From: Pseudanabaena sp. Chao 1811
GTDB taxonomy: Bacteria; Cyanobacteriota; Cyanobacteriia; Pseudanabaenales; Pseudanabaenaceae
NCBI RefSeq assembly: GCF_027942295.1
Contig: NZ_CP101416.1
Span: forward strand, 1 to 64,000
Direction of reading: 5' to 3'
Length of the DNA stretch: 64,000 bases
In this document: one piece after another, positions 1 through 64,000 of the stretch
Layout: the number at the start of each line of letters is the position of its first letter
Numbering within the stretch: the first letter of the stretch is position 1
Made by a program: the position numbers and the translations under genes
The notes under the pieces: model-generated
Database searches by the model: none
What the model saw: the letters and a program-made list of their open reading frames with translations, nothing else
What the model was told of the DNA's origin: nothing

Positions 1-364
1 TTGCTACTGCGATCGCAATATCAGGAACAATTAAGGGTAAGTAAGTGACTCCTTGATATAGGCTCTTCCCTGGGAAATAATATCGAGCTAAACCAACTGC
101 GGTAAGAGTTCCCAACACTGAGGAAACAGATACAGCCGCCAATGCAACACTAAGGCTATTTTGCAAGGCCGCTAGCAAGTTCGGATTTTGCAAAAATTTG
201 GCATACCACTCTAGACTAAAACCCGTCCATTGCGAAGGAGATGGGGATTTATTAAAGCTAAAAATTGTAAGAACACCAATCGGCAAGTACATGTAGAAAA
301 AGGCAAGTAGCATGTACCAAGTCTGCCAACGCTTGATGGGAGGAACCTTAATTTGACTAGCCAT
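1..364 (-). CDS. potC: Polyamine-type ABC transporter permease PotC (N-terminal part, cut by window edge)
   Basis: The first 121 codons are visible and the gene continues beyond base 1. The protein starts MASQIKVPPIKRW, has a first membrane segment at about residues 17-36, a periplasmic stretch with FSLEWYAKFLQNP, and a second hydrophobic segment from about residue 70. The order and the phrase YLPLIVPDIAIAVA are typical of the PotC/PotI inner-membrane permeases, which pair with PotB to import spermidine or putrescine. Its ATG lies inside the end of the upstream permease gene (8-base overlap), so the two are translationally coupled. Substrate is inferred from family; related permeases also carry other small cationic or organic solutes. 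Confidence 0.85.
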   Translation of the reverse strand, partial: MASQIKVPPIKRWQTWYMLLAFFYMYLPIGVLTIFSFNKSPSPSQWTGFSLEWYAKFLQNPNLLAALQNSLSVALAAVSVSSVLGTLTAVGLARYYFPGKSLYQGVTYLPLIVPDIAIAVA

Positions 365-1250
365 CACTCACCACCCTGCGATCGCCATATTTGATTAATA
401 GTGCGATCACAATCGTTACCGCCAGAATCAACACCATACTAATCGCCGAGCCAAAACCACGGTTACTACTTGCACCCAAAAACTGCAATTCAATAATCGA
501 GGCGATCGTGCGACTACCCGGACCTCCTAGCAGTTGGGGATTGATGTAATCACTAAAACTAGAAATAGACACCAAAGCAGTTCCTGCGATAATCCCTGAA
601 GATACTTGGGGGACTGTAATTTGCCAAAAGGTTTGCCGAGAATTTGCACCCAAATCCGCTGCTGCCTCTAGTAAACGGAGATCAAGTCGCTCTAGAGAAG
701 TATAGAGAACTAGAACCATATAGGGCAGATAGGTATAAACCATACCAATGATCACACCCTCAGCTTTATTTAGGAAATTGATCCCTGAGAGTCCAAGAAA
801 ATTGAGAAAGGTATTTAATACACCCGTTGGGCGCAAAATTGTGATCCAAGCATAGGATCGCAACAATGAGGAAGTCCAAAGGGGCAGCACAAATAAGAGT
901 AATAGGATATTGCGCCAACGTTTAGGGGCAATCACCGCTAACCAATAGGCAACAGGAAAGCCTAAGAGTAGGCAAAATCCTGTGGTAATCACGGCATACA
1001 AGAGCGATCGCCAAACGACGGTTAGGTAAATGAAGTTGCCGCCAACATACTCAAATACTCTTAGATAGTTATCTAGTCCAAACCCATCTTTACCTAGTGG
1101 GACAAGACTCTGAATAAGAATGAAAACTGTGGGTACAAGCAAAAATGCGACAAGCCAAAAGCCACTTGGAAAAAGTAAAGCCAAAGGCTCAAGCCATTTA
1201 ATCTGTCGATTCGCTCGTTGCTTAGGTTCAGAATTACTATTTACAGGCAT
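357..1250 (-). CDS. potB: Polyamine-type ABC transporter permease PotB
   Basis: This 297-residue integral membrane protein has about six hydrophobic segments, the first near residues 20-46. Near residues 195-215 it carries the EAA-loop signature of ABC permeases (EAAADLGANSRQTFW, then ITVPQVSSGI), which docks on the ATPase subunit. Length and layout match PotB/PotH, a partner of PotC in the spermidine/putrescine importer. It lies 15 bases behind the SPOR-like gene and overlaps potC by 8 bases, so all three probably share a transcript. No ATPase or binding protein is visible here; they may lie beyond base 1. The biosynthetic arginine decarboxylase at 50.1 kb shows that the cell also makes polyamines. 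Confidence 0.9.
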   Translation of the reverse strand: MPVNSNSEPKQRANRQIKWLEPLALLFPSGFWLVAFLLVPTVFILIQSLVPLGKDGFGLDNYLRVFEYVGGNFIYLTVVWRSLLYAVITTGFCLLLGFPVAYWLAVIAPKRWRNILLLLFVLPLWTSSLLRSYAWITILRPTGVLNTFLNFLGLSGINFLNKAEGVIIGMVYTYLPYMVLVLYTSLERLDLRLLEAAADLGANSRQTFWQITVPQVSSGIIAGTALVSISSFSDYINPQLLGGPGSRTIASIIELQFLGASSNRGFGSAISMVLILAVTIVIALLIKYGDRRVVSDG

Positions 1251-1265
1251 TGGTTACAGGCGGGT

Positions 1266-2384
1266 TTAGAAGTAAAGTACTCGTGAGTCAATCCCTTGCG
1301 ATCGCAGATAGCGAGAGACTGATTCGGCTGAGTCACGATTTTGATAAGCACCTGCATGAATGTAGGTTCCACGCCCAGAGTTGGTGAAAAACGCATTCGG
1401 TACATATTGGCGCACCTGCGATAGTAAAAATTGATTAGTTGCTTTAGCTGGTACAGCAGCAACGTAGCGGAAATTGGGATTTGTAGTTTGTTGTGGCAAT
1501 AGCTGATCAGCACTTAACTCAGTAGTAACTGGTTGAGTAGTTTGCAAAGTTGAGAAATTAGTACTGCTACTTGGCACAACGTAGCTATTGTAGGAGTTAA
1601 CTGGTGCTAGTGCCGTCGTCGTTGAATTGACTGGGGTTAGTGTTGTTGTCGAGGATGGCACAAATCCTGTCTGGGGCTGGATATAACTAGTTGTTGAGGG
1701 TTGCACATAACTAGTAGTTGGCTGGACATAACTAGTAGTTGGCTGGACATAGGTAGATTGAGTATATCCAGTTTGCACAAGTTGAGTTTGAGGTACAACT
1801 GTCTGGGTCACAACCTGTCTAGTTTCTGGAACCAATACCTGTTGCCAACGGGGAACTAATACCTGTTGTGTCTGCACTTGAGGGACAACTGCATTCGTAG
1901 TGATCTGCTGGTACTGGTTGTTGTAGGCGATAGTTTGTTGCGGCACAGAGCTAAAGACCTGTGACTGTGCATCTATGGTCTGAGATGCTGGAGTCTGTTG
2001 AATGATAACTTGCTGTGGATTAGATAGAGGAGCAACTGAAGTTGTTGTATCTGTAAAAGGTACTTGGACATTGCTTTCCTTACCACCTGATGTACTGAAG
2101 TACTTTTGGGGAGTCAGTCCAGAGTTAGCTAGAGCATTCGCTAAATTATTCGCACTAGTTTCAGAATTGAATGTACCTGCCTGAATTACAGGTTGGTCAT
2201 TAATTTTTGTTGTAAAAGCTGTTGGTGAGACGGCACGAACTTTTTGTAAGGTTTCGGGATCATTGCCTGTCACAAAAATCACAAAACGTGCCGAAGCTGA
2301 TTGCGCGATCGCAAGGGATGCGATCGCCGTAGTTCCTAGAATACTAAACCTTTTGAGCCAATTCACAGCAGTACATCCCCACAC
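1266..2384 (-). CDS. Secreted protein with two SPOR-like domains joined by a Gln/Thr-rich repeat linker
   Basis: The 372-residue product begins with a signal peptide (about residues 1-33, ending SASA). Residues 34-96 (RFVIFVTGNDPETL to GLTPQKYF) and residues 305-372 (FRYVAAVPAKATN to GIDSRVLYF) look like two copies of one SPOR-like unit: both have a beta start, an AGTFNSETSA or AGAYQNRDSA motif and a C-terminal helix-strand. SPOR domains bind denuded peptidoglycan in other bacteria. The 200-residue linker is rich in Q, T, S, V and P and contains short tandem repeats around QPTTSYV. It heads the potB-potC group with a 15-base gap. Exact function is unknown; a cell-wall or periplasmic role is inferred. 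Confidence 0.7.
   Translation of the reverse strand: MWGCTAVNWLKRFSILGTTAIASLAIAQSASARFVIFVTGNDPETLQKVRAVSPTAFTTKINDQPVIQAGTFNSETSANNLANALANSGLTPQKYFSTSGGKESNVQVPFTDTTTSVAPLSNPQQVIIQQTPASQTIDAQSQVFSSVPQQTIAYNNQYQQITTNAVVPQVQTQQVLVPRWQQVLVPETRQVVTQTVVPQTQLVQTGYTQSTYVQPTTSYVQPTTSYVQPSTTSYIQPQTGFVPSSTTTLTPVNSTTTALAPVNSYNSYVVPSSSTNFSTLQTTQPVTTELSADQLLPQQTTNPNFRYVAAVPAKATNQFLLSQVRQYVPNAFFTNSGRGTYIHAGAYQNRDSAESVSRYLRSQGIDSRVLYF
1683..1768. repeat. In-frame 21-bp tandem repeat inside the SPOR-like gene
   Basis: Two perfect 21-bp units (1707-1727 and 1728-1748) are flanked by degenerate copies on both sides. The unit is a whole number of codons and encodes TSYVQPT-type repeats in the protein linker, so copy-number change would lengthen or shorten the linker without a frameshift. 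Confidence 0.8.
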
Positions 2385-2490
2385 TTGAATGTAATAATGG
2401 TTAAGTCTAACTCAACTAGATCAAGTGATGTTTTTTCTAGTCAAAATTATTTGGTTTATTTAAGCATGTAATATAGCAAAACATAAAAAA

Positions 2491-2521
2491 TCAAAGAGGG
2501 GCGCTAAGCGCCCCTCTTTGA
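2491..2521 (-). terminator. Rho-independent terminator, probably of the cpcS transcript
   Basis: A perfect stem (TCAAAGAGGGGCGC / GCGCCCCTCTTTGA) with a TAA loop is followed, on the minus strand, by a T-rich tract. It is oriented to stop transcription arriving from the CpcS-type gene at 2695-3216. Hairpins with the same CGCTAAGCG-type core occur at 13021 and 22466. Confidence 0.65.
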
Positions 2522-2557
2522 TTGAATTACAAAAGCTATCCAAAAATCCAAAAGTAT

Positions 2558-2662
2558 ATGGAAAAAATTAAGACTGGTTTAAATATTGCAATTTTTGTCT
2601 TGTTAGCAGGTTTTATTGGCTTAGAGATTTGGACATTAGTTGCACATTTTCTAAAGTCCTAA
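2558..2662 (+). CDS. 34-residue single-span membrane microprotein
   Basis: An ATG-to-TAA frame encodes 34 residues that start MEKIKTGLN, continue with one hydrophobic helix (about residues 9-30, including GFIGLEIWTL) and end AHFLKS. This charged-hydrophobic-charged plan is that of small subunits of photosystems, cytochrome b6f or the NDH-1 complex, but I cannot match it to a named one. A GC-rich hairpin starts 6 bases after the stop on the same strand, which supports a real plus-strand gene. It lies opposite the 3' end of the cpcS transcript. No strong ribosome-binding site is visible. Chance ORF remains possible. Confidence 0.5.
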   Translation: MEKIKTGLNIAIFVLLAGFIGLEIWTLVAHFLKS

Positions 2663-2667
2663 CCCAG

Positions 2668-2690
2668 AGGCTGGCGAAAAGTGCCAGCCT
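2668..2690 (+). terminator. Hairpin downstream of the microprotein
   Basis: The 8-bp arms AGGCTGGC and GCCAGCCT enclose a 7-base loop and are followed by a T-rich stretch (2692-2704) on the plus strand. It sits directly behind the 34-residue ORF. Confidence 0.5.
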
Positions 2691-2694
2691 GCAT

Positions 2695-3216
2695 TTAATT
2701 TTTGGGTGCAGAGATGCGAATTTCCGAATAAAACGTTGATGACTGTACATGGTGATCGCTAGCACTATTGCCCTGTAGCAAAGTCGCGACACGAAATCGT
2801 AAGTTAGGGTTTCCGTACCAAATTCGTTCTTCGATCGCACCTTGAGCCGTTACAGTCTGGATAGTTAGGGACTCATCTTCACCAAATTCATAGACTCCTT
2901 TACCCTGTGCGCTTAAAACTAAACCCTTGTGCGGTGTAGCACGATCATTGGGTACTAGCACGAGCAAGGCACTACCTTTAGGCTTAATGCTACTTAAAGA
3001 CTCTTCTTCCCATACGGTCTGCAATGAATAAATTGTGTCATGGGGATCAACATCATATTTTTGGCAAATTGCAACTAGGGAAGGATCATCCATTCCCAAA
3101 GCATTGATTTCCAGTACACAACGGTTGTCATTACCATTTTCTTGACCAAATTGATGATCGCTGCGTTGCGATCGCCAACGACCGACAAGAAGTTCGAGAA
3201 ACTGATGAATATCCAT
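2695..3216 (-). CDS. cpcS: CpcS/CpeS-family phycobiliprotein lyase
   Basis: This 173-residue protein matches the lipocalin-like CpcS/CpeS (and CpcU/CpeU) chromophore lyases, which attach phycocyanobilin or a related bilin to a cysteine of phycobiliproteins. Family features visible are the N-terminal helix with LVGRWRSQRSDHQF, the central strands around GSALLVLVP, the ERIWYGNPNLRFRVATL block and the closing SSTFYSEIRIS. Length is normal for the family. It stands about 265 bases downstream of cpcG in the same direction, which fits phycobilisome assembly. Whether it is the CpcS, CpcU or CpeS subtype, and its target cysteine, cannot be told from sequence alone. Confidence 0.85.
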   Translation of the reverse strand: MDIHQFLELLVGRWRSQRSDHQFGQENGNDNRCVLEINALGMDDPSLVAICQKYDVDPHDTIYSLQTVWEEESLSSIKPKGSALLVLVPNDRATPHKGLVLSAQGKGVYEFGEDESLTIQTVTAQGAIEERIWYGNPNLRFRVATLLQGNSASDHHVQSSTFYSEIRISAPKN

Positions 3217-3330
3217 TAAGGCAAAGGCTAATAAAAAAGCTAATAAAAAACTAAAAAATAGAAAAGGCAGACATTATTTAATTTTGACACAAATCTTGAT
3301 ATTTATCGCGTTCAGTATTGTCTAAAACAA

Positions 3331-3394
3331 TGTCAGTTCGATAACGCCATTTGCGCGGCGCTTCGCTCCGCGCAAATGGCGGAAAATGGTAAAA
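3331..3394 (+). repeat. Truncated copy of the 111-bp hairpin element (family R1)
   Basis: The sequence from TGTCAGTTCGATAACGCC through the GC-rich hairpin (arms around GCCATTTGCGCGG) to GGAAAATGGTAAAA matches the first half of the full copies at 28083 and 31797. The second hairpin and the far terminal repeat are missing. Confidence 0.8.
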
Positions 3395-3405
3395 CAAAAC
3401 TTTCC

Positions 3406-3440
3406 AAACAAAAAGGGGCGCATTGCGCCCCTTTTTGTTT
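3406..3440 (-). terminator. Terminator of cpcG
   Basis: A perfect 16-bp stem (AAACAAAAAGGGGCGC and its complement) with an ATT loop lies 41 bases past the cpcG stop codon. Read on the minus strand it ends in a T tract. Confidence 0.8.
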
Positions 3441-3481
3441 CAAGAGAGATATGTAACCTAATATCCTCTTAGAATCTTGAT

Positions 3482-4237
3482 TTAGCTCTTACGATAAGGA
3501 ACTAGCTTTTCGTAATCAAGGTTTTGAGCAGAGACGAGTCTTCCACCAGATGCAGGAATATTCAGGCTACGAGCCAAATTCAAGAACAACGCTGGATCGC
3601 CTGCTTGTGGCTTTCTGTCGGCAGGGGTATAGCCACGAACTTGATTTTGCCAAATGATTTGAGGGAAGCCCAACTGTGCACGATGGTAAGCATCGTAACG
3701 AGGAGAAGTGATGTTGAAGGGTCTTTCACCAATAGCTTGGCTAGGAAGAACCCGACGGCGTTGGTAAGGCAATGTGTCATCACCAAATGCCTCGAGATAC
3801 TCGTCGCTGTTGATGAGTGCATCAATAAAGCCCTCGATGCCCTTGGTAGCTACAACAATAGACCAAGCAATTTTTTCACGTTCGCTGTAAACGTCACGAC
3901 CGAGAACGCGCTGTACAGTTTGCTCTACGAAGCGATAGTTGCTGTTTTTTTCATAGAAGCTGCTTCTATAGGTGTTGGACAGAACTAATCCACGCACAAA
4001 CTGTCTAACGGTAAGGTTACCAGAACGCAATTGCGATTCTAAGGTAACTTCGCGATCAGCAGCAAAAGCATGGAAGAAAATTTGACGATAGGCAGCTTCG
4101 ATCAAATCATCTAGCTCTGACTTAGAGAGCAAGTTATTAGTAGTGTAAATGCGAGGTGTTTCATCACCACCTACTGTAAACCCAGCTACGCGAGAATTCT
4201 GCGATGCTGGAGCGTATTCTAATAAAGGAATCGCCAC
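3482..4237 (-). CDS. cpcG: Phycobilisome rod-core linker CpcG
   Basis: The 251-residue product begins [20 protein letters not shown], the hallmark start of CpcG, and carries a phycobilisome linker-polypeptide domain at about residues 20-180 ([48 protein letters not shown]). CpcG joins phycocyanin rods to the allophycocyanin core. The C-terminal tail is soluble and ends in a basic LVPYRKS; there is no hydrophobic C-terminal helix as in the membrane-associated CpcG2/CpcL form, so the classical rod-core type is favoured. The start codon is GTG, set by GGAGA about eight bases upstream and by the conserved N-terminus. No cpcBA genes are nearby, so phycobilisome genes are dispersed. Confidence 0.95.
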
Positions 4238-4610
4238 GTTTAAATCTCCAAATAATATTATCGAAAAGTTCTAAAAATACTTATTCCCAAATTTACCGCA
4301 GTTCCTAAGTTGGAGACAACCCAAAAACCGCAAAACTCATATTTTGGTCGTATTAAGATTTTTACCTTGTCCATGCCAATGTAAGAACCACAATACAATG
4401 AGTTCAGGTCTAAATAAGCTAAATAAAATTACAAGAGGCTAACCTCTAGTCAATGATAGGATAGGCGAAATTAGCTAGTTCTACTTGCTTCATATAAGTT
4501 TACCTTTATTAATCTTTGATCATCTGTTTTAAGCCTCTCAAGAGAACTTGCAACAGGCAAAATCCCCCGTTATCTTGTTTATCCTGTTTCATAAGTACTA
4601 ATTAATCTCA
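4238..4610. other. Divergent promoter region between cpcG and the hydrolase gene
   Basis: This 373-base AT-rich gap must hold the promoter of cpcG (leftward) and that of the hydrolase (rightward). I see no ORF, clear riboswitch or repeat element in it. Confidence 0.6.
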
Positions 4611-5513
4611 ATGGTTGTTGAATATCGTAAGTTTGCCGATCGCTTCTGGACATGGCGAGGCTATGAGATTGGTTATTGTGCTGAGGGACTAGATTCTCAA
4701 GGAGTAGCACAAGATAAACCTGCAATGGTTTTAATTCATGGCTTTGGCGCTTCGGTGGGGCATTGGCGCAAAAATGTCCCAGTTCTTGCCAAAAGATTTC
4801 GAGTGTATGCGATCGATCTCATTGGATTTGGTTCTTCAGCACAGCCCAAGCCCAGTGAACTTGCTTATACCTTTGAAACTTGGGGGCAACAAGTTGCTGA
4901 TTTTGTGCAGGAGGTTGTGGGCGATCGCGCCATACTGGTGGGCAACTCCATCGGGGCAGTAGTGGCGATGCAGGCAGCAGTATATGCGCCTAAGCTAATC
5001 ACCAAGACAGTATTAATCAACTGTTCATTACGATTATTGCAAGAGCAAAATCAACTAGCCATGCCTTGGTTTAAGCGCATCGGGGTAAAAGCGGTGCAAA
5101 ATATTTTGGGAGTAAGGGCGATCGCCAAAATATTTTTTGATCAAGTTCGTAATCCGCGATCAGTGCGCCAAATCTTGTCCCAAGCTTACATTCACAAAGA
5201 GGCAATTACCGATGAGCTAATTGAGATATTGGTTCAGCCTGCTCAAAATCCCAACGCAGTAGATGTATTTATGGCTTTTGTCCGCTATTCGCAGGGACCT
5301 AGACCTGAAGATCTATTAGCGATTCTGCCCTGTGAGGCGATTGTATTGTGGGGCGATCGCGATCCTTGGGAGCCAATAAAGTTGGGGCGAGAATCTTTTA
5401 CGAGATTTGCCTGTGTTAAGGAATTTATCGATTTACCAAATGCGGGGCATTGTCCACAGGATGAAGTCCCCGCATTAGTTAATGATATTTTGCTAAAGAT
5501 GGTAGTTTCATAA
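4611..5513 (+). CDS. Alpha/beta-fold hydrolase
   Basis: This 300-residue protein has a complete alpha/beta-hydrolase signature. The oxyanion motif is LIHGFGAS (about 42-49), the nucleophile is the serine of GNSIG (about 112-116), the acid is probably the aspartate in WGDRDPWEP and the base is the histidine in NAGHCPQDE near the C-terminus. No signal peptide or membrane segment is visible, so it is probably cytoplasmic or peripheral to thylakoids. The layout resembles cyanobacterial and plastid hydrolases related to chlorophyll dephytylase, but substrate cannot be assigned. It stands alone, with a perfect hairpin behind it. Confidence 0.85.
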   Translation: MVVEYRKFADRFWTWRGYEIGYCAEGLDSQGVAQDKPAMVLIHGFGASVGHWRKNVPVLAKRFRVYAIDLIGFGSSAQPKPSELAYTFETWGQQVADFVQEVVGDRAILVGNSIGAVVAMQAAVYAPKLITKTVLINCSLRLLQEQNQLAMPWFKRIGVKAVQNILGVRAIAKIFFDQVRNPRSVRQILSQAYIHKEAITDELIEILVQPAQNPNAVDVFMAFVRYSQGPRPEDLLAILPCEAIVLWGDRDPWEPIKLGRESFTRFACVKEFIDLPNAGHCPQDEVPALVNDILLKMVVS

Positions 5514-5528
5514 AATTAACGCAAGTTC

Positions 5529-5575
5529 AATATGTCCATTTACATCGTGCTTCGCACGATGTAAATGGACATATT
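5529..5575. terminator. Perfect 22-bp hairpin, probably a bidirectional terminator
   Basis: Arms at 5529-5550 and 5554-5575 are perfectly complementary with a TTC loop. It lies between the convergent hydrolase and CruP-like genes, 16 bases past the hydrolase stop. It lacks a long T tract, so it may be a repeat-derived hairpin that also stops transcription. Confidence 0.55.
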
Positions 5576-5601
5576 GGTCATATTGAAAATTAAAATTAAC
5601 T

Positions 5602-7209
5602 TTAGACCTTTTGCACCCCAATAGCCTTGGGATTGGCATAATCACCACCTGACCCATATTGCCAAGCCTCAATTTGCCGACGGAGTTGATATTGTTGTTC
5701 GGGTAAGAGATTAGCGATCGCTGGTTCGACCTGTTGACCAATTTGATTAAGAAAGCTATAAGCTCCTAGACTGAGATAATGTTTGAGCCAATTCAGCAAA
5801 GTGGCAATACCGACCTGCTGCATAATTTTTAGCACTAAAACAGGATCAGCAATGGACATCGCAATCATCGTTTGAGCAAGGGGCAGAAATTGCACCACAT
5901 CTTGCAAGAAAGGGTAGAGTACCTGATCGCCCAATTTCTCCATTGCGGTAAATGTGACACCTAGTAAATAATTAATGCGATCACTTTCAATCTGCTGATT
6001 AACGGCAACACTCATCGATTTTTGAAATAGCCAAGTGACCGATAGATTGGGCTGATAGGGTTGGAGCGATCGCAACTCCTTTTGATTTAGCCAATCACCA
6101 TGCAAGGCAGCATCAATACCATTAGTTAAGCGGGGTAAATGGCGCACCATTGCACCAAATCCTCCAAAACTCAGGGGAGACTGCATTCCTGAACTATCAC
6201 CAACCTGTAAAATGCGATTCCAAGGAGTCTGCAAAGGATTTTGTTGGTAAGAAGGGAAAAAGCCAAAGAGAACACGCTGAAACTGCAATTGGGAAAGGGA
6301 GATCTCTTGATATTTCGGCAACCAAAATAGATAGTCCTCCATGAGCTGAGAAAAACTAGGACGTTGCGGATCAGCATCCACATAGGTAAACATATAGGTA
6401 GTTCTACCATCTTTGGCGGGGAAAGCTTCCCAAAAATATTGGCATTGATTTTGAATGGGCGTAAAGCTATAAATCAAGTCACCGTAGGATTTTTCAGGCA
6501 TCCCCTGTGCACAACTTCCCACCACCATACAGACACCATCGGGCTTGATATTTCCCTGTGTTAGCGATCGCGCTTGCTTCGCAATTGGAGAGAAATGTCC
6601 CATGACATCTAGCAATAATCTACCTGTAACTCTTGTTATCGCCGCATTCTCTTTGGTAATCACTTCTACAGATATACCATCAGGATGAGTACTAGCTCCC
6701 CGAAATGCAGTTTGCTCTAATACTTTGCCCCCAGCACCTAGAAATTTCTGCTTAAGAACTTCTAACAAATAGACTGGATCAACTCCAATATTGAGAATAT
6801 CCCTTACCCATAAATCCTGACCACCTTGAAAGCCAACTCTGGCAGGATTATAAATGGTCGCGATCGCTGTTTCTAGTTCTACTTCTGTCAGCAAATCTAG
6901 TTCTAGAAAAGCATTTAACTCTTGGCGAGAAATATTCCATTCCTGCACTCTGCCCCGTAAAAGCCCCTGTTCAAGGATTGCGACATTCCATCCTCGTTGC
7001 TGTAATGTACAAGCAACAAATATGCCCAATGTGCCACCACAGACAATTACATCAAAGTCTTTATCACCTATTCGCTCTAAGGAATTGTCAACAACTTGAG
7101 GAATTGGTTGCTGAAACTGCCGATAGCTATGCCAAAAGGCATCCATTCGCTCCAATTGCGTTGGAATTTCTAAAGGCATTTGCGATCGCACAGTTGCAAA
7201 TAAAGACAT
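5602..7209 (-). CDS. cruP: CruA/CruP-family FAD flavoprotein (lycopene-cyclase family), CruP-like
   Basis: This 535-residue protein has an N-terminal extension, an FAD Rossmann motif (DFDVIVCGGTLGIFVAC, then WNVAILEQ) and the family motif RGRVQEWNISRQELN. A second flavin-binding region follows near GDSSGMQSPLSFGGFGAM, and the C-terminal part has amphipathic helices. CruA and CruP are the FixC-superfamily lycopene cyclases of green bacteria and cyanobacteria; CruP also occurs in plastids, where it is linked to carotenoid epoxide control. The long N-terminus before the Rossmann fold and the GVDPVYLLEVLK segment favour CruP over CruA. I chose the ATG at 7209, preceded by GGAA, over a TTG at 7236. 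Confidence 0.75.
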   Translation of the reverse strand: MSLFATVRSQMPLEIPTQLERMDAFWHSYRQFQQPIPQVVDNSLERIGDKDFDVIVCGGTLGIFVACTLQQRGWNVAILEQGLLRGRVQEWNISRQELNAFLELDLLTEVELETAIATIYNPARVGFQGGQDLWVRDILNIGVDPVYLLEVLKQKFLGAGGKVLEQTAFRGASTHPDGISVEVITKENAAITRVTGRLLLDVMGHFSPIAKQARSLTQGNIKPDGVCMVVGSCAQGMPEKSYGDLIYSFTPIQNQCQYFWEAFPAKDGRTTYMFTYVDADPQRPSFSQLMEDYLFWLPKYQEISLSQLQFQRVLFGFFPSYQQNPLQTPWNRILQVGDSSGMQSPLSFGGFGAMVRHLPRLTNGIDAALHGDWLNQKELRSLQPYQPNLSVTWLFQKSMSVAVNQQIESDRINYLLGVTFTAMEKLGDQVLYPFLQDVVQFLPLAQTMIAMSIADPVLVLKIMQQVGIATLLNWLKHYLSLGAYSFLNQIGQQVEPAIANLLPEQQYQLRRQIEAWQYGSGGDYANPKAIGVQKV

Positions 7210-7253
7210 GTTGTTCCAAATAATAAAGGTCAGCAAAGCCGATCTTTATTATC

Positions 7254-7778
7254 CTATAACTGATAGCGAGGATCGCAATAGTCACGTAACCACTTGTTTG
7301 TGGCATCAGCGATCGCGGCATCACTAACATCTGTTGGTGGAGCTTGTCCAATTCGCATAAACGCCATCGCTAATCGCCATCCGTTAGAAGTAGGAACCAC
7401 AAACAACCAATAGGCTCGCTGGGAAGTTTCACTTCTGCCTGTCTGTCTCTCCAACATTGACAAGAAAATCTGCTGGGGTAGGCGATCGCGTGGTTGATCG
7501 GGGGCAAGGAGCAAAGGCTCAAGTTCGGGCTGGCTAATGGTCATAACTTCCCGTTTAATGCGTAAGCGAATATAAGCACGATTGAGATAATCAGGCAAAT
7601 CCTTCGCCAAAGCCTTACTTAAACTAGGGAAATCCGCAGGACAAACCCGATTATTAATATAGGTTTCCGCATTTGCATCACTAGCCAGATTTGCCAAAAC
7701 AGCGATCGCTATTACCATTCCGAGTACTTTACGTTGCTGATTTACCCAATTTTTGATCATATTTTTGATAAGGCTCAT
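7254..7778 (-). CDS. Secreted protein of unknown function
   Basis: The product (174 residues from the ATG at 7778) has a basic N-terminus, a hydrophobic core (VLGMVIAIAVLANLA) and a cleavage-like ANA-ET site, so it is probably exported. The mature part has two cysteines (VCPADF and DYCDPRY), a region YWLFVVPTSNGWRLAMAFMR and no motif I can name. It follows the hybrid kinase gene by 24 bases and so belongs to the binding-protein/kinase operon. A TTG 24 bases upstream is a poorer start. A periplasmic accessory role in that sensing system is a guess from context. Confidence 0.6.
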   Translation of the reverse strand: MSLIKNMIKNWVNQQRKVLGMVIAIAVLANLASDANAETYINNRVCPADFPSLSKALAKDLPDYLNRAYIRLRIKREVMTISQPELEPLLLAPDQPRDRLPQQIFLSMLERQTGRSETSQRAYWLFVVPTSNGWRLAMAFMRIGQAPPTDVSDAAIADATNKWLRDYCDPRYQL

Positions 7779-7802
7779 AATGCTTAGAGCCAAGATTTGC
7801 AA

Positions 7803-10800
7803 CTATCCTTCAGAAATCAATAAAAAGCGAATATGCTCCATACTCTGCTCAGTACGCAGGGATTGTACCTGTTGAGCCAGCTTAGTGCTAGCAATAATGA
7901 TGTCTGGTTGCAATGCCAGCACATTAGCCCGTAAATCATCGGTAGGAGAAATAGTCAAGGGGATAAAGCCTTGATTTTGGAGCATTTCCACTAACAAACT
8001 AATCGAAACAAAGTTATCATCAACCACCAAAATCCGTTTGCCTGTAGATGTTTTGCTGGTCAATAGCAAATCAACTTCTCGTAATAAGATTGCCATATCA
8101 ACGGGCTTCGTTACATAGCTATCAATTCCGAGACGTAAGCCTCGATTCTTATCATCAATCACAGACACGATAATAATTGGGATGTTGATTGTAACAGGAT
8201 CGGACTTGAGAATGGAAGCAACATCATAGCCAGTGATGCCCTGCATAATGATATCAAGGGTAATCAGATCAGGACGAACTTCACGTACCTTAGTAATTGC
8301 TTCTTGACCATTCTCTGCTTCGTAGATTACATATCCCTTTGCCTCTAGCTCCTGTCTGAGTAGACTCCGAATGCTGGGATCATCGTCAATGACCAAGATT
8401 TTTTTGCCTGTTCCCTCCGTAAGATGTTCTTCGGGTTGAGGCTCTAACATCACACGTTTTTTCAGTTGCTCAATCAGAATATCAAAATTAATTGAGGGAA
8501 TTTGGGCTTTATTTTCTACTTCCGTATTTTTAGCGACGGGAATACTAAAAGAGAAGGTGCTGCCCTTACCAAGTTCACTCTCTACCCAAATCTTACCGCC
8601 ATGATGCTCAATAATTTCCCTAGAAATTGGCAACCCTAAGCCTGTGCCTTGAGGTTTGTCGGTAAGTGTGTCCCCAACCTGTTTAAACTTCTCAAAGACC
8701 TTAGGTTGATCGGATTCAGAAATGCCAACACCTTGATCGACAACACTGACTATAATTGATTGATTTTCTTGAACAACTCGACAGGTAACACTACCTTGTT
8801 CAGTAAATTTCACTGCATTAGAGATCAAATTGATGACAACTTGGATCAGACGATCCTTGTCGCCATTGATATTTGCTAAATTTTCTGCAATTTCGCGAAC
8901 TGGGCTTAAACCTTTTTGCTCAAATAATGCTGAAGTTGCGGAAAATGCCCGGTCGATCACTTCTGTAATAGAGATAATATCCATATTCCATTGCATTTTG
9001 CCAGCTTCTATTTTGGCAACATCTAGGACTTCGTTAATTAATTTCGTAAGTCGGGTTCCCTCGGAGACAATGATTTCAATATTTTCTGTGACTTGACGTA
9101 CACTTCTCTTGACTTTCTTATCATCGGTTTGGATTAATGGAAAGATGGATTCATCAAGTTTCTTTTGAATTAATTTGGCAAAACCTAGTACAGAGGTAAG
9201 TGGAGTTCTCAGTTCATGGGATACCGTTGAGATGAAGTCCGTCTTCATACGATCTACTTCTTTCTCCGCCGTAATATCACGAATCAAGATGACAGTACCT
9301 AGATAATTTATCCCTAATGTAGATACCTCCTCTGGTACTTCAGCTTCCTCATCGTTAGCAGTTGCCTTAACTCCACCACTTCGGACTACATCGCCAAACC
9401 AAGCCGATCCCTCAACTTCCCTAAAGATAGAAGTTGCAACAGCTTTGCCTATGCGGCGATCGGGTAGTGCAAACTCAGCGCTAAAAACTTGTCTCGGGTT
9501 TTCTCTAGTGCTAGCGATGATATTAGCGATTTCCTCTCCTTTAAAGATCTCTTTGTAATTCTCGGAGTTAGAGATCGCTTTACTACTAACCCCAATCATG
9601 CCAGCGATCGCAGGGTTAAATTGGGTAATCTGATCCTCGCCATCAACTACTACCAAGCCATCAACCATGTTGTCGATAATTGCCTTGATCTCACTAGTAC
9701 GCTGTTCAACCTTCTGCTCTAGGGTACGGCTATAGTCCGCGAGCTGTTCCCCTGAAGCTTTCAGTTGCGATGTCATTTGATTAAACGCGATCGCCAAAAT
9801 GCCAATCTCATCTTCAGTCAACACAGGTGCTTGCGAATTCAAATTGCCACCAGAGACTTGGTTTGCCGCATCAGCAATCGCCAAAATCGGCTGGGAAATG
9901 CGACGGGCAATTAAATATACAGCCGTTAACAAAATACCTGCGGAACTCAGTCCAATCAGCAAAATATCCCGTGCGAGGCGATCAGCAGGTTCAAAAGCTT
10001 CGGACTGTGATATTTCCGCAAGTAACGCGAGATTGAGATTGTCAATCCAGATAAAGCTTCCTAAGACAGGAACATTTTTATAGTTACGATACAAACCTTC
10101 CCCATCTTTGCCTAGAGCCGCAGCCGTAATTCCTTCACTTTTAATATCTTTAGAGAGTTCCTGACTATCTGCTCCTCCCCCTGACAGTAAAATATTTTTG
10201 GAAGCTAACCTTCCCACCACATAAGTTTCACCACTATTACCCAAACCCGTGTTTTTGCGAATAATATCATCGACCCCTTGGAGATCGAGATCAACCGCCA
10301 CAACACCAATGCGATCGCCTGCTTTGTTAGATAAAGGTGCAGCAAAGGTCATCGCCGCTTTGCCAGAAATAGGCGAAATATAAAAGTTAGGCACAATCAC
10401 ACGGGACTGGTCGCGGGTAAAGTAAGTGGTTGTATTACCAAGGGGCTGATATTTTCCTTCTTTCTGTTTATCGGTGGAAACAATCGTAATCCCGTTATTG
10501 GTAAGAATTGAAATTTGGCGAATATTCGATTTTACTAAGGATATATCCGCCATAAACTTGCGTATCGATTCGATCGCCGTTTTATATTCTGGTGATTCGC
10601 GATCTTTGGTAAAAGCGATTTCAGAATTGATCAGCAAGTCTGGCAACTGGGTCATCAAAATCACGTCCCGACGTTGATTGTCAACCCATTGATTAACCTG
10701 AGATTCCTTAAGAGATGTGGCAACATCTAAACGATCAATAGCTGAACGCCTGAGAGCTTCGCGACTACGAACATTGGCACTAACCGCCACTAGGAGAACG

Positions 10801-10871
10801 GTGACAATCGATAGAATCGAAAAGTAGCCCACTAGTTGGAGCAGCAAACGTTTCTTAATTAAGTTGAACAT
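7803..10871 (-). CDS. Hybrid sensor histidine kinase (Cache-HAMP-PAS-HisKA-HATPase-REC-degenerate REC)
   Basis: The 1022-residue protein starts with a membrane helix (about 12-32), then an extracytoplasmic Cache-type domain (about 40-295), a second helix (302-322), HAMP (323-375) and PAS (about 393-535). The HisKA box has the phospho-acceptor H552 in [10 protein letters not shown]. HATPase boxes include [10 protein letters not shown] and GTGLGLP. Receiver 1 (824-938) keeps DDD, D873 and the K of VTKP. The C-terminal receiver-like segment (945-1022) keeps an early DD pair but has Ser995 where the phosphorylated Asp should be, and stops early. The gene is flanked at 9 bases by a solute-binding lipoprotein gene, suggesting that bound ligand is sensed together. 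Confidence 0.9.
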
Positions 10872-10880
10872 TTTCTATCC

Positions 10881-12251
10881 TCATTTCCACTGAGCAAAAA
10901 TATTTTTGATTTGGGCGATCGCATTTTCAGCGGCTTGTTCAGGCGTTGCATTTCCACTAGCGATTGACCTAATCGCTTTGCCCCATATCTGTTGTGCGCC
11001 AACCTCGGCATAGGCGGGATTCTGCGCTGTATAGAAAGAACTATTATTCTGAAATTGTTTGGTTGCTGTGAGGATATGCGGATCTTGAGAGTCCTTATAA
11101 TATGGGTCTTCCAATAATTTTGGCATAGTTGGGAAATATCGACCGCCTGCTCCTTTTAAATATGTCAGGAGATTATTTGGTTGGATGATATGGGACAACA
11201 AACTTTTAGCCATACCTTGATTGCTAGAATTTGCAAAAATCACTGCCTGCTTTACCGCCACTAAGTAGTTAAGAGGCTTACCATTAGGAGCTAGGGGCCA
11301 TTCTGTAGTTACTAGTTTTTTGTTGTAAACCAAGGGATCAAACTGTTGGGATGCAGGGATCGATAGCCCCGGATTTGCCGTCATGAATGAATTTTTGCTT
11401 AAGAACACCTGATTGTTGTCCGCATCAGTCCATTGGGTTGCTTTGGGAGGAACATGCCCACTCTTATAGAATCCAGCGTATTTGCTTAAGGCTGCAATAA
11501 TTGCCTTGCGGTTTTCGGGATCATCAGCTTTGAGTTGACCATTATCATCTAGTAAGTCCGCCCCATAGGCTTCGAGAAACTGCTCAAACATAAAGATTGT
11601 ATCTGTCGCTTCAGCAGACATGGGTAAGGCAATACCATAAATATCTTTTTTGTCTTTACCTTTTGCCCGAACCTGAGCTGTTTCCCAAAACTGCCAAAAG
11701 CCATCCCAATCTCTCGGAATACTCGTATCGCTTAGCCCCACATCGGTCAGTAGATCCCGCCAATAATGTAGTCCTGCTGCTAGCTGGGCGATCGGGACAG
11801 CATAGTAACTACGTTTATCATTTGTACTATTTTTGTAGGACACCGCTTTTAGAGCGATCGGACTAAATAAGCTTTTGACAGGTTCTACAACATCGGTCAC
11901 ATCTACTAACTTATTTTGCCATGCCAGTTTGGGATAGAGCGCAAATTCGGCGGTATTGCTAAAGAGAATATCAGGCGGATTACCGTTATTCAGAGCATTT
12001 TCGGCATCACGGTTGACGGAACCATCGTTATAAAAAGTAATTTCTACCTTTGTATTATTATTTTTTTCCCACTCTGCAACAATTTGTGAAAGTGCCTCAG
12101 TCTCAGCAGGATAGAAGCTTTGAATCCACCAGACGCGAAACTTAGAAGTTTTTTCTGGAACTCGATAATTTAAGACTGCGGAATCACTACAGGATGCCAA
12201 CCCCAGCCCTGCAAGAAATAGTGATAGCTGATTAAACTGACGACGACGCAT
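10881..12251 (-). CDS. ABC-type solute-binding lipoprotein (family 1, sugar type)
   Basis: The 456-residue protein begins MRRRQFNQ and has a lipobox (GLASC, Cys21), so it is exported and lipid-anchored; the arginine run is Tat-like. The mature part (FRVWWIQSFYPAETEALS, GNPPDILFSNTAEFALYP, QAVIFANSSNQGMAKSLL) has the fold signature of extracellular solute-binding family 1, as in sugar or glycerol-phosphate binding proteins. No permease or ATPase gene is near. Instead the next gene, 9 bases on, is a Cache hybrid kinase. This suggests that the protein presents a ligand to the sensor, or feeds a transporter encoded elsewhere. Ligand unknown. Confidence 0.85.
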   Translation of the reverse strand: MRRRQFNQLSLFLAGLGLASCSDSAVLNYRVPEKTSKFRVWWIQSFYPAETEALSQIVAEWEKNNNTKVEITFYNDGSVNRDAENALNNGNPPDILFSNTAEFALYPKLAWQNKLVDVTDVVEPVKSLFSPIALKAVSYKNSTNDKRSYYAVPIAQLAAGLHYWRDLLTDVGLSDTSIPRDWDGFWQFWETAQVRAKGKDKKDIYGIALPMSAEATDTIFMFEQFLEAYGADLLDDNGQLKADDPENRKAIIAALSKYAGFYKSGHVPPKATQWTDADNNQVFLSKNSFMTANPGLSIPASQQFDPLVYNKKLVTTEWPLAPNGKPLNYLVAVKQAVIFANSSNQGMAKSLLSHIIQPNNLLTYLKGAGGRYFPTMPKLLEDPYYKDSQDPHILTATKQFQNNSSFYTAQNPAYAEVGAQQIWGKAIRSIASGNATPEQAAENAIAQIKNIFAQWK

Positions 12252-12311
12252 AGATTTTTAAGATTAAGGAATAAGCAAAATAAGTTCCTAGAAGCTTATT
12301 ATTAGGGCGCT

Positions 12312-12965
12312 TTAAGCACCATCTATAATAGCCCCTAGATCAGCTAAATCTGGCACAACTAAAGTCCCTACGATAAATGGTTCGGCTTTAGGATATTGCA
12401 TTACCCTGCCTACAAATTTTACATCTGCAAAGACCGCCCCTTCATAATCAGCGATCGCATCGCCAACCATTAACACGCGATCAGGTTTAAACCCGTGAGT
12501 TTTTAAAATATCTTGAATAATAGCGCCTTTTTTAGCAGGAGAACCATGTACAGAGACAAAATAATGGTTCATGTTACGGCGTGACACAATCCGTTTCAAT
12601 TCTTCATCTGGAGTACCAGAGGCAACAAATAGAGGAATTGATTGATAATGATTTTCGAGAAAATCATCAGCTCCTAACACATAGGGTGCTGCTACTACTG
12701 CATCTTCGACATACTGTGAGAAGAGATCGCCAAGTTGAATTTCTTCTTCTTTAGTTAAGGTTTGACCCAGTAGGACTTCTTGGTAATAACGAAATTTTTC
12801 AAATCGCGATATCCCCCCATGAAGAAGATGGTAGTCCACAACCTGTTGAACAATGTGATCGCCATATTCGCGATATAGGGCAGCAAAGGCTTTAGTTTTA
12901 ACATCTACAGATTCAACTAGGACTCCATCAAAATCAAATACAATCGCATCATACTTTTTCATCAT
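12312..12965 (-). CDS. HAD-superfamily phosphatase
   Basis: This 217-residue protein shows all four HAD motifs: I is VFDFDGVLVES with the nucleophile Asp, II is the serine in FVASGTP, III is the lysine of SPAKKGAI and IV is MVGDAIADYEGA. An alpha-helical cap lies between motifs I and II, as in the Gph/beta-phosphoglucomutase-like group that hydrolyses small sugar or hydroxyacid phosphates. It is the last gene of a five-gene co-directional group with dehydrogenases, a transporter and a cupin, so its substrate is probably an intermediate of that pathway. Two adjacent ATG codons (12965 and 12962) could both start it. Confidence 0.85.
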   Translation of the reverse strand: MMKKYDAIVFDFDGVLVESVDVKTKAFAALYREYGDHIVQQVVDYHLLHGGISRFEKFRYYQEVLLGQTLTKEEEIQLGDLFSQYVEDAVVAAPYVLGADDFLENHYQSIPLFVASGTPDEELKRIVSRRNMNHYFVSVHGSPAKKGAIIQDILKTHGFKPDRVLMVGDAIADYEGAVFADVKFVGRVMQYPKAEPFIVGTLVVPDLADLGAIIDGA

Positions 12966-13020
12966 ATTTACCGTAAAAATCTTCCGTAAAAATCACCTGT
13001 AAAAACTTCCCATAAAACTT

Positions 13021-13049
13021 AGAGGGGGGACGCTAAGCGTCCCCCCTCT
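13021..13049 (-). terminator. GC-rich hairpin after the 2-hydroxyacid dehydrogenase gene
   Basis: A perfect 13-bp stem (AGAGGGGGGACGC and complement) with a TAA loop begins 4 bases past the dehydrogenase stop. It may partly uncouple the HAD gene from the genes before it. It shares the CGCTAAGCG core with the hairpin at 2491. Confidence 0.6.
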
Positions 13050-13053
13050 CCAA

Positions 13054-13989
13054 TTACTTAGCTAAACCAAAACTTACAAGGCTCTCAAAGAGATTGTGAG
13101 ATGCTTCTTCTTCCATCTGCGTTCGGGCTTCTTTAGCATAGGAACCCATATGTGGAGTCGAGATTACTTGCGGCAGACTTAGCAGTTTTCCAGAATATGG
13201 TTCCTCTTCAAATACATCAAGGGCTGCACCTGCTAAATGACCTGATACTAGGGCATCATATAAAGCATCTTCATCAATAATTCCACCTCTAGCGGTATTG
13301 ATTAAAATGCTGCCTACCTGCATCTTGCTAATAAATTCTCGATTAATTAAATGATGGTTAGTAGCATTGTAGGGAATATGGATTGTAACTACAGTGGCTA
13401 ATTTCAGAAATTCATCTAAAGATGAAACACAAACTGTATCAGCAAATAGGGAATCACAGAAAATATCATAGGCAATTCTCTTCGATCCAAAAGCTTTGAG
13501 AAGTTGTCCTACACGATTACCAACTCTTCCATAGCCCAATAGCCCCACTACTTGAGATGCCAACAGCCTACCCATTAGAGGTTTCCATGTACCTGCACGT
13601 AGCAGGCGATCAGCTTCTGAAATACGTCTTAAAGTGGCAAGGATTAAACTTACTGTTAGTTCTGCAACCGCAATCACGGGGGCTGTGGGTGTGATATGAA
13701 CAGGAATGCCCATTTCTTCTGCTGCTACGAGATCGACACTATCAGTTCCAATCCCACAACGCGAAATTACTTTTAAAGACTTAGCGGAAGAAAGAACATC
13801 ACGAGTTATTGGCTCTACACCTGCAATCATACCAACGACATCATCATCAAGAAGTTCTACAAGTTCTGATTCTTTCAATTTCCGACCATAGGGATTTAAA
13901 ACAATTTCAAATCCTTGGTTTTGCAAATTCTGTAATGTGGGATTGTTTTTCAGATCGAAAGAAGAAGTACTGATTAGTAATTTTGCCAT
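13054..13989 (-). CDS. D-2-hydroxyacid dehydrogenase, short phosphoglycerate-dehydrogenase type
   Basis: The 311-residue enzyme has a Rossmann motif GLLGYGRVGNRVG (about 148-160) and the catalytic triad positions of the family: Arg in NTARGGIIDEDAL, Glu in DVFEEEP and His in STPHMGSYAKEA. It resembles phosphoglycerate dehydrogenase but lacks the ACT or ASB domains of biosynthetic SerA (usually over 400 residues in cyanobacteria), so it is probably not the housekeeping serine enzyme. It would oxidise or reduce a D-2-hydroxyacid with NAD(P)H. Its setting with an SDR, a HAD phosphatase, a cupin and an AEC transporter suggests a sugar-acid or hydroxyacid pathway. Confidence 0.85.
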   Translation of the reverse strand: MAKLLISTSSFDLKNNPTLQNLQNQGFEIVLNPYGRKLKESELVELLDDDVVGMIAGVEPITRDVLSSAKSLKVISRCGIGTDSVDLVAAEEMGIPVHITPTAPVIAVAELTVSLILATLRRISEADRLLRAGTWKPLMGRLLASQVVGLLGYGRVGNRVGQLLKAFGSKRIAYDIFCDSLFADTVCVSSLDEFLKLATVVTIHIPYNATNHHLINREFISKMQVGSILINTARGGIIDEDALYDALVSGHLAGAALDVFEEEPYSGKLLSLPQVISTPHMGSYAKEARTQMEEEASHNLFESLVSFGLAK

Positions 13990-14159
13990 TATATTTATTT
14001 TGCTTGATTAACTTTTATCTGAATTTTTAGTCCTGACAAAGCCTTTGACTGCGCCTATAATGCTTATAAACTATACACATATTCCATAAATATGTCAGTC
14101 AACTGATTTTTATACCGTAAGCATTTATTTGTAATTACATATATACTTTTAAGTGTTTT

Positions 14160-15182
14160 TCACGAAAACAACCATAACCAAATAGGAATTGTAAATAACA
14201 GAAGAACTACACCAAAAGCTAAAGTTGTCACTGTTAAATCACGATCAAGGTTATAGGCTTGAGCGATCACTAATGTAGAAAAAGCTGGCGGCATGGCCAT
14301 TTGTAAAACCATTGCTAGACGAGGTTCTCCTGTCACTCCAAAAAACATTAGTCCTGTACCGACCACTAAGGGGGTGAGTAGCATTTTAATTGATAGACAA
14401 GTAAGAGCTTTTTTGATGTTCTTGAGAGTTCTTAGCTGACTTAGCTGCATCCCGATCATTACTAGTGACAAGGTAACAGTTGTCCATGCGATCGTACTCA
14501 TCCCTGAAACAACTACAGTTGGTAATGATACAAATCTCATTCCCACTCCAACGGGTAAGCTCCATAGGGCTGGAGTCTTTGCCATTGATATAAATGGGTT
14601 GGGTTTTGGTTGATTTCCTGCTGTACTACCAAAACGACTGGCTAGCGCAATTCCCACTGAATAGGCAGCGATCGTGGAGCCAATCAAGTCATAAAACAAA
14701 GACCATGCGAAATATTGTGGACCGACTAGGGCGAGACTGACGGGATATCCCATAAAAGCCGTATTCCCTAAAGTCATGGCAAGCAAAAAGCTCCCTTGAG
14801 TGGGTCCCGACCAAGCACTTTCTTGTTCTAAGGTTGTTGTTGTACCTGAAGCCGTTTCAACTGTCTTCTCTCGTGATGTAATACCCCTTGACAAAGCTCT
14901 AAATCTTTCATCGCTCACTCCTAGATCGATCCAAATCCACGCCAAGCCTGCACCGACAAAAATAGCAACCCAAGCAGTAGTTGGGGCAATGACAATCCAT
15001 CCTGATAGATCAGCTTGACGTAAGAAAGAAACAATACCAATAGGAACTCCCACAAATAGTAAGGCTTTGCCAAGATATGTAGTGTAGACCTTGGGTAGGA
15101 GTTTTCCTAATATATAGCCCAAGATAGTCCACCCAATTAATCTCACGTACAGCATGACGAGGGGGTTTTCTAGTGTAAACAT
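14160..15182 (-). CDS. AEC-family (auxin efflux carrier) transporter
   Basis: The 340-residue protein has about ten hydrophobic helices arranged in two halves around a cytoplasmic region (about residues 90-130, rich in charged residues and ending TLEQESAWSGPTQGS). The segment TLGNTAFMGYPVSLALVGP and the C-terminal AMPPAFSTLVIAQAYNLDRD are typical of AEC/auxin-efflux-carrier permeases, which move organic anions such as malate, malonate or auxin across the inner membrane. It is flanked by the hydroxyacid dehydrogenase (170 bases downstream) and the SDR (183 bases upstream), so it may export or import the acid handled by them. Confidence 0.85.
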   Translation of the reverse strand: MFTLENPLVMLYVRLIGWTILGYILGKLLPKVYTTYLGKALLFVGVPIGIVSFLRQADLSGWIVIAPTTAWVAIFVGAGLAWIWIDLGVSDERFRALSRGITSREKTVETASGTTTTLEQESAWSGPTQGSFLLAMTLGNTAFMGYPVSLALVGPQYFAWSLFYDLIGSTIAAYSVGIALASRFGSTAGNQPKPNPFISMAKTPALWSLPVGVGMRFVSLPTVVVSGMSTIAWTTVTLSLVMIGMQLSQLRTLKNIKKALTCLSIKMLLTPLVVGTGLMFFGVTGEPRLAMVLQMAMPPAFSTLVIAQAYNLDRDLTVTTLAFGVVLLLFTIPIWLWLFS

Positions 15183-15365
15183 AGAATTAAAGCGTACAAA
15201 CTAAGTGTGAGAATTGCCAAGCATACTATAACGGTTTTCAATTCCTCTCAGACAAAATAAAAGTCAAAAACCAGATTAGATTAAAATAGGGCGTTTGATT
15301 TTTTGTCAGGATTTTAGAATCTAGGATATACGATTAGAAGCACCTCCCATGCTAATCTTTCGACA

Positions 15366-16127
15366 CTATAATTGTCCCCCATTAACATCGACGATCGCAC
15401 CCGTCATGTAGCTGGATAATGAGGATGCCAGAAATAGAATCACATTTACTTGTTCTTCCATTGATGCGATACGTCCAAGGGGAATGGAATCGATCAGTTT
15501 TTGCTCTGCTTCTGGTGGCAAAGTTGCGGCTAGCATTGGTGTATAGGTTTGACTGGGGCAAATCGCATTGACATTTATCTGGAATGAAGCTAGCTCGTAG
15601 GCAAGTTGTCTAGTGAAACCAATTACGCCTGCTTTTGAGGCAACGTAATGAATTCCTGAGATCTTGCTTCTAAAATGTCCTGCGATCGAAGAAACATTGA
15701 CAATATTGCCACTTCGTTGTTGTTTCATGATTGGCACTACATGTTTGCAACAGAGAAATTGGCTTGTGAGATTAGTCGCTATGACTCTATTCCAATCTTC
15801 AAGGGAAATATCTTCAATCTTGGCAATCTGATTGATTGCGGCGTTATTGATTAAAATGTCAATCCGCCCATATTTAGCAAAGACTGTAGCGATCGCTTGT
15901 TTGACTTGTGACTCATCGGCAACATCACAATGGAGAGATAGAGCTGATTTACCTGCTGCATTGAGTTCTGAAGCGATCTCATCTGCTCCACTGCGAGAAA
16001 TGAACACAGTATGTGCGCCATAACCTGCGATCGCTTCGGCTACAGCCAGACCAATCCCACTACTTGCACCAGTGATAATTGCGACCTTTTCTTGAAAATC
16101 ATGGGGAAATTCATGGGGTTTGGTCAT
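15366..16127 (-). CDS. Short-chain dehydrogenase/reductase
   Basis: This 253-residue classical SDR has the cofactor motif TGASSGIG (about 20-27), the structural NNAA motif, the catalytic Ser in VNVSSIAG and the YVASK active-site Tyr/Lys pair, and a typical C-terminus ending SYMTGAIVDVNGGQL. It would oxidise a hydroxyl or reduce a ketone with NAD(P). Similarity to FabG-like enzymes is general and does not fix the substrate. It lies 14 bases behind the cupin gene, so the two are co-transcribed and start the five-gene group. Confidence 0.9.
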   Translation of the reverse strand: MTKPHEFPHDFQEKVAIITGASSGIGLAVAEAIAGYGAHTVFISRSGADEIASELNAAGKSALSLHCDVADESQVKQAIATVFAKYGRIDILINNAAINQIAKIEDISLEDWNRVIATNLTSQFLCCKHVVPIMKQQRSGNIVNVSSIAGHFRSKISGIHYVASKAGVIGFTRQLAYELASFQINVNAICPSQTYTPMLAATLPPEAEQKLIDSIPLGRIASMEEQVNVILFLASSLSSYMTGAIVDVNGGQL

Positions 16128-16141
16128 GACGATAGTATCAA

Positions 16142-16591
16142 TTAGTTCTTAGTAAAAACGTGATCTTCAACAAAAATATGATTGACATCAGGCTTACCGA
16201 TCGCCAAACGAATTGAGGGCTGATCACCAACAACACGAATATTATGAATTACTTTACGGGGCACAAAAATAATGTCATCCTTTTGGGCACGGTAGCAGCC
16301 ATGACCTTCCACATCCCACTCTAGTTCACCTTCCATGATTACCCACCATTCATCCTCATTGGCATGATAGTGAGTGCGATTACTTTCCCCAGGCTTTTGG
16401 CAAATCATCACAGCACTCATCATATCGGTGTAAATGAGACGCACTGACCAAGATGGTTCACCCATCTCTTTTTTGATATCTTCTAGACGATTGAAAATCC
16501 GATTGATACTGCCGTGGGTATTAGCCTTGGCAACTCCATCGTTTTTCATCACACTTGCGAGGTCTTTGTCTTGTGCAGTGATCGCAGTCAT
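16142..16591 (-). CDS. Cupin-domain protein
   Basis: The 149-residue product has a single cupin barrel. Motif 1 is HYHANEDEWWVIMEGELEW, giving two His and one Glu as metal ligands, and motif 2 is DDIIFVPRKVIHNIRV with the third His. Such proteins are small metal-dependent isomerases, dioxygenases or ligand-binding regulators. It is the first gene of the group running leftward to 12312 and is probably co-transcribed with the SDR (14-base gap). A role as epimerase or isomerase of a sugar acid fits the neighbours but is inference. Confidence 0.85.
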   Translation of the reverse strand: MTAITAQDKDLASVMKNDGVAKANTHGSINRIFNRLEDIKKEMGEPSWSVRLIYTDMMSAVMICQKPGESNRTHYHANEDEWWVIMEGELEWDVEGHGCYRAQKDDIIFVPRKVIHNIRVVGDQPSIRLAIGKPDVNHIFVEDHVFTKN

Positions 16592-16744
16592 AGGTCTTTC
16601 TCCATCAAGCTTAGGATGAAACTATAAAGTCATAAACCTAAAGATAACACGACCCTAGATTAAGTACATAGTCAGATAATTACAACGAACCTATGACACT
16701 GATCACAAAATTTCGATAATTTAATTTGTACTAGTTAGGGGCAT

Positions 16745-16795
16745 ACAGGGACTTTTGCGGCACGGCGAAACCATGCCACAAAAATCTGGTTCTTG
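16745..16795 (+). repeat. Degenerate copy of the GTGCCAC hairpin repeat seen at 45901
   Basis: The run ACTTTTGCGGCACGGCGAA, then ATGCCACAAAAAT and GGTTCTTGAT resembles the element before pfkA (45890-45950), but the stem is decayed. Confidence 0.4.
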
Positions 16796-16805
16796 ATAGC
16801 TATAA

Positions 16806-16846
16806 CTAGTAAAAAAATCACCCCAGCGGGGTGATTTTTTTACTAG
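16806..16846 (-). terminator. Terminator overlapping the porin stop codon
   Basis: A perfect 19-bp stem (arms 16806-16824 and 16828-16846, core ATCACCCC-AGC-GGGGTGAT) with A/T runs on both sides serves the minus strand. Its right arm contains the TAG stop codon of the porin gene. Confidence 0.85.
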
Positions 16847-18483
16847 AAACTAAAGGTTGTCCGAATCACACCAACAGTTGCGGTGGGATTAGTACTTACA
16901 CCTTCAGGATTAAACACCCAGAAGACTCCAGGAGTGATGCTGATATTTTTGCTAACACGATAGCGATAGAAGAGTTCTAAATGGTAGGGAGTGGAATTGA
17001 CTGCGCCTAAAGTTGCTGCACCACTTACAGATGTGCGATTAATGGGCTGACCAAAGAGAATACTACCTGCACTTCCCTCGCTAAATAGATCATTGAGAGT
17101 CAAGCCTGTAATCCAACTAGTAAAGGTTGTAGAAGCTGAAGCGTTTACTGCATCAGCAAAAATCACAGTTCCCCAAGTATGGAAGGTAAACTTCGGAGTG
17201 ATTTTCCAAGCTAAATTACCTGCAAGCGAGTTAGCACGAATAGAACCAGTAACACCACTGATGGATTCATTACTAGTCAGTCCAGTACCTAGAGAACTAG
17301 TACCTGTAGTAGCGCCAGACTGATGGTAAGTATTAGCATAGGTGATTGAAGTATCTAGATTGTCAGCAGGTTTAAATAAAAGCTGTACAAGAGCGATCGT
17401 TGAACCGCCAAACAATCCACCCGATCCTCCAGGAGAAGGACTAGAGGGAGAGGATGCACCGTAACCTGCTTGGAGTCTGACTTTATCTGTAATTGACCAA
17501 TCAAAGGCAACTAAAGAAGATGTACCCGCAATCCGCATTAAGGGATCGAAGCGTCCAAACCTAGAGATAGAACCTTGTCCGTTACTTGCTACAGGAGAAA
17601 GAACTGTGAAGAATTCATCAGGGAAACTGACAGGAGCAATATAGAGATTAACTTTATTGTCAAAGATGGGGAACTTGTAATCAAGAAGGCTAAGAGCAAA
17701 CGAATTGTCTGTAACTGCTGCCCCAGGACCAATACGAACAGTGTTCGTTCCTAGAAGATTAGCGAGACTACCAGCAGTTGTACCGCTAGCAGCAACAAGG
17801 TTATTGCTAGTCTCTAGGCGAGTTCTGAGCAAGTCTTTACCTGTAAAGCTAGTATTGAGAACCAGACGAGTACGATTGCTCAGGGTAACATTAGAATTAG
17901 CATTATTGGGACCGCCAGTACCTGCTGTTGCAGAGACAATAACCTCTCCAGTCAGTTTGGTGGTAGTGGAGAATTGTTGTGCCTCTAGCTGAGCAGTTTT
18001 GGTCTCGAGGGCATCAACCCGACCGCGCAGGGTAGCAAGTTCGGCAGCAAATTCTTCCTGTAGTTTTTGGAGAGTAGCAAGATCTTCTTTGCTAACTTTG
18101 TCCGCTAGCCCTGCGGAAATGATTTCATTAATTTTGTCAAGACAAGCATTCAAGCCTGCGGCGAATTCGTAACGACTGGTGGCTTGCTTGCCGCGGAAGG
18201 TGCGATCAGGATATCCCGCAATACATCCATAGCGTTCAACTAAAGATTGTAAAGCAGTAAAAGCCCAATCTGTTGGCTTGACATCGCTGAGTTGGGATAC
18301 AGAGGTAACGTTTTGTGCTGTTGTTTGGGGTTCAGAATCTAATTGAATAGCCTTGTAAGGATCGCTATTTGTGAAAGATGTTGTACTTGTTTCCGAATGT
18401 GCCAGACTGGGAAACATTGATAGGGTTGCTAAAAATGACAAACAACCAGCAGTACGAACAACAGAACTCTTAACCTTAAACAT
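16843..18483 (-). CDS. SLH-domain outer-membrane porin (iron-uptake/OprB-like, SomA type)
   Basis: The 546-residue protein has a signal peptide (about 1-30), an SLH domain (about 60-120: VSQLSDVKPTDWAFTALQSLVERYGCIAGYPDRTFRG in outline) that binds cell-wall polysaccharide, a coiled coil (about 130-175, LATLQKLQEEFAAELA) and an OprB-like beta barrel to the C-terminus, which ends in Phe as outer-membrane proteins do. Cyanobacteria use such porins for uptake of inorganic ions, including iron, and small solutes. Length and domain order match the major cyanobacterial porins. The gene stands alone with its own terminator. Confidence 0.9.
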   Translation of the reverse strand: MFKVKSSVVRTAGCLSFLATLSMFPSLAHSETSTTSFTNSDPYKAIQLDSEPQTTAQNVTSVSQLSDVKPTDWAFTALQSLVERYGCIAGYPDRTFRGKQATSRYEFAAGLNACLDKINEIISAGLADKVSKEDLATLQKLQEEFAAELATLRGRVDALETKTAQLEAQQFSTTTKLTGEVIVSATAGTGGPNNANSNVTLSNRTRLVLNTSFTGKDLLRTRLETSNNLVAASGTTAGSLANLLGTNTVRIGPGAAVTDNSFALSLLDYKFPIFDNKVNLYIAPVSFPDEFFTVLSPVASNGQGSISRFGRFDPLMRIAGTSSLVAFDWSITDKVRLQAGYGASSPSSPSPGGSGGLFGGSTIALVQLLFKPADNLDTSITYANTYHQSGATTGTSSLGTGLTSNESISGVTGSIRANSLAGNLAWKITPKFTFHTWGTVIFADAVNASASTTFTSWITGLTLNDLFSEGSAGSILFGQPINRTSVSGAATLGAVNSTPYHLELFYRYRVSKNISITPGVFWVFNPEGVSTNPTATVGVIRTTFSF

Positions 18484-18665
18484 TCTAAAATCACTCTCTT
18501 CAATACACCTAATTTATAAGGTTAAACTTGTTAGCCTTGGATGTCAAAGGAATATTTGACTGATATTTTGACTGGTATTTTCTGGCGATCGCTAAATCAA
18601 ATTGCTTAAAGATCGATTCAAGGCTAGAAAAATCAAGATATTGAGATTTATCCCTATCAAAATTT

Positions 18666-19529
18666 ATGGTCAAAAATCATCTGCAAAACTTGCTAAATTT
18701 GGCACAAAAAGAAATTAGTAAAGGAAATCTGCCAAGCTATATTCCTCTGCTAGCTCAAGTTGATCCCCAAGCGATCGCGATCGCCATCTGCCAAATAAAT
18801 AGCTCTGGACAGTTAGATATGACTTCAGAGGGTGCTCCATCACTGACTTTTCCTTTGATGAGTGTGATTAAGCCATTTTTATTGTTGTATTTGTTAGAAA
18901 CACAGAACATTAATGAAGTTTTTGGCTTGGTCGATCGCCAAGCAACATCGGCAACATTTAACGCAATTCCTGAAGGCAAACCTCCAAATCCGATGATTAA
19001 TAGTGGCGCGATCGCCCTTTCCTCACAATTACCATCCTGCGAAAATTTGCAAATTTGGCTCAATCAAAAATCTGGGGCAAATCTTCACCTTGATCGAGAA
19101 ATGCTAGATTCTGTGCGCTCAGTTGCTAACCGCCGCAATTTAGCGATCGCATCTCAATTGCAATCTTTAGAAATAATTACCAATCCGAACCATGCCCTTA
19201 ATGTTTATGAGGAAATTTGTTGCTTGCGAGGTAATGTGCAAGATCTGGTAAAAATTGGGACTTTGCTTGTAAATACAAATATAAATACAAATAAATCGCC
19301 AAATATTGAGATTGTGTTAGAAATTATGACCCAGTGCGGCATGTATGGAGCTTCTGCCGAATTTGCTCAAGATATTGGGTTGCCCTCAAAATCGAGTGTC
19401 AGTGGTGCTTTACTATCAATAATTCCTAATCGAGCAGCGATCGCTTGTTATAGTCCAGCCCTTGATGCGATCGGCAACTCAGTTGCAGGTATATTCTTAC
19501 TAAAAAATATAAAATCTTACTTATTGTGA
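18666..19529 (+). CDS. glsA: Glutaminase, GlsA type
   Basis: The 287-residue enzyme belongs to the serine-dependent beta-lactamase-fold glutaminases, which turn glutamine into glutamate and ammonia. The S-x-x-K catalytic pair is S66/K69 in LMSVIKPFL. Other family blocks are NPMINSGAIAL (about 107-117), DSVRSVANRRNLAIA and the C-terminal CGMYGASAEFAQDIGLPSK with the SGALLSIIPNRAAIACYSP continuation and GNSVAG. Length is slightly short of the usual 300-310. The first gene after a divergent region facing the porin, it converges on an HxlR regulator and overlaps that gene's end by 13 bases. Confidence 0.9.
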   Translation: MVKNHLQNLLNLAQKEISKGNLPSYIPLLAQVDPQAIAIAICQINSSGQLDMTSEGAPSLTFPLMSVIKPFLLLYLLETQNINEVFGLVDRQATSATFNAIPEGKPPNPMINSGAIALSSQLPSCENLQIWLNQKSGANLHLDREMLDSVRSVANRRNLAIASQLQSLEIITNPNHALNVYEEICCLRGNVQDLVKIGTLLVNTNINTNKSPNIEIVLEIMTQCGMYGASAEFAQDIGLPSKSSVSGALLSIIPNRAAIACYSPALDAIGNSVAGIFLLKNIKSYLL

Positions 19530-19912
19530 ATTGACTCTACCGCAAGACTTGCTGAGACATCAGCATCTGACGGACGATCAAGCGGAATCTGTGTGTCAGG
19601 AATATGCTTCAAGCCCCAAGCAATTATTACTTTTAAAACAGGACGCAGGCTTCTTCCCTGATCGGTGAGGTGATAATTCATGCGTCGGGAGTGATTGCTG
19701 TAAGGTTGTTTCGCGACCAAACCTAAATCCTCAAGTAATTTAAGACGGTTTGCCAAGATATTCGTAGAGATACCTTCAGGAGATTCTAGAAACTCTTCAA
19801 AACGTTGCTTTCCGAAGAACATCATGTCTCTGATGACAAGTAACGTCCAGCGATCGCCAATCAAATCCAGAGTACAGGAGACAGGGCAAGGAGATCGTCT
19901 TGGTTGGGACAT
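19517..19912 (-). CDS. HxlR-family winged-helix transcriptional regulator
   Basis: The 131-residue protein (start ATG at 19912; a TTG lies 12 bases upstream) shows the HxlR signature: an N-terminal PCPVSCTLDLIGDRWTLLVIRD with a likely redox-sensitive cysteine pair, a recognition region FEEFLESPEGISTNILANRL and the wing YSNHSRRMNYHLTDQG. It is divergent from the hotdog thioesterase with 96 bases between the starts, and two similar inverted repeats lie in that gap. HxlR proteins typically regulate an adjacent divergent gene in response to oxidants or aldehydes. Its 3' end overlaps glsA tail to tail. Confidence 0.9.
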   Translation of the reverse strand: MSQPRRSPCPVSCTLDLIGDRWTLLVIRDMMFFGKQRFEEFLESPEGISTNILANRLKLLEDLGLVAKQPYSNHSRRMNYHLTDQGRSLRPVLKVIIAWGLKHIPDTQIPLDRPSDADVSASLAVESIHNK

Positions 19913-19947
19913 AGCTAAAATCAAATTTATTTAAATTGACTCAATTA

Positions 19948-20004
19948 CTTGCATTTTACAAGCTATACCTGCTAATCTACATTTTAACTTGCAATTTAAA
20001 AGTT
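19948..20004. promoter_or_regulatory. Two inverted repeats, candidate HxlR operators
   Basis: ACTTGCATTTTACAAGC (19947-19963) contains the palindrome CTTG-N7-CAAG. About 40 bases on, TAACTTGCAATTTAAAAGTTA (19985-20005) contains TAACTT-N9-AAGTTA. Both share ACTTGCAWTTTA. The pair lies between divergent regulator and thioesterase genes, and the second ends 4 bases before the thioesterase ATG, which would allow repression of both. Confidence 0.5.
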
Positions 20005-20008
20005 ATTT

Positions 20009-20431
20009 ATGGATACAACAATCCCAAAGCAGTCCTTTGAGATCGAGATTAACTTGCCAGTTAGAACTTACGACATTGACTTTGCAGGTATTGTCAATAA
20101 CATTGTCTATATTCGCTGGTTAGAAGATCTACGTTTAGAGATGCTATCCCTGCATTTTCCATTGGGAGAGCAACTTAAAAATGGAATTATGCCCGTCATT
20201 GTGCAAACAAAAATTGATTACAAGCAGCCCATCAAAATTTCTGATATGCCCATTGGCAAAATGTGGATGCAATCAATGGAATCGTTACGCTGGCGAGTTA
20301 ATGCAGTAATTTCCGTGAACGGTAAAACAGCAGCTTTAGGCGAACAGGTTGGCGTTTTTGTGAATTTGCAAAGCAAAAAACCAGTGCGTATGCCAGCAGA
20401 GTTGAGACATAAATATCAACTACAACACTAA
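20009..20431 (+). CDS. Hotdog-fold acyl-CoA/acyl-ACP thioesterase
   Basis: The 140-residue protein has the 4-hydroxybenzoyl-CoA thioesterase pattern YDIDFAGIVNNIVYIRWLED, with D24 in the position of the catalytic acid, followed by a long central helix and the strand TKIDYKQPIKISD. It would hydrolyse acyl thioesters. It sits between the divergent HxlR regulator and acpP-fabF (113 bases to acpP), so a role in fatty-acid or quinone-related thioester turnover is plausible, but the substrate is unknown. Control by the HxlR regulator is inferred from arrangement and operators. Confidence 0.8.
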   Translation: MDTTIPKQSFEIEINLPVRTYDIDFAGIVNNIVYIRWLEDLRLEMLSLHFPLGEQLKNGIMPVIVQTKIDYKQPIKISDMPIGKMWMQSMESLRWRVNAVISVNGKTAALGEQVGVFVNLQSKKPVRMPAELRHKYQLQH

Positions 20432-20543
20432 GCTGTATCGAAATTTTTAAACAGGTTCTTCGCGATCGTGTATATACAGCTACCTTTATCCGATAAAATG
20501 AAAAACGCTAAAAAGTTTTTGGTTGTAAACAGAGAATAAGTAA

Positions 20544-20783
20544 ATGAGTAGTACCTTTGAGCAAGTTCAAGAGATCGTTGCATCCCAATTAGGCGTTGAT
20601 AAAGCCGAAGTTAAGCCTGAAGCTAGCTTTGCGAACGACCTTGGAGCTGACTCTCTCGATACTGTCGAACTAGTTATGGCTCTGGAAGAAAAATTCGGCG
20701 TTGAAATCCCCGACGAAGACGCAGAAAAAATCGCCACTGTTAAAGACGCTGTTGATTACATTGACAGCAAACAAGCTGCTTAA
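20544..20783 (+). CDS. acpP: Acyl carrier protein
   Basis: This 79-residue acidic protein has the phosphopantetheine attachment motif [16 protein letters not shown], with Ser37 as the modified residue. It carries growing acyl chains in type II fatty-acid synthesis in the cytoplasm. The next gene is fabF, 222 bases downstream in the same direction, the classical acpP-fabF order. The gap holds a hairpin repeat element. Confidence 0.97.
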
Positions 20784-20830
20784 GCAATTGTTTTCAATGG
20801 AGGCTTTGTTGCTCAGCAACAAGGCTTTTG

Positions 20831-20949
20831 TTTTCTATTAGGATATAGCTGTGAAGTACAGGGTTGTGTCCCCGCCTTCGGCGGGGACACAACCCTCTGC
20901 AACTCGATTGCTTGAAAAGCCCTATATGCGTGCATGTCCTAATAGAAAA
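20831..20949 (+). repeat. Hairpin element R2, copy A, with 13-bp terminal inverted repeats
   Basis: The ends TTTTCTATTAGGA (20831-20843) and its exact complement (20937-20949) enclose GTGAAGTACAG, a 16-bp perfect stem (GGGTTGTGTCCCCGCC and complement, TTC loop) and TTGCTTGAAAAGCCCTATA. It fills the acpP-fabF gap. The core is shared with 22276-22399 and 24697-24756. Confidence 0.75.
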
Positions 20950-21005
20950 TCACCCTAGCCGCACCTTAAAACCATAAAATTTTGACGTAACTGATTCCAA
21001 ACGAA

Positions 21006-22262
21006 ATGCAAAACCCTCAGCCCCTCTCTCGCGTCGTTGTCACTGGACTAGGTGCAATCACACCGATCGGTAACACGGTCGAAGAATATTGGCAAGGTCT
21101 AGTTGATGGCAAAAACGGGATTACAGAAATTACTCGCTTCGATACAACTGATCATGAATGTCGTGTGGGCGGCGAAGTTAAGGATTTTGATCCACTGACC
21201 TATATCCCTGCCAAAGAAGCACGAAGGATGGATCGCTTTGCTCAATTTGGTGTAAGTGCCAGTATTCAAGCATTGCGCGATGCTAATCTCGAAATTACGC
21301 CAGTCAACGCTGCTCAAATCGGTGTATTGCTAGGTACTGGGATTGGTGGCTTGCAAGTACTCGAAGATCAGCATGAAATTATCCGCACTAAAGGTCCCTC
21401 TCGCTGTAGCCCATTTATGATTCCGATGATGATCGGTAATATGGCAGCAGGTTTGACGGCAATTCACACGGGCGCACAGGGACCCAACTCCTGCACGGTA
21501 ACTGCTTGTGCAGCAGGTTCCAATGCGATCGGCGATGCATTTCGTTTGGTACAAAGTGGTTTTGCTCAGGCCATGATTTGCGGTGGTACAGAGGCGGCGA
21601 TTACTCCTCTAGGCTTTGCAGGTTTTGCTTCTGCTAGAGCCATGTCACGACGTAATGATGACCCTACTCATGCGTCACGGCCCTTTGATAAGGATCGCGA
21701 TGGCTTTGTAATGGGTGAAGGCGCAGGTATTTTAATCCTCGAAAATCTCGACCATGCTCTAGCGCGTGGAGCAAAAATCTATGCCGAGATCGTTGGCTAT
21801 GGCTGCACTTGCGATGCCTATCACATGACTTCCCCTTCCCCCGATGGTGAGGGAGCTATCCGTGCGATGTCTCTTGCCCTCAAGGATGCTGATGTCACTC
21901 CTGAAATGGTGGACTATATCAATGCTCACGGTACAAGTACTGCCGCGAATGATAAGACGGAAACGAAGGCAATCAAGCAAGTTTTAGGCGATCATGCCTA
22001 TAAGACTGCGGTTAGTTCTACTAAGTCAATGACAGGTCATTTGCTCGGTGGTTCGGGTGGTATCGAGGCAGTGGCAACGGTTCTAGCAGTTAAGAATGAC
22101 ATTGCGCCGCCCACCATGAATTTAGAAAATCCCGATCCTGAATGCGATCTCGATTATGTACCGAACAAGTCCCGTCCGATGACAATCAATGTAGCGACTT
22201 CTAACTCCTTTGGATTTGGTGGTCATAACGTCACTCTAGTTTTCAAAAAATACCAAGCATAA
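21006..22262 (+). CDS. fabF: 3-oxoacyl-ACP synthase II
   Basis: The 418-residue condensing enzyme has the active-site cysteine C168 in [12 protein letters not shown], the first catalytic histidine in [14 protein letters not shown] and the second in [14 protein letters not shown], with the C-terminal NSFGFGGHN loop. It elongates acyl-ACP with malonyl-ACP in fatty-acid synthesis. It follows acpP, its substrate carrier. Length and motifs are typical of KAS II. Confidence 0.97.
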
Positions 22263-22275
22263 TCACGTATAACTT

Positions 22276-22399
22276 ATTTTCATTTTGCCTATAGTGTTTA
22301 CCAGTCTAGTGAAGTACAGATTTGTTTCCCCGCCTTTGGCGGGGAAACAAATCTATGTACCTCGCTTGCTTGAAAAACGCTATAAGACAAAATGAAAAT
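22276..22399 (+). repeat. Hairpin element R2, copy B, with 12-bp terminal inverted repeats
   Basis: ATTTTCATTTTG (22276-22287) and its complement (22388-22399) enclose the R2 core: GTGAAGTACAG, a 16-bp perfect stem (GATTTGTTTCCCCGCC and complement, TTT loop) and TTGCTTGAAAAACGCTATA. Compared with copy A the stem differs at several positions, changed on both arms. Confidence 0.75.
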
Positions 22400-22426
22400 T
22401 CAAAACCCTTACTGTAATTATTTTTT

Positions 22427-22460
22427 GTTTTGAAAATGAGGATATCCTCATTTTCAAAAC
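22427..22460. repeat. 34-bp perfect palindrome without a loop
   Basis: The arms start GTTTTGAAAATGAGGAT and meet at GATATC. It lies between element R2-B and the next hairpin; function unknown (possible regulator site, cruciform or terminator). Confidence 0.7.
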
Positions 22461-22465
22461 GTTAT

Positions 22466-22502
22466 AAAAAGAGAGGTGGCGCTTAGCGCTGCCTCTCTTT
22501 TT
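22466..22502 (+). terminator. GC-rich hairpin with flanking A/T runs
   Basis: The arms AAAAAGAGAGG and CCTCTCTTTTT with an inner GCGC/GCGC core form a near-perfect stem ending in five T residues on the plus strand. It would end the acpP-fabF transcript before the Uma2 gene. Confidence 0.65.
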
Positions 22503-22545
22503 GGATTTGCAGTAAACTATCTAGAGTGCAAGAAAAATTGTTTTT

Positions 22546-23235
22546 ATGACGATCGCTCTCGAAGCTTATCCAAACGAACAAATTGGCAATATTGCAACAG
22601 ACATTACTAGCAATATTATTGCCAATGTTGTGTTGTCAAATATTAGCTGGCAAACTTATCAAGCAATGCTTACTGATATTGGCGATCGCAGTTCTGTTCG
22701 TTTAGTTTATGACCAAGGAGTTTTAGAAATTAGGATGCCGTCGGATTTTCATGAGGCAATTAATCGCTTATTAGCCCGTATAGTTGGAGTTTTAGCGGAG
22801 GAGCTAGATTTACCATTAAAAGAATTTGGCTCAGTCACACTAAATCGGAGTGACATCAAAAAAGGAGCAGAGCCAGACTCTAGTTTTTACATTCAAAATG
22901 CCGATCGCATAAGCGGTAATAGGATTGATATTTCTGTAGATCCGCCACCAGACTTGATTATCGAAGTTGACATTACTAATTCTAGTGAGCGAAGCTTGGC
23001 AGTTTATCAACAGCTAGGAATTCCAGAAATATGGCGCTACACAAAAGACAATGTAAAAATCTTGCAATTGCGAGATGGTGATTACCTTGAATGTGAGTTT
23101 AGTGCAATTTTCGTGATGATATCTGGGGAAATACTTGGAAATTTTCTTCAGATATCATCAACGGAAAATAGCACTAGTATTGTCCGCGCTGTCCGCAAAT
23201 GGATGGCTGAAACATATATGAATAGAGATTTTTAA
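22546..23235 (+). CDS. Uma2-family (DUF820) PD-(D/E)XK nuclease-like protein
   Basis: The 229-residue protein has Uma2 landmarks: the N-terminal LVYDQGVLEIRMPSDFHEAINRLL with the helix that follows, EPDSSFYI (about 109-116), PDLIIEVDITNSS (about 135-147) and GIPEIWRYTKD. The family has a restriction-endonuclease-like fold and is greatly expanded in cyanobacteria, with no settled function. It stands alone between fabF and a convergent binding-protein gene, with a hairpin overlapping its stop. A catalytic nuclease role is inference from fold. Confidence 0.9.
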   Translation: MTIALEAYPNEQIGNIATDITSNIIANVVLSNISWQTYQAMLTDIGDRSSVRLVYDQGVLEIRMPSDFHEAINRLLARIVGVLAEELDLPLKEFGSVTLNRSDIKKGAEPDSSFYIQNADRISGNRIDISVDPPPDLIIEVDITNSSERSLAVYQQLGIPEIWRYTKDNVKILQLRDGDYLECEFSAIFVMISGEILGNFLQISSTENSTSIVRAVRKWMAETYMNRDF

Positions 23236-23261
23236 GAATGACACTTCGTGTCATTCTTAAA
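23231..23261. terminator. Bidirectional terminator overlapping the Uma2 stop codon
   Basis: A perfect 14-bp stem (TTTAAGAATGACAC and complement, TTC loop) lies between the convergent Uma2 and binding-protein genes and includes the end of Uma2. Confidence 0.75.
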
Positions 23262-23269
23262 GTTTTAAC

Positions 23270-24664
23270 TTAGCGCAATGGCACAAAGTCATAGCCAACG
23301 CCTGAGCGATCGCCTTTGCTAACTTTGACTAAGATTGAAGCATTTGCCCGATCGCCTGATGGCTGAAAAGTGATTTTGCCTGCTGCACCATCAAGCTCAA
23401 AGCTGGGATTGGATATAGCCTGCTGTAGTCCTTCACGACTAGAACTTTTTTTCAAGCCGCCGATAATTGCTAAGGTCGCATCGTAGCTTGTTGCTGACCG
23501 CCAGTTGACATCGCCACCCCACAACTTCACGGCATTAGCGGAAAAGGGATTATTCGCCAAAAAATCAGGATGCCAAGGCACGGTTAACACCATGTCAGCG
23601 ATCGCACTTTGTCCTAGTTGCAAAGTTTTGAAGGTATACATAGTAGAGTCGCCTAGCAATAACAGACGATTTCTGGCAATAATGGCGATTTCTGTCCCCT
23701 TTTCAATCTTTTCGACCCCCGGTGATAACAACAGAGCATCAACGCGATCGCCTAACATATCCTCAACTACCTTATCAGCGCTGAAGTTTGGACTAGCGAC
23801 ATCACAATTGATACGACTAACTTTGGCTCCATCCGTAAATATGGCAGCCGTAAATTCCTCCTTGAGTGATTGACTAGCCTTAGCCTCAGAATTAAAGCAA
23901 ATTCCAATATTTTTCTTGTTTAGTTTCTTGACTGTGTAATGGGATAGCGAATCGGCTTGAAATCTGACGCTGGGTACTGTCCGAAAAATATAGCTACCCA
24001 TGCCTGAGAGTTCCTTGGCGGTACTCGTAGAAGACATCATCACTAGTCCTCCTGCTTGATAGGTCGGCACTGTCGCAATTGAAACTTCGCTAGAGTTATG
24101 TCCGATGACAGCAAGGATAGTTGGGTCTTGGACTAGAGCCTGCGCTACTTTTACGCCAATTTCAGCTTTATTGTCATCATTAACGATCGCAATTTTAAGT
24201 GGTATTCCATTAATACCACCCTGATTATTCACCTCCGTTTGGGCTTGGGAAACTCCCCGTAAAATTTCCTTCGCTACATTCAAATTGCCGCCAATAGGTA
24301 CACTCACGGCAACTTTTAAGGATGGGCGATCGCCAATTTTGGCATTATTTAAATAAATTAAAGCTTCAGGATCGTTACGTTGTTTACTGAGTGAGGCTTC
24401 CAACTTAGCTGTGGCGGTGGTATAGTCCTTTTTCGCAATGGCAGTGATCGCCGCCTCCTTGTCAGCATTGGACTCAGCAGTAATCAGCAATTTTTCGCCT
24501 TCACTTTTGCGTGTAGTCAAGTCAAAGTTAGCATTGCTAATTGATGAAGAGGCATTAGGGTTTGTTTTACCTTGACCAAAAAACAAAAAACCGCCACCAG
24601 CTAGCCCACCAAAAATGGCTAAAGTTACACCCAACACCACTAGTTCTTTCTTATTGTTTGCCAT
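23270..24664 (-). CDS. Membrane-anchored branched-chain-amino-acid-type binding protein with TPR-like N-terminus
   Basis: From the ATG at 24664 the product has 464 residues: a single N-terminal membrane helix (about 9-28, VLGVTLAIFGGLAGGGFLFF), a short TPR-like helical pair (about 65-105, TAIAKKDYTTATAKLEASL), then a type I periplasmic-binding fold (LKVAVSVPIGGNLNVAKEIL, VIGHNSSEVSIATVP, FRTVPSVRFQADSL). The latter is the Leu/Ile/Val receptor family. No transporter genes are adjacent, so it may be an orphan receptor or sensor. The longer frame to 24715 starts with TTG and runs into a repeat element, so I rejected it. Confidence 0.85.
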   Translation of the reverse strand: MANNKKELVVLGVTLAIFGGLAGGGFLFFGQGKTNPNASSSISNANFDLTTRKSEGEKLLITAESNADKEAAITAIAKKDYTTATAKLEASLSKQRNDPEALIYLNNAKIGDRPSLKVAVSVPIGGNLNVAKEILRGVSQAQTEVNNQGGINGIPLKIAIVNDDNKAEIGVKVAQALVQDPTILAVIGHNSSEVSIATVPTYQAGGLVMMSSTSTAKELSGMGSYIFRTVPSVRFQADSLSHYTVKKLNKKNIGICFNSEAKASQSLKEEFTAAIFTDGAKVSRINCDVASPNFSADKVVEDMLGDRVDALLLSPGVEKIEKGTEIAIIARNRLLLLGDSTMYTFKTLQLGQSAIADMVLTVPWHPDFLANNPFSANAVKLWGGDVNWRSATSYDATLAIIGGLKKSSSREGLQQAISNPSFELDGAAGKITFQPSGDRANASILVKVSKGDRSGVGYDFVPLR

Positions 24665-24696
24665 AACTGTCTGCACGAAATGCCGTTCAGTGATTA

Positions 24697-24756
24697 TATA
24701 GCGCTTTTCAAGCAAGCAGAGGTTTGTTTCCCTGCCTTCGGCAGGGAAACAAAAAG
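24697..24756 (-). repeat. Hairpin element R2, partial copy C
   Basis: On the minus strand it reads stem TTGTTTCCCTGCC-GAA-GGCAGGGAAACAA, then TCTGCTTGCTTGAAAAGCGCTATA, matching the right half of copies A and B. The left half is missing. It lies just upstream of the binding-protein gene. Confidence 0.75.
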
Positions 24757-25379
24757 GGATTACTTACGATTAGGTTTGTCTAGTTCAGAATTTGTCAGAA
24801 AAAGCTAGAAAAAATGATCTGACTTTTTCTGTTCCCATAACTTGCTTGTTAATGTCTTGATTGTTGTCATGAAATATCAGAAAATTTATCGTTAAAAACA
24901 AGTTTGAGTAAGCCAAAAAATATTGTCAAACCCTGAAAACCTTGCTAATAGATGTTTTTGAGGTTTACATCTATACAATTACCTTGCATAACCAGTTTAA
25001 ATAAACTGTGTTAACTTAAAAAACATAGAAAACATTTAGTTCTCTACTTTATTCTCTAGTTTGCAATCTAAATTTTTCTGACGAGTCTAACGGATGGGTG
25101 TTGAGTAATTAACAATTTGATTAAGCAATTCTAATTTATTGTTTTAGTAACTGTGTTGGCAATAGTATTTTGATGTGTTGAGTACAAACTATTAGATTAT
25201 TTATAGTTTGTTTATCTAACTAGATGGAGATTTAGTTAGGAAGTTCCAACCTAAAACAAGTAATTAGAATTAAAACCTGTATACAAAGTAAATAATATTT
25301 TTCTGACTCGTTAGTTTTTTGATAGAGGGCATCTAGGTACGAATAATTAATAACAATTTAGTGGATTGTGAGGAAAACG
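24757..25379. other. Long AT-rich intergenic region without a recognisable gene
   Basis: About 620 bases between divergent genes hold no convincing ORF, hairpin or RNA. The length is more than two promoters need; a decayed gene or an unrecognised small RNA cannot be excluded. Confidence 0.5.
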
Positions 25380-25904
25380 ATGACTATTGATGACGCACTC
25401 AATATTGTGGATTCCGTTTTGGGAAACAAGAGCCTTAGCACAATCCAAGAGGCTATTTTTCGCCAAACTTGGGAGGGCAAGACCTATTCCGAAATCGCAG
25501 AACAGGCTGGTTATGATGCGGCTTATATTCGTGATGTGGGTTACAAACTATGGCAGTTACTATCAGAAGCCTTTGGCGATCGCGTGACTAAAAATAATTT
25601 GCAAGTGGTATTGCGCCGCTATAGCAATCGCACGATGCAGGAGCGATCGCTACAGGTTAGTAATGCTATTCCCATTAGCATGAATTACCCCACGGCTCCC
25701 GTTAATTTACCGATCGCCACGGAGTCCTTCAGTCAAGAAATTAGTAATGGCGCGGCAAAGCTCTTGCAGTTGCTATCACGACTTTTGACTGAACCCATTG
25801 GCGATCGCCACGTTAATCAATATTTACAGCAGATGCACGACGCAGGTACAGACTCAGCTTTGAAATTGACAATTACAGTAAACCTCAGCATGGCAGCAGA
25901 ATAA
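25380..25904 (+). CDS. Stand-alone HTH protein of the vWA-MoxR-associated (vMAP) N-terminal type
   Basis: From the ATG at 25380, preceded by GAGGAAAAC (a GTG lies 12 bases upstream), the product has 174 residues. Residues 1-80 match the helical/HTH domain found at the N-terminus of large cyanobacterial STAND, caspase-like or WD40 proteins: TIQEAIFRQTWEGKTYSEIAE, then GYDAAYIRDVGYKLWQLLSE and VTKNNLQVVLRRY. In those proteins it is followed by effector or sensor domains. Here it is followed by about 90 residues with a Leu-rich helix ([13 protein letters not shown]) and a beta-like end (LKLTITVNLSMAAE). Function unknown; it may bind DNA or act as an adaptor. Confidence 0.75.
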   Translation: MTIDDALNIVDSVLGNKSLSTIQEAIFRQTWEGKTYSEIAEQAGYDAAYIRDVGYKLWQLLSEAFGDRVTKNNLQVVLRRYSNRTMQERSLQVSNAIPISMNYPTAPVNLPIATESFSQEISNGAAKLLQLLSRLLTEPIGDRHVNQYLQQMHDAGTDSALKLTITVNLSMAAE

Positions 25905-25935
25905 AAAAAGCCCGCGCAATGCGCGGGCTTTTTTT
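25903..25935. terminator. Shared bidirectional terminator
   Basis: A perfect 15-bp stem (AAAAAAAGCCCGCGC and complement, AAT loop) carries A and T runs on both sides. It overlaps the stop codons of both convergent genes. Confidence 0.92.
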
Positions 25936-27208
25936 AGTTAATAGCTTTACTGGCAATGTCTTTACGGTAATACATACCATCGTAAGCAATAAAATCAACA
26001 GCACTATAAACATTCGTAATTGCCTTGCGAATGTCATCACCTAGCGCTGTCACACCCAGAACTCTGCCCCCATTAGTGACTAACGCATTATTTTTGAGCT
26101 TAGTACCCGATTGAAAGACAAAAGCACCAATGTCTTCAGCCTTGCCGATACCTGTGACAAATTGACCAACTTCTACCTTGTCAGGATAGCCATCTGCGGC
26201 TGTAACCACACAGACTGAAGCCTGATTTTTCCATTGCAATGGTGCAAAGCTATCGAGTCGTCCCTCAACACAAGCTAAAAGCAAATCATCGAGATTGTCA
26301 TCAAGTAAGGGCAGTACCGCCTGTGTTTCAGGATCGCCAAATCGACAATTAAACTCCACCACCTTGGGTTCCCCCTCAGGTGTGACCATTAAACCTGCAT
26401 AGAGACAGCCACGATAGTCAATACCTCTCGCACTCAAAGCCGCGATCGCAGGTTCTAAAACTTGGGTCTGTACCTTTGCCATTAACTCAGGTGTCGCGAT
26501 CGGCGCAGGGGCATAGGCTCCCATCCCACCCGTGTTGGGACCCGTATCACCATCACCGAGGCGTTTGTGATCTTGGGCAGGAATTAGGGGTCGAATGGTT
26601 TTGCCATCGGTAATCGCGAGGACAGATACTTCCTGCCCTGTCATAAACTCTTCAATGACCACCGTTTCGCCTGCGGAGCCAAATTGTCCCGAAAAGATAC
26701 GGTCTAGAGCAGCGATCGCTTCATCAATCTCCATCGCCACGGTTACACCCTTACCACTGGCTAAGCCATCAGCCTTAATGACGATTGGCGCTCCCTGTTC
26801 ATGCACATAGGCTTGGGCAGATTCAAGATTGTTGAAGGTGGCACTAGCTGCTGTAGGAATATTCGCTTCCTGCATGAGTTGCTTTGCCCAAGACTTACTT
26901 GCCTCGATCTGAGCACCTTCTTTAGTGGGACCAAAAATTAATGCTTCCGCAGCTTGGAAATAATCAACAATACCAAGCGCTAACGGCAGTTCAGGTCCCA
27001 CAATCGTGAAACCTACCCCCTGCACCTGAGCAAAACGCAACATACCCTCAAAGTCATCGATACTCAGAGAAACGTTTTGACAGTTGGGCATAGTTGCCGT
27101 ACCACCATTTCCTGGTATGCAAAAGACGCGATCGATATTTGGAGATTGCAGCAGTTTCCAAGCTAAGGCGTGTTCTCTACCGCCACTGCCAACTACGAGG
27201 ACTTTCAA
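25934..27208 (-). CDS. purD: Phosphoribosylamine-glycine ligase
   Basis: This 424-residue GAR synthetase catalyses the second step of purine synthesis, joining glycine to phosphoribosylamine with ATP. The start MKVLVVGSGGREHALAWKL is diagnostic, followed by the ATP-grasp domain (KADGLASGKGVTVA, then VVIEEFMTGQEVS), the PLIPAQDHKRLGDGDTGPNTGGMG block and NCRFGDPETQAVLP. It is full length and stands alone. Its stop codon is inside the terminator shared with the HTH gene. Confidence 0.97.
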   Translation of the reverse strand: MKVLVVGSGGREHALAWKLLQSPNIDRVFCIPGNGGTATMPNCQNVSLSIDDFEGMLRFAQVQGVGFTIVGPELPLALGIVDYFQAAEALIFGPTKEGAQIEASKSWAKQLMQEANIPTAASATFNNLESAQAYVHEQGAPIVIKADGLASGKGVTVAMEIDEAIAALDRIFSGQFGSAGETVVIEEFMTGQEVSVLAITDGKTIRPLIPAQDHKRLGDGDTGPNTGGMGAYAPAPIATPELMAKVQTQVLEPAIAALSARGIDYRGCLYAGLMVTPEGEPKVVEFNCRFGDPETQAVLPLLDDNLDDLLLACVEGRLDSFAPLQWKNQASVCVVTAADGYPDKVEVGQFVTGIGKAEDIGAFVFQSGTKLKNNALVTNGGRVLGVTALGDDIRKAITNVYSAVDFIAYDGMYYRKDIASKAIN

Positions 27209-27428
27209 ATTACACCTTTAATGCTCACACTAGTTATGCTTTCTTGGGGGTTATGGCATGTAGCACTTTGCACTGCACACCATAACTTTCATGCAATTTG
27301 CAACTTCAGAAAGCTCTGGTTGATCAGATTATTTGCAATGACTAGCTACTCGATTTAACTGTTCGAGCAGCATCAGAAGTTCAAAAAATCTAATTTGACA
27401 GGAACTTATTATACCTAAGGAATAGATC

Positions 27429-28043
27429 CTATGCGAATTTCATAGTAATTTCATCACTAAAGCTTGCCTTCTTGCTGAATTCAAAAGCACCAGCGACAGA
27501 ACCCCAAATATGCTCATCAGTTTCTACGCTATAGCCGCGATCAAGGCTACTGTAGCTGTTTTCTGTAACTTCAAAGTCAATCGTCAGGTAGGTATTGACA
27601 CCTTTGCGGGTAAGACAACATTTTTTGCCTGGTTCGACAGTACCCTTAAAGGTCTTGTCATCGGCACGATGTACCCACTGTGTGCAACCGTGGAGTTGAT
27701 CGATCGCTTCAGCATCAATTGCCGCTAAGCGATCGCGATCGCGACTCGCCCCAAAAAAGGTTTCTGCATTTTTCAGGCGATAGTTGAGGATTTCAATGCG
27801 ATCGTTGGCATAGGTCAAATGTAATACGGCTGTGCGATAGGGGTGGTTTAGCTCATAGTCATAGGCTTGCTCAAGGTATAGCCACACACCATCTTCGGTA
27901 ATCGGATTGGGTAAGGCACGGACACCCACACGAATATGGGCAAAAAATGGAGGGTTTTCGATCGCCTGCTCCCAATTACTATGATCACCTGCTAGCCATT
28001 GAGCAAGGACATAGACATCCGTGGGATTAGTTACAACTGTCAT
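27429..28043 (-). CDS. cpcT: CpcT/CpeT-family phycobiliprotein lyase
   Basis: The 204-residue protein belongs to the CpcT/CpeT (calycin-fold) bilin lyases. Visible family blocks are LAQWLAGDHSNWEQA, HIRVGVRALPN, GVWLYLEQAYDYELNHPYR and the CTQWVHRADDKTFKG region with two cysteines ahead of GKKCCLTRKG. CpcT attaches phycocyanobilin to Cys-153/155 of the phycocyanin beta subunit; CpeT does the same for phycoerythrin. The subtype is not certain. It is unlinked to cpcG and the CpcS-type gene 24 kb away. A hairpin transposon-like element lies just upstream of the start. Confidence 0.88.
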   Translation of the reverse strand: MTVVTNPTDVYVLAQWLAGDHSNWEQAIENPPFFAHIRVGVRALPNPITEDGVWLYLEQAYDYELNHPYRTAVLHLTYANDRIEILNYRLKNAETFFGASRDRDRLAAIDAEAIDQLHGCTQWVHRADDKTFKGTVEPGKKCCLTRKGVNTYLTIDFEVTENSYSSLDRGYSVETDEHIWGSVAGAFEFSKKASFSDEITMKFA

Positions 28044-28082
28044 GGTTTATTAAAAAAGAATATGTATAAAGAATATGTATTA

Positions 28083-28193
28083 ACGTCAGTTCGACCAAGG
28101 CGGAAAATGGTAAAAATCGCTAAGCGATTTTTACCATTTTCCGCCATTTGCGCGGCGCGAAGCGCCGCGCAAATGGCGTTATCGAACTCACGT
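28083..28193 (-). mobile_element. 111-bp MITE-like element R1 with target duplication (copy b)
   Basis: Terminal inverted repeats ACGTCAGTTCGA and TCGAACTCACGT enclose two perfect hairpins: 28100-28144 (21-bp stem, TAA loop) and 28142-28178 (17-bp GC-rich stem, GAA loop). The direct repeat TGTATTA lies at 28076-28082 and again at 28194-28200, as expected of a target-site duplication. No transposase is encoded. A second full copy of equal length is at 31797-31907 in the opposite orientation. Confidence 0.85.
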
Positions 28194-28266
28194 TGTATTA
28201 TGGGCGGCTCCGCCACATCCACACAATTCTATAGCAGTCCTAAATAATTTGTAGATTTTTGGGTTT

Positions 28267-28299
28267 GTGGAAGCGCACCCCTTCGGGGTACGCTTCCAC
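28267..28299. terminator. Hairpin between the MITE and the kinase gene
   Basis: The 15-bp arms GTGGAAGCGCACCCC and GGGGTACGCTTCCAC pair with one mismatch around a TTC loop. It lies 51 bases past the kinase stop and may end that transcript, but lacks a T tract. Confidence 0.45.
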
Positions 28300-28349
28300 G
28301 GATTGCTACATGACGGGAAGTGATTAAGCGTAACGCCAGTGATCGTAAT

Positions 28350-31300
28350 TCATGACTGGCGATCGCTAACGATCCGCACTATATCTTGGATACTAATGGG
28401 CTTGCTAATGTAGTCATTCATACCTGCATCTAGACAAGCTTGATGATCTACAGCCATTGCATTAGCCGTCATCGCCACAATCCGCACATTGGCATTTTGA
28501 GCAGTTTGCCGAATTAATTTCGTTGCCGTTAAGCCGTCCATTTCAGGCATTTGGATATCCATAAAGATGAGGTCATAGGCATAGTCAGTAGTCGCTTGTA
28601 AAGCTTCTAAGCCATTGTTGACGACACTTACTTCATAACCAAGTTTTTTAAGTATTAAGCTCGCAATCATTTGATTGATGGGATTATCTTCAACTAGCAA
28701 AATATTTAACGGAAATTTTTCTGCCATTTTGCGATCGATGCGATCCATCAGAGGCTGTTCATCTGAAGATAATTGCTGCTCGATCGCATCAGCGAGCAAT
28801 ACCGTGATCGTGAAGTAAAATATTGAACCCTGCGTATTGAGATTGGTTTCCCAACCCAATGGGGGATTACCAGCAATTTTCCCGAAACTCTCTACCCAAA
28901 TAACACCACCCATCATTTCGACCAAACGTTTGCTGATGGCTAGTCCTAAGCCAGTCCCACCATATTTACGACTAATGGAAGCATCGGCTTGCATGAAGGG
29001 TTGAAATAATTTATCAAGGCGATCGCCTTGAATACCAATCCCTGTATCAGCGATCGCAAAATTGAGCTGATATTCGCTTAGCGTAGATGAACCAAATGGC
29101 GACAACAATTCTCCAGTAACGGTCAGCGAAATTTGTCCCCTTTGGGTAAATTTAACGGCATTACCGATTAGATTTAAGAGTATTTGGCGGAGACGAGTAG
29201 CATCACCAATCATCAACTCAGGAAGATCTGGAGCAAATTCATATTGAAGATTTAGATGTTTAGCTTGGGCTTGACTTTCTAGCAGCTTACACACTGCAAT
29301 CACAACTTCTTCCAAATCAAAGGATTTTACTTCTATGTCTAACTGACCTGACTCAATTTTTGAGAAATCGAGAATATCATTGATCACAACTAACAGAGCA
29401 TCGCCACTATCCTTAATCGTTTTTACAAAATCTGCTTGCTCTTCATCAAGTTCAGTAGTTTCAAGAAGTTGTGCCATACCAATGACACCATTCATGGGCG
29501 TGCGAATCTCATGACTCATATTTGCGAGAAATGCACTCTTCGCTTTATTGGCAGCTTCGGCGGCTTCAACAGCTCTAGCTAATTCTATTTCCACTTGTTT
29601 GCGATTGGTAATATCTCGCACAATTACTAAGCATTCATCAGGACTACAGGGAGATACTCGGACTTCTTCATAGGTTAATTTACCGTATTTCAGAATTTGA
29701 TGTTCCCAAACCTGTAGCTCTCCCGTTGCTAAAGCCTGCTCAATTTTCTGTAGCTCAAATTTTAGCAAGTCGGGCGGTAAGACTTCTGAGAGATGTGTCG
29801 TAACAGGAATATATTTGCCTGAGTCCTCATTCACGGGTGGAATCGAGCTATAGCAAGTTCCATCTCTACCAATTCTCAGCAGAAGATCAGGAATCGCATT
29901 GAGAATAGCACGATTAGTTGCCTCACTATTTTGAAGTTGGATTTCAGTTTTTTTGCGATCGGCATCAAGCCTCGCCCTTTCGCTAATATCTCTACCGATG
30001 ATCACCAAACCCTTACGACTACCATCGGCATTGAAGAGTGGCAACTTAACGACCTCAAAAGTACGATGGTTTCCATCACGTTGGGGAACAGACTCTTCTA
30101 CATAACTAAGTTCTTTACGCTGCCAAACAAGTTCATCAGTGACAGCACAGTAAATTAGAGCATCATGATAGAAAGCATTCAACTTTGCCATATCACCATC
30201 AGTTTTACCAAAATAATCATCGGGTATTTCAAATAGGTCTAGCCCTTGCCGATTGACGATTAAGTATTTACCTTCTCCATCCTTCATGAAGATCGCATCT
30301 GGAACAGCTTCGACAAGGATATTGAGCCAATATGCCTTATCTTGCAATTCCAAGTTTTTGTTGTCTAGCAGTTGTCGCAATTGCTCAGACATTTGATTAA
30401 ATGCTGCTGATAGGGAATTAACTTCGGAGATAGCGCTATCTTCGGCTAAAGATTCGATCCATTTTCCCTCTGCTATAGCTTGACTAGATTCCCGTATCCG
30501 TAAAATCGGAGTTGCAATCCAATGTGCTGAGATCAAACCTATGAGAATCGCAAATAATAGTGTGATGAGAATCAAGCCAATCGTCTGATTTGTACTAGAT
30601 TGGATTTCAGACATAAAGTCCGACTCTGGCACAACTGTAACAATTAGCCAATCCAAGCCATCTTGATTTTGGTAAGAGGTAACATAGACAAACTGTCGTT
30701 GTTGATTGACCACCACGCTTAACGGCGGCATCGCTTTGAGTGAACGCAAGTTCCCCAATTGATTAAGTAGATGCTTGGTGATCTCTCGCGTGCGGGGATC
30801 TTTGCTATTGATAGCAGCTAAACGTCTAGGAGTAAGATTAAGATGACTTGTATGGGAGGGTTCTAGGGTCGAAGTCGCTACCAAATCGCCAGATCGCTCG
30901 ATGATAAATATTTGTCCTGTTGGCGAAATATGGAGTTGATTGAGAAATGTACTGACATCTGAGAGTAGAAAATATGCCGCGAAAGCTCCCTGTAGCTCAC
31001 CATTACTCTGATAGATCGGAGCCACTGACCATATACCTAGTACTTGCAAAGCCTGAGTTACTTGGATCGGTGTCCAAGTTTGTTTCCCAGCATCTTTAGC
31101 ATAGCGATACCAAGGTAATTGCAGAACGTTAACAGGATTTGTATACACCAGTTTGGTTGGTTGACCATTAGAATCCACTAAAAAGAATTTTCGTTGTAAT
31201 GATTCAGGAGATGTTACATTCCCAAAAAAGATTGTGCCAAGAGGCAGATTTTCTCCCGTCAGTTTCTGAACTTGCTTCTGAAGCTCCTCACTCAAAATCC

Positions 31301-31679
31301 TCCCATAAGAAACTTGCGTACCTGTTTGATTCGTGAAGAAATTCCCTGATAGTGATGGATACAATAGGGTTTGCTGCCATAAATGTTGCTGAATCTGTTT
31401 AGGATCATTAGGATTTAAGGTTCCTTGCTTTACGGCTAGAGAATTTGCCGCTACGACATCATGGGGCAGGGACAAATAATGATTGAGACGATCGCTTACT
31501 CGCTCTGAAGTCTGACGCAAGAGCTGATTTGCTAAATTTTCGATCGCTGACTGACCACTCCGATAGGACAAATAACCCACCAGTCCTACGGCACTGACAC
31601 TTAGCACCACAAATGGAACCGTTAGCACTAAGTTAAGGGGAACATTTGGGAATAGCGATCGCTTGCGGTAATGGCTCAT
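28350..31679 (-). CDS. Hybrid sensor histidine kinase (Cache-HAMP-2xPAS-HisKA-HATPase-REC)
   Basis: The 1109-residue protein starts [15 protein letters not shown] (ATG at 31679; a GTG 27 bases upstream is weaker because the paralogues start like this). Layout: membrane helix 14-38, extracytoplasmic double-Cache region about 45-350, helix about 365-385, HAMP to about 440, PAS 450-570 and 580-700. HisKA has H722 in [13 protein letters not shown], HATPase has [10 protein letters not shown] and [11 protein letters not shown], and the receiver (992-1106) has D1041 in [11 protein letters not shown]. It closely resembles the kinases at 31969 and 40219. It has no Hpt domain, so a separate Hpt protein is needed to pass the phosphate on. 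Confidence 0.93.
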
Positions 31680-31796
31680 TGAGACTGTTTTGGCAGCGCT
31701 TTGCACTGGAGTAAGAGCTAGTGTTTTTAAAAGTGTTATTTTGCGAGAATTTCAACAAAAATATTGATAGTTCATTTTATAGCACAGAGCTAATAT

Positions 31797-31907
31797 ACGT
31801 GAGTTCGATAACGCCATTTGCGCGGCGCGAAGTGCCGCGCAAATGGCGGAAAATGGTAAAAATCGCTTAGCGATTTTTACCATTTTCCACCTTCGTCGAA
31901 CTGACGT
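31797..31907 (+). mobile_element. 111-bp MITE-like element R1 with target duplication (copy c)
   Basis: Terminal repeats ACGTGAGTTCGA and TCGAACTGACGT enclose the same two hairpins as copy b, in reverse order. The direct repeat TAATAT lies at 31791-31796 and 31908-31913. It sits between two kinase genes. One hairpin arm has G-T changes (GTGCC against GGCGC), so this copy is slightly diverged. Confidence 0.85.
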
Positions 31908-31930
31908 TAATATGGGTAGTCCTAAGGACT

Positions 31931-31977
31931 TCTAGGTAAGGGTGGGCGGCGCTTCGCGCCGCCCACCCTTACCTAGA
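31931..31977 (-). terminator. 22-bp perfect hairpin overlapping the kinase stop codon
   Basis: Arms 31931-31952 and 31956-31977 pair perfectly around a TTC loop. The right arm contains the last codons and TAA stop of the 1381-residue kinase. A related stem (GGATGGGCGGCGC type) is at 52719, and both are next to AGTCCTAA / TTAGGACT sequence. Confidence 0.6.
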
Positions 31978-34900
31978 GTTGATCGAGGAAACTATACGCA
32001 TTATTTCTTGGATGCTAATCGGTTTGCTAGCGTAGTCATTCATACCTGCATCCAAGCAAGCTTGACGATCTTCAGGCATAGCATCGGCGGTCATAGCAAC
32101 AATCCATACCTGACTTTTTAAATCATTGCGAATTATCTTTGTGGCAGTTATACCATCCATTTGTGGCATTTGCACATCCATCAAAACTAGGTCATAGTCA
32201 TGATTTTGGACAGCTTGGATCGCTTCTAAGCCATTGTTGGCGATCGCCTCAATTTGATAGCCTAGTCGTTTAAACATTGAGCTAGCAACTATTTGATTAA
32301 CTTGATTATCTTCAGCTAGGAGAATCCGCAAAGGGATTTTCTCTGCCATTTTGCTATCAATAGGAACTTCTGTTTTCACAGCTAGTTGAGGTTGTTGACT
32401 GGCGTTGCTGAGAGCCAAATCAATCTCAAAATAAAATGTTGATCCTTGAGGTGTTGTAGAATTTCGAGATTGTAATATCCAATTTTTAGGAGGATTACCA
32501 CCAATGGAACCAAGGCTCTCTAGCCAAATTGTGCCACCCATTAACTCTACTAGACGTTTACTAATTGCTAAGCCTAGTCCAGTCCCACCATATTTCCGAC
32601 TAATAGAAGCATCGGCTTGGGTGAAGGGCTGAAATAGTCGCTCTAGGCGATCGCTCGGTATGCCAATACCTGTGTCGGTGATCGCAAATCGTAGCTCATA
32701 ACTTTCCTTTGTCCCTGACCATGCAGAGTCTGATTTAAGCAAGGTTGCATCTTGCGTCTTTGATTTTTCATGGGAGATGAGCATCTTCCATCTACCACTT
32801 ACTGAGATAGAAACCTGACCATTTTGAGTAAATTTAACCGCATTACCTACTAAATTTAGGAGGATTTGCCGTAGGCGGGAGCGATCGCCCAGCAAAATCT
32901 TAGGAATATCAGGCGCGATCATATATTGCAGATCAATCTGTCTCTCGATCGCTTGATTTTCTAATAATTTACACACTCCTTTGACTACATCTTCCAACAC
33001 AAAATCCTTTGCTTCTAGTTCTAAAAGTCCTGATTCGATTTTCGAGAAGTCCAGAATATCATTGATAATCGTCAAGAGAGCTTCGCCACTATCTTTGATA
33101 ATTTTTACAAAATTATTTTGTTCAGTAGTGAGCTGTGTAGTTGCCAAAAGTTGAGTCATACCAATTACACCATTCATTGGTGTACGAATCTCATGGCTCA
33201 TGCTTGCCAGAAATTCACTCTTTACTCTAGTGGCTTCTTCGGCAGCAGCTTTTGCTTTTGCTAGAGCAAGTTCCGTTTGTTTGCGTGTAGTAATATCCAC
33301 TACACGCACTAGTTGAAACTGTCTATTATCAAATGTAATTGGCTTAGCAGAAAGATCTCCCCAAAATTCATTCCCTTTAAGAGTGATATATTCTACTTCT
33401 AGACTCCAGAAACCTTTTTGGTTAACTTCTTGGGTAATGTTGGAGATTTCTTGAGGCGTAAATGGTCGCTTTTGGAGAATACTCCCTTCGATATCAATCA
33501 GATCAGCTTTACTGTCTGCTTCAAAGAGTTTCACAGCTTGCTGATTACAGTCTAAGGTGCGAATAGTCTCGCCATCGACTAAGAACAACGCATCACTAGA
33601 CTCATTAAAAATGATTTCTCGCAAATCTCGACTTTGAGTTAACTGCTGTTCTAGAAGCTTGCGATCGCTAATATCTCGACAAATACAAAAACTAAGAGCT
33701 TGACCATGCCAATCTACTAAGTTTGTACTAATTTCTACATCATAAACAGAGCCATCTTTGCGGCGATGACGGGTTTCAAACCTATTGAAACATAATTCAT
33801 GGGTTTCGATTGTTCGGTCAAGTTCCTCCTCGGTAAAATAAGCATCAAAATCTTTAACATTTAAAGTAGTTATTTCTTCTAAAGAATAACCAAGCATTCT
33901 CGCAAAACTATCATTAGCTTCAATAACATTATATGATTGATCTAGAATCACAATGCCATCCATAGAAGCATCAAATAAAGCTTTACGTCGAAAGCTTTCT
34001 TCAGCAAGGGCAATTTCCGCTTGTTTGCGGGCAGTGACATCTAGAACGATACCATAACGAGCAACTTCTCCATTTTTGCGATACTCATAATCAATATTTT
34101 CGTTGTCATCTTGTTCTGATCGGGAATTGACTTGCACCCACTTCAGTTTTCCTGAGGGAGTCACAATCCGCCATTCATACTGTAAGGGTGTCATCGTTTG
34201 GAAACTATGATCAATGGCTTGGTTTAAACCGTCACGATCTTCTGGTAGATACTGTTGATAAATGAGGCTAGGATTTTGCATTACCTGTTCGACACTAAGT
34301 TCATTGAGAGCTTCCACTCCTGAACTAACGTATTCAAAATAACTAGAACCATCTGGTCTCTGAACTACGATGTAAATGACTCCAGGGATGGACAAGGATA
34401 TCTTTTGTAGTTTCGCTTCACTTTGGCGAAGGGCTGACTCGGTGCGTTTGCGATCGCTAATATCGACATGGATCAACACCACTCCGTGGGGATCGACAGA
34501 AAGGGGAGCCGCACTGACACTAAACCAACGCAAAACCCCATCAGTACAGACAATTCCTGTTTCCACATCACAAACAACGGATTTACTTCTCAAAGCTCGA
34601 ATGCAAGCATATTCTTCGACAGGCATTGGCGAACCATCGGGACGGATGACCTTAGGATTAGGCTTCGATCCAACGTCACATTCTTGTGGTAATGCTAGAG
34701 GTTTGCCCAACCAACCTTCAGTAACGATATTACTCTCAAGGATGCGACCATATTTATCCGTAATCGAAATGCCGATTGGGGCAGTTTGGAAAAGCACCTT
34801 ATACTTTTCCTGTGATTCTTTGAGCGCAATTGCTACTCGATCAAAGGATTGCTGCACCTGTTTTGCCATTTGATGAAAGGTGCTAGACAATATGTCAATC

Positions 34901-36114
34901 TCGGTAATGACATTATGCTCTGGCAAAATTTCTTGCCAAGTTCCACTAGCGATCGCTTTACTAGCCTGACTAAGTCGCAAAATCGGAGCAGTAATCCAAC
35001 GGGTGGTGATGAGGCTCATCCCTGTAGCAACGATTAAAGTAATTCCACATAACAGAATTGTCCACAAGCGATTAGCTTGGATCTCTGTCATAAAGTCAGA
35101 TTCAGGGATGACAACCACAATGACCCAGTTCAGTCCATTGCGATCATGAATAGGTACAGCTTGGGCAATTTGGCGATCGCCATTAATTTCAAAATCCAAT
35201 TGCTCTAATTGACGAATATTTGCTAAGTCGCCAAAGCGATCGCGTAGATATTTTGCAGCAACACTAATCTGAAGATTGTTGCTATCACTAGCTTTGAGTA
35301 GTTTCCGATCTTTGCCGTTTTGTGATTGGTATGGCTTCTGGGACATTGATGAGGTCGCTACCAATGTTTGATCCCGTTCCATGATAAAAACTGATCCTGA
35401 TTTCAGATCAATGCCGCGCAAGAAATGGCTGATTTCTTCAAGACTACGGATACCATAGGTAACACCCAACAAATCACCATTTTTGAGGTCATAGATAGGT
35501 TCAGCAAGGGCAACTAATAATTCACCAGTGTAGATATGGGGATATACATCTGTCCAAGTAGCTTTTTTCTGTTTTACCGCCACTTGAAACCAAGGGCGCT
35601 GACGGGAATCAAAGTAAGTATCTGTTTGTGTAACCTGAGCAGGGGAACCATCGGGATTAGTGGTGAAAGTTTGGTATTTACCGCCACCATTTGGAGATGC
35701 CCGAATACTAAATGATCCATCCTGCAAAAGTTCTACGGCTCGATGTCCCCCCAAAGAATTACCAAATCCAACAATCGTAATTGGCGATAAAGAGTAAAGC
35801 TGCATCTGTTCCCAAGCCTGTCGCTCTTGGCTAGAGAAATCATCAAAATTCCACAGACCTCGCCTCAGAGCGCTGATATTATTTTTATTGACTTGATCAA
35901 GGGCTTGTAGATAAGTTGTCGTTTTCTCGGTTACACGAGTACTTATTTCCTTATTCAGTCTACTTGCTAGATTATTAACAGACTCTTGCCCACTTCGATA
36001 GGATAGATAAGCGACCAATCCCACAACCCCAAAAATCTGCACTACAAAAGCTAATAGCATTAGCCCCTGTAGAGGGATGCTACGCAGACGAAAGCCTTTG
36101 CTGAAAATAGTCAT
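31969..36114 (-). CDS. Hybrid sensor histidine kinase (Cache-HAMP-4xPAS-HisKA-HATPase-REC)
   Basis: The 1381-residue protein has a membrane helix (about 15-37), an extracytoplasmic Cache region (about 45-335), a second helix (352-372) and HAMP to about 430. Four PAS modules follow at about 430-560, 565-700, 705-825 and 830-945. HisKA has H974 in [13 protein letters not shown], HATPase has [10 protein letters not shown] with an insert (about 1115-1138) and [11 protein letters not shown], and the receiver has D1313 in [11 protein letters not shown]. The N-terminal [19 protein letters not shown] resembles the neighbours. Ligand unknown; several PAS modules suggest integration of internal signals. 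Confidence 0.93.
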
Positions 36115-36164
36115 TGGACGGGGAGAGAAATCAGTAATATATTTACATCATTTTGAGAATATTG

Positions 36165-38126
36165 CTATGCAGCAAAAAGTACTGACCGATTACGACCTTG
36201 CTGTTTTGCTTCATAAAGGGCATGATCGACTTGATTGATCAGAACATAGGGCGATCGCTCAAGATTAGGAATATCGCAAGCGATCCCCATACTGATACTA
36301 ACAATATTACTCACGATTGAATCTTGGTGAGGAATTTGCAGATTTTTAATTGCTTCATGAATTCGATCTGCTACTGCGATCGCTCCACTAACATGAGTAT
36401 TAGGTAAAATCACGATAAATTCTTCTCCTCCATAACGAGCTACCAAATCCGCGGGGCGGCGCATTAAATGATTAACGGCTTGAGCAATTTTAATTAGACA
36501 TTCATCACCAATCTGATGACCATAGAGATCGTTATAGCGCTTGAAATAATCAACATCAAACATCAGCAAGGATAATGGTTGCTGCTCACGATGGAGCCTT
36601 TGCCATTCGAGCACGATACGATCATTAAAGCACCGACGATTAGCAATCTGGGTCAAGCCATCAAGGTTAATTAATCTTTCCAATTCTTGATTGATTTTCC
36701 TCAGATTCGCTTCAGCTTCCACCAGTGCGATTTCTGTCTGTTTGCGTTCACTGATATCAATGGCAAAGCCATACCAAGCCACATCCCCATTGTCTCGAAG
36801 TTCTGGTCGTGCTTGAGATTTGATCCATTTGATCTGCCCTTGAGGCGTAATAATTCTCCATTCGTGGCGAAAAATTTGCAGAGTTGCCATACTATTTGCT
36901 ATTTCTTGCTCGAAAGTATGCAGATCATCAGGATGGAATATTTCATAGTGAATATTCGATTTAGACATCAAATCATCAAGGCTAACCCCCAATAGCTCCT
37001 CGATCGCGACATTAGCATACTCAAATTTTGTTGTACCGTCAGGCTGGCGAACCGTAATATAAATTACTTCGGGGGAAGCGATCGCAATTTTTTGGAATCT
37101 AGCTTCACTCTCTTTAAGGATTGCTTCCATCTTTTTGCGATCGCTAATATCAAGATAAATGCCCGCTACTGCATAGGGCTTGTCTTGAGCATCCATGAGG
37201 GGAAACTTAGTGACAACAAATGTACGCAATCCGTCAAACAATTCTACTGTTTCTTCAAAGTTAACGGCAATTCCTTCAAAAATCGCCTGCATCTCCCAAT
37301 TGTGTATATTCTTGACATTTTCCATAGGGAAGAAGTCATAGTCTTTTTTCCCCAATATTTCTGTTTCAGGAATCTGGAGAAAATAGGCAAATTCTTGATT
37401 GACCGCTAAATACGTTCCTTCCAAATCCTTAATAGTCATTGGAGTCGGCGCATTATTTAAAAAAGTACGAAGTTGGTTTTCACTATGGCGCAGGGCTTGT
37501 TCAGTTCGCCTGCGATCGCTGACATTTTGAGCCAGAGATAGCATAGAGATCAAGTTTCCTGATTCATCAAGCAGCGTTGAGTTATACCACAAGCAATTGA
37601 TGACCGAGCCATCTTTGTGATAATTGCGATTCTCGCAGGTAGTATAGTTACCACCCAAGGATTTATCCACAGACCGATTGACGAGATCGAGATCCTTTTC
37701 AAAGATAAATCGCCATTCATACATGGTCTTACCCAAGACTTCTTCAGCTTTCCAACCAAATAGTTCTTCCGCTTGCTTTGACCAGTACGCAACTCGAAAT
37801 TCTTGATCCCATCGGATGGTTGCCAATGGCGAATTTTCAATTAGATAGTTTAACTGACTCAGTGATTGCTTCAAAGCAAGTTCAGACTGAGATTCTGCTC
37901 TTGTACAATCAACAATGGATTGATTTAGAGAAAGGGTTAATAAGAAACTAAAAGTTATAGATAGCACTATAACTATTCCATAAATCAAACCTGTCCAAGA
38001 CTGATTGGACAAAGTTTTAATCAGTCCAATAGTGCCAATCACCTGCACTATAAACGATAGCAACATGACCCATTGTAGAGGGATGTTACGAAAAGAATAT
38101 CGCTGTAGTTGACGATTGACTGACAT
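36165..38126 (-). CDS. Membrane PAS-GGDEF diguanylate cyclase
   Basis: The 653-residue protein has two membrane helices (about 16-37 and 46-68), three PAS modules (about 88-210, 215-335, 340-470) and a GGDEF domain with an intact RYGGEEF active site (GGEEF 566-570) and a canonical inhibitory I-site RPAD (557-560), five residues upstream. It should make cyclic-di-GMP and be product-inhibited. There is no EAL domain. Its first 30 residues (NIPLQWVMLLSFIVQVIG) match the N-termini of the hybrid kinases either side, but the Cache and HAMP regions are absent. It lies 50 bases upstream of the 1381-residue kinase and may be co-transcribed with it. Confidence 0.93.
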   Translation of the reverse strand: MSVNRQLQRYSFRNIPLQWVMLLSFIVQVIGTIGLIKTLSNQSWTGLIYGIVIVLSITFSFLLTLSLNQSIVDCTRAESQSELALKQSLSQLNYLIENSPLATIRWDQEFRVAYWSKQAEELFGWKAEEVLGKTMYEWRFIFEKDLDLVNRSVDKSLGGNYTTCENRNYHKDGSVINCLWYNSTLLDESGNLISMLSLAQNVSDRRRTEQALRHSENQLRTFLNNAPTPMTIKDLEGTYLAVNQEFAYFLQIPETEILGKKDYDFFPMENVKNIHNWEMQAIFEGIAVNFEETVELFDGLRTFVVTKFPLMDAQDKPYAVAGIYLDISDRKKMEAILKESEARFQKIAIASPEVIYITVRQPDGTTKFEYANVAIEELLGVSLDDLMSKSNIHYEIFHPDDLHTFEQEIANSMATLQIFRHEWRIITPQGQIKWIKSQARPELRDNGDVAWYGFAIDISERKQTEIALVEAEANLRKINQELERLINLDGLTQIANRRCFNDRIVLEWQRLHREQQPLSLLMFDVDYFKRYNDLYGHQIGDECLIKIAQAVNHLMRRPADLVARYGGEEFIVILPNTHVSGAIAVADRIHEAIKNLQIPHQDSIVSNIVSISMGIACDIPNLERSPYVLINQVDHALYEAKQQGRNRSVLFAA

Positions 38127-38243
38127 AGATGAAAGCCTTAAAGCAGATCGCCTAAATATTAGAAAAATGTATAATTTTGAATCTATCTAAGAAATATTCA
38201 AAATCTCTACATTACTCCCAATGTACCCACAGTACTTCGGAAA

Positions 38244-39977
38244 TTACTTGAGAACAATAAAAAATTCACCATTTTCTATATTGCTCTGGTTACCAGTACT
38301 AGCAAAGCCAAATATATTCAGATGATTGAAGATCGAGACAAGCGGAGAATTACTGATCTTTTGAAAGATTTCGCTAGTCTGAAAGTCAGAGAAATTTGCC
38401 TCTGCACCATTTAACCAAGTTAAATCAAAGTTCCGATCAAGATAACCATAGGTTTGCTGATCGCTTGGTAGTTTGGCGGTGATGGTTTTAAAACTCTTGG
38501 ATGCGGCGATCGCTTGATTATTTTTCAATGTTAGGGCAGATTCTAAAACCGTCAGCGAATTAGATAGGTAAATATAATTGGGGGTTTGGGCATGGGCGGC
38601 AACAACTTGCCCTGATACACCCAAATTGGTGCTAGCTGCCGAGTTATTGATATTGGCACTCAGGTTTGTCCAGACTGTCACAGGCTGTGCTTTAAGGGAG
38701 ATTTCACCAACAGTGAGCTTATTTCTAGCAATGTCATCTAGAGTCGCGATCGCTGTAGCTGAAGTTTTAGGATCATTGATCTTGCTTACGAGTAACCAAT
38801 CTGGCTGCCTATCGGAAATTGGACTCTTTGAATTTGGTAATAGAGCGATCGCAAAATCATCCTGCGCCCATGCCCAAGCATTATGCTCGAAGGGAATTGG
38901 GGCGATCGCTTTTGCCAGCAACTTTTGCCATTCAGTTGGCAGGGTAGCTTTTAAAGATTGCAAAGTTTCACCGAAATTATTACCAATAATTACTGAACTT
39001 CCTGAAGGAATCGCAGTAGCAATATTGAGATTAGATTTGGAATTAGATTTAGAACGAGCTGTTTGAGTGGATAGAGAACTACCTGACTGTGCCGCAGTTT
39101 CTAGGGCTTGGGACTGCTTTTCGACATTTGCTGTTTCTGAATTTACTGTTTCTGAAGTCACAAGCGTTTTTGCTCTAATTCCTAACTTGTCAAAACTGAG
39201 GCTCAATAACAAACTTGCCTTGGGCAAATCTTCTCCTAGTTCTGCAAGATTCGCATAGGCAATACCCACTTTACCTACATTAATTTTGGCAAGGCGATCG
39301 CGATAATTGTCTACGCTGGCGAGCGCTAAACTAGGCGATTTTAAGGTATCGATCGCTTGGTGTAAAACCCGCACATCATTGGCAAACAGCACAAATTTGT
39401 CCAAAGTCGTCCCCGCGATCGCAGGCTTATCTTCGCTAAAACTAGTATTCAAGATCGATACACCTTGATATTGCTCAAAGCCAAGATCGGAGCCATTCAC
39501 CGCCAGTTTCTGCCAAAAAGCATCAATTGTCACCTTCGCCAAATCCACATCTTTAGCAACCAAGGCAAGCAAATAGCCTGTCTGCAAGCCATTAACAGGC
39601 TGATCGTCTAAATCTACATCGGTAACAGCTAAGGTGATTTCTTGAGCGAGCCAAGGCTGAATATCGCGTTCGTAGTCTAATAACCAGTTTTGTCGTAATT
39701 GCTGTTTGAGGTTTGCCAGTTCATGGCGCACATCGCCGCGATCGCTTGGTTGCGCTGCCAACTGCGCGAATAATCCTAATTTCTCAGGATCGACCAAAAA
39801 CGATAGGAATAAAGGCGATCGCTTTGGCAATAGTTGCACCGCTTGAGGCTGAGTTTTTACCCCTGCCAACAGATCCCTTGGATTTGCCGCAAACACCTTA
39901 GCGATCGTACTTAGGCTCAGCACCAGTAGTAAAACACCCAGCACCGCAATTCCAACAAAAACAGGTTTGATTTTCAT
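38244..39977 (-). CDS. DUF3352-family protein with N-terminal membrane anchor
   Basis: The 577-residue product has one N-terminal hydrophobic helix (about 7-30) and then a long extracytoplasmic region. Segments such as LLPKRSPLFLSFLVDPEKLG, QEITLAVTDVD, YLLALVAKDVDLAKVTIDAFW and VLFANDVRVLHQAIDTL are typical of the cyanobacterial DUF3352 family, whose function is unknown. A Ser/Gln-rich low-complexity patch (about 275-315) interrupts the fold. It stands between the diguanylate cyclase and the largest kinase but with gaps of 118 and 242 bases, so shared transcription is uncertain. Confidence 0.75.
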   Translation of the reverse strand: MKIKPVFVGIAVLGVLLLVLSLSTIAKVFAANPRDLLAGVKTQPQAVQLLPKRSPLFLSFLVDPEKLGLFAQLAAQPSDRGDVRHELANLKQQLRQNWLLDYERDIQPWLAQEITLAVTDVDLDDQPVNGLQTGYLLALVAKDVDLAKVTIDAFWQKLAVNGSDLGFEQYQGVSILNTSFSEDKPAIAGTTLDKFVLFANDVRVLHQAIDTLKSPSLALASVDNYRDRLAKINVGKVGIAYANLAELGEDLPKASLLLSLSFDKLGIRAKTLVTSETVNSETANVEKQSQALETAAQSGSSLSTQTARSKSNSKSNLNIATAIPSGSSVIIGNNFGETLQSLKATLPTEWQKLLAKAIAPIPFEHNAWAWAQDDFAIALLPNSKSPISDRQPDWLLVSKINDPKTSATAIATLDDIARNKLTVGEISLKAQPVTVWTNLSANINNSAASTNLGVSGQVVAAHAQTPNYIYLSNSLTVLESALTLKNNQAIAASKSFKTITAKLPSDQQTYGYLDRNFDLTWLNGAEANFSDFQTSEIFQKISNSPLVSIFNHLNIFGFASTGNQSNIENGEFFIVLK

Positions 39978-40122
39978 AAAATCTTTAAGTTCACTATTCT
40001 GCCAGTCTGTATTTTGCCAGTCTGTTTAGACATCGGATCTAAATTTATAATCAACGGGTCTACTAATTTATCTTTTTTAGTAAAACTTCGCGATTTATAG
40101 CGCTTTGCGCCGAAACCCAAAC

Positions 40123-40173
40123 CAAGGAAAATTTTAAAAGTGTTGCTTTGCAACACTTTTAAAATTTTCCTTG
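40123..40173. repeat. 24-bp perfect hairpin
   Basis: Arms 40123-40146 and 40150-40173 pair perfectly around a TTT loop (tip GTGTTGC-TTT-GCAACAC). It follows ATAGCGCTTTGCGCC, a short motif also seen near 45843, 49241 and 61568. It lies downstream of the 1496-residue kinase start-side neighbour's gap and upstream of the DUF3352 gene, in leader sequence. Confidence 0.6.
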
Positions 40174-40218
40174 TAGCAGTGATATGTCCGTTATAATGAC
40201 TGGTGTTACGGGGACACC

Positions 40219-43200
40219 TCAGCATTGATTAAAACTCACGATGCGAATGATTTCTTGCAAGTTAATCGGTTTACTGATGTAATCATCCATTCCCGCCTCT
40301 AGACAAGCTTGGCGGTCTTCGGGCATAGCATTCGCAGTCATTGCCACAATTTTTACTGGATTTACAGTGCGTTCAGCATTGTCATGATTGCTTAAGTATG
40401 CGCGAATTAACCTAGTTGCCATTAATCCATCCATTTCAGGCATCTGCACATCCATGATGATTAAATCATAGGGCTGTTTTTTGATTGCCTCTACAGCTTC
40501 CAATCCATTATTAGCAATATGAACCTGATAGCCAAGTTTTTTAAGTAATGAACTAGTCACCATCTGATTAACTAGATTATCTTCAGCCAGCAAAATGCGT
40601 AAAGGAAATTTTTGAGAGATGGTGTTATCGATTAGGGTCTTACTAATTTTTCTAATCAAAGTTTCCTGAGTTTGACTAAAATCTGAGTTTGTCAAAACTT
40701 CGAGCGTGAAATGGAAAGTTGAGCCTTGAGTTATGAGTTCTGACTGCCAATCATAGGGAGGATTACCACCAATATGCTGTAAACTCTCAACCCAAATTGT
40801 GCCACCCATCAACTCGACAAGGCGTTTACTAATGGCTAAGCCCAGACCAGTACCACCATACTGACGACTAATGGAAGCATCTACTTGGGTAAATGGCTGA
40901 AATAGCTGGTCAATTCGCTCACTTTTAATGCCAATACCTGTATCGGCGATCGCAAATTTGAGTTCAAATTTATTGGCTTCTGCAAATCGTCCATTTACGG
41001 AAATGACCACCTGACCTTGGAGCGTAAATTTAATCGCATTTCCCACCAGATTTAAGAGGATTTGACGCAGACGATCGCGATCGCCTATGACAGTGGTGGG
41101 AACATCAGGAGCAATGATGTATTTGAGATCAATTTGCTTGGCGATCGCTTGATTACGGAAGATATCACAAACTAATTTGACCAAATCTTGTAGCACAAAG
41201 TCCCTTGATTCAATGGTGAGCATTCCTGATTCGATTTTCGAGAAGTCGAGAATATCATTGATTACTGCCAAAAGCGCTTCACCACTATCAGCAATAGTTT
41301 TTACAAAATCCTGTTGTTCTTCCGTCAGTTCGGTAGTTTCTAGCAGTTGTGTCATCCCAATCACCCCATTCATTGGGGTACGGATTTCATGACTCATATT
41401 CGCTAAAAATGCACTTTTAGCTCTCGTAGCTTCTTCTGCGGCTGCCTTGGATGAAGCCAAGGCAAATTCTGCTTGCTTGCGAATACTAATATCCGCTATG
41501 CGTGCCAGACTAAAACATCTTTCACCAAAAGTAATTCTCTTAAGCAAAAGATCTCCCCAGAAGTAATTTCCTTTGAAAGTGACATATTCTACTTCTAAAT
41601 TACAGAAGCCTTTTTTATCCATTTCTTGATTAATCCAAGCAAGTTCCTGAGCAGTCAAATCATTTTTGTGCAGAATACGACCCACAATGTTAAGTAATTG
41701 ATTTTTACTATCGGCTTCAAATAGCTTGATAGCCTGCTGATTGCAGTCAAATATGAGTGAAGTCTCACTATCTACCAAGAACAGAGCATCAGTGGATTCA
41801 TTAAAAAGTAGTTCTCGTAAATCGAGGCTGTAGTTTAGCTCCTGTTCTAAACGCTTACGATCGCTCACATCTGAAGTTAGCATCGTAACAACATAGACAT
41901 CTAGGGATGGATCCCAGCGAGAATGGTTTGTTTGCGAAATCCAACGGAGAGATCCGTCTTTATGTCGAAATCTATAGATATAACTTCCACCCAGCTCATT
42001 AAAAATATCTGCGTAAATTTTATCTCCAAGAATTTGCCAATCTTCAGGATAAATTGAACTGACCCAAAGGGCTTGATCATCAATTAATTCCTGAGGACTA
42101 TAACCAGAGATTGCTTCACAGGCTCTAGAAACATACTTGATATTCCATGTGCCATCTCTGTTAATTTCTACCCTTGTAATTACTGCCGTGGCACTATTTA
42201 AAATATCGCTCAGATTTGTTTCGGAATCTTTTAAGGCAATTTCTAATGCTTTGCGATCGCTAATATCAAGCATCACGCCAATCATTTTCTCTGCTTGACC
42301 ATCTTGATTATAAATACCCTGTCCCTTAGTGAGCACCCATCGCAAAGTGCCGTCAGGATATAAAATCCGATATTCAACATCTAGTAAGGAATGCGTCTCT
42401 AAAGCATGATTGAATGCTGCTTCAACCCATTCAAGATCTTCGGGATGAACGCGATCGCGCCATGTTTGGTAATTGCTAGATAGTTCATAGGGAACCAGTC
42501 CCATCAACCGATAGTGAGTACCACTCCAAATCGCTTCACCTGTAGCAACATCAAATTCCCAACTTCCTGTATTAGTCAAACTAAGGGCTAGCTGTCTACG
42601 GTCTTCACTTTCCTGCAATGCTATTTCTGCTTGCTTGCGATCGGTAATATTACGAGCAACCCATAATACTGATTCGAGATCTAGCGGTGACACGATGGTT
42701 GAGAACCATTGTTCTTTACCCATAATTTCCAAACTATATTCTAGTTCGACACTTTTTTGGGTCGTGAGAACTTTTTGAATGGCTCCTAAAAACAGATCAA
42801 CAGCTTGGTGTGGTAAGTGTTGGTGGATAGTTTGATTTAATTTAACGCTACCATTGCTTTCAATATTGGCTTGAGTCGGTGCAACCTTAAGATATCTACC
42901 CTCAGCATTTAGCACAAAGATATAATCCTTCATGCTAGAGAAGAGATTGAGTAGTTGAGTTTCGTTTTCCTTTAGAGCAATCTCGGCTTGCTTGCGATCA
43001 CTAATATCGGTAATCGTGCCAACTAATTTGATTACCTGCCCCTGTTCGTTATAGACCGCCTCGCCTCGGCTGATGATATGACAAATCGAGCCATCAGGTC
43101 GAATAATGCCATGTTCGACCATATAGGGTGTACCATTTGCGATCGCCTCTTCTACCGATGCACGTAGTTTGGGCTGATCCTCAAGAGGCAGTATATCGAA

Positions 43201-44709
43201 AAAGTTGTCATAGCTTGGTAAGGGTACATGAGGATCAAATCCGAGAATGAGAAATTGCTGCTCTGACCAAGTACTAACACCTGTTGCTACATCAAACTCC
43301 CAACTACCGATCCTTGCAATGCGTTGAGCTTCCATTAGATCTGCGGTTTTCTGAGCAACCTGTTGTTCTAAATCACGTTCGTAATTTAAGCGCATTTGAT
43401 CGGCATCATGGAGATCAATCATCATCTGATGTAGGGATTCTTTTAAAACCTGAACTTCTGTAATGCGCGTATCGGGGATAGTTTGCTCACGCCGATTCTC
43501 TGAGAAAGACTTGGTAGCTTGAGTAAGATGCGATAGCGATCGCCCAATACGGCGAGATGTCCAAATTCCGAGACAGATTGAAGTTAACAGCGCTAGTCCA
43601 CATAACAAAAATGTATGCCGTAAGTTCGCCTGAATCTCTCCTATAAAATCGGACTCAGGAATTATCGTGACCACTTGCCAATCCAAACCATATTTGTCTT
43701 GATAGGGAGTGATTTGCACAAATTTCCTCTGGCCAGCAACCATTACATCTAGTTGTTGTGGCTCCCTCAGATTCTCAAAATTGCCAAATTGCTGAATTAA
43801 TTGTTGAGAAACTTGTCTTATAATCTCATTTTGGCTGTCTGTAGCATATAGGCGAGAAAACTTTCCTTCTATCCTTTTCAGTCCTGCTGATTCCGCAGCC
43901 ACAGATGTCGCGACCATCTCCCCCGACTTCTCAATCACAAATATCTGTCCAGTAGGCGTAAATTTTAACTGTGTGAGCAACAAACTAATATCCGAGAGGA
44001 AATAATTTGCTGTAAACAAAGCAGAAAATTTTTCATTCACATCATATATAGGAGCGATCGCTACTGTTTGCAACATGGGAAGAATTCTGCCTAAAGATAT
44101 TGATGTCCATGCTTGTTTTCCCAGATTTTTCGCTTGTCTATACCAATCAATTGTGCGGAAGTCGTCATTTATTTGCAGAAATAGTTGATTCGGGTTGCCT
44201 TGATCATCAACCCTATAGTATCGACGCTGATTAGGAATGATTTCTTGAAAGAAAATGGAGCCAATGGGAATACTTTTACCTGTCGCTTTTTCCGCGAACT
44301 GTTGCATTTCCTTTGAGTTAACTCTCAAGTATCCAATTGAGTTGCCGTCATCACTCCAAAATCCATTGGCAGGAAGCGATGGATTTAACAGGAACTGTTG
44401 CCAAAGTTGTTGTCGTAATTGTTCTTTATCATCAAGATTGAGGGTTCCTTGCTGCACCGCCAAATGATTAGCTTCTACAATCTGTTGCGATCGCTGTAAG
44501 TAATTATTGAGTTGATCGCTAACCCTTCCTGAAGTTTGTCTCAGTAATTGACTGGCTAAATTTTCTACAGCTTGCTGTCCACTTTTATAGGACAAATAGC
44601 CTACTAATCCCACAATCCCAAAGGTTTGAACCACAAACGGCACTACCACCACCCATTGCAAAGAGATGTTAAAAAAAGGCGATCGCTTTGTTTGATGATG
44701 TTCCGTCAT
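40219..44709 (-). CDS. Hybrid sensor histidine kinase (Cache-HAMP-5xPAS-HisKA-HATPase-REC)
   Basis: The largest of the three paralogues, 1496 residues. Membrane helix about 17-40, Cache region about 45-350, second helix about 366-386, HAMP-like region to about 440 and a coiled-coil link. Five PAS modules follow at about 457-575, 580-690, 700-820, 830-955 and 958-1080; the first and third share GSWEFDVATG, which suggests internal duplication. HisKA has H1107 in [13 protein letters not shown], HATPase has NLVGNAIKFT and [11 protein letters not shown], and the receiver has D1420 in IMDVQMPEMDG. It starts MTEHHQTKRSPFFNI and ends within 20 residues of the receiver, with no Hpt domain. Confidence 0.93.
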   Translation of the reverse strand: MTEHHQTKRSPFFNISLQWVVVVPFVVQTFGIVGLVGYLSYKSGQQAVENLASQLLRQTSGRVSDQLNNYLQRSQQIVEANHLAVQQGTLNLDDKEQLRQQLWQQFLLNPSLPANGFWSDDGNSIGYLRVNSKEMQQFAEKATGKSIPIGSIFFQEIIPNQRRYYRVDDQGNPNQLFLQINDDFRTIDWYRQAKNLGKQAWTSISLGRILPMLQTVAIAPIYDVNEKFSALFTANYFLSDISLLLTQLKFTPTGQIFVIEKSGEMVATSVAAESAGLKRIEGKFSRLYATDSQNEIIRQVSQQLIQQFGNFENLREPQQLDVMVAGQRKFVQITPYQDKYGLDWQVVTIIPESDFIGEIQANLRHTFLLCGLALLTSICLGIWTSRRIGRSLSHLTQATKSFSENRREQTIPDTRITEVQVLKESLHQMMIDLHDADQMRLNYERDLEQQVAQKTADLMEAQRIARIGSWEFDVATGVSTWSEQQFLILGFDPHVPLPSYDNFFDILPLEDQPKLRASVEEAIANGTPYMVEHGIIRPDGSICHIISRGEAVYNEQGQVIKLVGTITDISDRKQAEIALKENETQLLNLFSSMKDYIFVLNAEGRYLKVAPTQANIESNGSVKLNQTIHQHLPHQAVDLFLGAIQKVLTTQKSVELEYSLEIMGKEQWFSTIVSPLDLESVLWVARNITDRKQAEIALQESEDRRQLALSLTNTGSWEFDVATGEAIWSGTHYRLMGLVPYELSSNYQTWRDRVHPEDLEWVEAAFNHALETHSLLDVEYRILYPDGTLRWVLTKGQGIYNQDGQAEKMIGVMLDISDRKALEIALKDSETNLSDILNSATAVITRVEINRDGTWNIKYVSRACEAISGYSPQELIDDQALWVSSIYPEDWQILGDKIYADIFNELGGSYIYRFRHKDGSLRWISQTNHSRWDPSLDVYVVTMLTSDVSDRKRLEQELNYSLDLRELLFNESTDALFLVDSETSLIFDCNQQAIKLFEADSKNQLLNIVGRILHKNDLTAQELAWINQEMDKKGFCNLEVEYVTFKGNYFWGDLLLKRITFGERCFSLARIADISIRKQAEFALASSKAAAEEATRAKSAFLANMSHEIRTPMNGVIGMTQLLETTELTEEQQDFVKTIADSGEALLAVINDILDFSKIESGMLTIESRDFVLQDLVKLVCDIFRNQAIAKQIDLKYIIAPDVPTTVIGDRDRLRQILLNLVGNAIKFTLQGQVVISVNGRFAEANKFELKFAIADTGIGIKSERIDQLFQPFTQVDASISRQYGGTGLGLAISKRLVELMGGTIWVESLQHIGGNPPYDWQSELITQGSTFHFTLEVLTNSDFSQTQETLIRKISKTLIDNTISQKFPLRILLAEDNLVNQMVTSSLLKKLGYQVHIANNGLEAVEAIKKQPYDLIIMDVQMPEMDGLMATRLIRAYLSNHDNAERTVNPVKIVAMTANAMPEDRQACLEAGMDDYISKPINLQEIIRIVSFNQC

Positions 44710-44731
44710 GAATTGACTATATCAAAAGTCG

Positions 44732-44766
44732 TAATGATGTGTTGCGCGTAGCGTGACACGTCATTA
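44732..44766. terminator. Imperfect hairpin between kinase and permease genes
   Basis: The 16-base arms around TAATGATGTGTTGCGC and GCGTGACACGTCATTA pair with two mismatches and a GTA loop. It lies directly downstream of the permease stop on the minus strand. Confidence 0.5.
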
Positions 44767-44767
44767 C

Positions 44768-45796
44768 TTAATAACGAATCCTCGGATCAATCCAAGCATT
44801 TACAATATCTACGAGAATACTGGCGATCGTGACGATTATTGCGAAAAATACGACAATGCCTTGAACTACAGGATAGTCACGCCCAACGATCGCTTCAAAT
44901 AAACGATTAGCTAACCCCGGCCAAGAAAATGTAACTTCAGTTAGCACTGCACCCCCAAGCATCGAAGCAAGGGTCAATCCAAGGATGGTAATTACAGGAA
45001 TCATGGCATTTTTTAGCGCATGGTTAAACAAAATCGCACTTGGTTTAATCCCTCTTGCCTTAGCTGCTTCCACATAGTCAGACTGCAAGGTTTGACGCAA
45101 ATTGACGCGCACAATTCGCTCAAAAATCCCACTAATGACAATCCCTAAACTGGTAGCTGGCAAGATCAGATATTGAATGCTTGTCCAAAAGTTTTTCCAA
45201 TCAGATTTGAGCAAAGCATCAATTGTATATAGTCCAAACACCTTTACAGGCGGATCGATGCTAGCAGGAAATCTTGTGCCAATGGGCAACCATCCCAGTT
45301 GCACCGAGAACACTAATTGCAGGATCATCCCGACCCAAAAAAGTGGTAAGGAATAGGTAATAATGCCAAACAACCTACCACCCACATCCCATTTGGTATT
45401 TGGGCGCAGAGCCGCAATAATGCCTACGGTCAGCCCAACTACTAAAGCCACAATCAGGGCATAAATTGCCAATTCTGCGGTTGCGGGGAAAAAGTTTTTA
45501 ATAATTTGCCAAACGGTTTGCTCACGGGTGCTGATCGATTTGCCAAGGTTGAAATGCAGCAAATCCTGCATATAGCCCCAATATTGTGAAAAGAGAGAAC
45601 CTGTCAGTCCTACTTGCTCACGCAAGGCAACTTTGACCTCTTCAGGAGCACGGGGACCTAAAATTGCATCGATGGGATCACCAGGGGTTGCCCGCATTAA
45701 CAGAAACACGACTGAGGCGATCGCCCATAGCATAATCGGTGCAAGCAGTAATCGCGCCGTAATGTAGTAGAACAGTGCTTTGAGGCGACTAGACAT
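44768..45796 (-). CDS. DppB-type peptide/nickel ABC transporter permease
   Basis: The 342-residue membrane protein has six predicted helices and the binding-protein-dependent transport signature of the DppB/OppB group: MRATPGDPIDAILGPRAPEE after the first helix, the EAAKARGIKPSAIL docking loop and ALKNAMIPVITILGLTLASMLGGAVL. It would form the pore of an oligopeptide, nickel or related importer with a DppC partner. No partner, ATPase or binding protein lies next to it, so it is an orphan permease gene, common in cyanobacteria. Confidence 0.9.
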   Translation of the reverse strand: MSSRLKALFYYITARLLLAPIMLWAIASVVFLLMRATPGDPIDAILGPRAPEEVKVALREQVGLTGSLFSQYWGYMQDLLHFNLGKSISTREQTVWQIIKNFFPATAELAIYALIVALVVGLTVGIIAALRPNTKWDVGGRLFGIITYSLPLFWVGMILQLVFSVQLGWLPIGTRFPASIDPPVKVFGLYTIDALLKSDWKNFWTSIQYLILPATSLGIVISGIFERIVRVNLRQTLQSDYVEAAKARGIKPSAILFNHALKNAMIPVITILGLTLASMLGGAVLTEVTFSWPGLANRLFEAIVGRDYPVVQGIVVFFAIIVTIASILVDIVNAWIDPRIRY

Positions 45797-45900
45797 AGAC
45801 AGGTTTACTAGGTTCTTACTGGACTAAACAAATTTCTTAACTATAGCGCTTTGCGCCATCTTCTAGAGATATTCATTTTGCCTAAGAGTTTTGCGGAACT

Positions 45901-45941
45901 AAATTTTTTGTGGCACGGCTTCGCCGTGCCACAAAAAATTT
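45901..45941 (-). terminator. 19-bp perfect hairpin downstream of pfkA
   Basis: Arms AAATTTTTTGTGGCACGGC and complement with a TTC loop end 6 bases before the pfkA stop on the minus strand, where a T run follows. A decayed relative is at 16745. Confidence 0.75.
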
Positions 45942-45947
45942 GATTCT

Positions 45948-47042
45948 TTAAAGAAGTTGTTCAATTTCACCCACATAAGTTCCCAAACCGACTGCTGTGC
46001 GAACCAATGTTCCATGTACATCAACGGCGCTATATTTGGCGATCGCATCGGCAATGGGGACATCGATCACTTCGCGGTTTACCCATGCCACCATGCGATC
46101 GTATTTCTTCTCCGCAATCAAGTCCACAGCCGCCACCCCAAAGGCTGCCCCCAGAATGCGATCGAGTGGTGATGGCGTACTTCCTCTCTGCACATGACCC
46201 AAAATCGTGACGCGGCTTTCTAAACCTGTGCGAGTACTGATCTGATCGCCTAAATATTGCCCAATGCCTCCATAGAGGGTTTGTCCAAGGCTATTAGTAT
46301 ATTTCACAGGTTCGCCCGTTGGCGTTTTCACAGCTTCGGCAACGATCATCGTACTGAACGGGAACCCTCGTAGAGCGCGATTCATTAAGCGATCACATAC
46401 TTCATCCAAATCATAGGGAATCTCTGGAATCAATACCACATGAGCACCCCCTGCAATCCCTGCACTCACTGCAATATGTCCTGCATCACGACCCATCACT
46501 TCTAAGATCATCACGCGACTATGGCTGATGGCGGTATAAGTTAGGCGATCGAGCGCTTCTACAGCCACACTCACTGCCGTATTAAAGCCAATCGAATTCT
46601 CCGTTGCCCCCAAATCGTTATCAATGGTTTTCGGAACTGCGACCAAATTCATATTGCCCTGCTGCGCTAGCCGTCGCAAAATGGCTAAACTGCCATCGCC
46701 ACCAATTCCAATTAGGGCATCTAGACCCAGTTTATGGTAGCCATCAATCACTTCCTCAGAGCGATCGACTAAAGTGCCATCAGGCATGGGATAGGAGAAG
46801 GGATTCCCTTTATTCACCGTTCCCAAAATCGTCCCGCCATAGCGCAAAATCCCTGATACCCGTTTCATATCCAGCAATTCTGCTTCCACTGGACGATTCA
46901 TCAATCCTTGAGTTGCACCTTTAATTCCATAAATTTCTATATCATAGTCGCGAGCACGGCGCACAACAGCCCGAATGACAGCATTGAGTCCACCACAGTC
47001 TCCACCACTGGTCAAAATACCAACACGCTTAGGCTTTGTCAT
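45948..47042 (-). CDS. pfkA: 6-phosphofructokinase
   Basis: The 364-residue enzyme phosphorylates fructose 6-phosphate in glycolysis. Diagnostic blocks are ILTSGGDCGGLNAVIRAVV, IGGDGSLAI, PKTIDNDLGATENSIGF, EVMGRDAGHIA and ILGHVQRGSTPSPLDRILG. GGDGS is the ATP-type residue pattern, but PKTIDND has the lysine that marks PPi-type enzymes where classical ATP enzymes have PGTIDND. The combination defines the mixed group III, so the phosphoryl donor should not be assumed. It stands alone with a terminator at its 3' end. Confidence 0.95.
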   Translation of the reverse strand: MTKPKRVGILTSGGDCGGLNAVIRAVVRRARDYDIEIYGIKGATQGLMNRPVEAELLDMKRVSGILRYGGTILGTVNKGNPFSYPMPDGTLVDRSEEVIDGYHKLGLDALIGIGGDGSLAILRRLAQQGNMNLVAVPKTIDNDLGATENSIGFNTAVSVAVEALDRLTYTAISHSRVMILEVMGRDAGHIAVSAGIAGGAHVVLIPEIPYDLDEVCDRLMNRALRGFPFSTMIVAEAVKTPTGEPVKYTNSLGQTLYGGIGQYLGDQISTRTGLESRVTILGHVQRGSTPSPLDRILGAAFGVAAVDLIAEKKYDRMVAWVNREVIDVPIADAIAKYSAVDVHGTLVRTAVGLGTYVGEIEQLL

Positions 47043-47464
47043 AAATCTTCAGATTCTCAATTTCCAAAATGACCTCTTTAGGACTTACGCATCAATCACC
47101 AAATGTAGGGACAATTCATGAATTGCGTAAGCCTATCTATTATCACGACTTATCGCAACAAGATATGGTTTGGATTTTTGAATATTTGTGAACTTCCCTT
47201 AGCATTGCCTAGATTTCCTAACATAACAATTCTTAACTACACAAACAAAGGCTTGGAGCAATGCTCCAAGCCTTTGTTTGTACGATTTTAAAATGAATAA
47301 GTAACTAGGTACAATTAAATATAAAACCCTAAAACCTGTAGCGCACGCGCAGCGTGCGCTACAGGTTTTGGTTCTGTTTTTTAATTAAAAATTGCTATAA
47401 ATCATTCTCCATAAGAGTTTTGGATTGTCATTTTGCCTACGGCAAAATGACAATCGCTACATGG
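47043..47464. other. Intergenic region with three perfect hairpins
   Basis: About 420 bases between pfkA and ycf46 hold no ORF but three stem-loops: 47241-47281 (19-bp arms, CAAAGGCTTGGAGC type), 47331-47369 (18-bp arms, ACCTGTAGCGCACGC type) and 47424-47454 (14-bp arms, TGTCATTTTGCC type). Any of them may terminate ycf46; the density fits repeat elements. Confidence 0.7.
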
Positions 47465-48958
47465 CTATCTAAATACATTTTGGCGTGAAGCTAATCTTGC
47501 CTTACCTGATGCTGCCCATTCTTGGAGAACTTGAATTTCCTGTTGAGCCGTTTGTGCTAATGGCACAATTTGACTAGCCGCTTCGAGGATGTCATCGGTG
47601 GTGAAGTCACGATTTTGGCTGAAGCCGATATGCATCGCTTCGATGATCCCCTGTTCGATTTCTGCACCTGAAAAATCGGGCGTTTCATAGGCGAGGCGAT
47701 CGATGTCGTAGGCGCGAGTATTGTGGGGACGGTATTTGCCTAGATGCACAGCAAAAATCTGAGATCGCTCCTCTTGGTTAGGTAATCCCACGAAGAATAC
47801 CTCATCGAATCGACCTTTACGCAAGAGTTCAGGGGGCAAGGCGCGAATATTATTCGCAGTCGCTACCACAAACACAGGTGAAGTCTTTTCCGCCATCCAA
47901 GTTAAGAAGGTTCCAAAAACACGATTGGTCGTTCCTGAATCGCCGCGACCTTCCACACCTGAGAATGCCTTGTCAATCTCATCAATCCACAATACGCAGG
48001 GAGAGAGAGCTTCCGCTAGCTGAATCATTTGCCTTGTGCGGGACTCACTCTCGCCAACTAATCCCGCAAATAGACGACCGACATCGAGACGTAATAGGGG
48101 CAAATGCCAATGATGAGAAATTGCCTTCGCAGTGAGGGATTTGCCAGTACCCTGAATTCCTGCTAGCAATAAGCCTCTGGGATGGGGCAAGCCATACTTA
48201 CGAGCGCGATCGCTAAAGGCTCCACCTCGTCTTAATAACCATTCTTTGAGATTATCCAAACCACCGATATCACTTATTTCCGTAGTCGATGGATAGAACT
48301 CTAGAATTTGCGTTTGGCGAATACTTTGACGCTTTTCTTCGAGAATTAATTCGACATCTTCAGGACTGAGGCGACCATTTTCAGCGATCGCTTTGGCTAA
48401 TACTCGTCTGATGCGCTCTAGAGATAAACCTTGGCTCGCACGGACTAAATCATCGATTGCCTGTTTATTTAATTGCAGATCATTGCCTGAGTTTGTCGAA
48501 TTGGCGATTTGTTCAATTTCGATTTTCAGTTCGCTAGGATTGGGAAGTGGAAATTCAAGAATTGAGAAAAATTCACTGAGGCTATCGGGAATACTAATCT
48601 GTGAGGCAAGCACAATGATATTTTGCGCTTCGCTTTTGAGCTTACGGGCAAGATTTTTGAGCTTACGAGCGATCGCGACATCATCGAGAAAGCGATCGAA
48701 ATCTCGCAACACAAACACTGCACCTTTAGGAATTTTATCCACAAATTCTAAAGCTTGAAGGGGATTGCGTTTACCAGCACCCGCATCGGTGGGATTGGAC
48801 TGATAGCCATCGACAAAATCCCAAATAAACGCGCTACGACCGAGGGATTTTGCCACATTGGTAATCACGGCTTCGACCCGTTCCTCTTCGGCTGAAGGTA
48901 TATAAATCAAGGGATAACGGGCGCGGAGGGTCAGATTTAAGTCAGCTTCAAAATTCAT
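47465..48958 (-). CDS. ycf46: Ycf46-type AAA ATPase
   Basis: The 497-residue protein has an N-terminal regulatory region that starts LNLTLRARYPLIYIPSAEEERV and a C-terminal AAA module. Walker A is GIQGTGKS (about 266-273), Walker B is CVLWIDEIDKA, and the second region of homology has LLRKGRFDEVFFVGLP. This plan is that of Ycf46, a cyanobacterial and red-algal-plastid protein linked to inorganic-carbon and photosynthesis regulation in Synechocystis. It may act as a remodelling ATPase; its client is not known. It stands alone. Confidence 0.9.
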   Translation of the reverse strand: MNFEADLNLTLRARYPLIYIPSAEEERVEAVITNVAKSLGRSAFIWDFVDGYQSNPTDAGAGKRNPLQALEFVDKIPKGAVFVLRDFDRFLDDVAIARKLKNLARKLKSEAQNIIVLASQISIPDSLSEFFSILEFPLPNPSELKIEIEQIANSTNSGNDLQLNKQAIDDLVRASQGLSLERIRRVLAKAIAENGRLSPEDVELILEEKRQSIRQTQILEFYPSTTEISDIGGLDNLKEWLLRRGGAFSDRARKYGLPHPRGLLLAGIQGTGKSLTAKAISHHWHLPLLRLDVGRLFAGLVGESESRTRQMIQLAEALSPCVLWIDEIDKAFSGVEGRGDSGTTNRVFGTFLTWMAEKTSPVFVVATANNIRALPPELLRKGRFDEVFFVGLPNQEERSQIFAVHLGKYRPHNTRAYDIDRLAYETPDFSGAEIEQGIIEAMHIGFSQNRDFTTDDILEAASQIVPLAQTAQQEIQVLQEWAASGKARLASRQNVFR

Positions 48959-49027
48959 TGATCAGTAAGCCATGAGTAAAACGCTAGAATATCTACAGCC
49001 TATAATCTACAGCAAACTATAGCAATA

Positions 49028-49165
49028 GTGGCAACAGCAATAGTCTATTTTCGCGATCGCACCTTAGCCATATTTGAAGATAAAAGAGCAGTTTTACCTG
49101 TCCCAGATTTTGCAAAAGGATTACAGCTTACAGTTGGTCAATTGTTCAGTTGGTTAGAAGTGTAA
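49028..49165 (+). pseudogene. Short ORF, possible remnant of an Uma2-like C-terminus
   Basis: A GTG-to-TAA frame of 45 residues reads AIVYFRDRTLAIFEDKRAVL, then PVPDFAKGLQLTVGQLFSWL. The pattern of a hydrophobic strand, a short acidic loop and a terminal LTVGQLFSWL helix resembles the last part of cyanobacterial Uma2 proteins, but no upstream domain is present. It contains a HIP1 octamer. Start codon uncertain. It could equally be a genuine small gene. Confidence 0.35.
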
Positions 49166-49298
49166 CTATGGAATATACCCGTAATTGCAGAAGAGTTATT
49201 AGAGTTACTATTGGGTTCGCCAAAATTGTGATTGTAATTAATTACAGCGCTTTGCGCTATAAACTAAAGTTGTTTGATACAGTCTTTAACTAGCAATT

Positions 49299-49739
49299 GT
49301 GAAAATGAATAAGCCTATCTTTCGAGGTTTATGGTTCTTTGTCGTTTTCTGGGGAGTTGGAGTTATCGTCTTAGGAATGTCAGGTTTTCAACTTGACTCA
49401 TATAAGCTGGGAGTTCTTAAAGTTCCACTTCCTCATGATTACCCGTTACAAGATATCCTCACCATGATAGGTGTCATGTCAATCGAGGTCTTACTATTCT
49501 ATGTTGTAATCCGACCAACAACCTACAGACGTTCTTGGGGAAGGGCTTTAATCGCACTTATTACAGCTATCTTTATGGTTCTCTTATTTGGTATGGTTTT
49601 GATGCATTCACCACCATATATGGGATGGCATTGGCTCTGGCTTGTAAGTGTCACATTCGCTCTATTTATTCTTTTTGTTGTCTCCACGATTCAGACGCTT
49701 CAACTAATTTTGTCTAGAAAATCTGATATAGAAGACTAA
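49299..49739 (+). CDS. Small integral membrane protein of unknown function
   Basis: The 146-residue protein has four hydrophobic helices at about residues 8-27, 55-70, 84-104 and 110-134, and a charged C-terminus ending SRKSDIED. I recognise no family. The loop PHDYPLQD and the WGRALIAL and MGWHWLWLVSVT stretches are distinct features. It has low HIP1 content and stands alone between ycf46 and speA, so it may be an accessory gene. Confidence 0.65.
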   Translation: MKMNKPIFRGLWFFVVFWGVGVIVLGMSGFQLDSYKLGVLKVPLPHDYPLQDILTMIGVMSIEVLLFYVVIRPTTYRRSWGRALIALITAIFMVLLFGMVLMHSPPYMGWHWLWLVSVTFALFILFVVSTIQTLQLILSRKSDIED

Positions 49740-49768
49740 CGTGATATTTCATTGAGCGTAAAGCGTTG

Positions 49769-49863
49769 TAAGTAGCTCAGCATAGTTATAAATAAAATCC
49801 AATTGCTGTGCCACCTACTACGCTGGCGGTACAGCAATCTGGATTTTAAGTTTACTTATGCTT
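49769..49863 (-). repeat. Repeat family R3, copy a (about 95 bp)
   Basis: Read on the minus strand it runs from AAGCATAAGTAAACTTAAAA, through an imperfect stem with tip near GCGTAG, to TTTATAACTATGCTGAGCTACTTA. The same ends occur at 54711-54806. It starts 29 bases after the membrane-protein stop. Confidence 0.8.
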
Positions 49864-49970
49864 AATACCAATTCACGAAAGTGTGACAACACTTTTGTGA
49901 ATTAAAAACCAAACTCAGTAAGGGGTTGCAAAACTCAAAATGGCGTAGCCATTTTGAGTTTTGGTATTAA
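49862..49970. repeat. 109-bp element with 9-bp terminal inverted repeats and two hairpins
   Basis: TTAATACCA at 49862-49870 and TGGTATTAA at 49962-49970 bound two stem-loops (around AATTCACGAAAGTGT, and AAAACTCAAAATGGC-GTA). It abuts repeat R3a. No coding capacity. Confidence 0.6.
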
Positions 49971-50137
49971 TAGAGATCGCTACAAATTATGAATTGTTCA
50001 AAAATATCTAGACTATTTTCTGGCTTAGCCACTAGATTTATTTGAAAGTGCTAAAGTTGATACGGTCAGCGTAAAGCACTAACCATTTTCCACTATGTAG
50101 ATCAAGGTTTGTAGGGTTTATCAAAGGTTTATTAACA

Positions 50138-52063
50138 ATGTTGCAAGAGATTCAGTTACCTGTCGTTGCCGATGCGAAAAAGTGGACTATTCAAGATAGT
50201 GAGACCCTTTATCGCATCAATGGCTGGGGTGAACCTTATTTTAGTATTAACGAGGCTGGTCACGTAACTGTCTCTCCCAAAGGCGATCGCGGTGGCTGTA
50301 TTGACCTGTTTGAACTGGTGAATGATCTCAAGCAGAGGGGATTGCGATCGCCGATTCTAGTCAGATTTTCAGATATTCTCGCCGATCGCATTGAGCGCTT
50401 AAACTCCACCTTTGCTAAGGCGATCGCCCGTTATAACTACAATGGCGTTTATCGTGGTGTTTTTCCTGTCAAAGTCAATCAGCAACGACAACTGGTAGAA
50501 GAAATTGCTAAATATGGGAAACCCTTCCAATTTGGTTTGGAAGCAGGTTCTAAACCCGAATTACTGATTGCCCTTGCCACCCTCCGCACCCCCGGTTCAC
50601 TGCTGATTTGTAATGGTTACAAGGATGCAGAATATATTGAGACGGCTCTATTAGCGCGAAAACTGGGACAAAATACGATCATTGTGATCGAGCAGCTAGA
50701 AGAAGTAGAGATGATCATCCGTGCTGCTACGAAATTAGGCATTGCGCCTGTGGTCGGTGTCCGTGCCAAACTCAGCACCAAAGGGCTAGGACATTGGGAA
50801 GACTCAACAGGCGATCGCGCTAAGTTTGGTTTGCGGATGTGGGAAATCCTCGAAACCGTCGAACAGTTGGAAGCCGCAAATATGCTAGATTCCCTCAAAT
50901 TACTGCACTTCCACATTGGTTCGCAAATCAGTAATATCAGCGCGATTAAAGACGCATTGCGGGAAGCAGGACAAATCTATGTGCAACTGACGACCCTAGG
51001 CGCACCGATGGGACATCTCGATGTCGGTGGTGGTTTGGGCGTAGATTACGACGGTTCTAAAACCAATTTCTACGCTTCCAAAAACTACAGTATGCAGAAC
51101 TATGCTTACGATATTGTTGCAGCGATTAAAGATGCTTGTACCGAAAAGGGAATTCCTGTCCCCACCTTAACGAGCGAAAGCGGTCGGGCGATCGCTTCTC
51201 ATCAATCGGTCTTAATCTTTGACGTAGTGGGCATTAGTGGCACACCCTCTCAAACGATTGAGCCATTAAAAGAAGATGAGCATCTCATTGTCCGCAATCT
51301 CTTTGAAGCTTTGGAAAATATCAATGAGAGCAACTATCAAGAGATTTATCACGATGCGGTGCAGTTCAATCAAGAAGCGATTAGCCTATTTGCTTTTGGC
51401 TATCTCAGCCTAAAACAAAGGGCAAGAGTTGAGCGACTTTTCTGGGAATGTTGCGATCGCATTCGGAAGGTGACGCGCAAATTAAACTATGTGCCTGACG
51501 ATCTCGAAGACTTGGAACGCTCGATGGCACTGACTTACTATTGCAATTTTTCCGTTTTTCAGTCTGCTCCCGATAGTTGGGCGATCGACCAACTCTTCCC
51601 GATCATGCCCATCCATCGCCTCAATGAAGAACCTACCTGTCGCGGAACGATCGCCGATCTCACCTGTGACAGTGATGGCAAAATTGATCGCTTTATCGAT
51701 CTGCGTGATGTAAAATCCGTTCTCGAATTGCATCCCTTTATCCCCGAAGAACCTTACTTCTTAGCCCTATTCCTTGGCGGAGCCTATCAAGAAATCCTTG
51801 GCGATTTACATAATCTCTTTGGTGATACCGATGCGGTGCATATTCACGCAACGCCTACAGGGTATAAGGTTGAGCATGTGATCAAGGGTGATTCCATGAC
51901 CGAAGTTCTCGAATATGTGCAGTACAATCGTGATGCGATGCTAGAGAATATTCGCCAAGAAACGGAACGTGCTCTCCAAGAGAAGCAAATTACATTGAAT
52001 GAAGCAAGGCTATTTTTACAAAAATATGAGCATTGCTTAAACGGATATACATATCTCAGTTAA
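50138..52063 (+). CDS. speA: Biosynthetic arginine decarboxylase
   Basis: The 641-residue PLP enzyme of the fold-III ADC family turns arginine into agmatine, the first step of polyamine synthesis. The PLP lysine lies in GVFPVKVNQQ (about residue 112). Other blocks are GLEAGSKPEL, GVRAKLSTKGLGHWEDS, LHFHIGSQISNI, the phosphate-binding HLDVGGGLGVDYDGS and TSESGRAIASHQ. Length matches bacterial SpeA. Together with potB/potC at the other end of the window it shows that polyamines are both made and imported. Confidence 0.96.
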   Translation: MLQEIQLPVVADAKKWTIQDSETLYRINGWGEPYFSINEAGHVTVSPKGDRGGCIDLFELVNDLKQRGLRSPILVRFSDILADRIERLNSTFAKAIARYNYNGVYRGVFPVKVNQQRQLVEEIAKYGKPFQFGLEAGSKPELLIALATLRTPGSLLICNGYKDAEYIETALLARKLGQNTIIVIEQLEEVEMIIRAATKLGIAPVVGVRAKLSTKGLGHWEDSTGDRAKFGLRMWEILETVEQLEAANMLDSLKLLHFHIGSQISNISAIKDALREAGQIYVQLTTLGAPMGHLDVGGGLGVDYDGSKTNFYASKNYSMQNYAYDIVAAIKDACTEKGIPVPTLTSESGRAIASHQSVLIFDVVGISGTPSQTIEPLKEDEHLIVRNLFEALENINESNYQEIYHDAVQFNQEAISLFAFGYLSLKQRARVERLFWECCDRIRKVTRKLNYVPDDLEDLERSMALTYYCNFSVFQSAPDSWAIDQLFPIMPIHRLNEEPTCRGTIADLTCDSDGKIDRFIDLRDVKSVLELHPFIPEEPYFLALFLGGAYQEILGDLHNLFGDTDAVHIHATPTGYKVEHVIKGDSMTEVLEYVQYNRDAMLENIRQETERALQEKQITLNEARLFLQKYEHCLNGYTYLS

Positions 52064-52066
52064 TCC

Positions 52067-52105
52067 ATAAAAGAGAAGACGCACTTTGTGCGTCTTCTCT
52101 TTTAT
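52067..52105 (+). terminator. Terminator of speA
   Basis: An 18-bp perfect stem (ATAAAAGAGAAGACGCAC and complement, TTT loop) starts 4 bases after the speA stop and ends in a T run. Confidence 0.88.
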
Positions 52106-52112
52106 GACTGAT

Positions 52113-52245
52113 GTTACGTAGAAGTCTATAAAGCCCTCACCCCTAGCCCCTCTCCCGCAGGAGAGGGGAACAAGAAAATAATATAGTTTTTTTGCTCCCC
52201 TTCTCCTGCGGGAGACGGGGTTGGGGGATGAGGGTTCCACGTAAC
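52113..52245. repeat. 133-bp inverted element with CCCTCACCCC-type arms
   Basis: GTTACGTAGAA at one end and TTCCACGTAAC at the other (one mismatch) bound CCCTCACCCCTAGCCCCTCT and its near complement (GGGGTTGGGGGATGAGGG). Inside each arm is a CTCCCGCAGGAGAG hairpin. This arm sequence is a known kind of interspersed repeat in cyanobacterial genomes. It overlaps no gene and sits just downstream of the small HTH gene. Confidence 0.7.
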
Positions 52246-52250
52246 CTTAG

Positions 52251-52628
52251 TTATGAATCGCGATGAGAACTCATCGCTTGATTGAGTGTTTTTAATTCTT
52301 GCAAAATTTCTCGCAGAAGCCGATTAGTCTCATTTTGAGTTGGCTCTTGTACCTGAATCGTTACCTGCTTCATTTTCAAGACATCTCTTGCAAATCTGGA
52401 AACTTCGGTAGGGTGAAATAACAAGGGTTCGCGATCACTTTGACGTAATTCTGGATTAAGCTTTTGAGGATCATAGGGTAGATTTAGCTCATTTTGGTTG
52501 GGGTCAGTATTCGCATAGCGATATACCGAAGCCCGCGATCGCCCCAATGCCCTTTGGATTGCTTCCACATCCATTAGTTCATAGGTACTATCAGATTTTA
52601 GATCAGATGCAGAAAATGGAAGACTCAT
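52251..52628 (-). CDS. Small HTH protein, unknown function
   Basis: The 125-residue protein contains an AlpA/MerR-like helix-turn-helix at about residues 18-42 (YELMDVEAIQRALGRSRASVY, then RYAN), a middle region with FHPTEVSRFARDVL, and a C-terminal coiled coil (NETNRLLREILQELKTLNQAM). This suggests a DNA-binding oligomer. Its role and targets are unknown. Small proteins of this type are common in cyanobacteria and sometimes lie near mobile elements. A repeat element lies at its 3' side. Confidence 0.65.
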   Translation of the reverse strand: MSLPFSASDLKSDSTYELMDVEAIQRALGRSRASVYRYANTDPNQNELNLPYDPQKLNPELRQSDREPLLFHPTEVSRFARDVLKMKQVTIQVQEPTQNETNRLLREILQELKTLNQAMSSHRDS

Positions 52629-52718
52629 AACTAAATATCTAGAGAAGAAAATCGCTATGTCTAGTATAGTCGCATTTAGAGTCTTATGGTCTCATAGTTG
52701 TTTTTAGAAAACCAAGCA

Positions 52719-52755
52719 GTAAGGATGGGCGGCGCAAAGCGCCGCCCATCCTTAC
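52719..52755. terminator. 17-bp GC-rich hairpin between the HTH and Hpt genes
   Basis: Arms GTAAGGATGGGCGGCGC and complement pair perfectly around an AAA loop. It lies downstream of the Hpt gene on the minus strand and is related to the stem at 31931. Confidence 0.6.
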
Positions 52756-52813
52756 CACAATAAATCCTTTCCTTTTTAGGACTACCCTAATTTCTACATT
52801 GCTGTTAAAACAT

Positions 52814-53176
52814 TCAAGATGGGAGGTTGGCAGACTTTTCCGCAATAAAATCCTCAACTGCCTGCATCTTCACTAGCATATCCTCAAGGATATTTGGTGC
52901 TTTTGCTAGCTCTTGATCTAGATTCAAATCTTCGAGTTGTACCGCCAAATCACGCATTTGCAAAGCACCCACATTACTACTAGAACCCTTGACATGATGG
53001 GCTTCTTTCATGATTTGAGTATGATCGTTATTGGCGATCGCTTGACGAATTATTTCTATTCTTTGGAGAACATCTTCCACATAGACTTGCAAAACCTCAA
53101 TCTCAAACTCTATATCTCCCTCTGATATTTGGTGAAGTTGATCTAAATTTATAGGAAGGTTTGATTTCTGATTCAT
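52814..53176 (-). CDS. Free-standing Hpt phosphotransfer protein
   Basis: The 120-residue all-helical protein has the Hpt signature MKEAHHVKGSSSNVGA, with H60 in the phosphorylated position, and helices on both sides. There is no other domain. Hpt proteins shuttle phosphate between the receiver of a hybrid kinase and a response regulator. The hybrid kinases in this window (28350, 31969, 40219 and 7803) all lack their own Hpt, so this could be their partner, but it is 8 kb away from the nearest. No response regulator is adjacent. Confidence 0.88.
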   Translation of the reverse strand: MNQKSNLPINLDQLHQISEGDIEFEIEVLQVYVEDVLQRIEIIRQAIANNDHTQIMKEAHHVKGSSSNVGALQMRDLAVQLEDLNLDQELAKAPNILEDMLVKMQAVEDFIAEKSANLPS

Positions 53177-53461
53177 ACAGATTAACGCCTTACGGCACTT
53201 ATACTAATCTAATGGTATAGCTTTTACACGTCGCTAAGCTAACATATATGTAGCCTAAAAAACCAGAAAATAGAGAATAGGCTTCATAAATCCTTAAGTT
53301 TTTCATACTGGCGATCGCGATATCGATGTTAGAATGGATAACAAATGTAAAGATTTGCTAAGCAACCCATTTATTCAAAATCAACTAGGATTAATCGCGC
53401 TTTGCGTTTTTGGTTCTAGGTTCTAAATAATTAAAATTAAACAAGACGAGTCATATCGACC

Positions 53462-54643
53462 ATGCGTATCATTTTAATGACAGGAAAAGGCGGAGTTGGT
53501 AAAACTTCCGTAGCAGCAGCCACAGGTCTACGCTGTGCTGAATTAGGTTATAAAACATTAGTTTTGAGTACCGATCCTGCTCACTCCCTTGCTGATAGCT
53601 TTATGGTCGAGTTAGGTCATGATCCTAAAGAAGTCCGTCCAAATCTTTGGGGAGCGGAACTAGATGCTTTAAGGGAACTAGAAGGGAATTGGGGAGCAGT
53701 TAAGCGCTACATCAGCGAAGTTCTGCAAGCTAGGGGCTTAGAAGGAGTGCAAGCAGAAGAATTAGCAATTTTGCCTGGGATGGATGAAATTTTTGGATTA
53801 GTGCGCGTTAAACGTCACTATGATGAAAAGGAATTTGATGTATTAGTAATTGACTCTGCACCAACAGGAACTGCTCTAAGGTTACTTTCTCTGCCAGAAG
53901 TTGCAGGTTGGTACATGCGGAAGTTTTATAAACCATTGCAAGGAATGGCACAGGTTTTAAATCCTGTATTTGAGCCGATCTTTAAGCGGGTGACTGGCTT
54001 CTCTTTACCTAATAAAGAGGTAATGGATGCCCCCTACGAGTTTTACGAAGAGTTAGAATCTCTCGAAAAAATCCTCACAGACAACACAACTACCACCGTA
54101 AGATTGGTGACAAATCCTGAAAAGATGGTGATCAATGAGTCTTTGAGGGCACATTCCTATCTCAGTCTTTACAATGTTGCCACCGATATGGTAATCGCTA
54201 ATCGGATTATCCCTGAAGAAGTGCAAGATCCATTCTTTAAGGCATGGAAAGATAATCAGAAGCAATATTGCGAACAGATTCATCGCGATTTTCATCCTCT
54301 CCCCATCAAGCAAATTCCTCTCTATGCAGAAGAGATGTGTGGGATTGCTGCCCTAGAACGCTTAAAAGAAACTCTATATGGCAACGAAGATCCTTCGCAG
54401 GTCTATTACAAAGAAAATACAATGCGAGTGGTAGAAGAGAACAAGCAATATCGTTTGGAATTGTATTTACCAGGTGTGCCGAAGGAAAAGATTGAGTTAA
54501 CGAAGACTGGTGATGAGCTAAATATCCGTATTGGCAATCATCGCCGCAATTTAGTGTTACCTCAAGCTCTATCGGTTCTCCAAACTTCTGGTGCAAAAAT
54601 GGAAGATGATTATCTCAAAATCCGCTTCTCAACACCTGCTTAA
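53462..54643 (+). CDS. ArsA/Get3-family ATPase with C-terminal Hsp20-like domain
   Basis: The 393-residue protein has a deviant Walker [10 protein letters not shown] (residues 8-16), switch [27 protein letters not shown] and the CGIAALERL motif. This is the ArsA/TRC40 ATPase fold that handles arsenite or tail-anchored membrane proteins. A 75-residue C-terminal part ([37 protein letters not shown]) looks like an alpha-crystallin/Hsp20 domain fused in frame, as in many cyanobacterial ArsA-like proteins. No arsenic genes are near, so a chaperone or targeting role is likelier. Confidence 0.85.
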
Positions 54644-54678
54644 TTCTATTTAAAAAATTGATTCCTTGAAATAAGTAA

Positions 54679-54703
54679 TAATGCGTGGCAAAGCCACGCA
54701 TTA
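54679..54703 (+). terminator. Hairpin behind the ArsA-like gene
   Basis: An 11-bp stem TAATGCGTGGC and complement with an AAA loop lies 36 bases past the stop codon. Confidence 0.55.
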
Positions 54704-54710
54704 AGTAGTC

Positions 54711-54806
54711 AAGCATAAGTAAACTTAAAACCCATATTTCTGTACTGCACGCGTAGCGTGCAGTACAGAAATATGGGTTTTGTTTATAGTTATGTCGAGC
54801 TACTTA
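54711..54806 (+). repeat. Repeat family R3, copy b (about 96 bp)
   Basis: From AAGCATAAGTAAACTTAAAA, through a perfect 22-bp stem (tip CTGCACGC-GTA-GCGTGCAG), to TTTATAGTTATGTCGAGCTACTTA. Both ends match copy a at 49769-49863 read on the other strand. It abuts the 3' end of the next gene. Confidence 0.8.
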
Positions 54807-56021
54807 TTACTTATTTTTTGCCAATGTTTGCTCAATCATTTTAATTAGTTCAGCTTCTTCAGGCGTGACAATCCCATCTAGCATGGCAAATTTCTGACAT
54901 TGAGCGCACAAAAATAACGCAAACTCTGGTTTGATATCGCTGAGCAAAGTTTCAAGGGGCATCGGCGCATCAATGTAACTAGCGATCGCATTGATCGACT
55001 CAGATTTGAGGTTAGCTGCTCTCAAGTCATTTAAAATCTCTTCCTTATTTTTATCTTGATTGCCAGCTAAGATTATATGCACAAGAATCTGATCAATGAT
55101 TTCTTCCTGTGGAAGAGCACTTTTTAAAATCTCCTCACTATCTTTCTGAATTGCTTCTAATTTCTCCTCAAAATTGACAGGATTGAGTTTAGCTTCATAA
55201 AACGCGCAACTTGCCTGCCCCAAGGTATAAAGCATCACTGCATTAGAACTTACCGCAATCACTGAGCCAGCAATGGGAATATTCCTAAGCATTCCTAACC
55301 CTGCTTTGATTGCCATTTTGCCGCCAAAAGCTAATCCAAATACTGCGGCAACTTCACCTTTTCTGGTCGAATCCTGAAGATCCATTCCATAGGCACTGGC
55401 AATTTGATAGACCATTTCGGCTTGAAGTGTAGTTGTAGCAATGAGATCGCCCGCAAAAAATATAGCTGCTGCCCCAGGAACAATCGAGGTCGCAAATCCA
55501 CTAGCACCTGCAAATACTGTCTTTTGTTTGATAATCCTTTGGGCTATTTGATTAGCTGAATCCTTGGGATACTTCTGTTGAAGTCGCTTAACCTCAGTTT
55601 CTGCCTTGCTAACATCAACTTGCTCTAGTATTTGCAACAACCAATCAGCCTTGAAGGTTTGAGCAACTTTTTTAATCAAAAAATTGTTTCCGATCGCGTC
55701 GATCGCCTGTCCCGTCGTACTAGTTGCTGTCGAGATGCCGCCAACTACCGCACCACCAAAGGTTTTAGACAATGCTCCAACCGCACCGCCAACTGCTCCT
55801 GCGGCATTCCCAATGGAATCTCCCGCTACAACCATAGAGCCACTAACCGCACTAGCTGCTCCACCGACTGCATTACCTACCGATCCTGCTACTCCAGAGA
55901 CCGCTCCAAATACTTTTCCCCATCTCCCCTGCTTCTGATTGGCTATAGGTGTAGTCATTGCGGAATCTATGTTGGGAACTTCTTCTATAGATTCAGAGTT
56001 ATCAATAGGCTCAGTTGTCAT
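54807..56021 (-). CDS. Gly/Ala-rich EcsC-like membrane-associated protein
   Basis: The 404-residue protein has an N-terminal region (about 30-125) of repeated Gly/Ala/Val/Ser blocks (AVGGAASAVSGS, NAAGAVGGAVGA, AVVGGISTATST) resembling glycine-zipper segments. Next come helices with KADWLLQILEQVDV and a central hydrophobic core (GASGFATSIVPGAAAIFFAG, AVFGLAFGGKMAIKAGLG) like EcsC or DUF697 proteins. The acidic C-terminus (MLDGIVTPEEAELIKMIEQ) resembles the end of a TerB-like domain. It may interact with membranes; function unknown. It is divergent from the HNH operon. Confidence 0.65.
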   Translation of the reverse strand: MTTEPIDNSESIEEVPNIDSAMTTPIANQKQGRWGKVFGAVSGVAGSVGNAVGGAASAVSGSMVVAGDSIGNAAGAVGGAVGALSKTFGGAVVGGISTATSTTGQAIDAIGNNFLIKKVAQTFKADWLLQILEQVDVSKAETEVKRLQQKYPKDSANQIAQRIIKQKTVFAGASGFATSIVPGAAAIFFAGDLIATTTLQAEMVYQIASAYGMDLQDSTRKGEVAAVFGLAFGGKMAIKAGLGMLRNIPIAGSVIAVSSNAVMLYTLGQASCAFYEAKLNPVNFEEKLEAIQKDSEEILKSALPQEEIIDQILVHIILAGNQDKNKEEILNDLRAANLKSESINAIASYIDAPMPLETLLSDIKPEFALFLCAQCQKFAMLDGIVTPEEAELIKMIEQTLAKNK

Positions 56022-56285
56022 CTTGATTACCTTATTACAGTTTCTCTAGAATTTTTTTAGCTATTTATCCTAAATGATAACGCGATCGCCTAAACAAGTG
56101 TCAGTAATTTAGCAGTTTGATTGATGATGGTAATAGGGATGAGACACTCTGAAAATCTGTCTACTTAAGAACATTCAGTCTGGATTATACGCTTTTGTAT
56201 TGTCTAGATATATTGATAAGAGTAAACTAGTCATAAGATTATTATGTAAAAGTCCTTGGACTTAAGTGGCAAAAGTGAAATATAC

Positions 56286-57962
56286 ATGACAAGAAAGCAT
56301 CCTACCGAGCTAACTATAAAACGTCTTTTCAGTCGTTCTGGTAATCGTTGTGCTTTTCCAGATTGCAATCAAATAATTGCTACGGATGAAGGACATTTAG
56401 TAGGCGAAGTATGCCATATTGAGGCTGCGTCAAAAGGTGGTGAGAGGTATAATCCTCAGCAGTCTGAAGATGAAAGAGCTTCTTTCGAGAATCTTATAAT
56501 ACTGTGTCGTAATCATCATGCTGTTACTAATGACACCGTAAAGTATACGGTTGACGTTCTTAGAAAAATGAAAGCCGATCATGAGGTTAAGTTTTCTCGG
56601 CAATCTTATGAGGTTCCGCAAAACATTTTGAGTGAAGCCATAGCTCAATATAACGAAACTATTAATAGAGTTGAAGAAAATACTGAAGAGATACTCGCAA
56701 TCAATAGAAAGTTGCTAGAAAAAATAGAAAGTGGAAAATTTTTAGTACAAACTGAACAAGAGGTATTACTTCCTAATATAGCAATCGCAAAAATTTTAAG
56801 AAAAGCAGAAGCTGAAAATCATGGCATCAAATTTTCTATTAGCAATTTAGATACTGATGGAAATGTAACCATCAAACTTATCCCAACACCTGAAGCTGAC
56901 AATCTTAATATTGGTAAAGTTATATTTCCTAACACACAAGCAGGACAGTCTGGAAAAATAAAATTTATTTCAGCAATGGAGAAAGGAGAAAGTGTACATC
57001 TTGAAGCAGATGAATATATATGGGAGTCAAGCATAACTTTCCCAGTTATTGGAAACCCTCCTTTACAGTCAGGAGGGTTGTCTTTTTCAAGAGAGATTCC
57101 AAATATTACAATTCCAGTTCGATTAGAGATAGCACCAGAAGGACAATCTCCAGTAGCTGTTAATATGACTAACATGACGATCATTCGCTTCGGCACGCAA
57201 GAAGTTGAATTTCTTCTTAAAGGCGGACAGCTTATAGGGGAAATGACATTAGTATCTAATTTAAAGAGTGACAAGACAATTCTTACTTATACAGGTGTCT
57301 ATCCATCTACAATAAATGCTGTTCAAGCAAAGAAAAGTTACTTAATGCACTCTGCTTTTTTACGTGAATCAAATTTTAAAATCATTTCGCTTGAAAATGA
57401 AAAAATTATCCTAGAGGATTTAGGTAGTGAGATCAATTCAAATCTTAATACAGATTATTTTGATAAAGCTATAAGGTTTCTTGATATTCTCATTAAAATC
57501 AACCAAGAACTTGGAATTGATCTTAGACTTCCAGAATCCATAGATCCAGATACATTCAGTAGTGCCTTATACCTTGAAAATGTATTTGCAAATGGGAAGT
57601 TGTTTGAATCTCGTAGAGGAGAAGTATCTTACACTTATGAAAAATCTAAAGCCTTTAGCTTTATAGAGGTAATGAAGGATATGTATTCCGTAGAAACAAA
57701 ATCTTCGCAAACTTTACGGATGCGACATGAAGTGTCTTTTGACTTCCTTGAACAAAAAATTTTTCTTGGAGAAGCTATATTGATTTTCACAAATGTTTTA
57801 CTTGCTAAATCTATACAAGAAATTGAACAAGAAATTAGTTTGCTGTCTGATGGCGAAGAGATTGATATTTTAATAAAATATGATAAAGCAATAAGATATT
57901 TCCCTAAATGGTTTTCTGATAAGAATGATGAGTATGCAGAAATGGTAATACAACAGTTATGA
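56286..57962 (+). CDS. HNH-nuclease-domain protein with large uncharacterised C-terminus
   Basis: From the ATG at 56286 (a TTG at 56256 is in frame but unlikely) the product has 558 residues. Residues 20-80 form an HNH finger: C22 and C27 (CAFPDC), H44 in CHIEAA, the N of FENLIIL and C74-x2-H77-H78 in CRNHH. A coiled-coil linker (about 110-150) leads to a beta-rich middle (about 175-320) and a helical C-terminus (about 395-558) that I do not recognise. The gene has no HIP1 octamer and is AT-rich, unlike most neighbours, suggesting transfer. Its TGA overlaps the ATG of the next gene (ATGA), so it is coupled to the toxin-antitoxin pair. A defence role is inferred from architecture and context. 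Confidence 0.8.
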   Translation: MTRKHPTELTIKRLFSRSGNRCAFPDCNQIIATDEGHLVGEVCHIEAASKGGERYNPQQSEDERASFENLIILCRNHHAVTNDTVKYTVDVLRKMKADHEVKFSRQSYEVPQNILSEAIAQYNETINRVEENTEEILAINRKLLEKIESGKFLVQTEQEVLLPNIAIAKILRKAEAENHGIKFSISNLDTDGNVTIKLIPTPEADNLNIGKVIFPNTQAGQSGKIKFISAMEKGESVHLEADEYIWESSITFPVIGNPPLQSGGLSFSREIPNITIPVRLEIAPEGQSPVAVNMTNMTIIRFGTQEVEFLLKGGQLIGEMTLVSNLKSDKTILTYTGVYPSTINAVQAKKSYLMHSAFLRESNFKIISLENEKIILEDLGSEINSNLNTDYFDKAIRFLDILIKINQELGIDLRLPESIDPDTFSSALYLENVFANGKLFESRRGEVSYTYEKSKAFSFIEVMKDMYSVETKSSQTLRMRHEVSFDFLEQKIFLGEAILIFTNVLLAKSIQEIEQEISLLSDGEEIDILIKYDKAIRYFPKWFSDKNDEYAEMVIQQL

Positions 57963-58174
57963 AACCCACAGTTATATATCTTCCTCAAGAAACCGAACAA
58001 GTCCTTGAGCGACTTTCTGTTCAAGGAGGCAAAACACCTTCGGAAATTATTCAAGAAGCAATCCAACTTTATGTTGTGAACAAGAAAAAGACATTGCCTA
58101 AATGCGTTGGCATGGGTAAAAGTGGCATCTCCGATCTCTCTGAAAGAGTTGATGAACTGCTTTGGAAAGAATGA
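57959..58174 (+). CDS. Ribbon-helix-helix (CopG-like) antitoxin
   Basis: The 71-residue protein starts KPTVIYLPQETEQVLERLS and continues GGKTPSEIIQEAIQLY, a strand-helix-helix pattern of CopG-type DNA-binding antitoxins. The C-terminal tail (GMGKSGISDLSERVDELLW) is of the kind that wraps around a PIN toxin. Its start overlaps the HNH stop by 4 bases and its stop overlaps the PIN toxin start by 4 bases. It probably represses the operon and neutralises the toxin. Confidence 0.88.
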   Translation: MKPTVIYLPQETEQVLERLSVQGGKTPSEIIQEAIQLYVVNKKKTLPKCVGMGKSGISDLSERVDELLWKE

Positions 58175-58581
58175 TTAGAGTTATTGCTGATACTGGCGCA
58201 ATCATTGCCCTACTTGACGAAGACGACAAACACCATGCCGCAGTTGTTGAAGTCGCTCAATCCTTTGATCTGCTGATTCCTGTTACAGTTCTACCCGAAG
58301 TAGACTACTTAGTTACAAAATATCTTGGTGAAGCAGTTGTCAGATCTTTTCTAGAGGCAATGACAGAGGGCGCATTTATCTATTTACCGATAGAGATTGA
58401 AGAAATTCGGCGCACTACAGAAATTATGGCTCGATATTCTGATATTCCGATTGGCTTTGTTGATGCTAGTTTGGTAGCCCTTGCCGAAAGTCATAATATT
58501 CATAAGATTTTGACCTTAGATCGCCGCCACTTTAATATTATTAGACCTGAAGGAATCGACTACTTAGAGCTATTGCCGTAA
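58171..58581 (+). CDS. vapC: VapC-type PIN-domain toxin
   Basis: The 136-residue PIN-domain ribonuclease has the acidic residues D7 (IADTGAI), E43 (LPEVDYL), D98 (GFVDASL) and D117 (LTLDRRHF), which fit a metal-dependent active site. The frame could also open at 58162, but MIRVIADTG at 58171 gives an ATGA overlap with the antitoxin stop, so I chose it. VapC toxins cut tRNA or rRNA and are held inactive by the partner antitoxin. It ends the HNH operon. Confidence 0.9.
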   Translation: MIRVIADTGAIIALLDEDDKHHAAVVEVAQSFDLLIPVTVLPEVDYLVTKYLGEAVVRSFLEAMTEGAFIYLPIEIEEIRRTTEIMARYSDIPIGFVDASLVALAESHNIHKILTLDRRHFNIIRPEGIDYLELLP

Positions 58582-58751
58582 TCTAGAAAGACAATCATAG
58601 GTAAAGCTTTACATCATCTGGACGATCGCTATCAATACTTTCGTTAAACCATTGTCAAGTCATTTCAGCATCTACCGCAATTACGCCTAGCGATCGCTAT
58701 AAAAGCTATAAAATATTGCAGCAATCAGATCGATTAGATACTTAATTTCCT

Positions 58752-59882
58752 ATGGCAATCAAACGGCGGCAGTTATTGATATTAGGTGGATTGGCTCTTG
58801 GTGCTGGGATTGGTGGCGCGGCAGTTTCGGGAATCTTGAGTCGTAACAGTCAAGCGATCGCCCCCGCAGATCCTAAAGCAACTACAGCCAATAATCCTAA
58901 ACCCACCAAATCAACTGTTGCGCGATCGCCAAATCCTGCACCTAAAGGACTATATGCCCCTGCGCGAGGTGATGTACGGATAGTCGTGATTAGTGATCTT
59001 AATAGTGCCTATGGCTCAACTGACTATATTGCTCAGGTCAAACAGGCGATCGCCTTTGTGCCAGCTTGGGAACCAGACTTAGTATTATGTGGCGGCGATA
59101 TGGTGGCAGGACAAGACAATAGTCTCAAACCATCGGAAATAGAAGCTATGTGGCAAGGCTTTGATAAGCATATTGCTGCACCAATCCGTAAAGCGAAACT
59201 TCCCTTTGGATTTACGATTGGGAATCACGATGCATCAGGTTCATCCTTTGGAGGGAAGTCAACCTTTGAGAACGATCGCAATGCTGTGATTAAATATTGG
59301 CAAGATCCCAAGCATGATGCGAATTTGAACTTTGTCGATCGCGCAGGATTTCCCTTCTACTATACATTTGCCCAAAATGATATTTTCTTTTTAACTTGGG
59401 ATGCTTCCACATCAGAGATTCCATCGGATCAGTTGAAATGGGCAGAAAAAAGTCTCGCGAGCGAAGCTGCTCAAAAAGCGAAGTTACGCATTGCGATCGG
59501 GCATTTGCCCCTCTATGCGGTTGCCAAGGGACGCGAGACGGCAGGTAATTATCTAGATGATGCCGATCGCTTAAGAGCTTTGTTTGAGAAATACAACGTT
59601 CACACCTACATTAGTGGACATGATCACGCCTATTATCCCGCCCATAAAGGGAAATTGGAACTTCTGAATGCAGGTGTTTTAGGCGATGGACCACGCCGCC
59701 TTTTGAGTGGTGATATTCCCCCAAATCGGACTGTTTCCGTCATCGATATTAAGCTAGAAACTGCGGAAACAATTTATACAACCTACGACATGGATACGCT
59801 CAAGGTTATCGATCAGAGTACTTTACCTCGCTACATTGATGCGCCTAACGGTCGCATTACCCGCCGTGATATCAAGATCTAA
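58752..59882 (+). CDS. Exported calcineurin-like metallophosphoesterase
   Basis: The 376-residue protein begins MAIKRRQLLILGG with a Tat-type signal (RRQLL then a hydrophobic stretch), then a Pro/Ala-rich linker (about 38-65). Phosphoesterase motifs are VVISDLN (D82), CGGDMV (about 113-118), GNHD (157-160), IGHLPLY and SGHDHAYYP near residue 288. In motif I the usual D-x-H is D-x-N here, so one metal ligand differs. It would be folded before export to the periplasm. Substrate unknown. Confidence 0.85.
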   Translation: MAIKRRQLLILGGLALGAGIGGAAVSGILSRNSQAIAPADPKATTANNPKPTKSTVARSPNPAPKGLYAPARGDVRIVVISDLNSAYGSTDYIAQVKQAIAFVPAWEPDLVLCGGDMVAGQDNSLKPSEIEAMWQGFDKHIAAPIRKAKLPFGFTIGNHDASGSSFGGKSTFENDRNAVIKYWQDPKHDANLNFVDRAGFPFYYTFAQNDIFFLTWDASTSEIPSDQLKWAEKSLASEAAQKAKLRIAIGHLPLYAVAKGRETAGNYLDDADRLRALFEKYNVHTYISGHDHAYYPAHKGKLELLNAGVLGDGPRRLLSGDIPPNRTVSVIDIKLETAETIYTTYDMDTLKVIDQSTLPRYIDAPNGRITRRDIKI

Positions 59883-59911
59883 CAAAATAAGCACTTCGTG
59901 CTTATTTTGTT
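59881..59911 (+). terminator. Terminator overlapping the phosphoesterase stop codon
   Basis: A perfect 14-bp stem AACAAAATAAGCAC and complement with a TTC loop begins inside the TAA stop. Confidence 0.75.
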
Positions 59912-60034
59912 AAAAAAGGGAACCTTGTATATTGTTGTTTCCGAAAGTGCAACCAGATGAACTCTCTATTATTTGAGTGATATCGTAAAGACAGTAGAAA
60001 TGAAAATATCAAAAAATAAAAGAGAGTTAATCCT

Positions 60035-60766
60035 ATGCGTCCCTTAACTACATTTGTTCTTAGTCTTGCCTTTTGCGTTCCCTCGATCGCAATCATTGCC
60101 CCTTCCGCAAAAGCCCAAGAAAGTTCGGCAAGCATTCAAGCCATTAAAAATGAGCGCGTTATCACCGTCACAGGTCGAGGGGAAAGATCCGTCAAAACTA
60201 CCAAAGCGAGAATTCAACTAGGAGTTACTGCCGAGGGTAAAACCGCGATCGCTGTTCAAGGAGAAATTGGTCGGCAAGCCAATAGCATTGTTTCGCGACT
60301 ACAACAACTAGGCGTAGAAAAGCTCCAAACTACGAGCATTCAACTTAATCCCAAATATGTCTATGAAAACAATCGTCAACGTCAAGATGGATTTACGGGA
60401 CAAACAAGTGTCAGCTTTGTCGTAGACATAGATAAAGCAGGTTCTACCCTTGATGCAGCAGTTAACTCAGGGGCAAATCAAATTGAGCAAATCACCTTTA
60501 TCGCTACGGATGCGGAGTTAAATGCTGCCAAACAACTGGCACTTCAGGATGCGGTGAAAGACGCTCAAACTCAGTCCAATACAGTTTTGGGTGCTTTAGG
60601 TTTTACAGCTAAAACTATCAAGACAATTAACGTTGGGGAATCAGCGATCGCCTATCCAGTTCCACAACCACGTTTACAAGCATTTGCAAAGGATGCCAAC
60701 TCCGTACCGATTTTAGGTGGTGAGCAGAAAGTCGATGCTTCTGTCACTTTGCAAATCACCTACTAA
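60035..60766 (+). CDS. Periplasmic SIMPL-domain (DUF541) protein
   Basis: The 243-residue product has a signal peptide (about 1-26, cleavage near AKAQE), followed by a SIMPL domain: VITVTGRGERSVKTTKARIQ, GRQANSIVSRLQQLGVEKLQ, TTSIQLNPKY and the C-terminal VDASVTLQITY. The family includes periplasmic and outer-membrane proteins of uncertain role, some linked to oxidative stress. It stands alone, about 150 bases behind the phosphoesterase gene with a terminator between. Confidence 0.9.
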   Translation: MRPLTTFVLSLAFCVPSIAIIAPSAKAQESSASIQAIKNERVITVTGRGERSVKTTKARIQLGVTAEGKTAIAVQGEIGRQANSIVSRLQQLGVEKLQTTSIQLNPKYVYENNRQRQDGFTGQTSVSFVVDIDKAGSTLDAAVNSGANQIEQITFIATDAELNAAKQLALQDAVKDAQTQSNTVLGALGFTAKTIKTINVGESAIAYPVPQPRLQAFAKDANSVPILGGEQKVDASVTLQITY

Positions 60767-60772
60767 GTAGCT

Positions 60773-60813
60773 AAAAAGCTATAGCGCACGCTGCGCGTGC
60801 GCCATAGCTTTTT
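60773..60813 (+). terminator. Hairpin after the SIMPL gene
   Basis: The 19-base arms around AAAAAGCTATAGCGCACGC pair with one mismatch and end in TTTTT on the plus strand. It starts 7 bases past the stop codon. Confidence 0.75.
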
Positions 60814-60888
60814 GAATCTGGAATTATGCCCAGATGCTTACTGCTGATTTCCCCCTAACTAATGCGAGTTTGGGATAACTTGAAACGG

Positions 60889-60925
60889 TATGAGAGAGGG
60901 TTGGCGTAGCCAACCCTCTCTCATA
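60889..60925. repeat. 17-bp perfect hairpin (AGAGAGGGTTGGC type)
   Basis: Arms TATGAGAGAGGGTTGGC and complement surround a GTA loop, in the 330-base gap between the SIMPL gene and the small ORF at 61099. Confidence 0.65.
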
Positions 60926-60968
60926 TATTCCAGCTTAACCTGAACTAACGTTAGCTATCTATAACCTC

Positions 60969-61007
60969 AATAACGAAAGACGAAGCAAGCCTCCGTCTTT
61001 CGTTATT
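60969..61007. repeat. 14-bp hairpin (ACGAAAGACG type)
   Basis: Arms AATAACGAAAGACG and complement surround an 11-base loop. It is the third stem-loop of this gap; it lies about 90 bases upstream of the small gene. Confidence 0.55.
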
Positions 61008-61098
61008 TGGACTTTTCTCAGCTAAATAACTATTGTTTTTTAGGACAAAATCAATAAATATTTTGTAGGAATCAAGATGCAAATTTTCAGAGTAAGCA

Positions 61099-61413
61099 AT
61101 GAAATTGAAGTTGACAAATATACCTGTAGCATTAAGTGATTTTGGCGCATATTTAAAAGCTAGCGGTAGAAGATTTCAGTGGCTTGCCCCCAAGAGAGAC
61201 ACCCAATTTCGGACGATCGCATGGTCAAGTGGCACGATCTTACTGTTGCGGGTGCTATTACCAAACCGCAAGTATGCAATAGCTAGAATCTATTGTGCCA
61301 ATCCAGAGATCTTAAAAAAGACCCGCCAACATTTACTAAATGGCGATCGCCTCTCGGTAAAACTAGGCTTTCAATTGACGCGATCGATGTGGTGCACGAT
61401 TCCTCAAGTTTAA
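61099..61413 (+). CDS. Small basic protein of unknown function
   Basis: The 104-residue product starts MKLKLTNIPVALSDFGAYL and is strongly basic, with a hydrophobic strand-like centre (TILLLRVLLPNRKYAIARIY). I recognise no family. HIP1 sequences inside it agree with resident DNA. It stands alone between hairpin-rich gaps. The absence of a clear ribosome-binding site keeps confidence moderate. Confidence 0.5.
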   Translation: MKLKLTNIPVALSDFGAYLKASGRRFQWLAPKRDTQFRTIAWSSGTILLLRVLLPNRKYAIARIYCANPEILKKTRQHLLNGDRLSVKLGFQLTRSMWCTIPQV

Positions 61414-61442
61414 AATTTGAGAAGTCATACTCCTTTCCTAGT

Positions 61443-61487
61443 CAAGAAACAGAGGTGCGGGGCGAAGTCCCGCACCTCTGTTTCTTG
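61443..61487 (+). terminator. 19-bp hairpin after the small ORF
   Basis: Arms CAAGAAACAGAGGTGCGGG and complement pair perfectly around a 7-base loop, 29 bases past the stop. The right arm is followed by GTTTTAT. Confidence 0.6.
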
Positions 61488-61636
61488 GTTTTATATGTCT
61501 ATTTCTTCGGTGGGAAGGGAGTATTTGGTTAGACTTTACAAATTATCGACTTGGTTTTAGGGAGAGCGCAAAGCGCTATAAACTAAATAACAATAAGCAA
61601 GCAATAAATTGCTGCATCCTGAGTCAACACTGGTAT

Positions 61637-62431
61637 ATGAGAAAGCTACTAAAGGGTTTACATAAGTTTCAATCGTCCTATTTCCCTGCCAACCAAGAAA
61701 TTTTTGAACAACTCGCCGAAGGACAAAAACCGCGAGTATTGTTTATCACTTGCTCCGATTCGCGGATCGTGCCACATCTAATTACCCAGTCAGGTGTCGG
61801 CGAGCTATTTGTAATCCGTAATGCAGGAAACTTAGTACCGCCCTTTGGTGCTGCCAATGGTGGCGAAGGCGCAGCGATCGAATATGCCATTCATGTCCTC
61901 GGCATTGAGCAGGTCATTATCTGCGGTCACTCTAACTGTGGCGCGATGAAGGGCTTATTGAAGCTGGAAAAACTCAGAACTGAGATGCCTCTAGTCTATG
62001 AATGGTTGCAACATGCTGAGTCAACCCGTCGCCTAATTCAGGAAAATTACGCTGATACCAAGGGTGAAGAGTTGCTGGCAATTACAATGGCGGAGAATGT
62101 CGTCACCCAGATTGAGAATCTGAAAACTTATCCTGTCATTCGCTCAAAGTTGCATCAAAACAAGATGGCAATTTATGGCTGGATCTATGACATTGAGACA
62201 GGGGAAGTTCTTGCCTACAATCCTGAAACCGATGAGTTTGAAGTACCACAAACTCTGCTAGCCAATTCTGGTAGTGACAACAAGGGGCATTTTGTACATA
62301 CCGATGCGCCCCCAATTCCATCGGCATATCAAAAGACTGCACCTCAAACACCAACCAATAACCCCGGTGATTTACCCTCATGGATGTCTCGCGAACAAGC
62401 TGATCGCATCTATCGTGGTTCCGCCAGATAA
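61637..62431 (+). CDS. ccaA: Beta-class carbonic anhydrase (CcaA/IcfA type)
   Basis: The 264-residue enzyme interconverts carbon dioxide and bicarbonate. Zinc ligands are C39 (FITCSDSR), H98 and C101 (CGHSNCGAMKG), with the D41/R43 dyad. After the catalytic core it has an extension of about 60 residues (EVPQTLLANSGSDNKGH to RIYRGSAR), which is typical of the carboxysomal CcaA enzymes of beta-cyanobacteria. It probably sits in the carboxysome and supplies RuBisCO. It stands alone, not in a ccm cluster. Confidence 0.93.
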   Translation: MRKLLKGLHKFQSSYFPANQEIFEQLAEGQKPRVLFITCSDSRIVPHLITQSGVGELFVIRNAGNLVPPFGAANGGEGAAIEYAIHVLGIEQVIICGHSNCGAMKGLLKLEKLRTEMPLVYEWLQHAESTRRLIQENYADTKGEELLAITMAENVVTQIENLKTYPVIRSKLHQNKMAIYGWIYDIETGEVLAYNPETDEFEVPQTLLANSGSDNKGHFVHTDAPPIPSAYQKTAPQTPTNNPGDLPSWMSREQADRIYRGSAR

Positions 62432-62466
62432 ATTAAAAGCAGTGCTAAGCACTGCTTTTAATTTAT
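62428..62466. terminator. Shared terminator of ccaA and the ArsR-type gene
   Basis: An 18-bp perfect stem (ATAAATTAAAAGCAGTGC and complement, TAA loop) overlaps the stop codons of both convergent genes. Confidence 0.88.
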
Positions 62467-62760
62467 GCCATTCAACACAGCATCTAACAAATTGGGAAAA
62501 CGCGCATCTAAATCTTCGCGACGGAGGGAATTGTAATGCTGCGTTCCTTCTAAGCGCGTATACATAATTCCCATATCGCGCAACACTTTAAAGTGATGGG
62601 ACTGCGTAGATTTACTCATTTCCAAACAGAATTCGCCGCAGGTAATCTCTTCCTGTGTTGCTAGCATTTTCACAATTTGGAGGCGCGTTGGATCGCTGAG
62701 GGCATAGAGCACTCCAGTGAGAGAAATATTTTCGCGATCGGGATGTTGATATTGACGCAT
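62458..62760 (-). CDS. ArsR-family winged-helix repressor
   Basis: From the ATG at 62760 (a TTG lies 9 bases upstream) the product has 100 residues: a dimerisation helix, LSDPTRLQIVKML, the recognition region CGEFCLEMSKSTQSHHFKVLRDMGIM and a wing RLEGTQHYNSLR. The two cysteines in CGEFC could sense thiol-reactive compounds. It is divergent from the Old Yellow Enzyme gene and a palindrome lies in the gap, so it probably represses that gene and itself. Inducer unknown. Confidence 0.9.
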   Translation of the reverse strand: MRQYQHPDRENISLTGVLYALSDPTRLQIVKMLATQEEITCGEFCLEMSKSTQSHHFKVLRDMGIMYTRLEGTQHYNSLRREDLDARFPNLLDAVLNGIN

Positions 62761-62894
62761 CACAGACAACTTTAAACAAATCTATCCATATCATTTTGAT
62801 GACGAACTAAGCTTGGTGCAGTGCATCATGCTTAGTATCTCAAAAGAAATAAATTCTAGAAAGGATACCATTACATTATTGCATAAAGTTTTAT

Positions 62895-62914
62895 TGTTCG
62901 CTTATAATCGAACA
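62895..62914 (+). promoter_or_regulatory. Operator palindrome overlapping a -10 box, upstream of the Old Yellow Enzyme gene
   Basis: TGTTCG-N8-CGAACA is a perfect 6+6 inverted repeat, and its spacer contains TATAAT (62903-62908). A regulator bound here would block RNA polymerase. It lies about 38 bases upstream of the ATG at 62952. The -35 match (TTGCAT, 62879-62884) is weak. Confidence 0.6.
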
Positions 62915-62951
62915 TTAGAAATCCAAACCTTCCTACATAACAATTAAACCC

Positions 62952-64000
62952 ATGAGCGCACCTCTTCTCTCTTCAGTTAAGCTAGGTCGTTATACATTGC
63001 CTAATCGGATCGTGATGGCTCCCTTAACGCGCAATCGGGCTGCTGCTGGTAACGTGCCAACAGCATTAAACGCATTACATTACGAACAGCGCGCTTCAGC
63101 AGGATTATTAATTACCGAAGCTACACAGGTTTGTCCCGAAGGCTTAGGCTATCCCAATACCCCTGGCATTCATTCTCCTGAGCAGGTTGCAGGTTGGAAA
63201 CTAGTCACAGATGCTGTCCATGCTAAGGGTGGCAAGATTTTCTTACAACTTTGGCACGTAGGCAGAATTTCCCATCCAGATTTACAGCCCGATGGCAAAT
63301 TGCCCGTTGCACCATCAGCGATCGCCCCAGAAGGTGAAGTTGCTACCTATACAGGGATGAAGCCCTATGTCACACCTCGCGCCTTGGAACTAGAGGAAAT
63401 TCCCCAAATAATCGAGCAATATCGGATTGGTGCAAAGAATGCTCTAGAAGCAGGATTTGATGGTGTAGAGATTCACAGTGCTAATGGCTATCTCCTCGAT
63501 CAATTCTTGCAAGACAACACCAATCATCGTACTGATATCTATGGCGGCTCAGTAGAGAATCGCGCTCGTCTATTATTGGAAGTCACTGAGGCAGTAGTAG
63601 ATGTATGGGGTAGCGATCGCGTCGGAGTGAGAATCTCTCCTAGTGGCACATTCAACAGTATGTATGATTCCAATCGTGCCGCGATCTTTGGCTATGCTGT
63701 GAAGGAACTAAATCGCTTTAATCTTGCCTATTTGCATTTGGTCGCGCCCAGAGTCGAAGGATTTGGCTCGGCTGAAGATCAACCCGATCTCGGTGCAGAT
63801 TTCTTCAGACCTATCTATAACGGCCCGATTATTACCGCAGGTGGTTATAGCTTTGAAACTGGTAATCAAGCGATCGCTTCAGGTTCGGCAGATCTCGTTG
63901 CCTTTGGTCGTCTCTACATCGCTAATCCCGATCTCGTAGAGCGTTTCGCTGCAAATGCACCTTTGAATAAGCCCGATCGCAACACCTTCTACGGTGGCGA
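62952..64000 (+). CDS. Old Yellow Enzyme / alkene reductase (NemA-like), cut by window edge
   Basis: The visible 349 codons cover nearly the whole FMN enzyme. Landmarks are MAPLTRNRA, the LWHVGRISHP segment, the catalytic region EIHSANGYLLDQFL with the His/Asn pair, NHRTDIYGGSVENR and the C-terminal GGYSFETGNQAI, ADLVAFGRLYIANPDL, NTFYGG. It reduces activated alkenes such as N-ethylmaleimide or enones with NAD(P)H. It is divergent from an ArsR repressor with an operator over its -10 box, which suggests induction by electrophiles. The stop codon is beyond base 64000; few residues are missing by comparison with the family. Confidence 0.93.
   Translation, partial: MSAPLLSSVKLGRYTLPNRIVMAPLTRNRAAAGNVPTALNALHYEQRASAGLLITEATQVCPEGLGYPNTPGIHSPEQVAGWKLVTDAVHAKGGKIFLQLWHVGRISHPDLQPDGKLPVAPSAIAPEGEVATYTGMKPYVTPRALELEEIPQIIEQYRIGAKNALEAGFDGVEIHSANGYLLDQFLQDNTNHRTDIYGGSVENRARLLLEVTEAVVDVWGSDRVGVRISPSGTFNSMYDSNRAAIFGYAVKELNRFNLAYLHLVAPRVEGFGSAEDQPDLGADFFRPIYNGPIITAGGYSFETGNQAIASGSADLVAFGRLYIANPDLVERFAANAPLNKPDRNTFYGG

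Follow-up and report, generated by a model that had tools for sequence, protein, structure and literature searches.

A predicted HNH nuclease with an unnamed C-terminal module precedes a VapBC-like pair in Pseudanabaena sp. Chao 1811

In the 64,000-nucleotide stretch of the Pseudanabaena sp. Chao 1811 genome analysed here (contig NZ_CP101416.1, positions 1 to 64,000; hereafter the window), a gene for an HNH-finger protein overlaps a toxin–antitoxin (TA) pair. On balance, we favour the reading that this gene codes for a nuclease of the defence type that carries a new regulatory module, and that it was acquired in front of a VapBC-like pair already resident there, whose role would at most be that of a retention tail. 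The reading was built from sequence comparison, namely from the gene structure, the domain homologies, the swapping of N-terminal domains, the replacement of a gene in the slot before the pair and the repeated occurrence of the antitoxin downstream of other defence genes. Within the reach of our searches, two elements are new: the unnamed module, which is joined to differing N-terminal domains, and a series in which copies of a single antitoxin follow many different upstream genes.

Gene structure and the HNH domain

The three genes lie on the + strand and are joined by two ATGA overlaps, as an earlier note on this DNA had described. The first (56286–57962) encodes the HNH protein of 558 aa from an ATG start. 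An alternative in-frame TTG was present at 56256; the ATG is supported because the profile of the phage-defence candidate PDC-M68A (PADLOC) aligned from residue 1 (profile positions 1–158 to residues 1–153). The protein consists of an HNH nuclease domain (residues 1–110; 56286–56615), a helical linker that is probably a coiled coil (residues 111–159; 56616–56762), as read from the sequence and largely included in the PDC-M68A match, and a C-terminal module (residues 160–549; 56763–57932). The stop codon of the HNH gene overlaps the start of the antitoxin gene (57959–58174, 71 aa) at 57959–57962, and the antitoxin stop overlaps the start of the PIN-domain toxin gene (58171–58581, 136 aa) at 58171–58174. 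The low GC content of the HNH gene that the same note had pointed out was confirmed (33.8%, compared with an overall 42.1% in the window), a value as low as this being reached by just 0.5% of segments of that length. A terminator-like hairpin at 57054–57079 was discarded, as it did not exceed chance expectation. Past the PIN stop codon, approximately 69 bases (58580–58648) recur with 83–87% identity in several genomes without the full pair, and these are perhaps a remnant or a small repeat.

The residues of the HNH motif were all in place on reading the sequence (C22/C27, H44, N69, C74 and H77/H78). The Pfam model HNH_2 gave an E-value of 0.008, under the Pfam cut-off. The HNH-finger identity proposed earlier was nevertheless firm, since the domain matched the defence-effector profiles of PADLOC (PDC-M68A, 3e-28; SduA, 2e-21, residues 3–106; SAVED_HNH, 9.7e-20, residues 1–104) and solved HNH proteins in the PDB (phmmer: 9om4, E 1.8e-12; 8ysq; 7rwm; 7rwk). 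These matches support the predicted assignment of the gene to the defence-effector type. The match to the HNH part of Cap5 could suggest a variant of this CBASS effector that answers a cyclic nucleotide. Such a variant is very improbable, since PADLOC found no SAVED domain beyond residue 104 and no CD-NTase was recognised by eye among the ORFs at 53.0–61.5 kb. The HNH domain was 59% identical to that of a Caulobacter plasmid protein, the rest of which is unrelated to the C-terminal module.

A shared C-terminal module

The earlier note could not assign the roughly 400 residues that follow the linker. It was right in that residues 160–558 were covered by no model in Pfam, NCBIfam or PADLOC, but these residues do contain a real module that is shared with five cyanobacterial relatives. 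One relative was found in genome G027 by a search of the order, and four more by a profile search of 390 Cyanobacteriia genomes, so that the module occurs in six of the 390, the window protein included. Pseudanabaena sp. lw0831 encodes the same 636-aa module protein as G027. Residues 160–549 aligned with all five relatives (blastp E 1e-30 to 1e-62), with 28 alignment columns identical across the six proteins, and the modules of the relatives were 26–33% identical to that of the window protein. Given 59% identity to the Caulobacter protein in the HNH domain and just 26–33% to the cyanobacterial relatives in the module, the window protein appears to be a domain-shuffled fusion. A scan of genome contigs with two degenerate patterns returned only the known relative, and searches of plasmid, phage and viral-contig collections yielded no module relatives at the sensitivity used. 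Several matches were rejected: a group of pattern matches and a match in G203 (L012) were attributed to chance, and PDB profile matches to antibodies to noise. An AlphaFold model built from two sequences was too poor for use, and its PDB fold search was discarded because the mean pLDDT was 46.

The N-terminal partner of the module varies. It is a Mrr_cat nuclease domain in four genomes (G027, G447, G512 and G589), an NNH1 domain (NACHT-N-terminal helical domain, E 8.6e-13) in G539 and the HNH domain in the window. We take the module to be regulatory, probably with a sensing role. A housekeeping role for the C-terminal region, which would have told against the interpretation in the earlier note, does not agree, as far as tested, with a module that occurs in few genomes and is joined to differing N-terminal domains. 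No library gave a name to the module. The sole lead was a weak match of the AbiGii toxin family (PF16873; 122 residues, E 1.7e-4) in two of the module proteins, whose best score of 20.7 bits fell short of the cut-off (25). The best PF16873 match across 242 cyanobacterial genomes was a module protein, and the window protein itself had no match to this model.

Among modification-dependent restriction enzymes, nucleases of the HNH and the Mrr type are both typical. Since both were found on the module, we considered whether the HNH protein is a type IV-like enzyme of this kind, with the C-terminal module reading modified DNA. We regard this as unlikely, because Pfam found no known modification-reader domain in any member and no nuclease is recognisable in the protein with NNH1.

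Module proteins and toxin–antitoxin genes

The C-terminus of the G539 module protein (QALTDIQQGLDEVNVGQTRPVEDFAQEMQQKYDISS) resembles the C-termini of antitoxins encoded beside homologous RelE/ParE toxins. The last 17 nt of its gene (L130:823–3055) overlap a RelE/ParE toxin ORF, with the same overlap as in an antitoxin–toxin pair of Acidisarcina. By this likeness, the G539 protein looks like a module fused to an antitoxin tail, and a direct coupling of the module to a toxin is possible. No overlapping downstream TA gene was found for three of the Mrr versions (wide flanks) or for the G027 version. Overall, an RHH–VapC pair was absent downstream in five of the six module proteins, and a coupled TA gene of any kind in four. 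The neighbourhood survey therefore gave a mixed answer to the question whether homologues of the HNH protein are repeatedly associated with TA genes or nearly always unlinked to them: most were uncoupled, but the G539 version is fused to an antitoxin-like tail next to ParE.

The antitoxin and the PIN toxin

The toxin gene was clearly identified (PF01850, 54.5 bits, E 2e-14), and the acidic residues D7, E43, D98 and D117 were all present on reading its sequence. Its orthologues are 98% identical in G022 and 93% in G031. The ribbon-helix-helix (RHH) nature proposed for the antitoxin was less clear from Pfam, as RHH_1 (14.9 bits, E 0.03) and RH3_dom (19.6 bits) both scored under the cut-off. It was in line with matches to PHROG families of Arc/CopG repressors, and homologous antitoxins with a PIN gene directly downstream were found in other cyanobacterial genera. 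We refer to the pair as VapBC-like, with predicted TA activity.

Replacement of a gene before the resident pair

The window and genome G022 were 92% identical (blastn) up to position 56134 and again from 57959 onwards. Between these points, in place of the window segment 56135–57958, G022 carries 1883 unrelated bases with the ORF of a Ser/Thr kinase-HEAT gene (L097), between the same flanks and before a pair that is 92% identical. The HNH gene was missing from all sampled relatives. The comparison indicates that the HNH gene took the place of a different gene in a variable slot before the resident pair, and that the pair is older than the HNH gene at this locus and has other partners elsewhere. 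In G011 (L100:4670–7177), the same neighbours on the left and right enclose a hybrid histidine kinase gene, which lies on the opposite strand, and a TA pair is missing from this slot.

Recent acquisition had earlier been proposed from the AT-richness of the HNH gene and from its lack of the HIP1 octamer. Acquisition was borne out by the replacement in G022, but the HIP1 argument is weak, because only 2.8 octamers would be expected in the gene (none found; P of none = 0.06) and longer HIP1-free gaps of 3.4 and 2.8 kb exist elsewhere in the window. Judged by sequence, the replacement is the stronger proof.

Copies of the antitoxin behind other genes

Copies of the antitoxin gene with 86–92% DNA identity were found in eight other genomes, making nine with that of the window. 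On the same strand, they lie behind an RT_UG14 gene (G010, G011 and G028), a long Argonaute gene (pAgo; G018), a DUF262 gene with a HEPN-like partner, similar to NsnA/PD-T4-2_A (G027), HicAB, near which a type IIG enzyme is encoded (G020), the Ser/Thr kinase-HEAT gene (G022) or a 37-bp remnant of the start of an Argonaute gene (pAgo stub; G031). Homology among the nine copies always begins at the start codon (TTATG, TCATG or ATATG), and the 300 bp before the ATG are alike within the UG14 trio only. We suggest that the replacements end exactly at this codon because damage to the antitoxin in the presence of the toxin would be lethal. Of the nine genomes, three have an intact toxin gene (that of the window, G022 and G031) and G028 has a frameshifted one, while the remaining five have lost it or keep a degenerate version; addiction would thus not persist.

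A defence gene recognised by PADLOC was located directly upstream of six of the nine copies, compared with two of the 25 control VapC loci from the same order (Fisher p 0.0014). The difference was retained without the window copy (5/8 versus 2/25, Fisher p 0.004) and with partners collapsed to kinds (3/5 versus 2/25, p 0.02). The tally leaves out the kinase, as the PADLOC kinase models are very general, and the defence calls depend on PADLOC. The copies are not independent, as three share UG14 and four lie beside gyrA, and the 25 control loci were tallied by eye on short flanks, so that the enrichment is no more than suggestive. Elsewhere in the cyanobacteria, most homologous pairs stand alone, and about two of 16 follow a restriction or DISARM-type gene.

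Some observations concern the surroundings of these copies. The region upstream of gyrA in G020, G027, G010 and G018 (L103, L131, L132 and L133) is a variable slot with the same antitoxin. It contains HicAB, HigBA-like genes, a UG14 reverse transcriptase, Argonaute or the DUF262 and HEPN pair, and is likely a Pseudanabaena defence hotspot. A type IIG restriction-modification gene in G020 (L103:7408–11571) is seemingly split by an inserted VapBC-like pair (9153–9784). Near the G031 copy there is an ORF (L098:357–1031) for an AHJR-like restriction endonuclease (PF18743). In G492 (L154:503–1441), a homologous RHH–VapC pair starts 56 bp after a DISARM-type methyltransferase gene.

Linkage between the nuclease gene and the pair

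A nuclease gene and a TA pair might merely share an insertion hotspot in a defence island, without a functional link, and the ATGA would then be just the tight junction that the replacement produced. Cyanobacteria have many TA genes (69 loci in Synechocystis 6803; PMC4963859), and TA genes cluster with defence genes. Such a coincidence would also fit the four of six module proteins that have no coupled TA gene, the frequent loss of the toxin and the two control VapC loci that also lie directly behind a defence gene. It would not account for the excess of defence genes immediately before this antitoxin or for the start-codon boundary of homology in all nine copies, and we consider it possible but less than probable.

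The opposite view is that of a true composite, in which the HNH protein controls the antitoxin or the toxin via its module, and sensing triggers both DNA cleavage and the VapC RNase. The ATGA overlap at the window locus fits this view, as does the G539 protein with its antitoxin-like tail and a ParE overlap like that of an ordinary antitoxin–toxin pair. There is also a precedent in Microcystis, in which a caspase homologue encoded beside a TA pair cleaves the antitoxin of that pair (PMC7935541). However, the antitoxin has eight other upstream contexts, in eight genomes and without the HNH gene, and the module mostly occurs without a coupled TA gene. The composite defence locus put forward in the earlier note thus found no support as a dedicated three-gene system, and we judge a true composite to be decidedly unlikely.

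A broader proposal would be that cyanobacteria have an undescribed control module which combines with different effectors (HNH, Mrr, NNH1) as well as with TA modules (the G539 tail, and RHH–VapC here), so that one sensor governs both nuclease and toxin, together with a promoterless antitoxin–toxin tail behind swapped, unrelated single-gene defence systems. We hold this to be quite unlikely.

Under the favoured reading of an acquired nuclease gene before a resident pair, the HNH protein would be a single-protein effector composed of HNH nuclease, helical linker and a regulatory module of approximately 390 residues. The module may keep the nuclease inactive until an infection cue or ligand frees it to cut DNA, either that of the invader or, in an abortive response, that of the host. 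The ATGA overlaps would tie expression of the antitoxin and toxin to translation of the upstream gene. As the antitoxin start overlaps the HNH stop, the supply of antitoxin probably depends on that translation. The pair could then act as an addiction tail that penalises the loss of any defence gene in the slot. Stabilisation of the HNH gene by the pair, the other possibility raised earlier, is plausible in view of the repeated finding of this antitoxin after defence genes that are interchangeable, but the loss of the toxin in five of nine copies weakens it.

If this reading is right, an unnamed regulatory module would be added to the toolkit of defence effectors. The nine close antitoxin copies with different upstream genes would form a natural series on the long-debated retention of defence genes by TA pairs, and the G539 fusion would allow a test of whether a protein of the defence type controls a toxin directly.

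Comparison with known systems

The window protein shares with Cap5, the HNH-SAVED effector of CBASS (7rwk/7rwm), an N-terminal HNH domain of the same family and a C-terminal regulatory part, but this part is not SAVED by any model. It resembles PDC-M68A in HNH domain and linker, while profile positions after 158 (of 253) were left unmatched, so that the match is not end to end. The likeness to HNH-bearing SduA (Shedu) variants is confined to the HNH part, and the DUF4263 of Shedu was unmatched. The likeness to the AbiGii toxin family, seen in two module relatives alone and under the curated cut-off, is a lead and not an assignment. The window protein is, by these profile comparisons, neither Cap5 nor Shedu, nor a full PDC-M68A, nor AbiGii by curated score. 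Nucleases of the Lamassu LmuA-type/Mrr kind occupy the N-terminus before the same module in the four Mrr_cat versions, whereas the window protein has HNH instead; the module lies outside the LmuA model.

The pair resembles VapBC modules in its small upstream antitoxin overlapping a PIN toxin with four acidic residues, and in a pairing kept in distant genomes. It differs in its position behind interchangeable upstream genes and in the frequent loss of the toxin. TA modules that guard or stabilise defence or other gene cassettes are known from CreTA (PMC9458426, PMC10097628) and from Synechocystis cassettes (PMC4963859). CreTA is an RNA TA module repressed by Cascade, whereas the linkage in the window is operonic and protein-based, and the gene that would be guarded varies.
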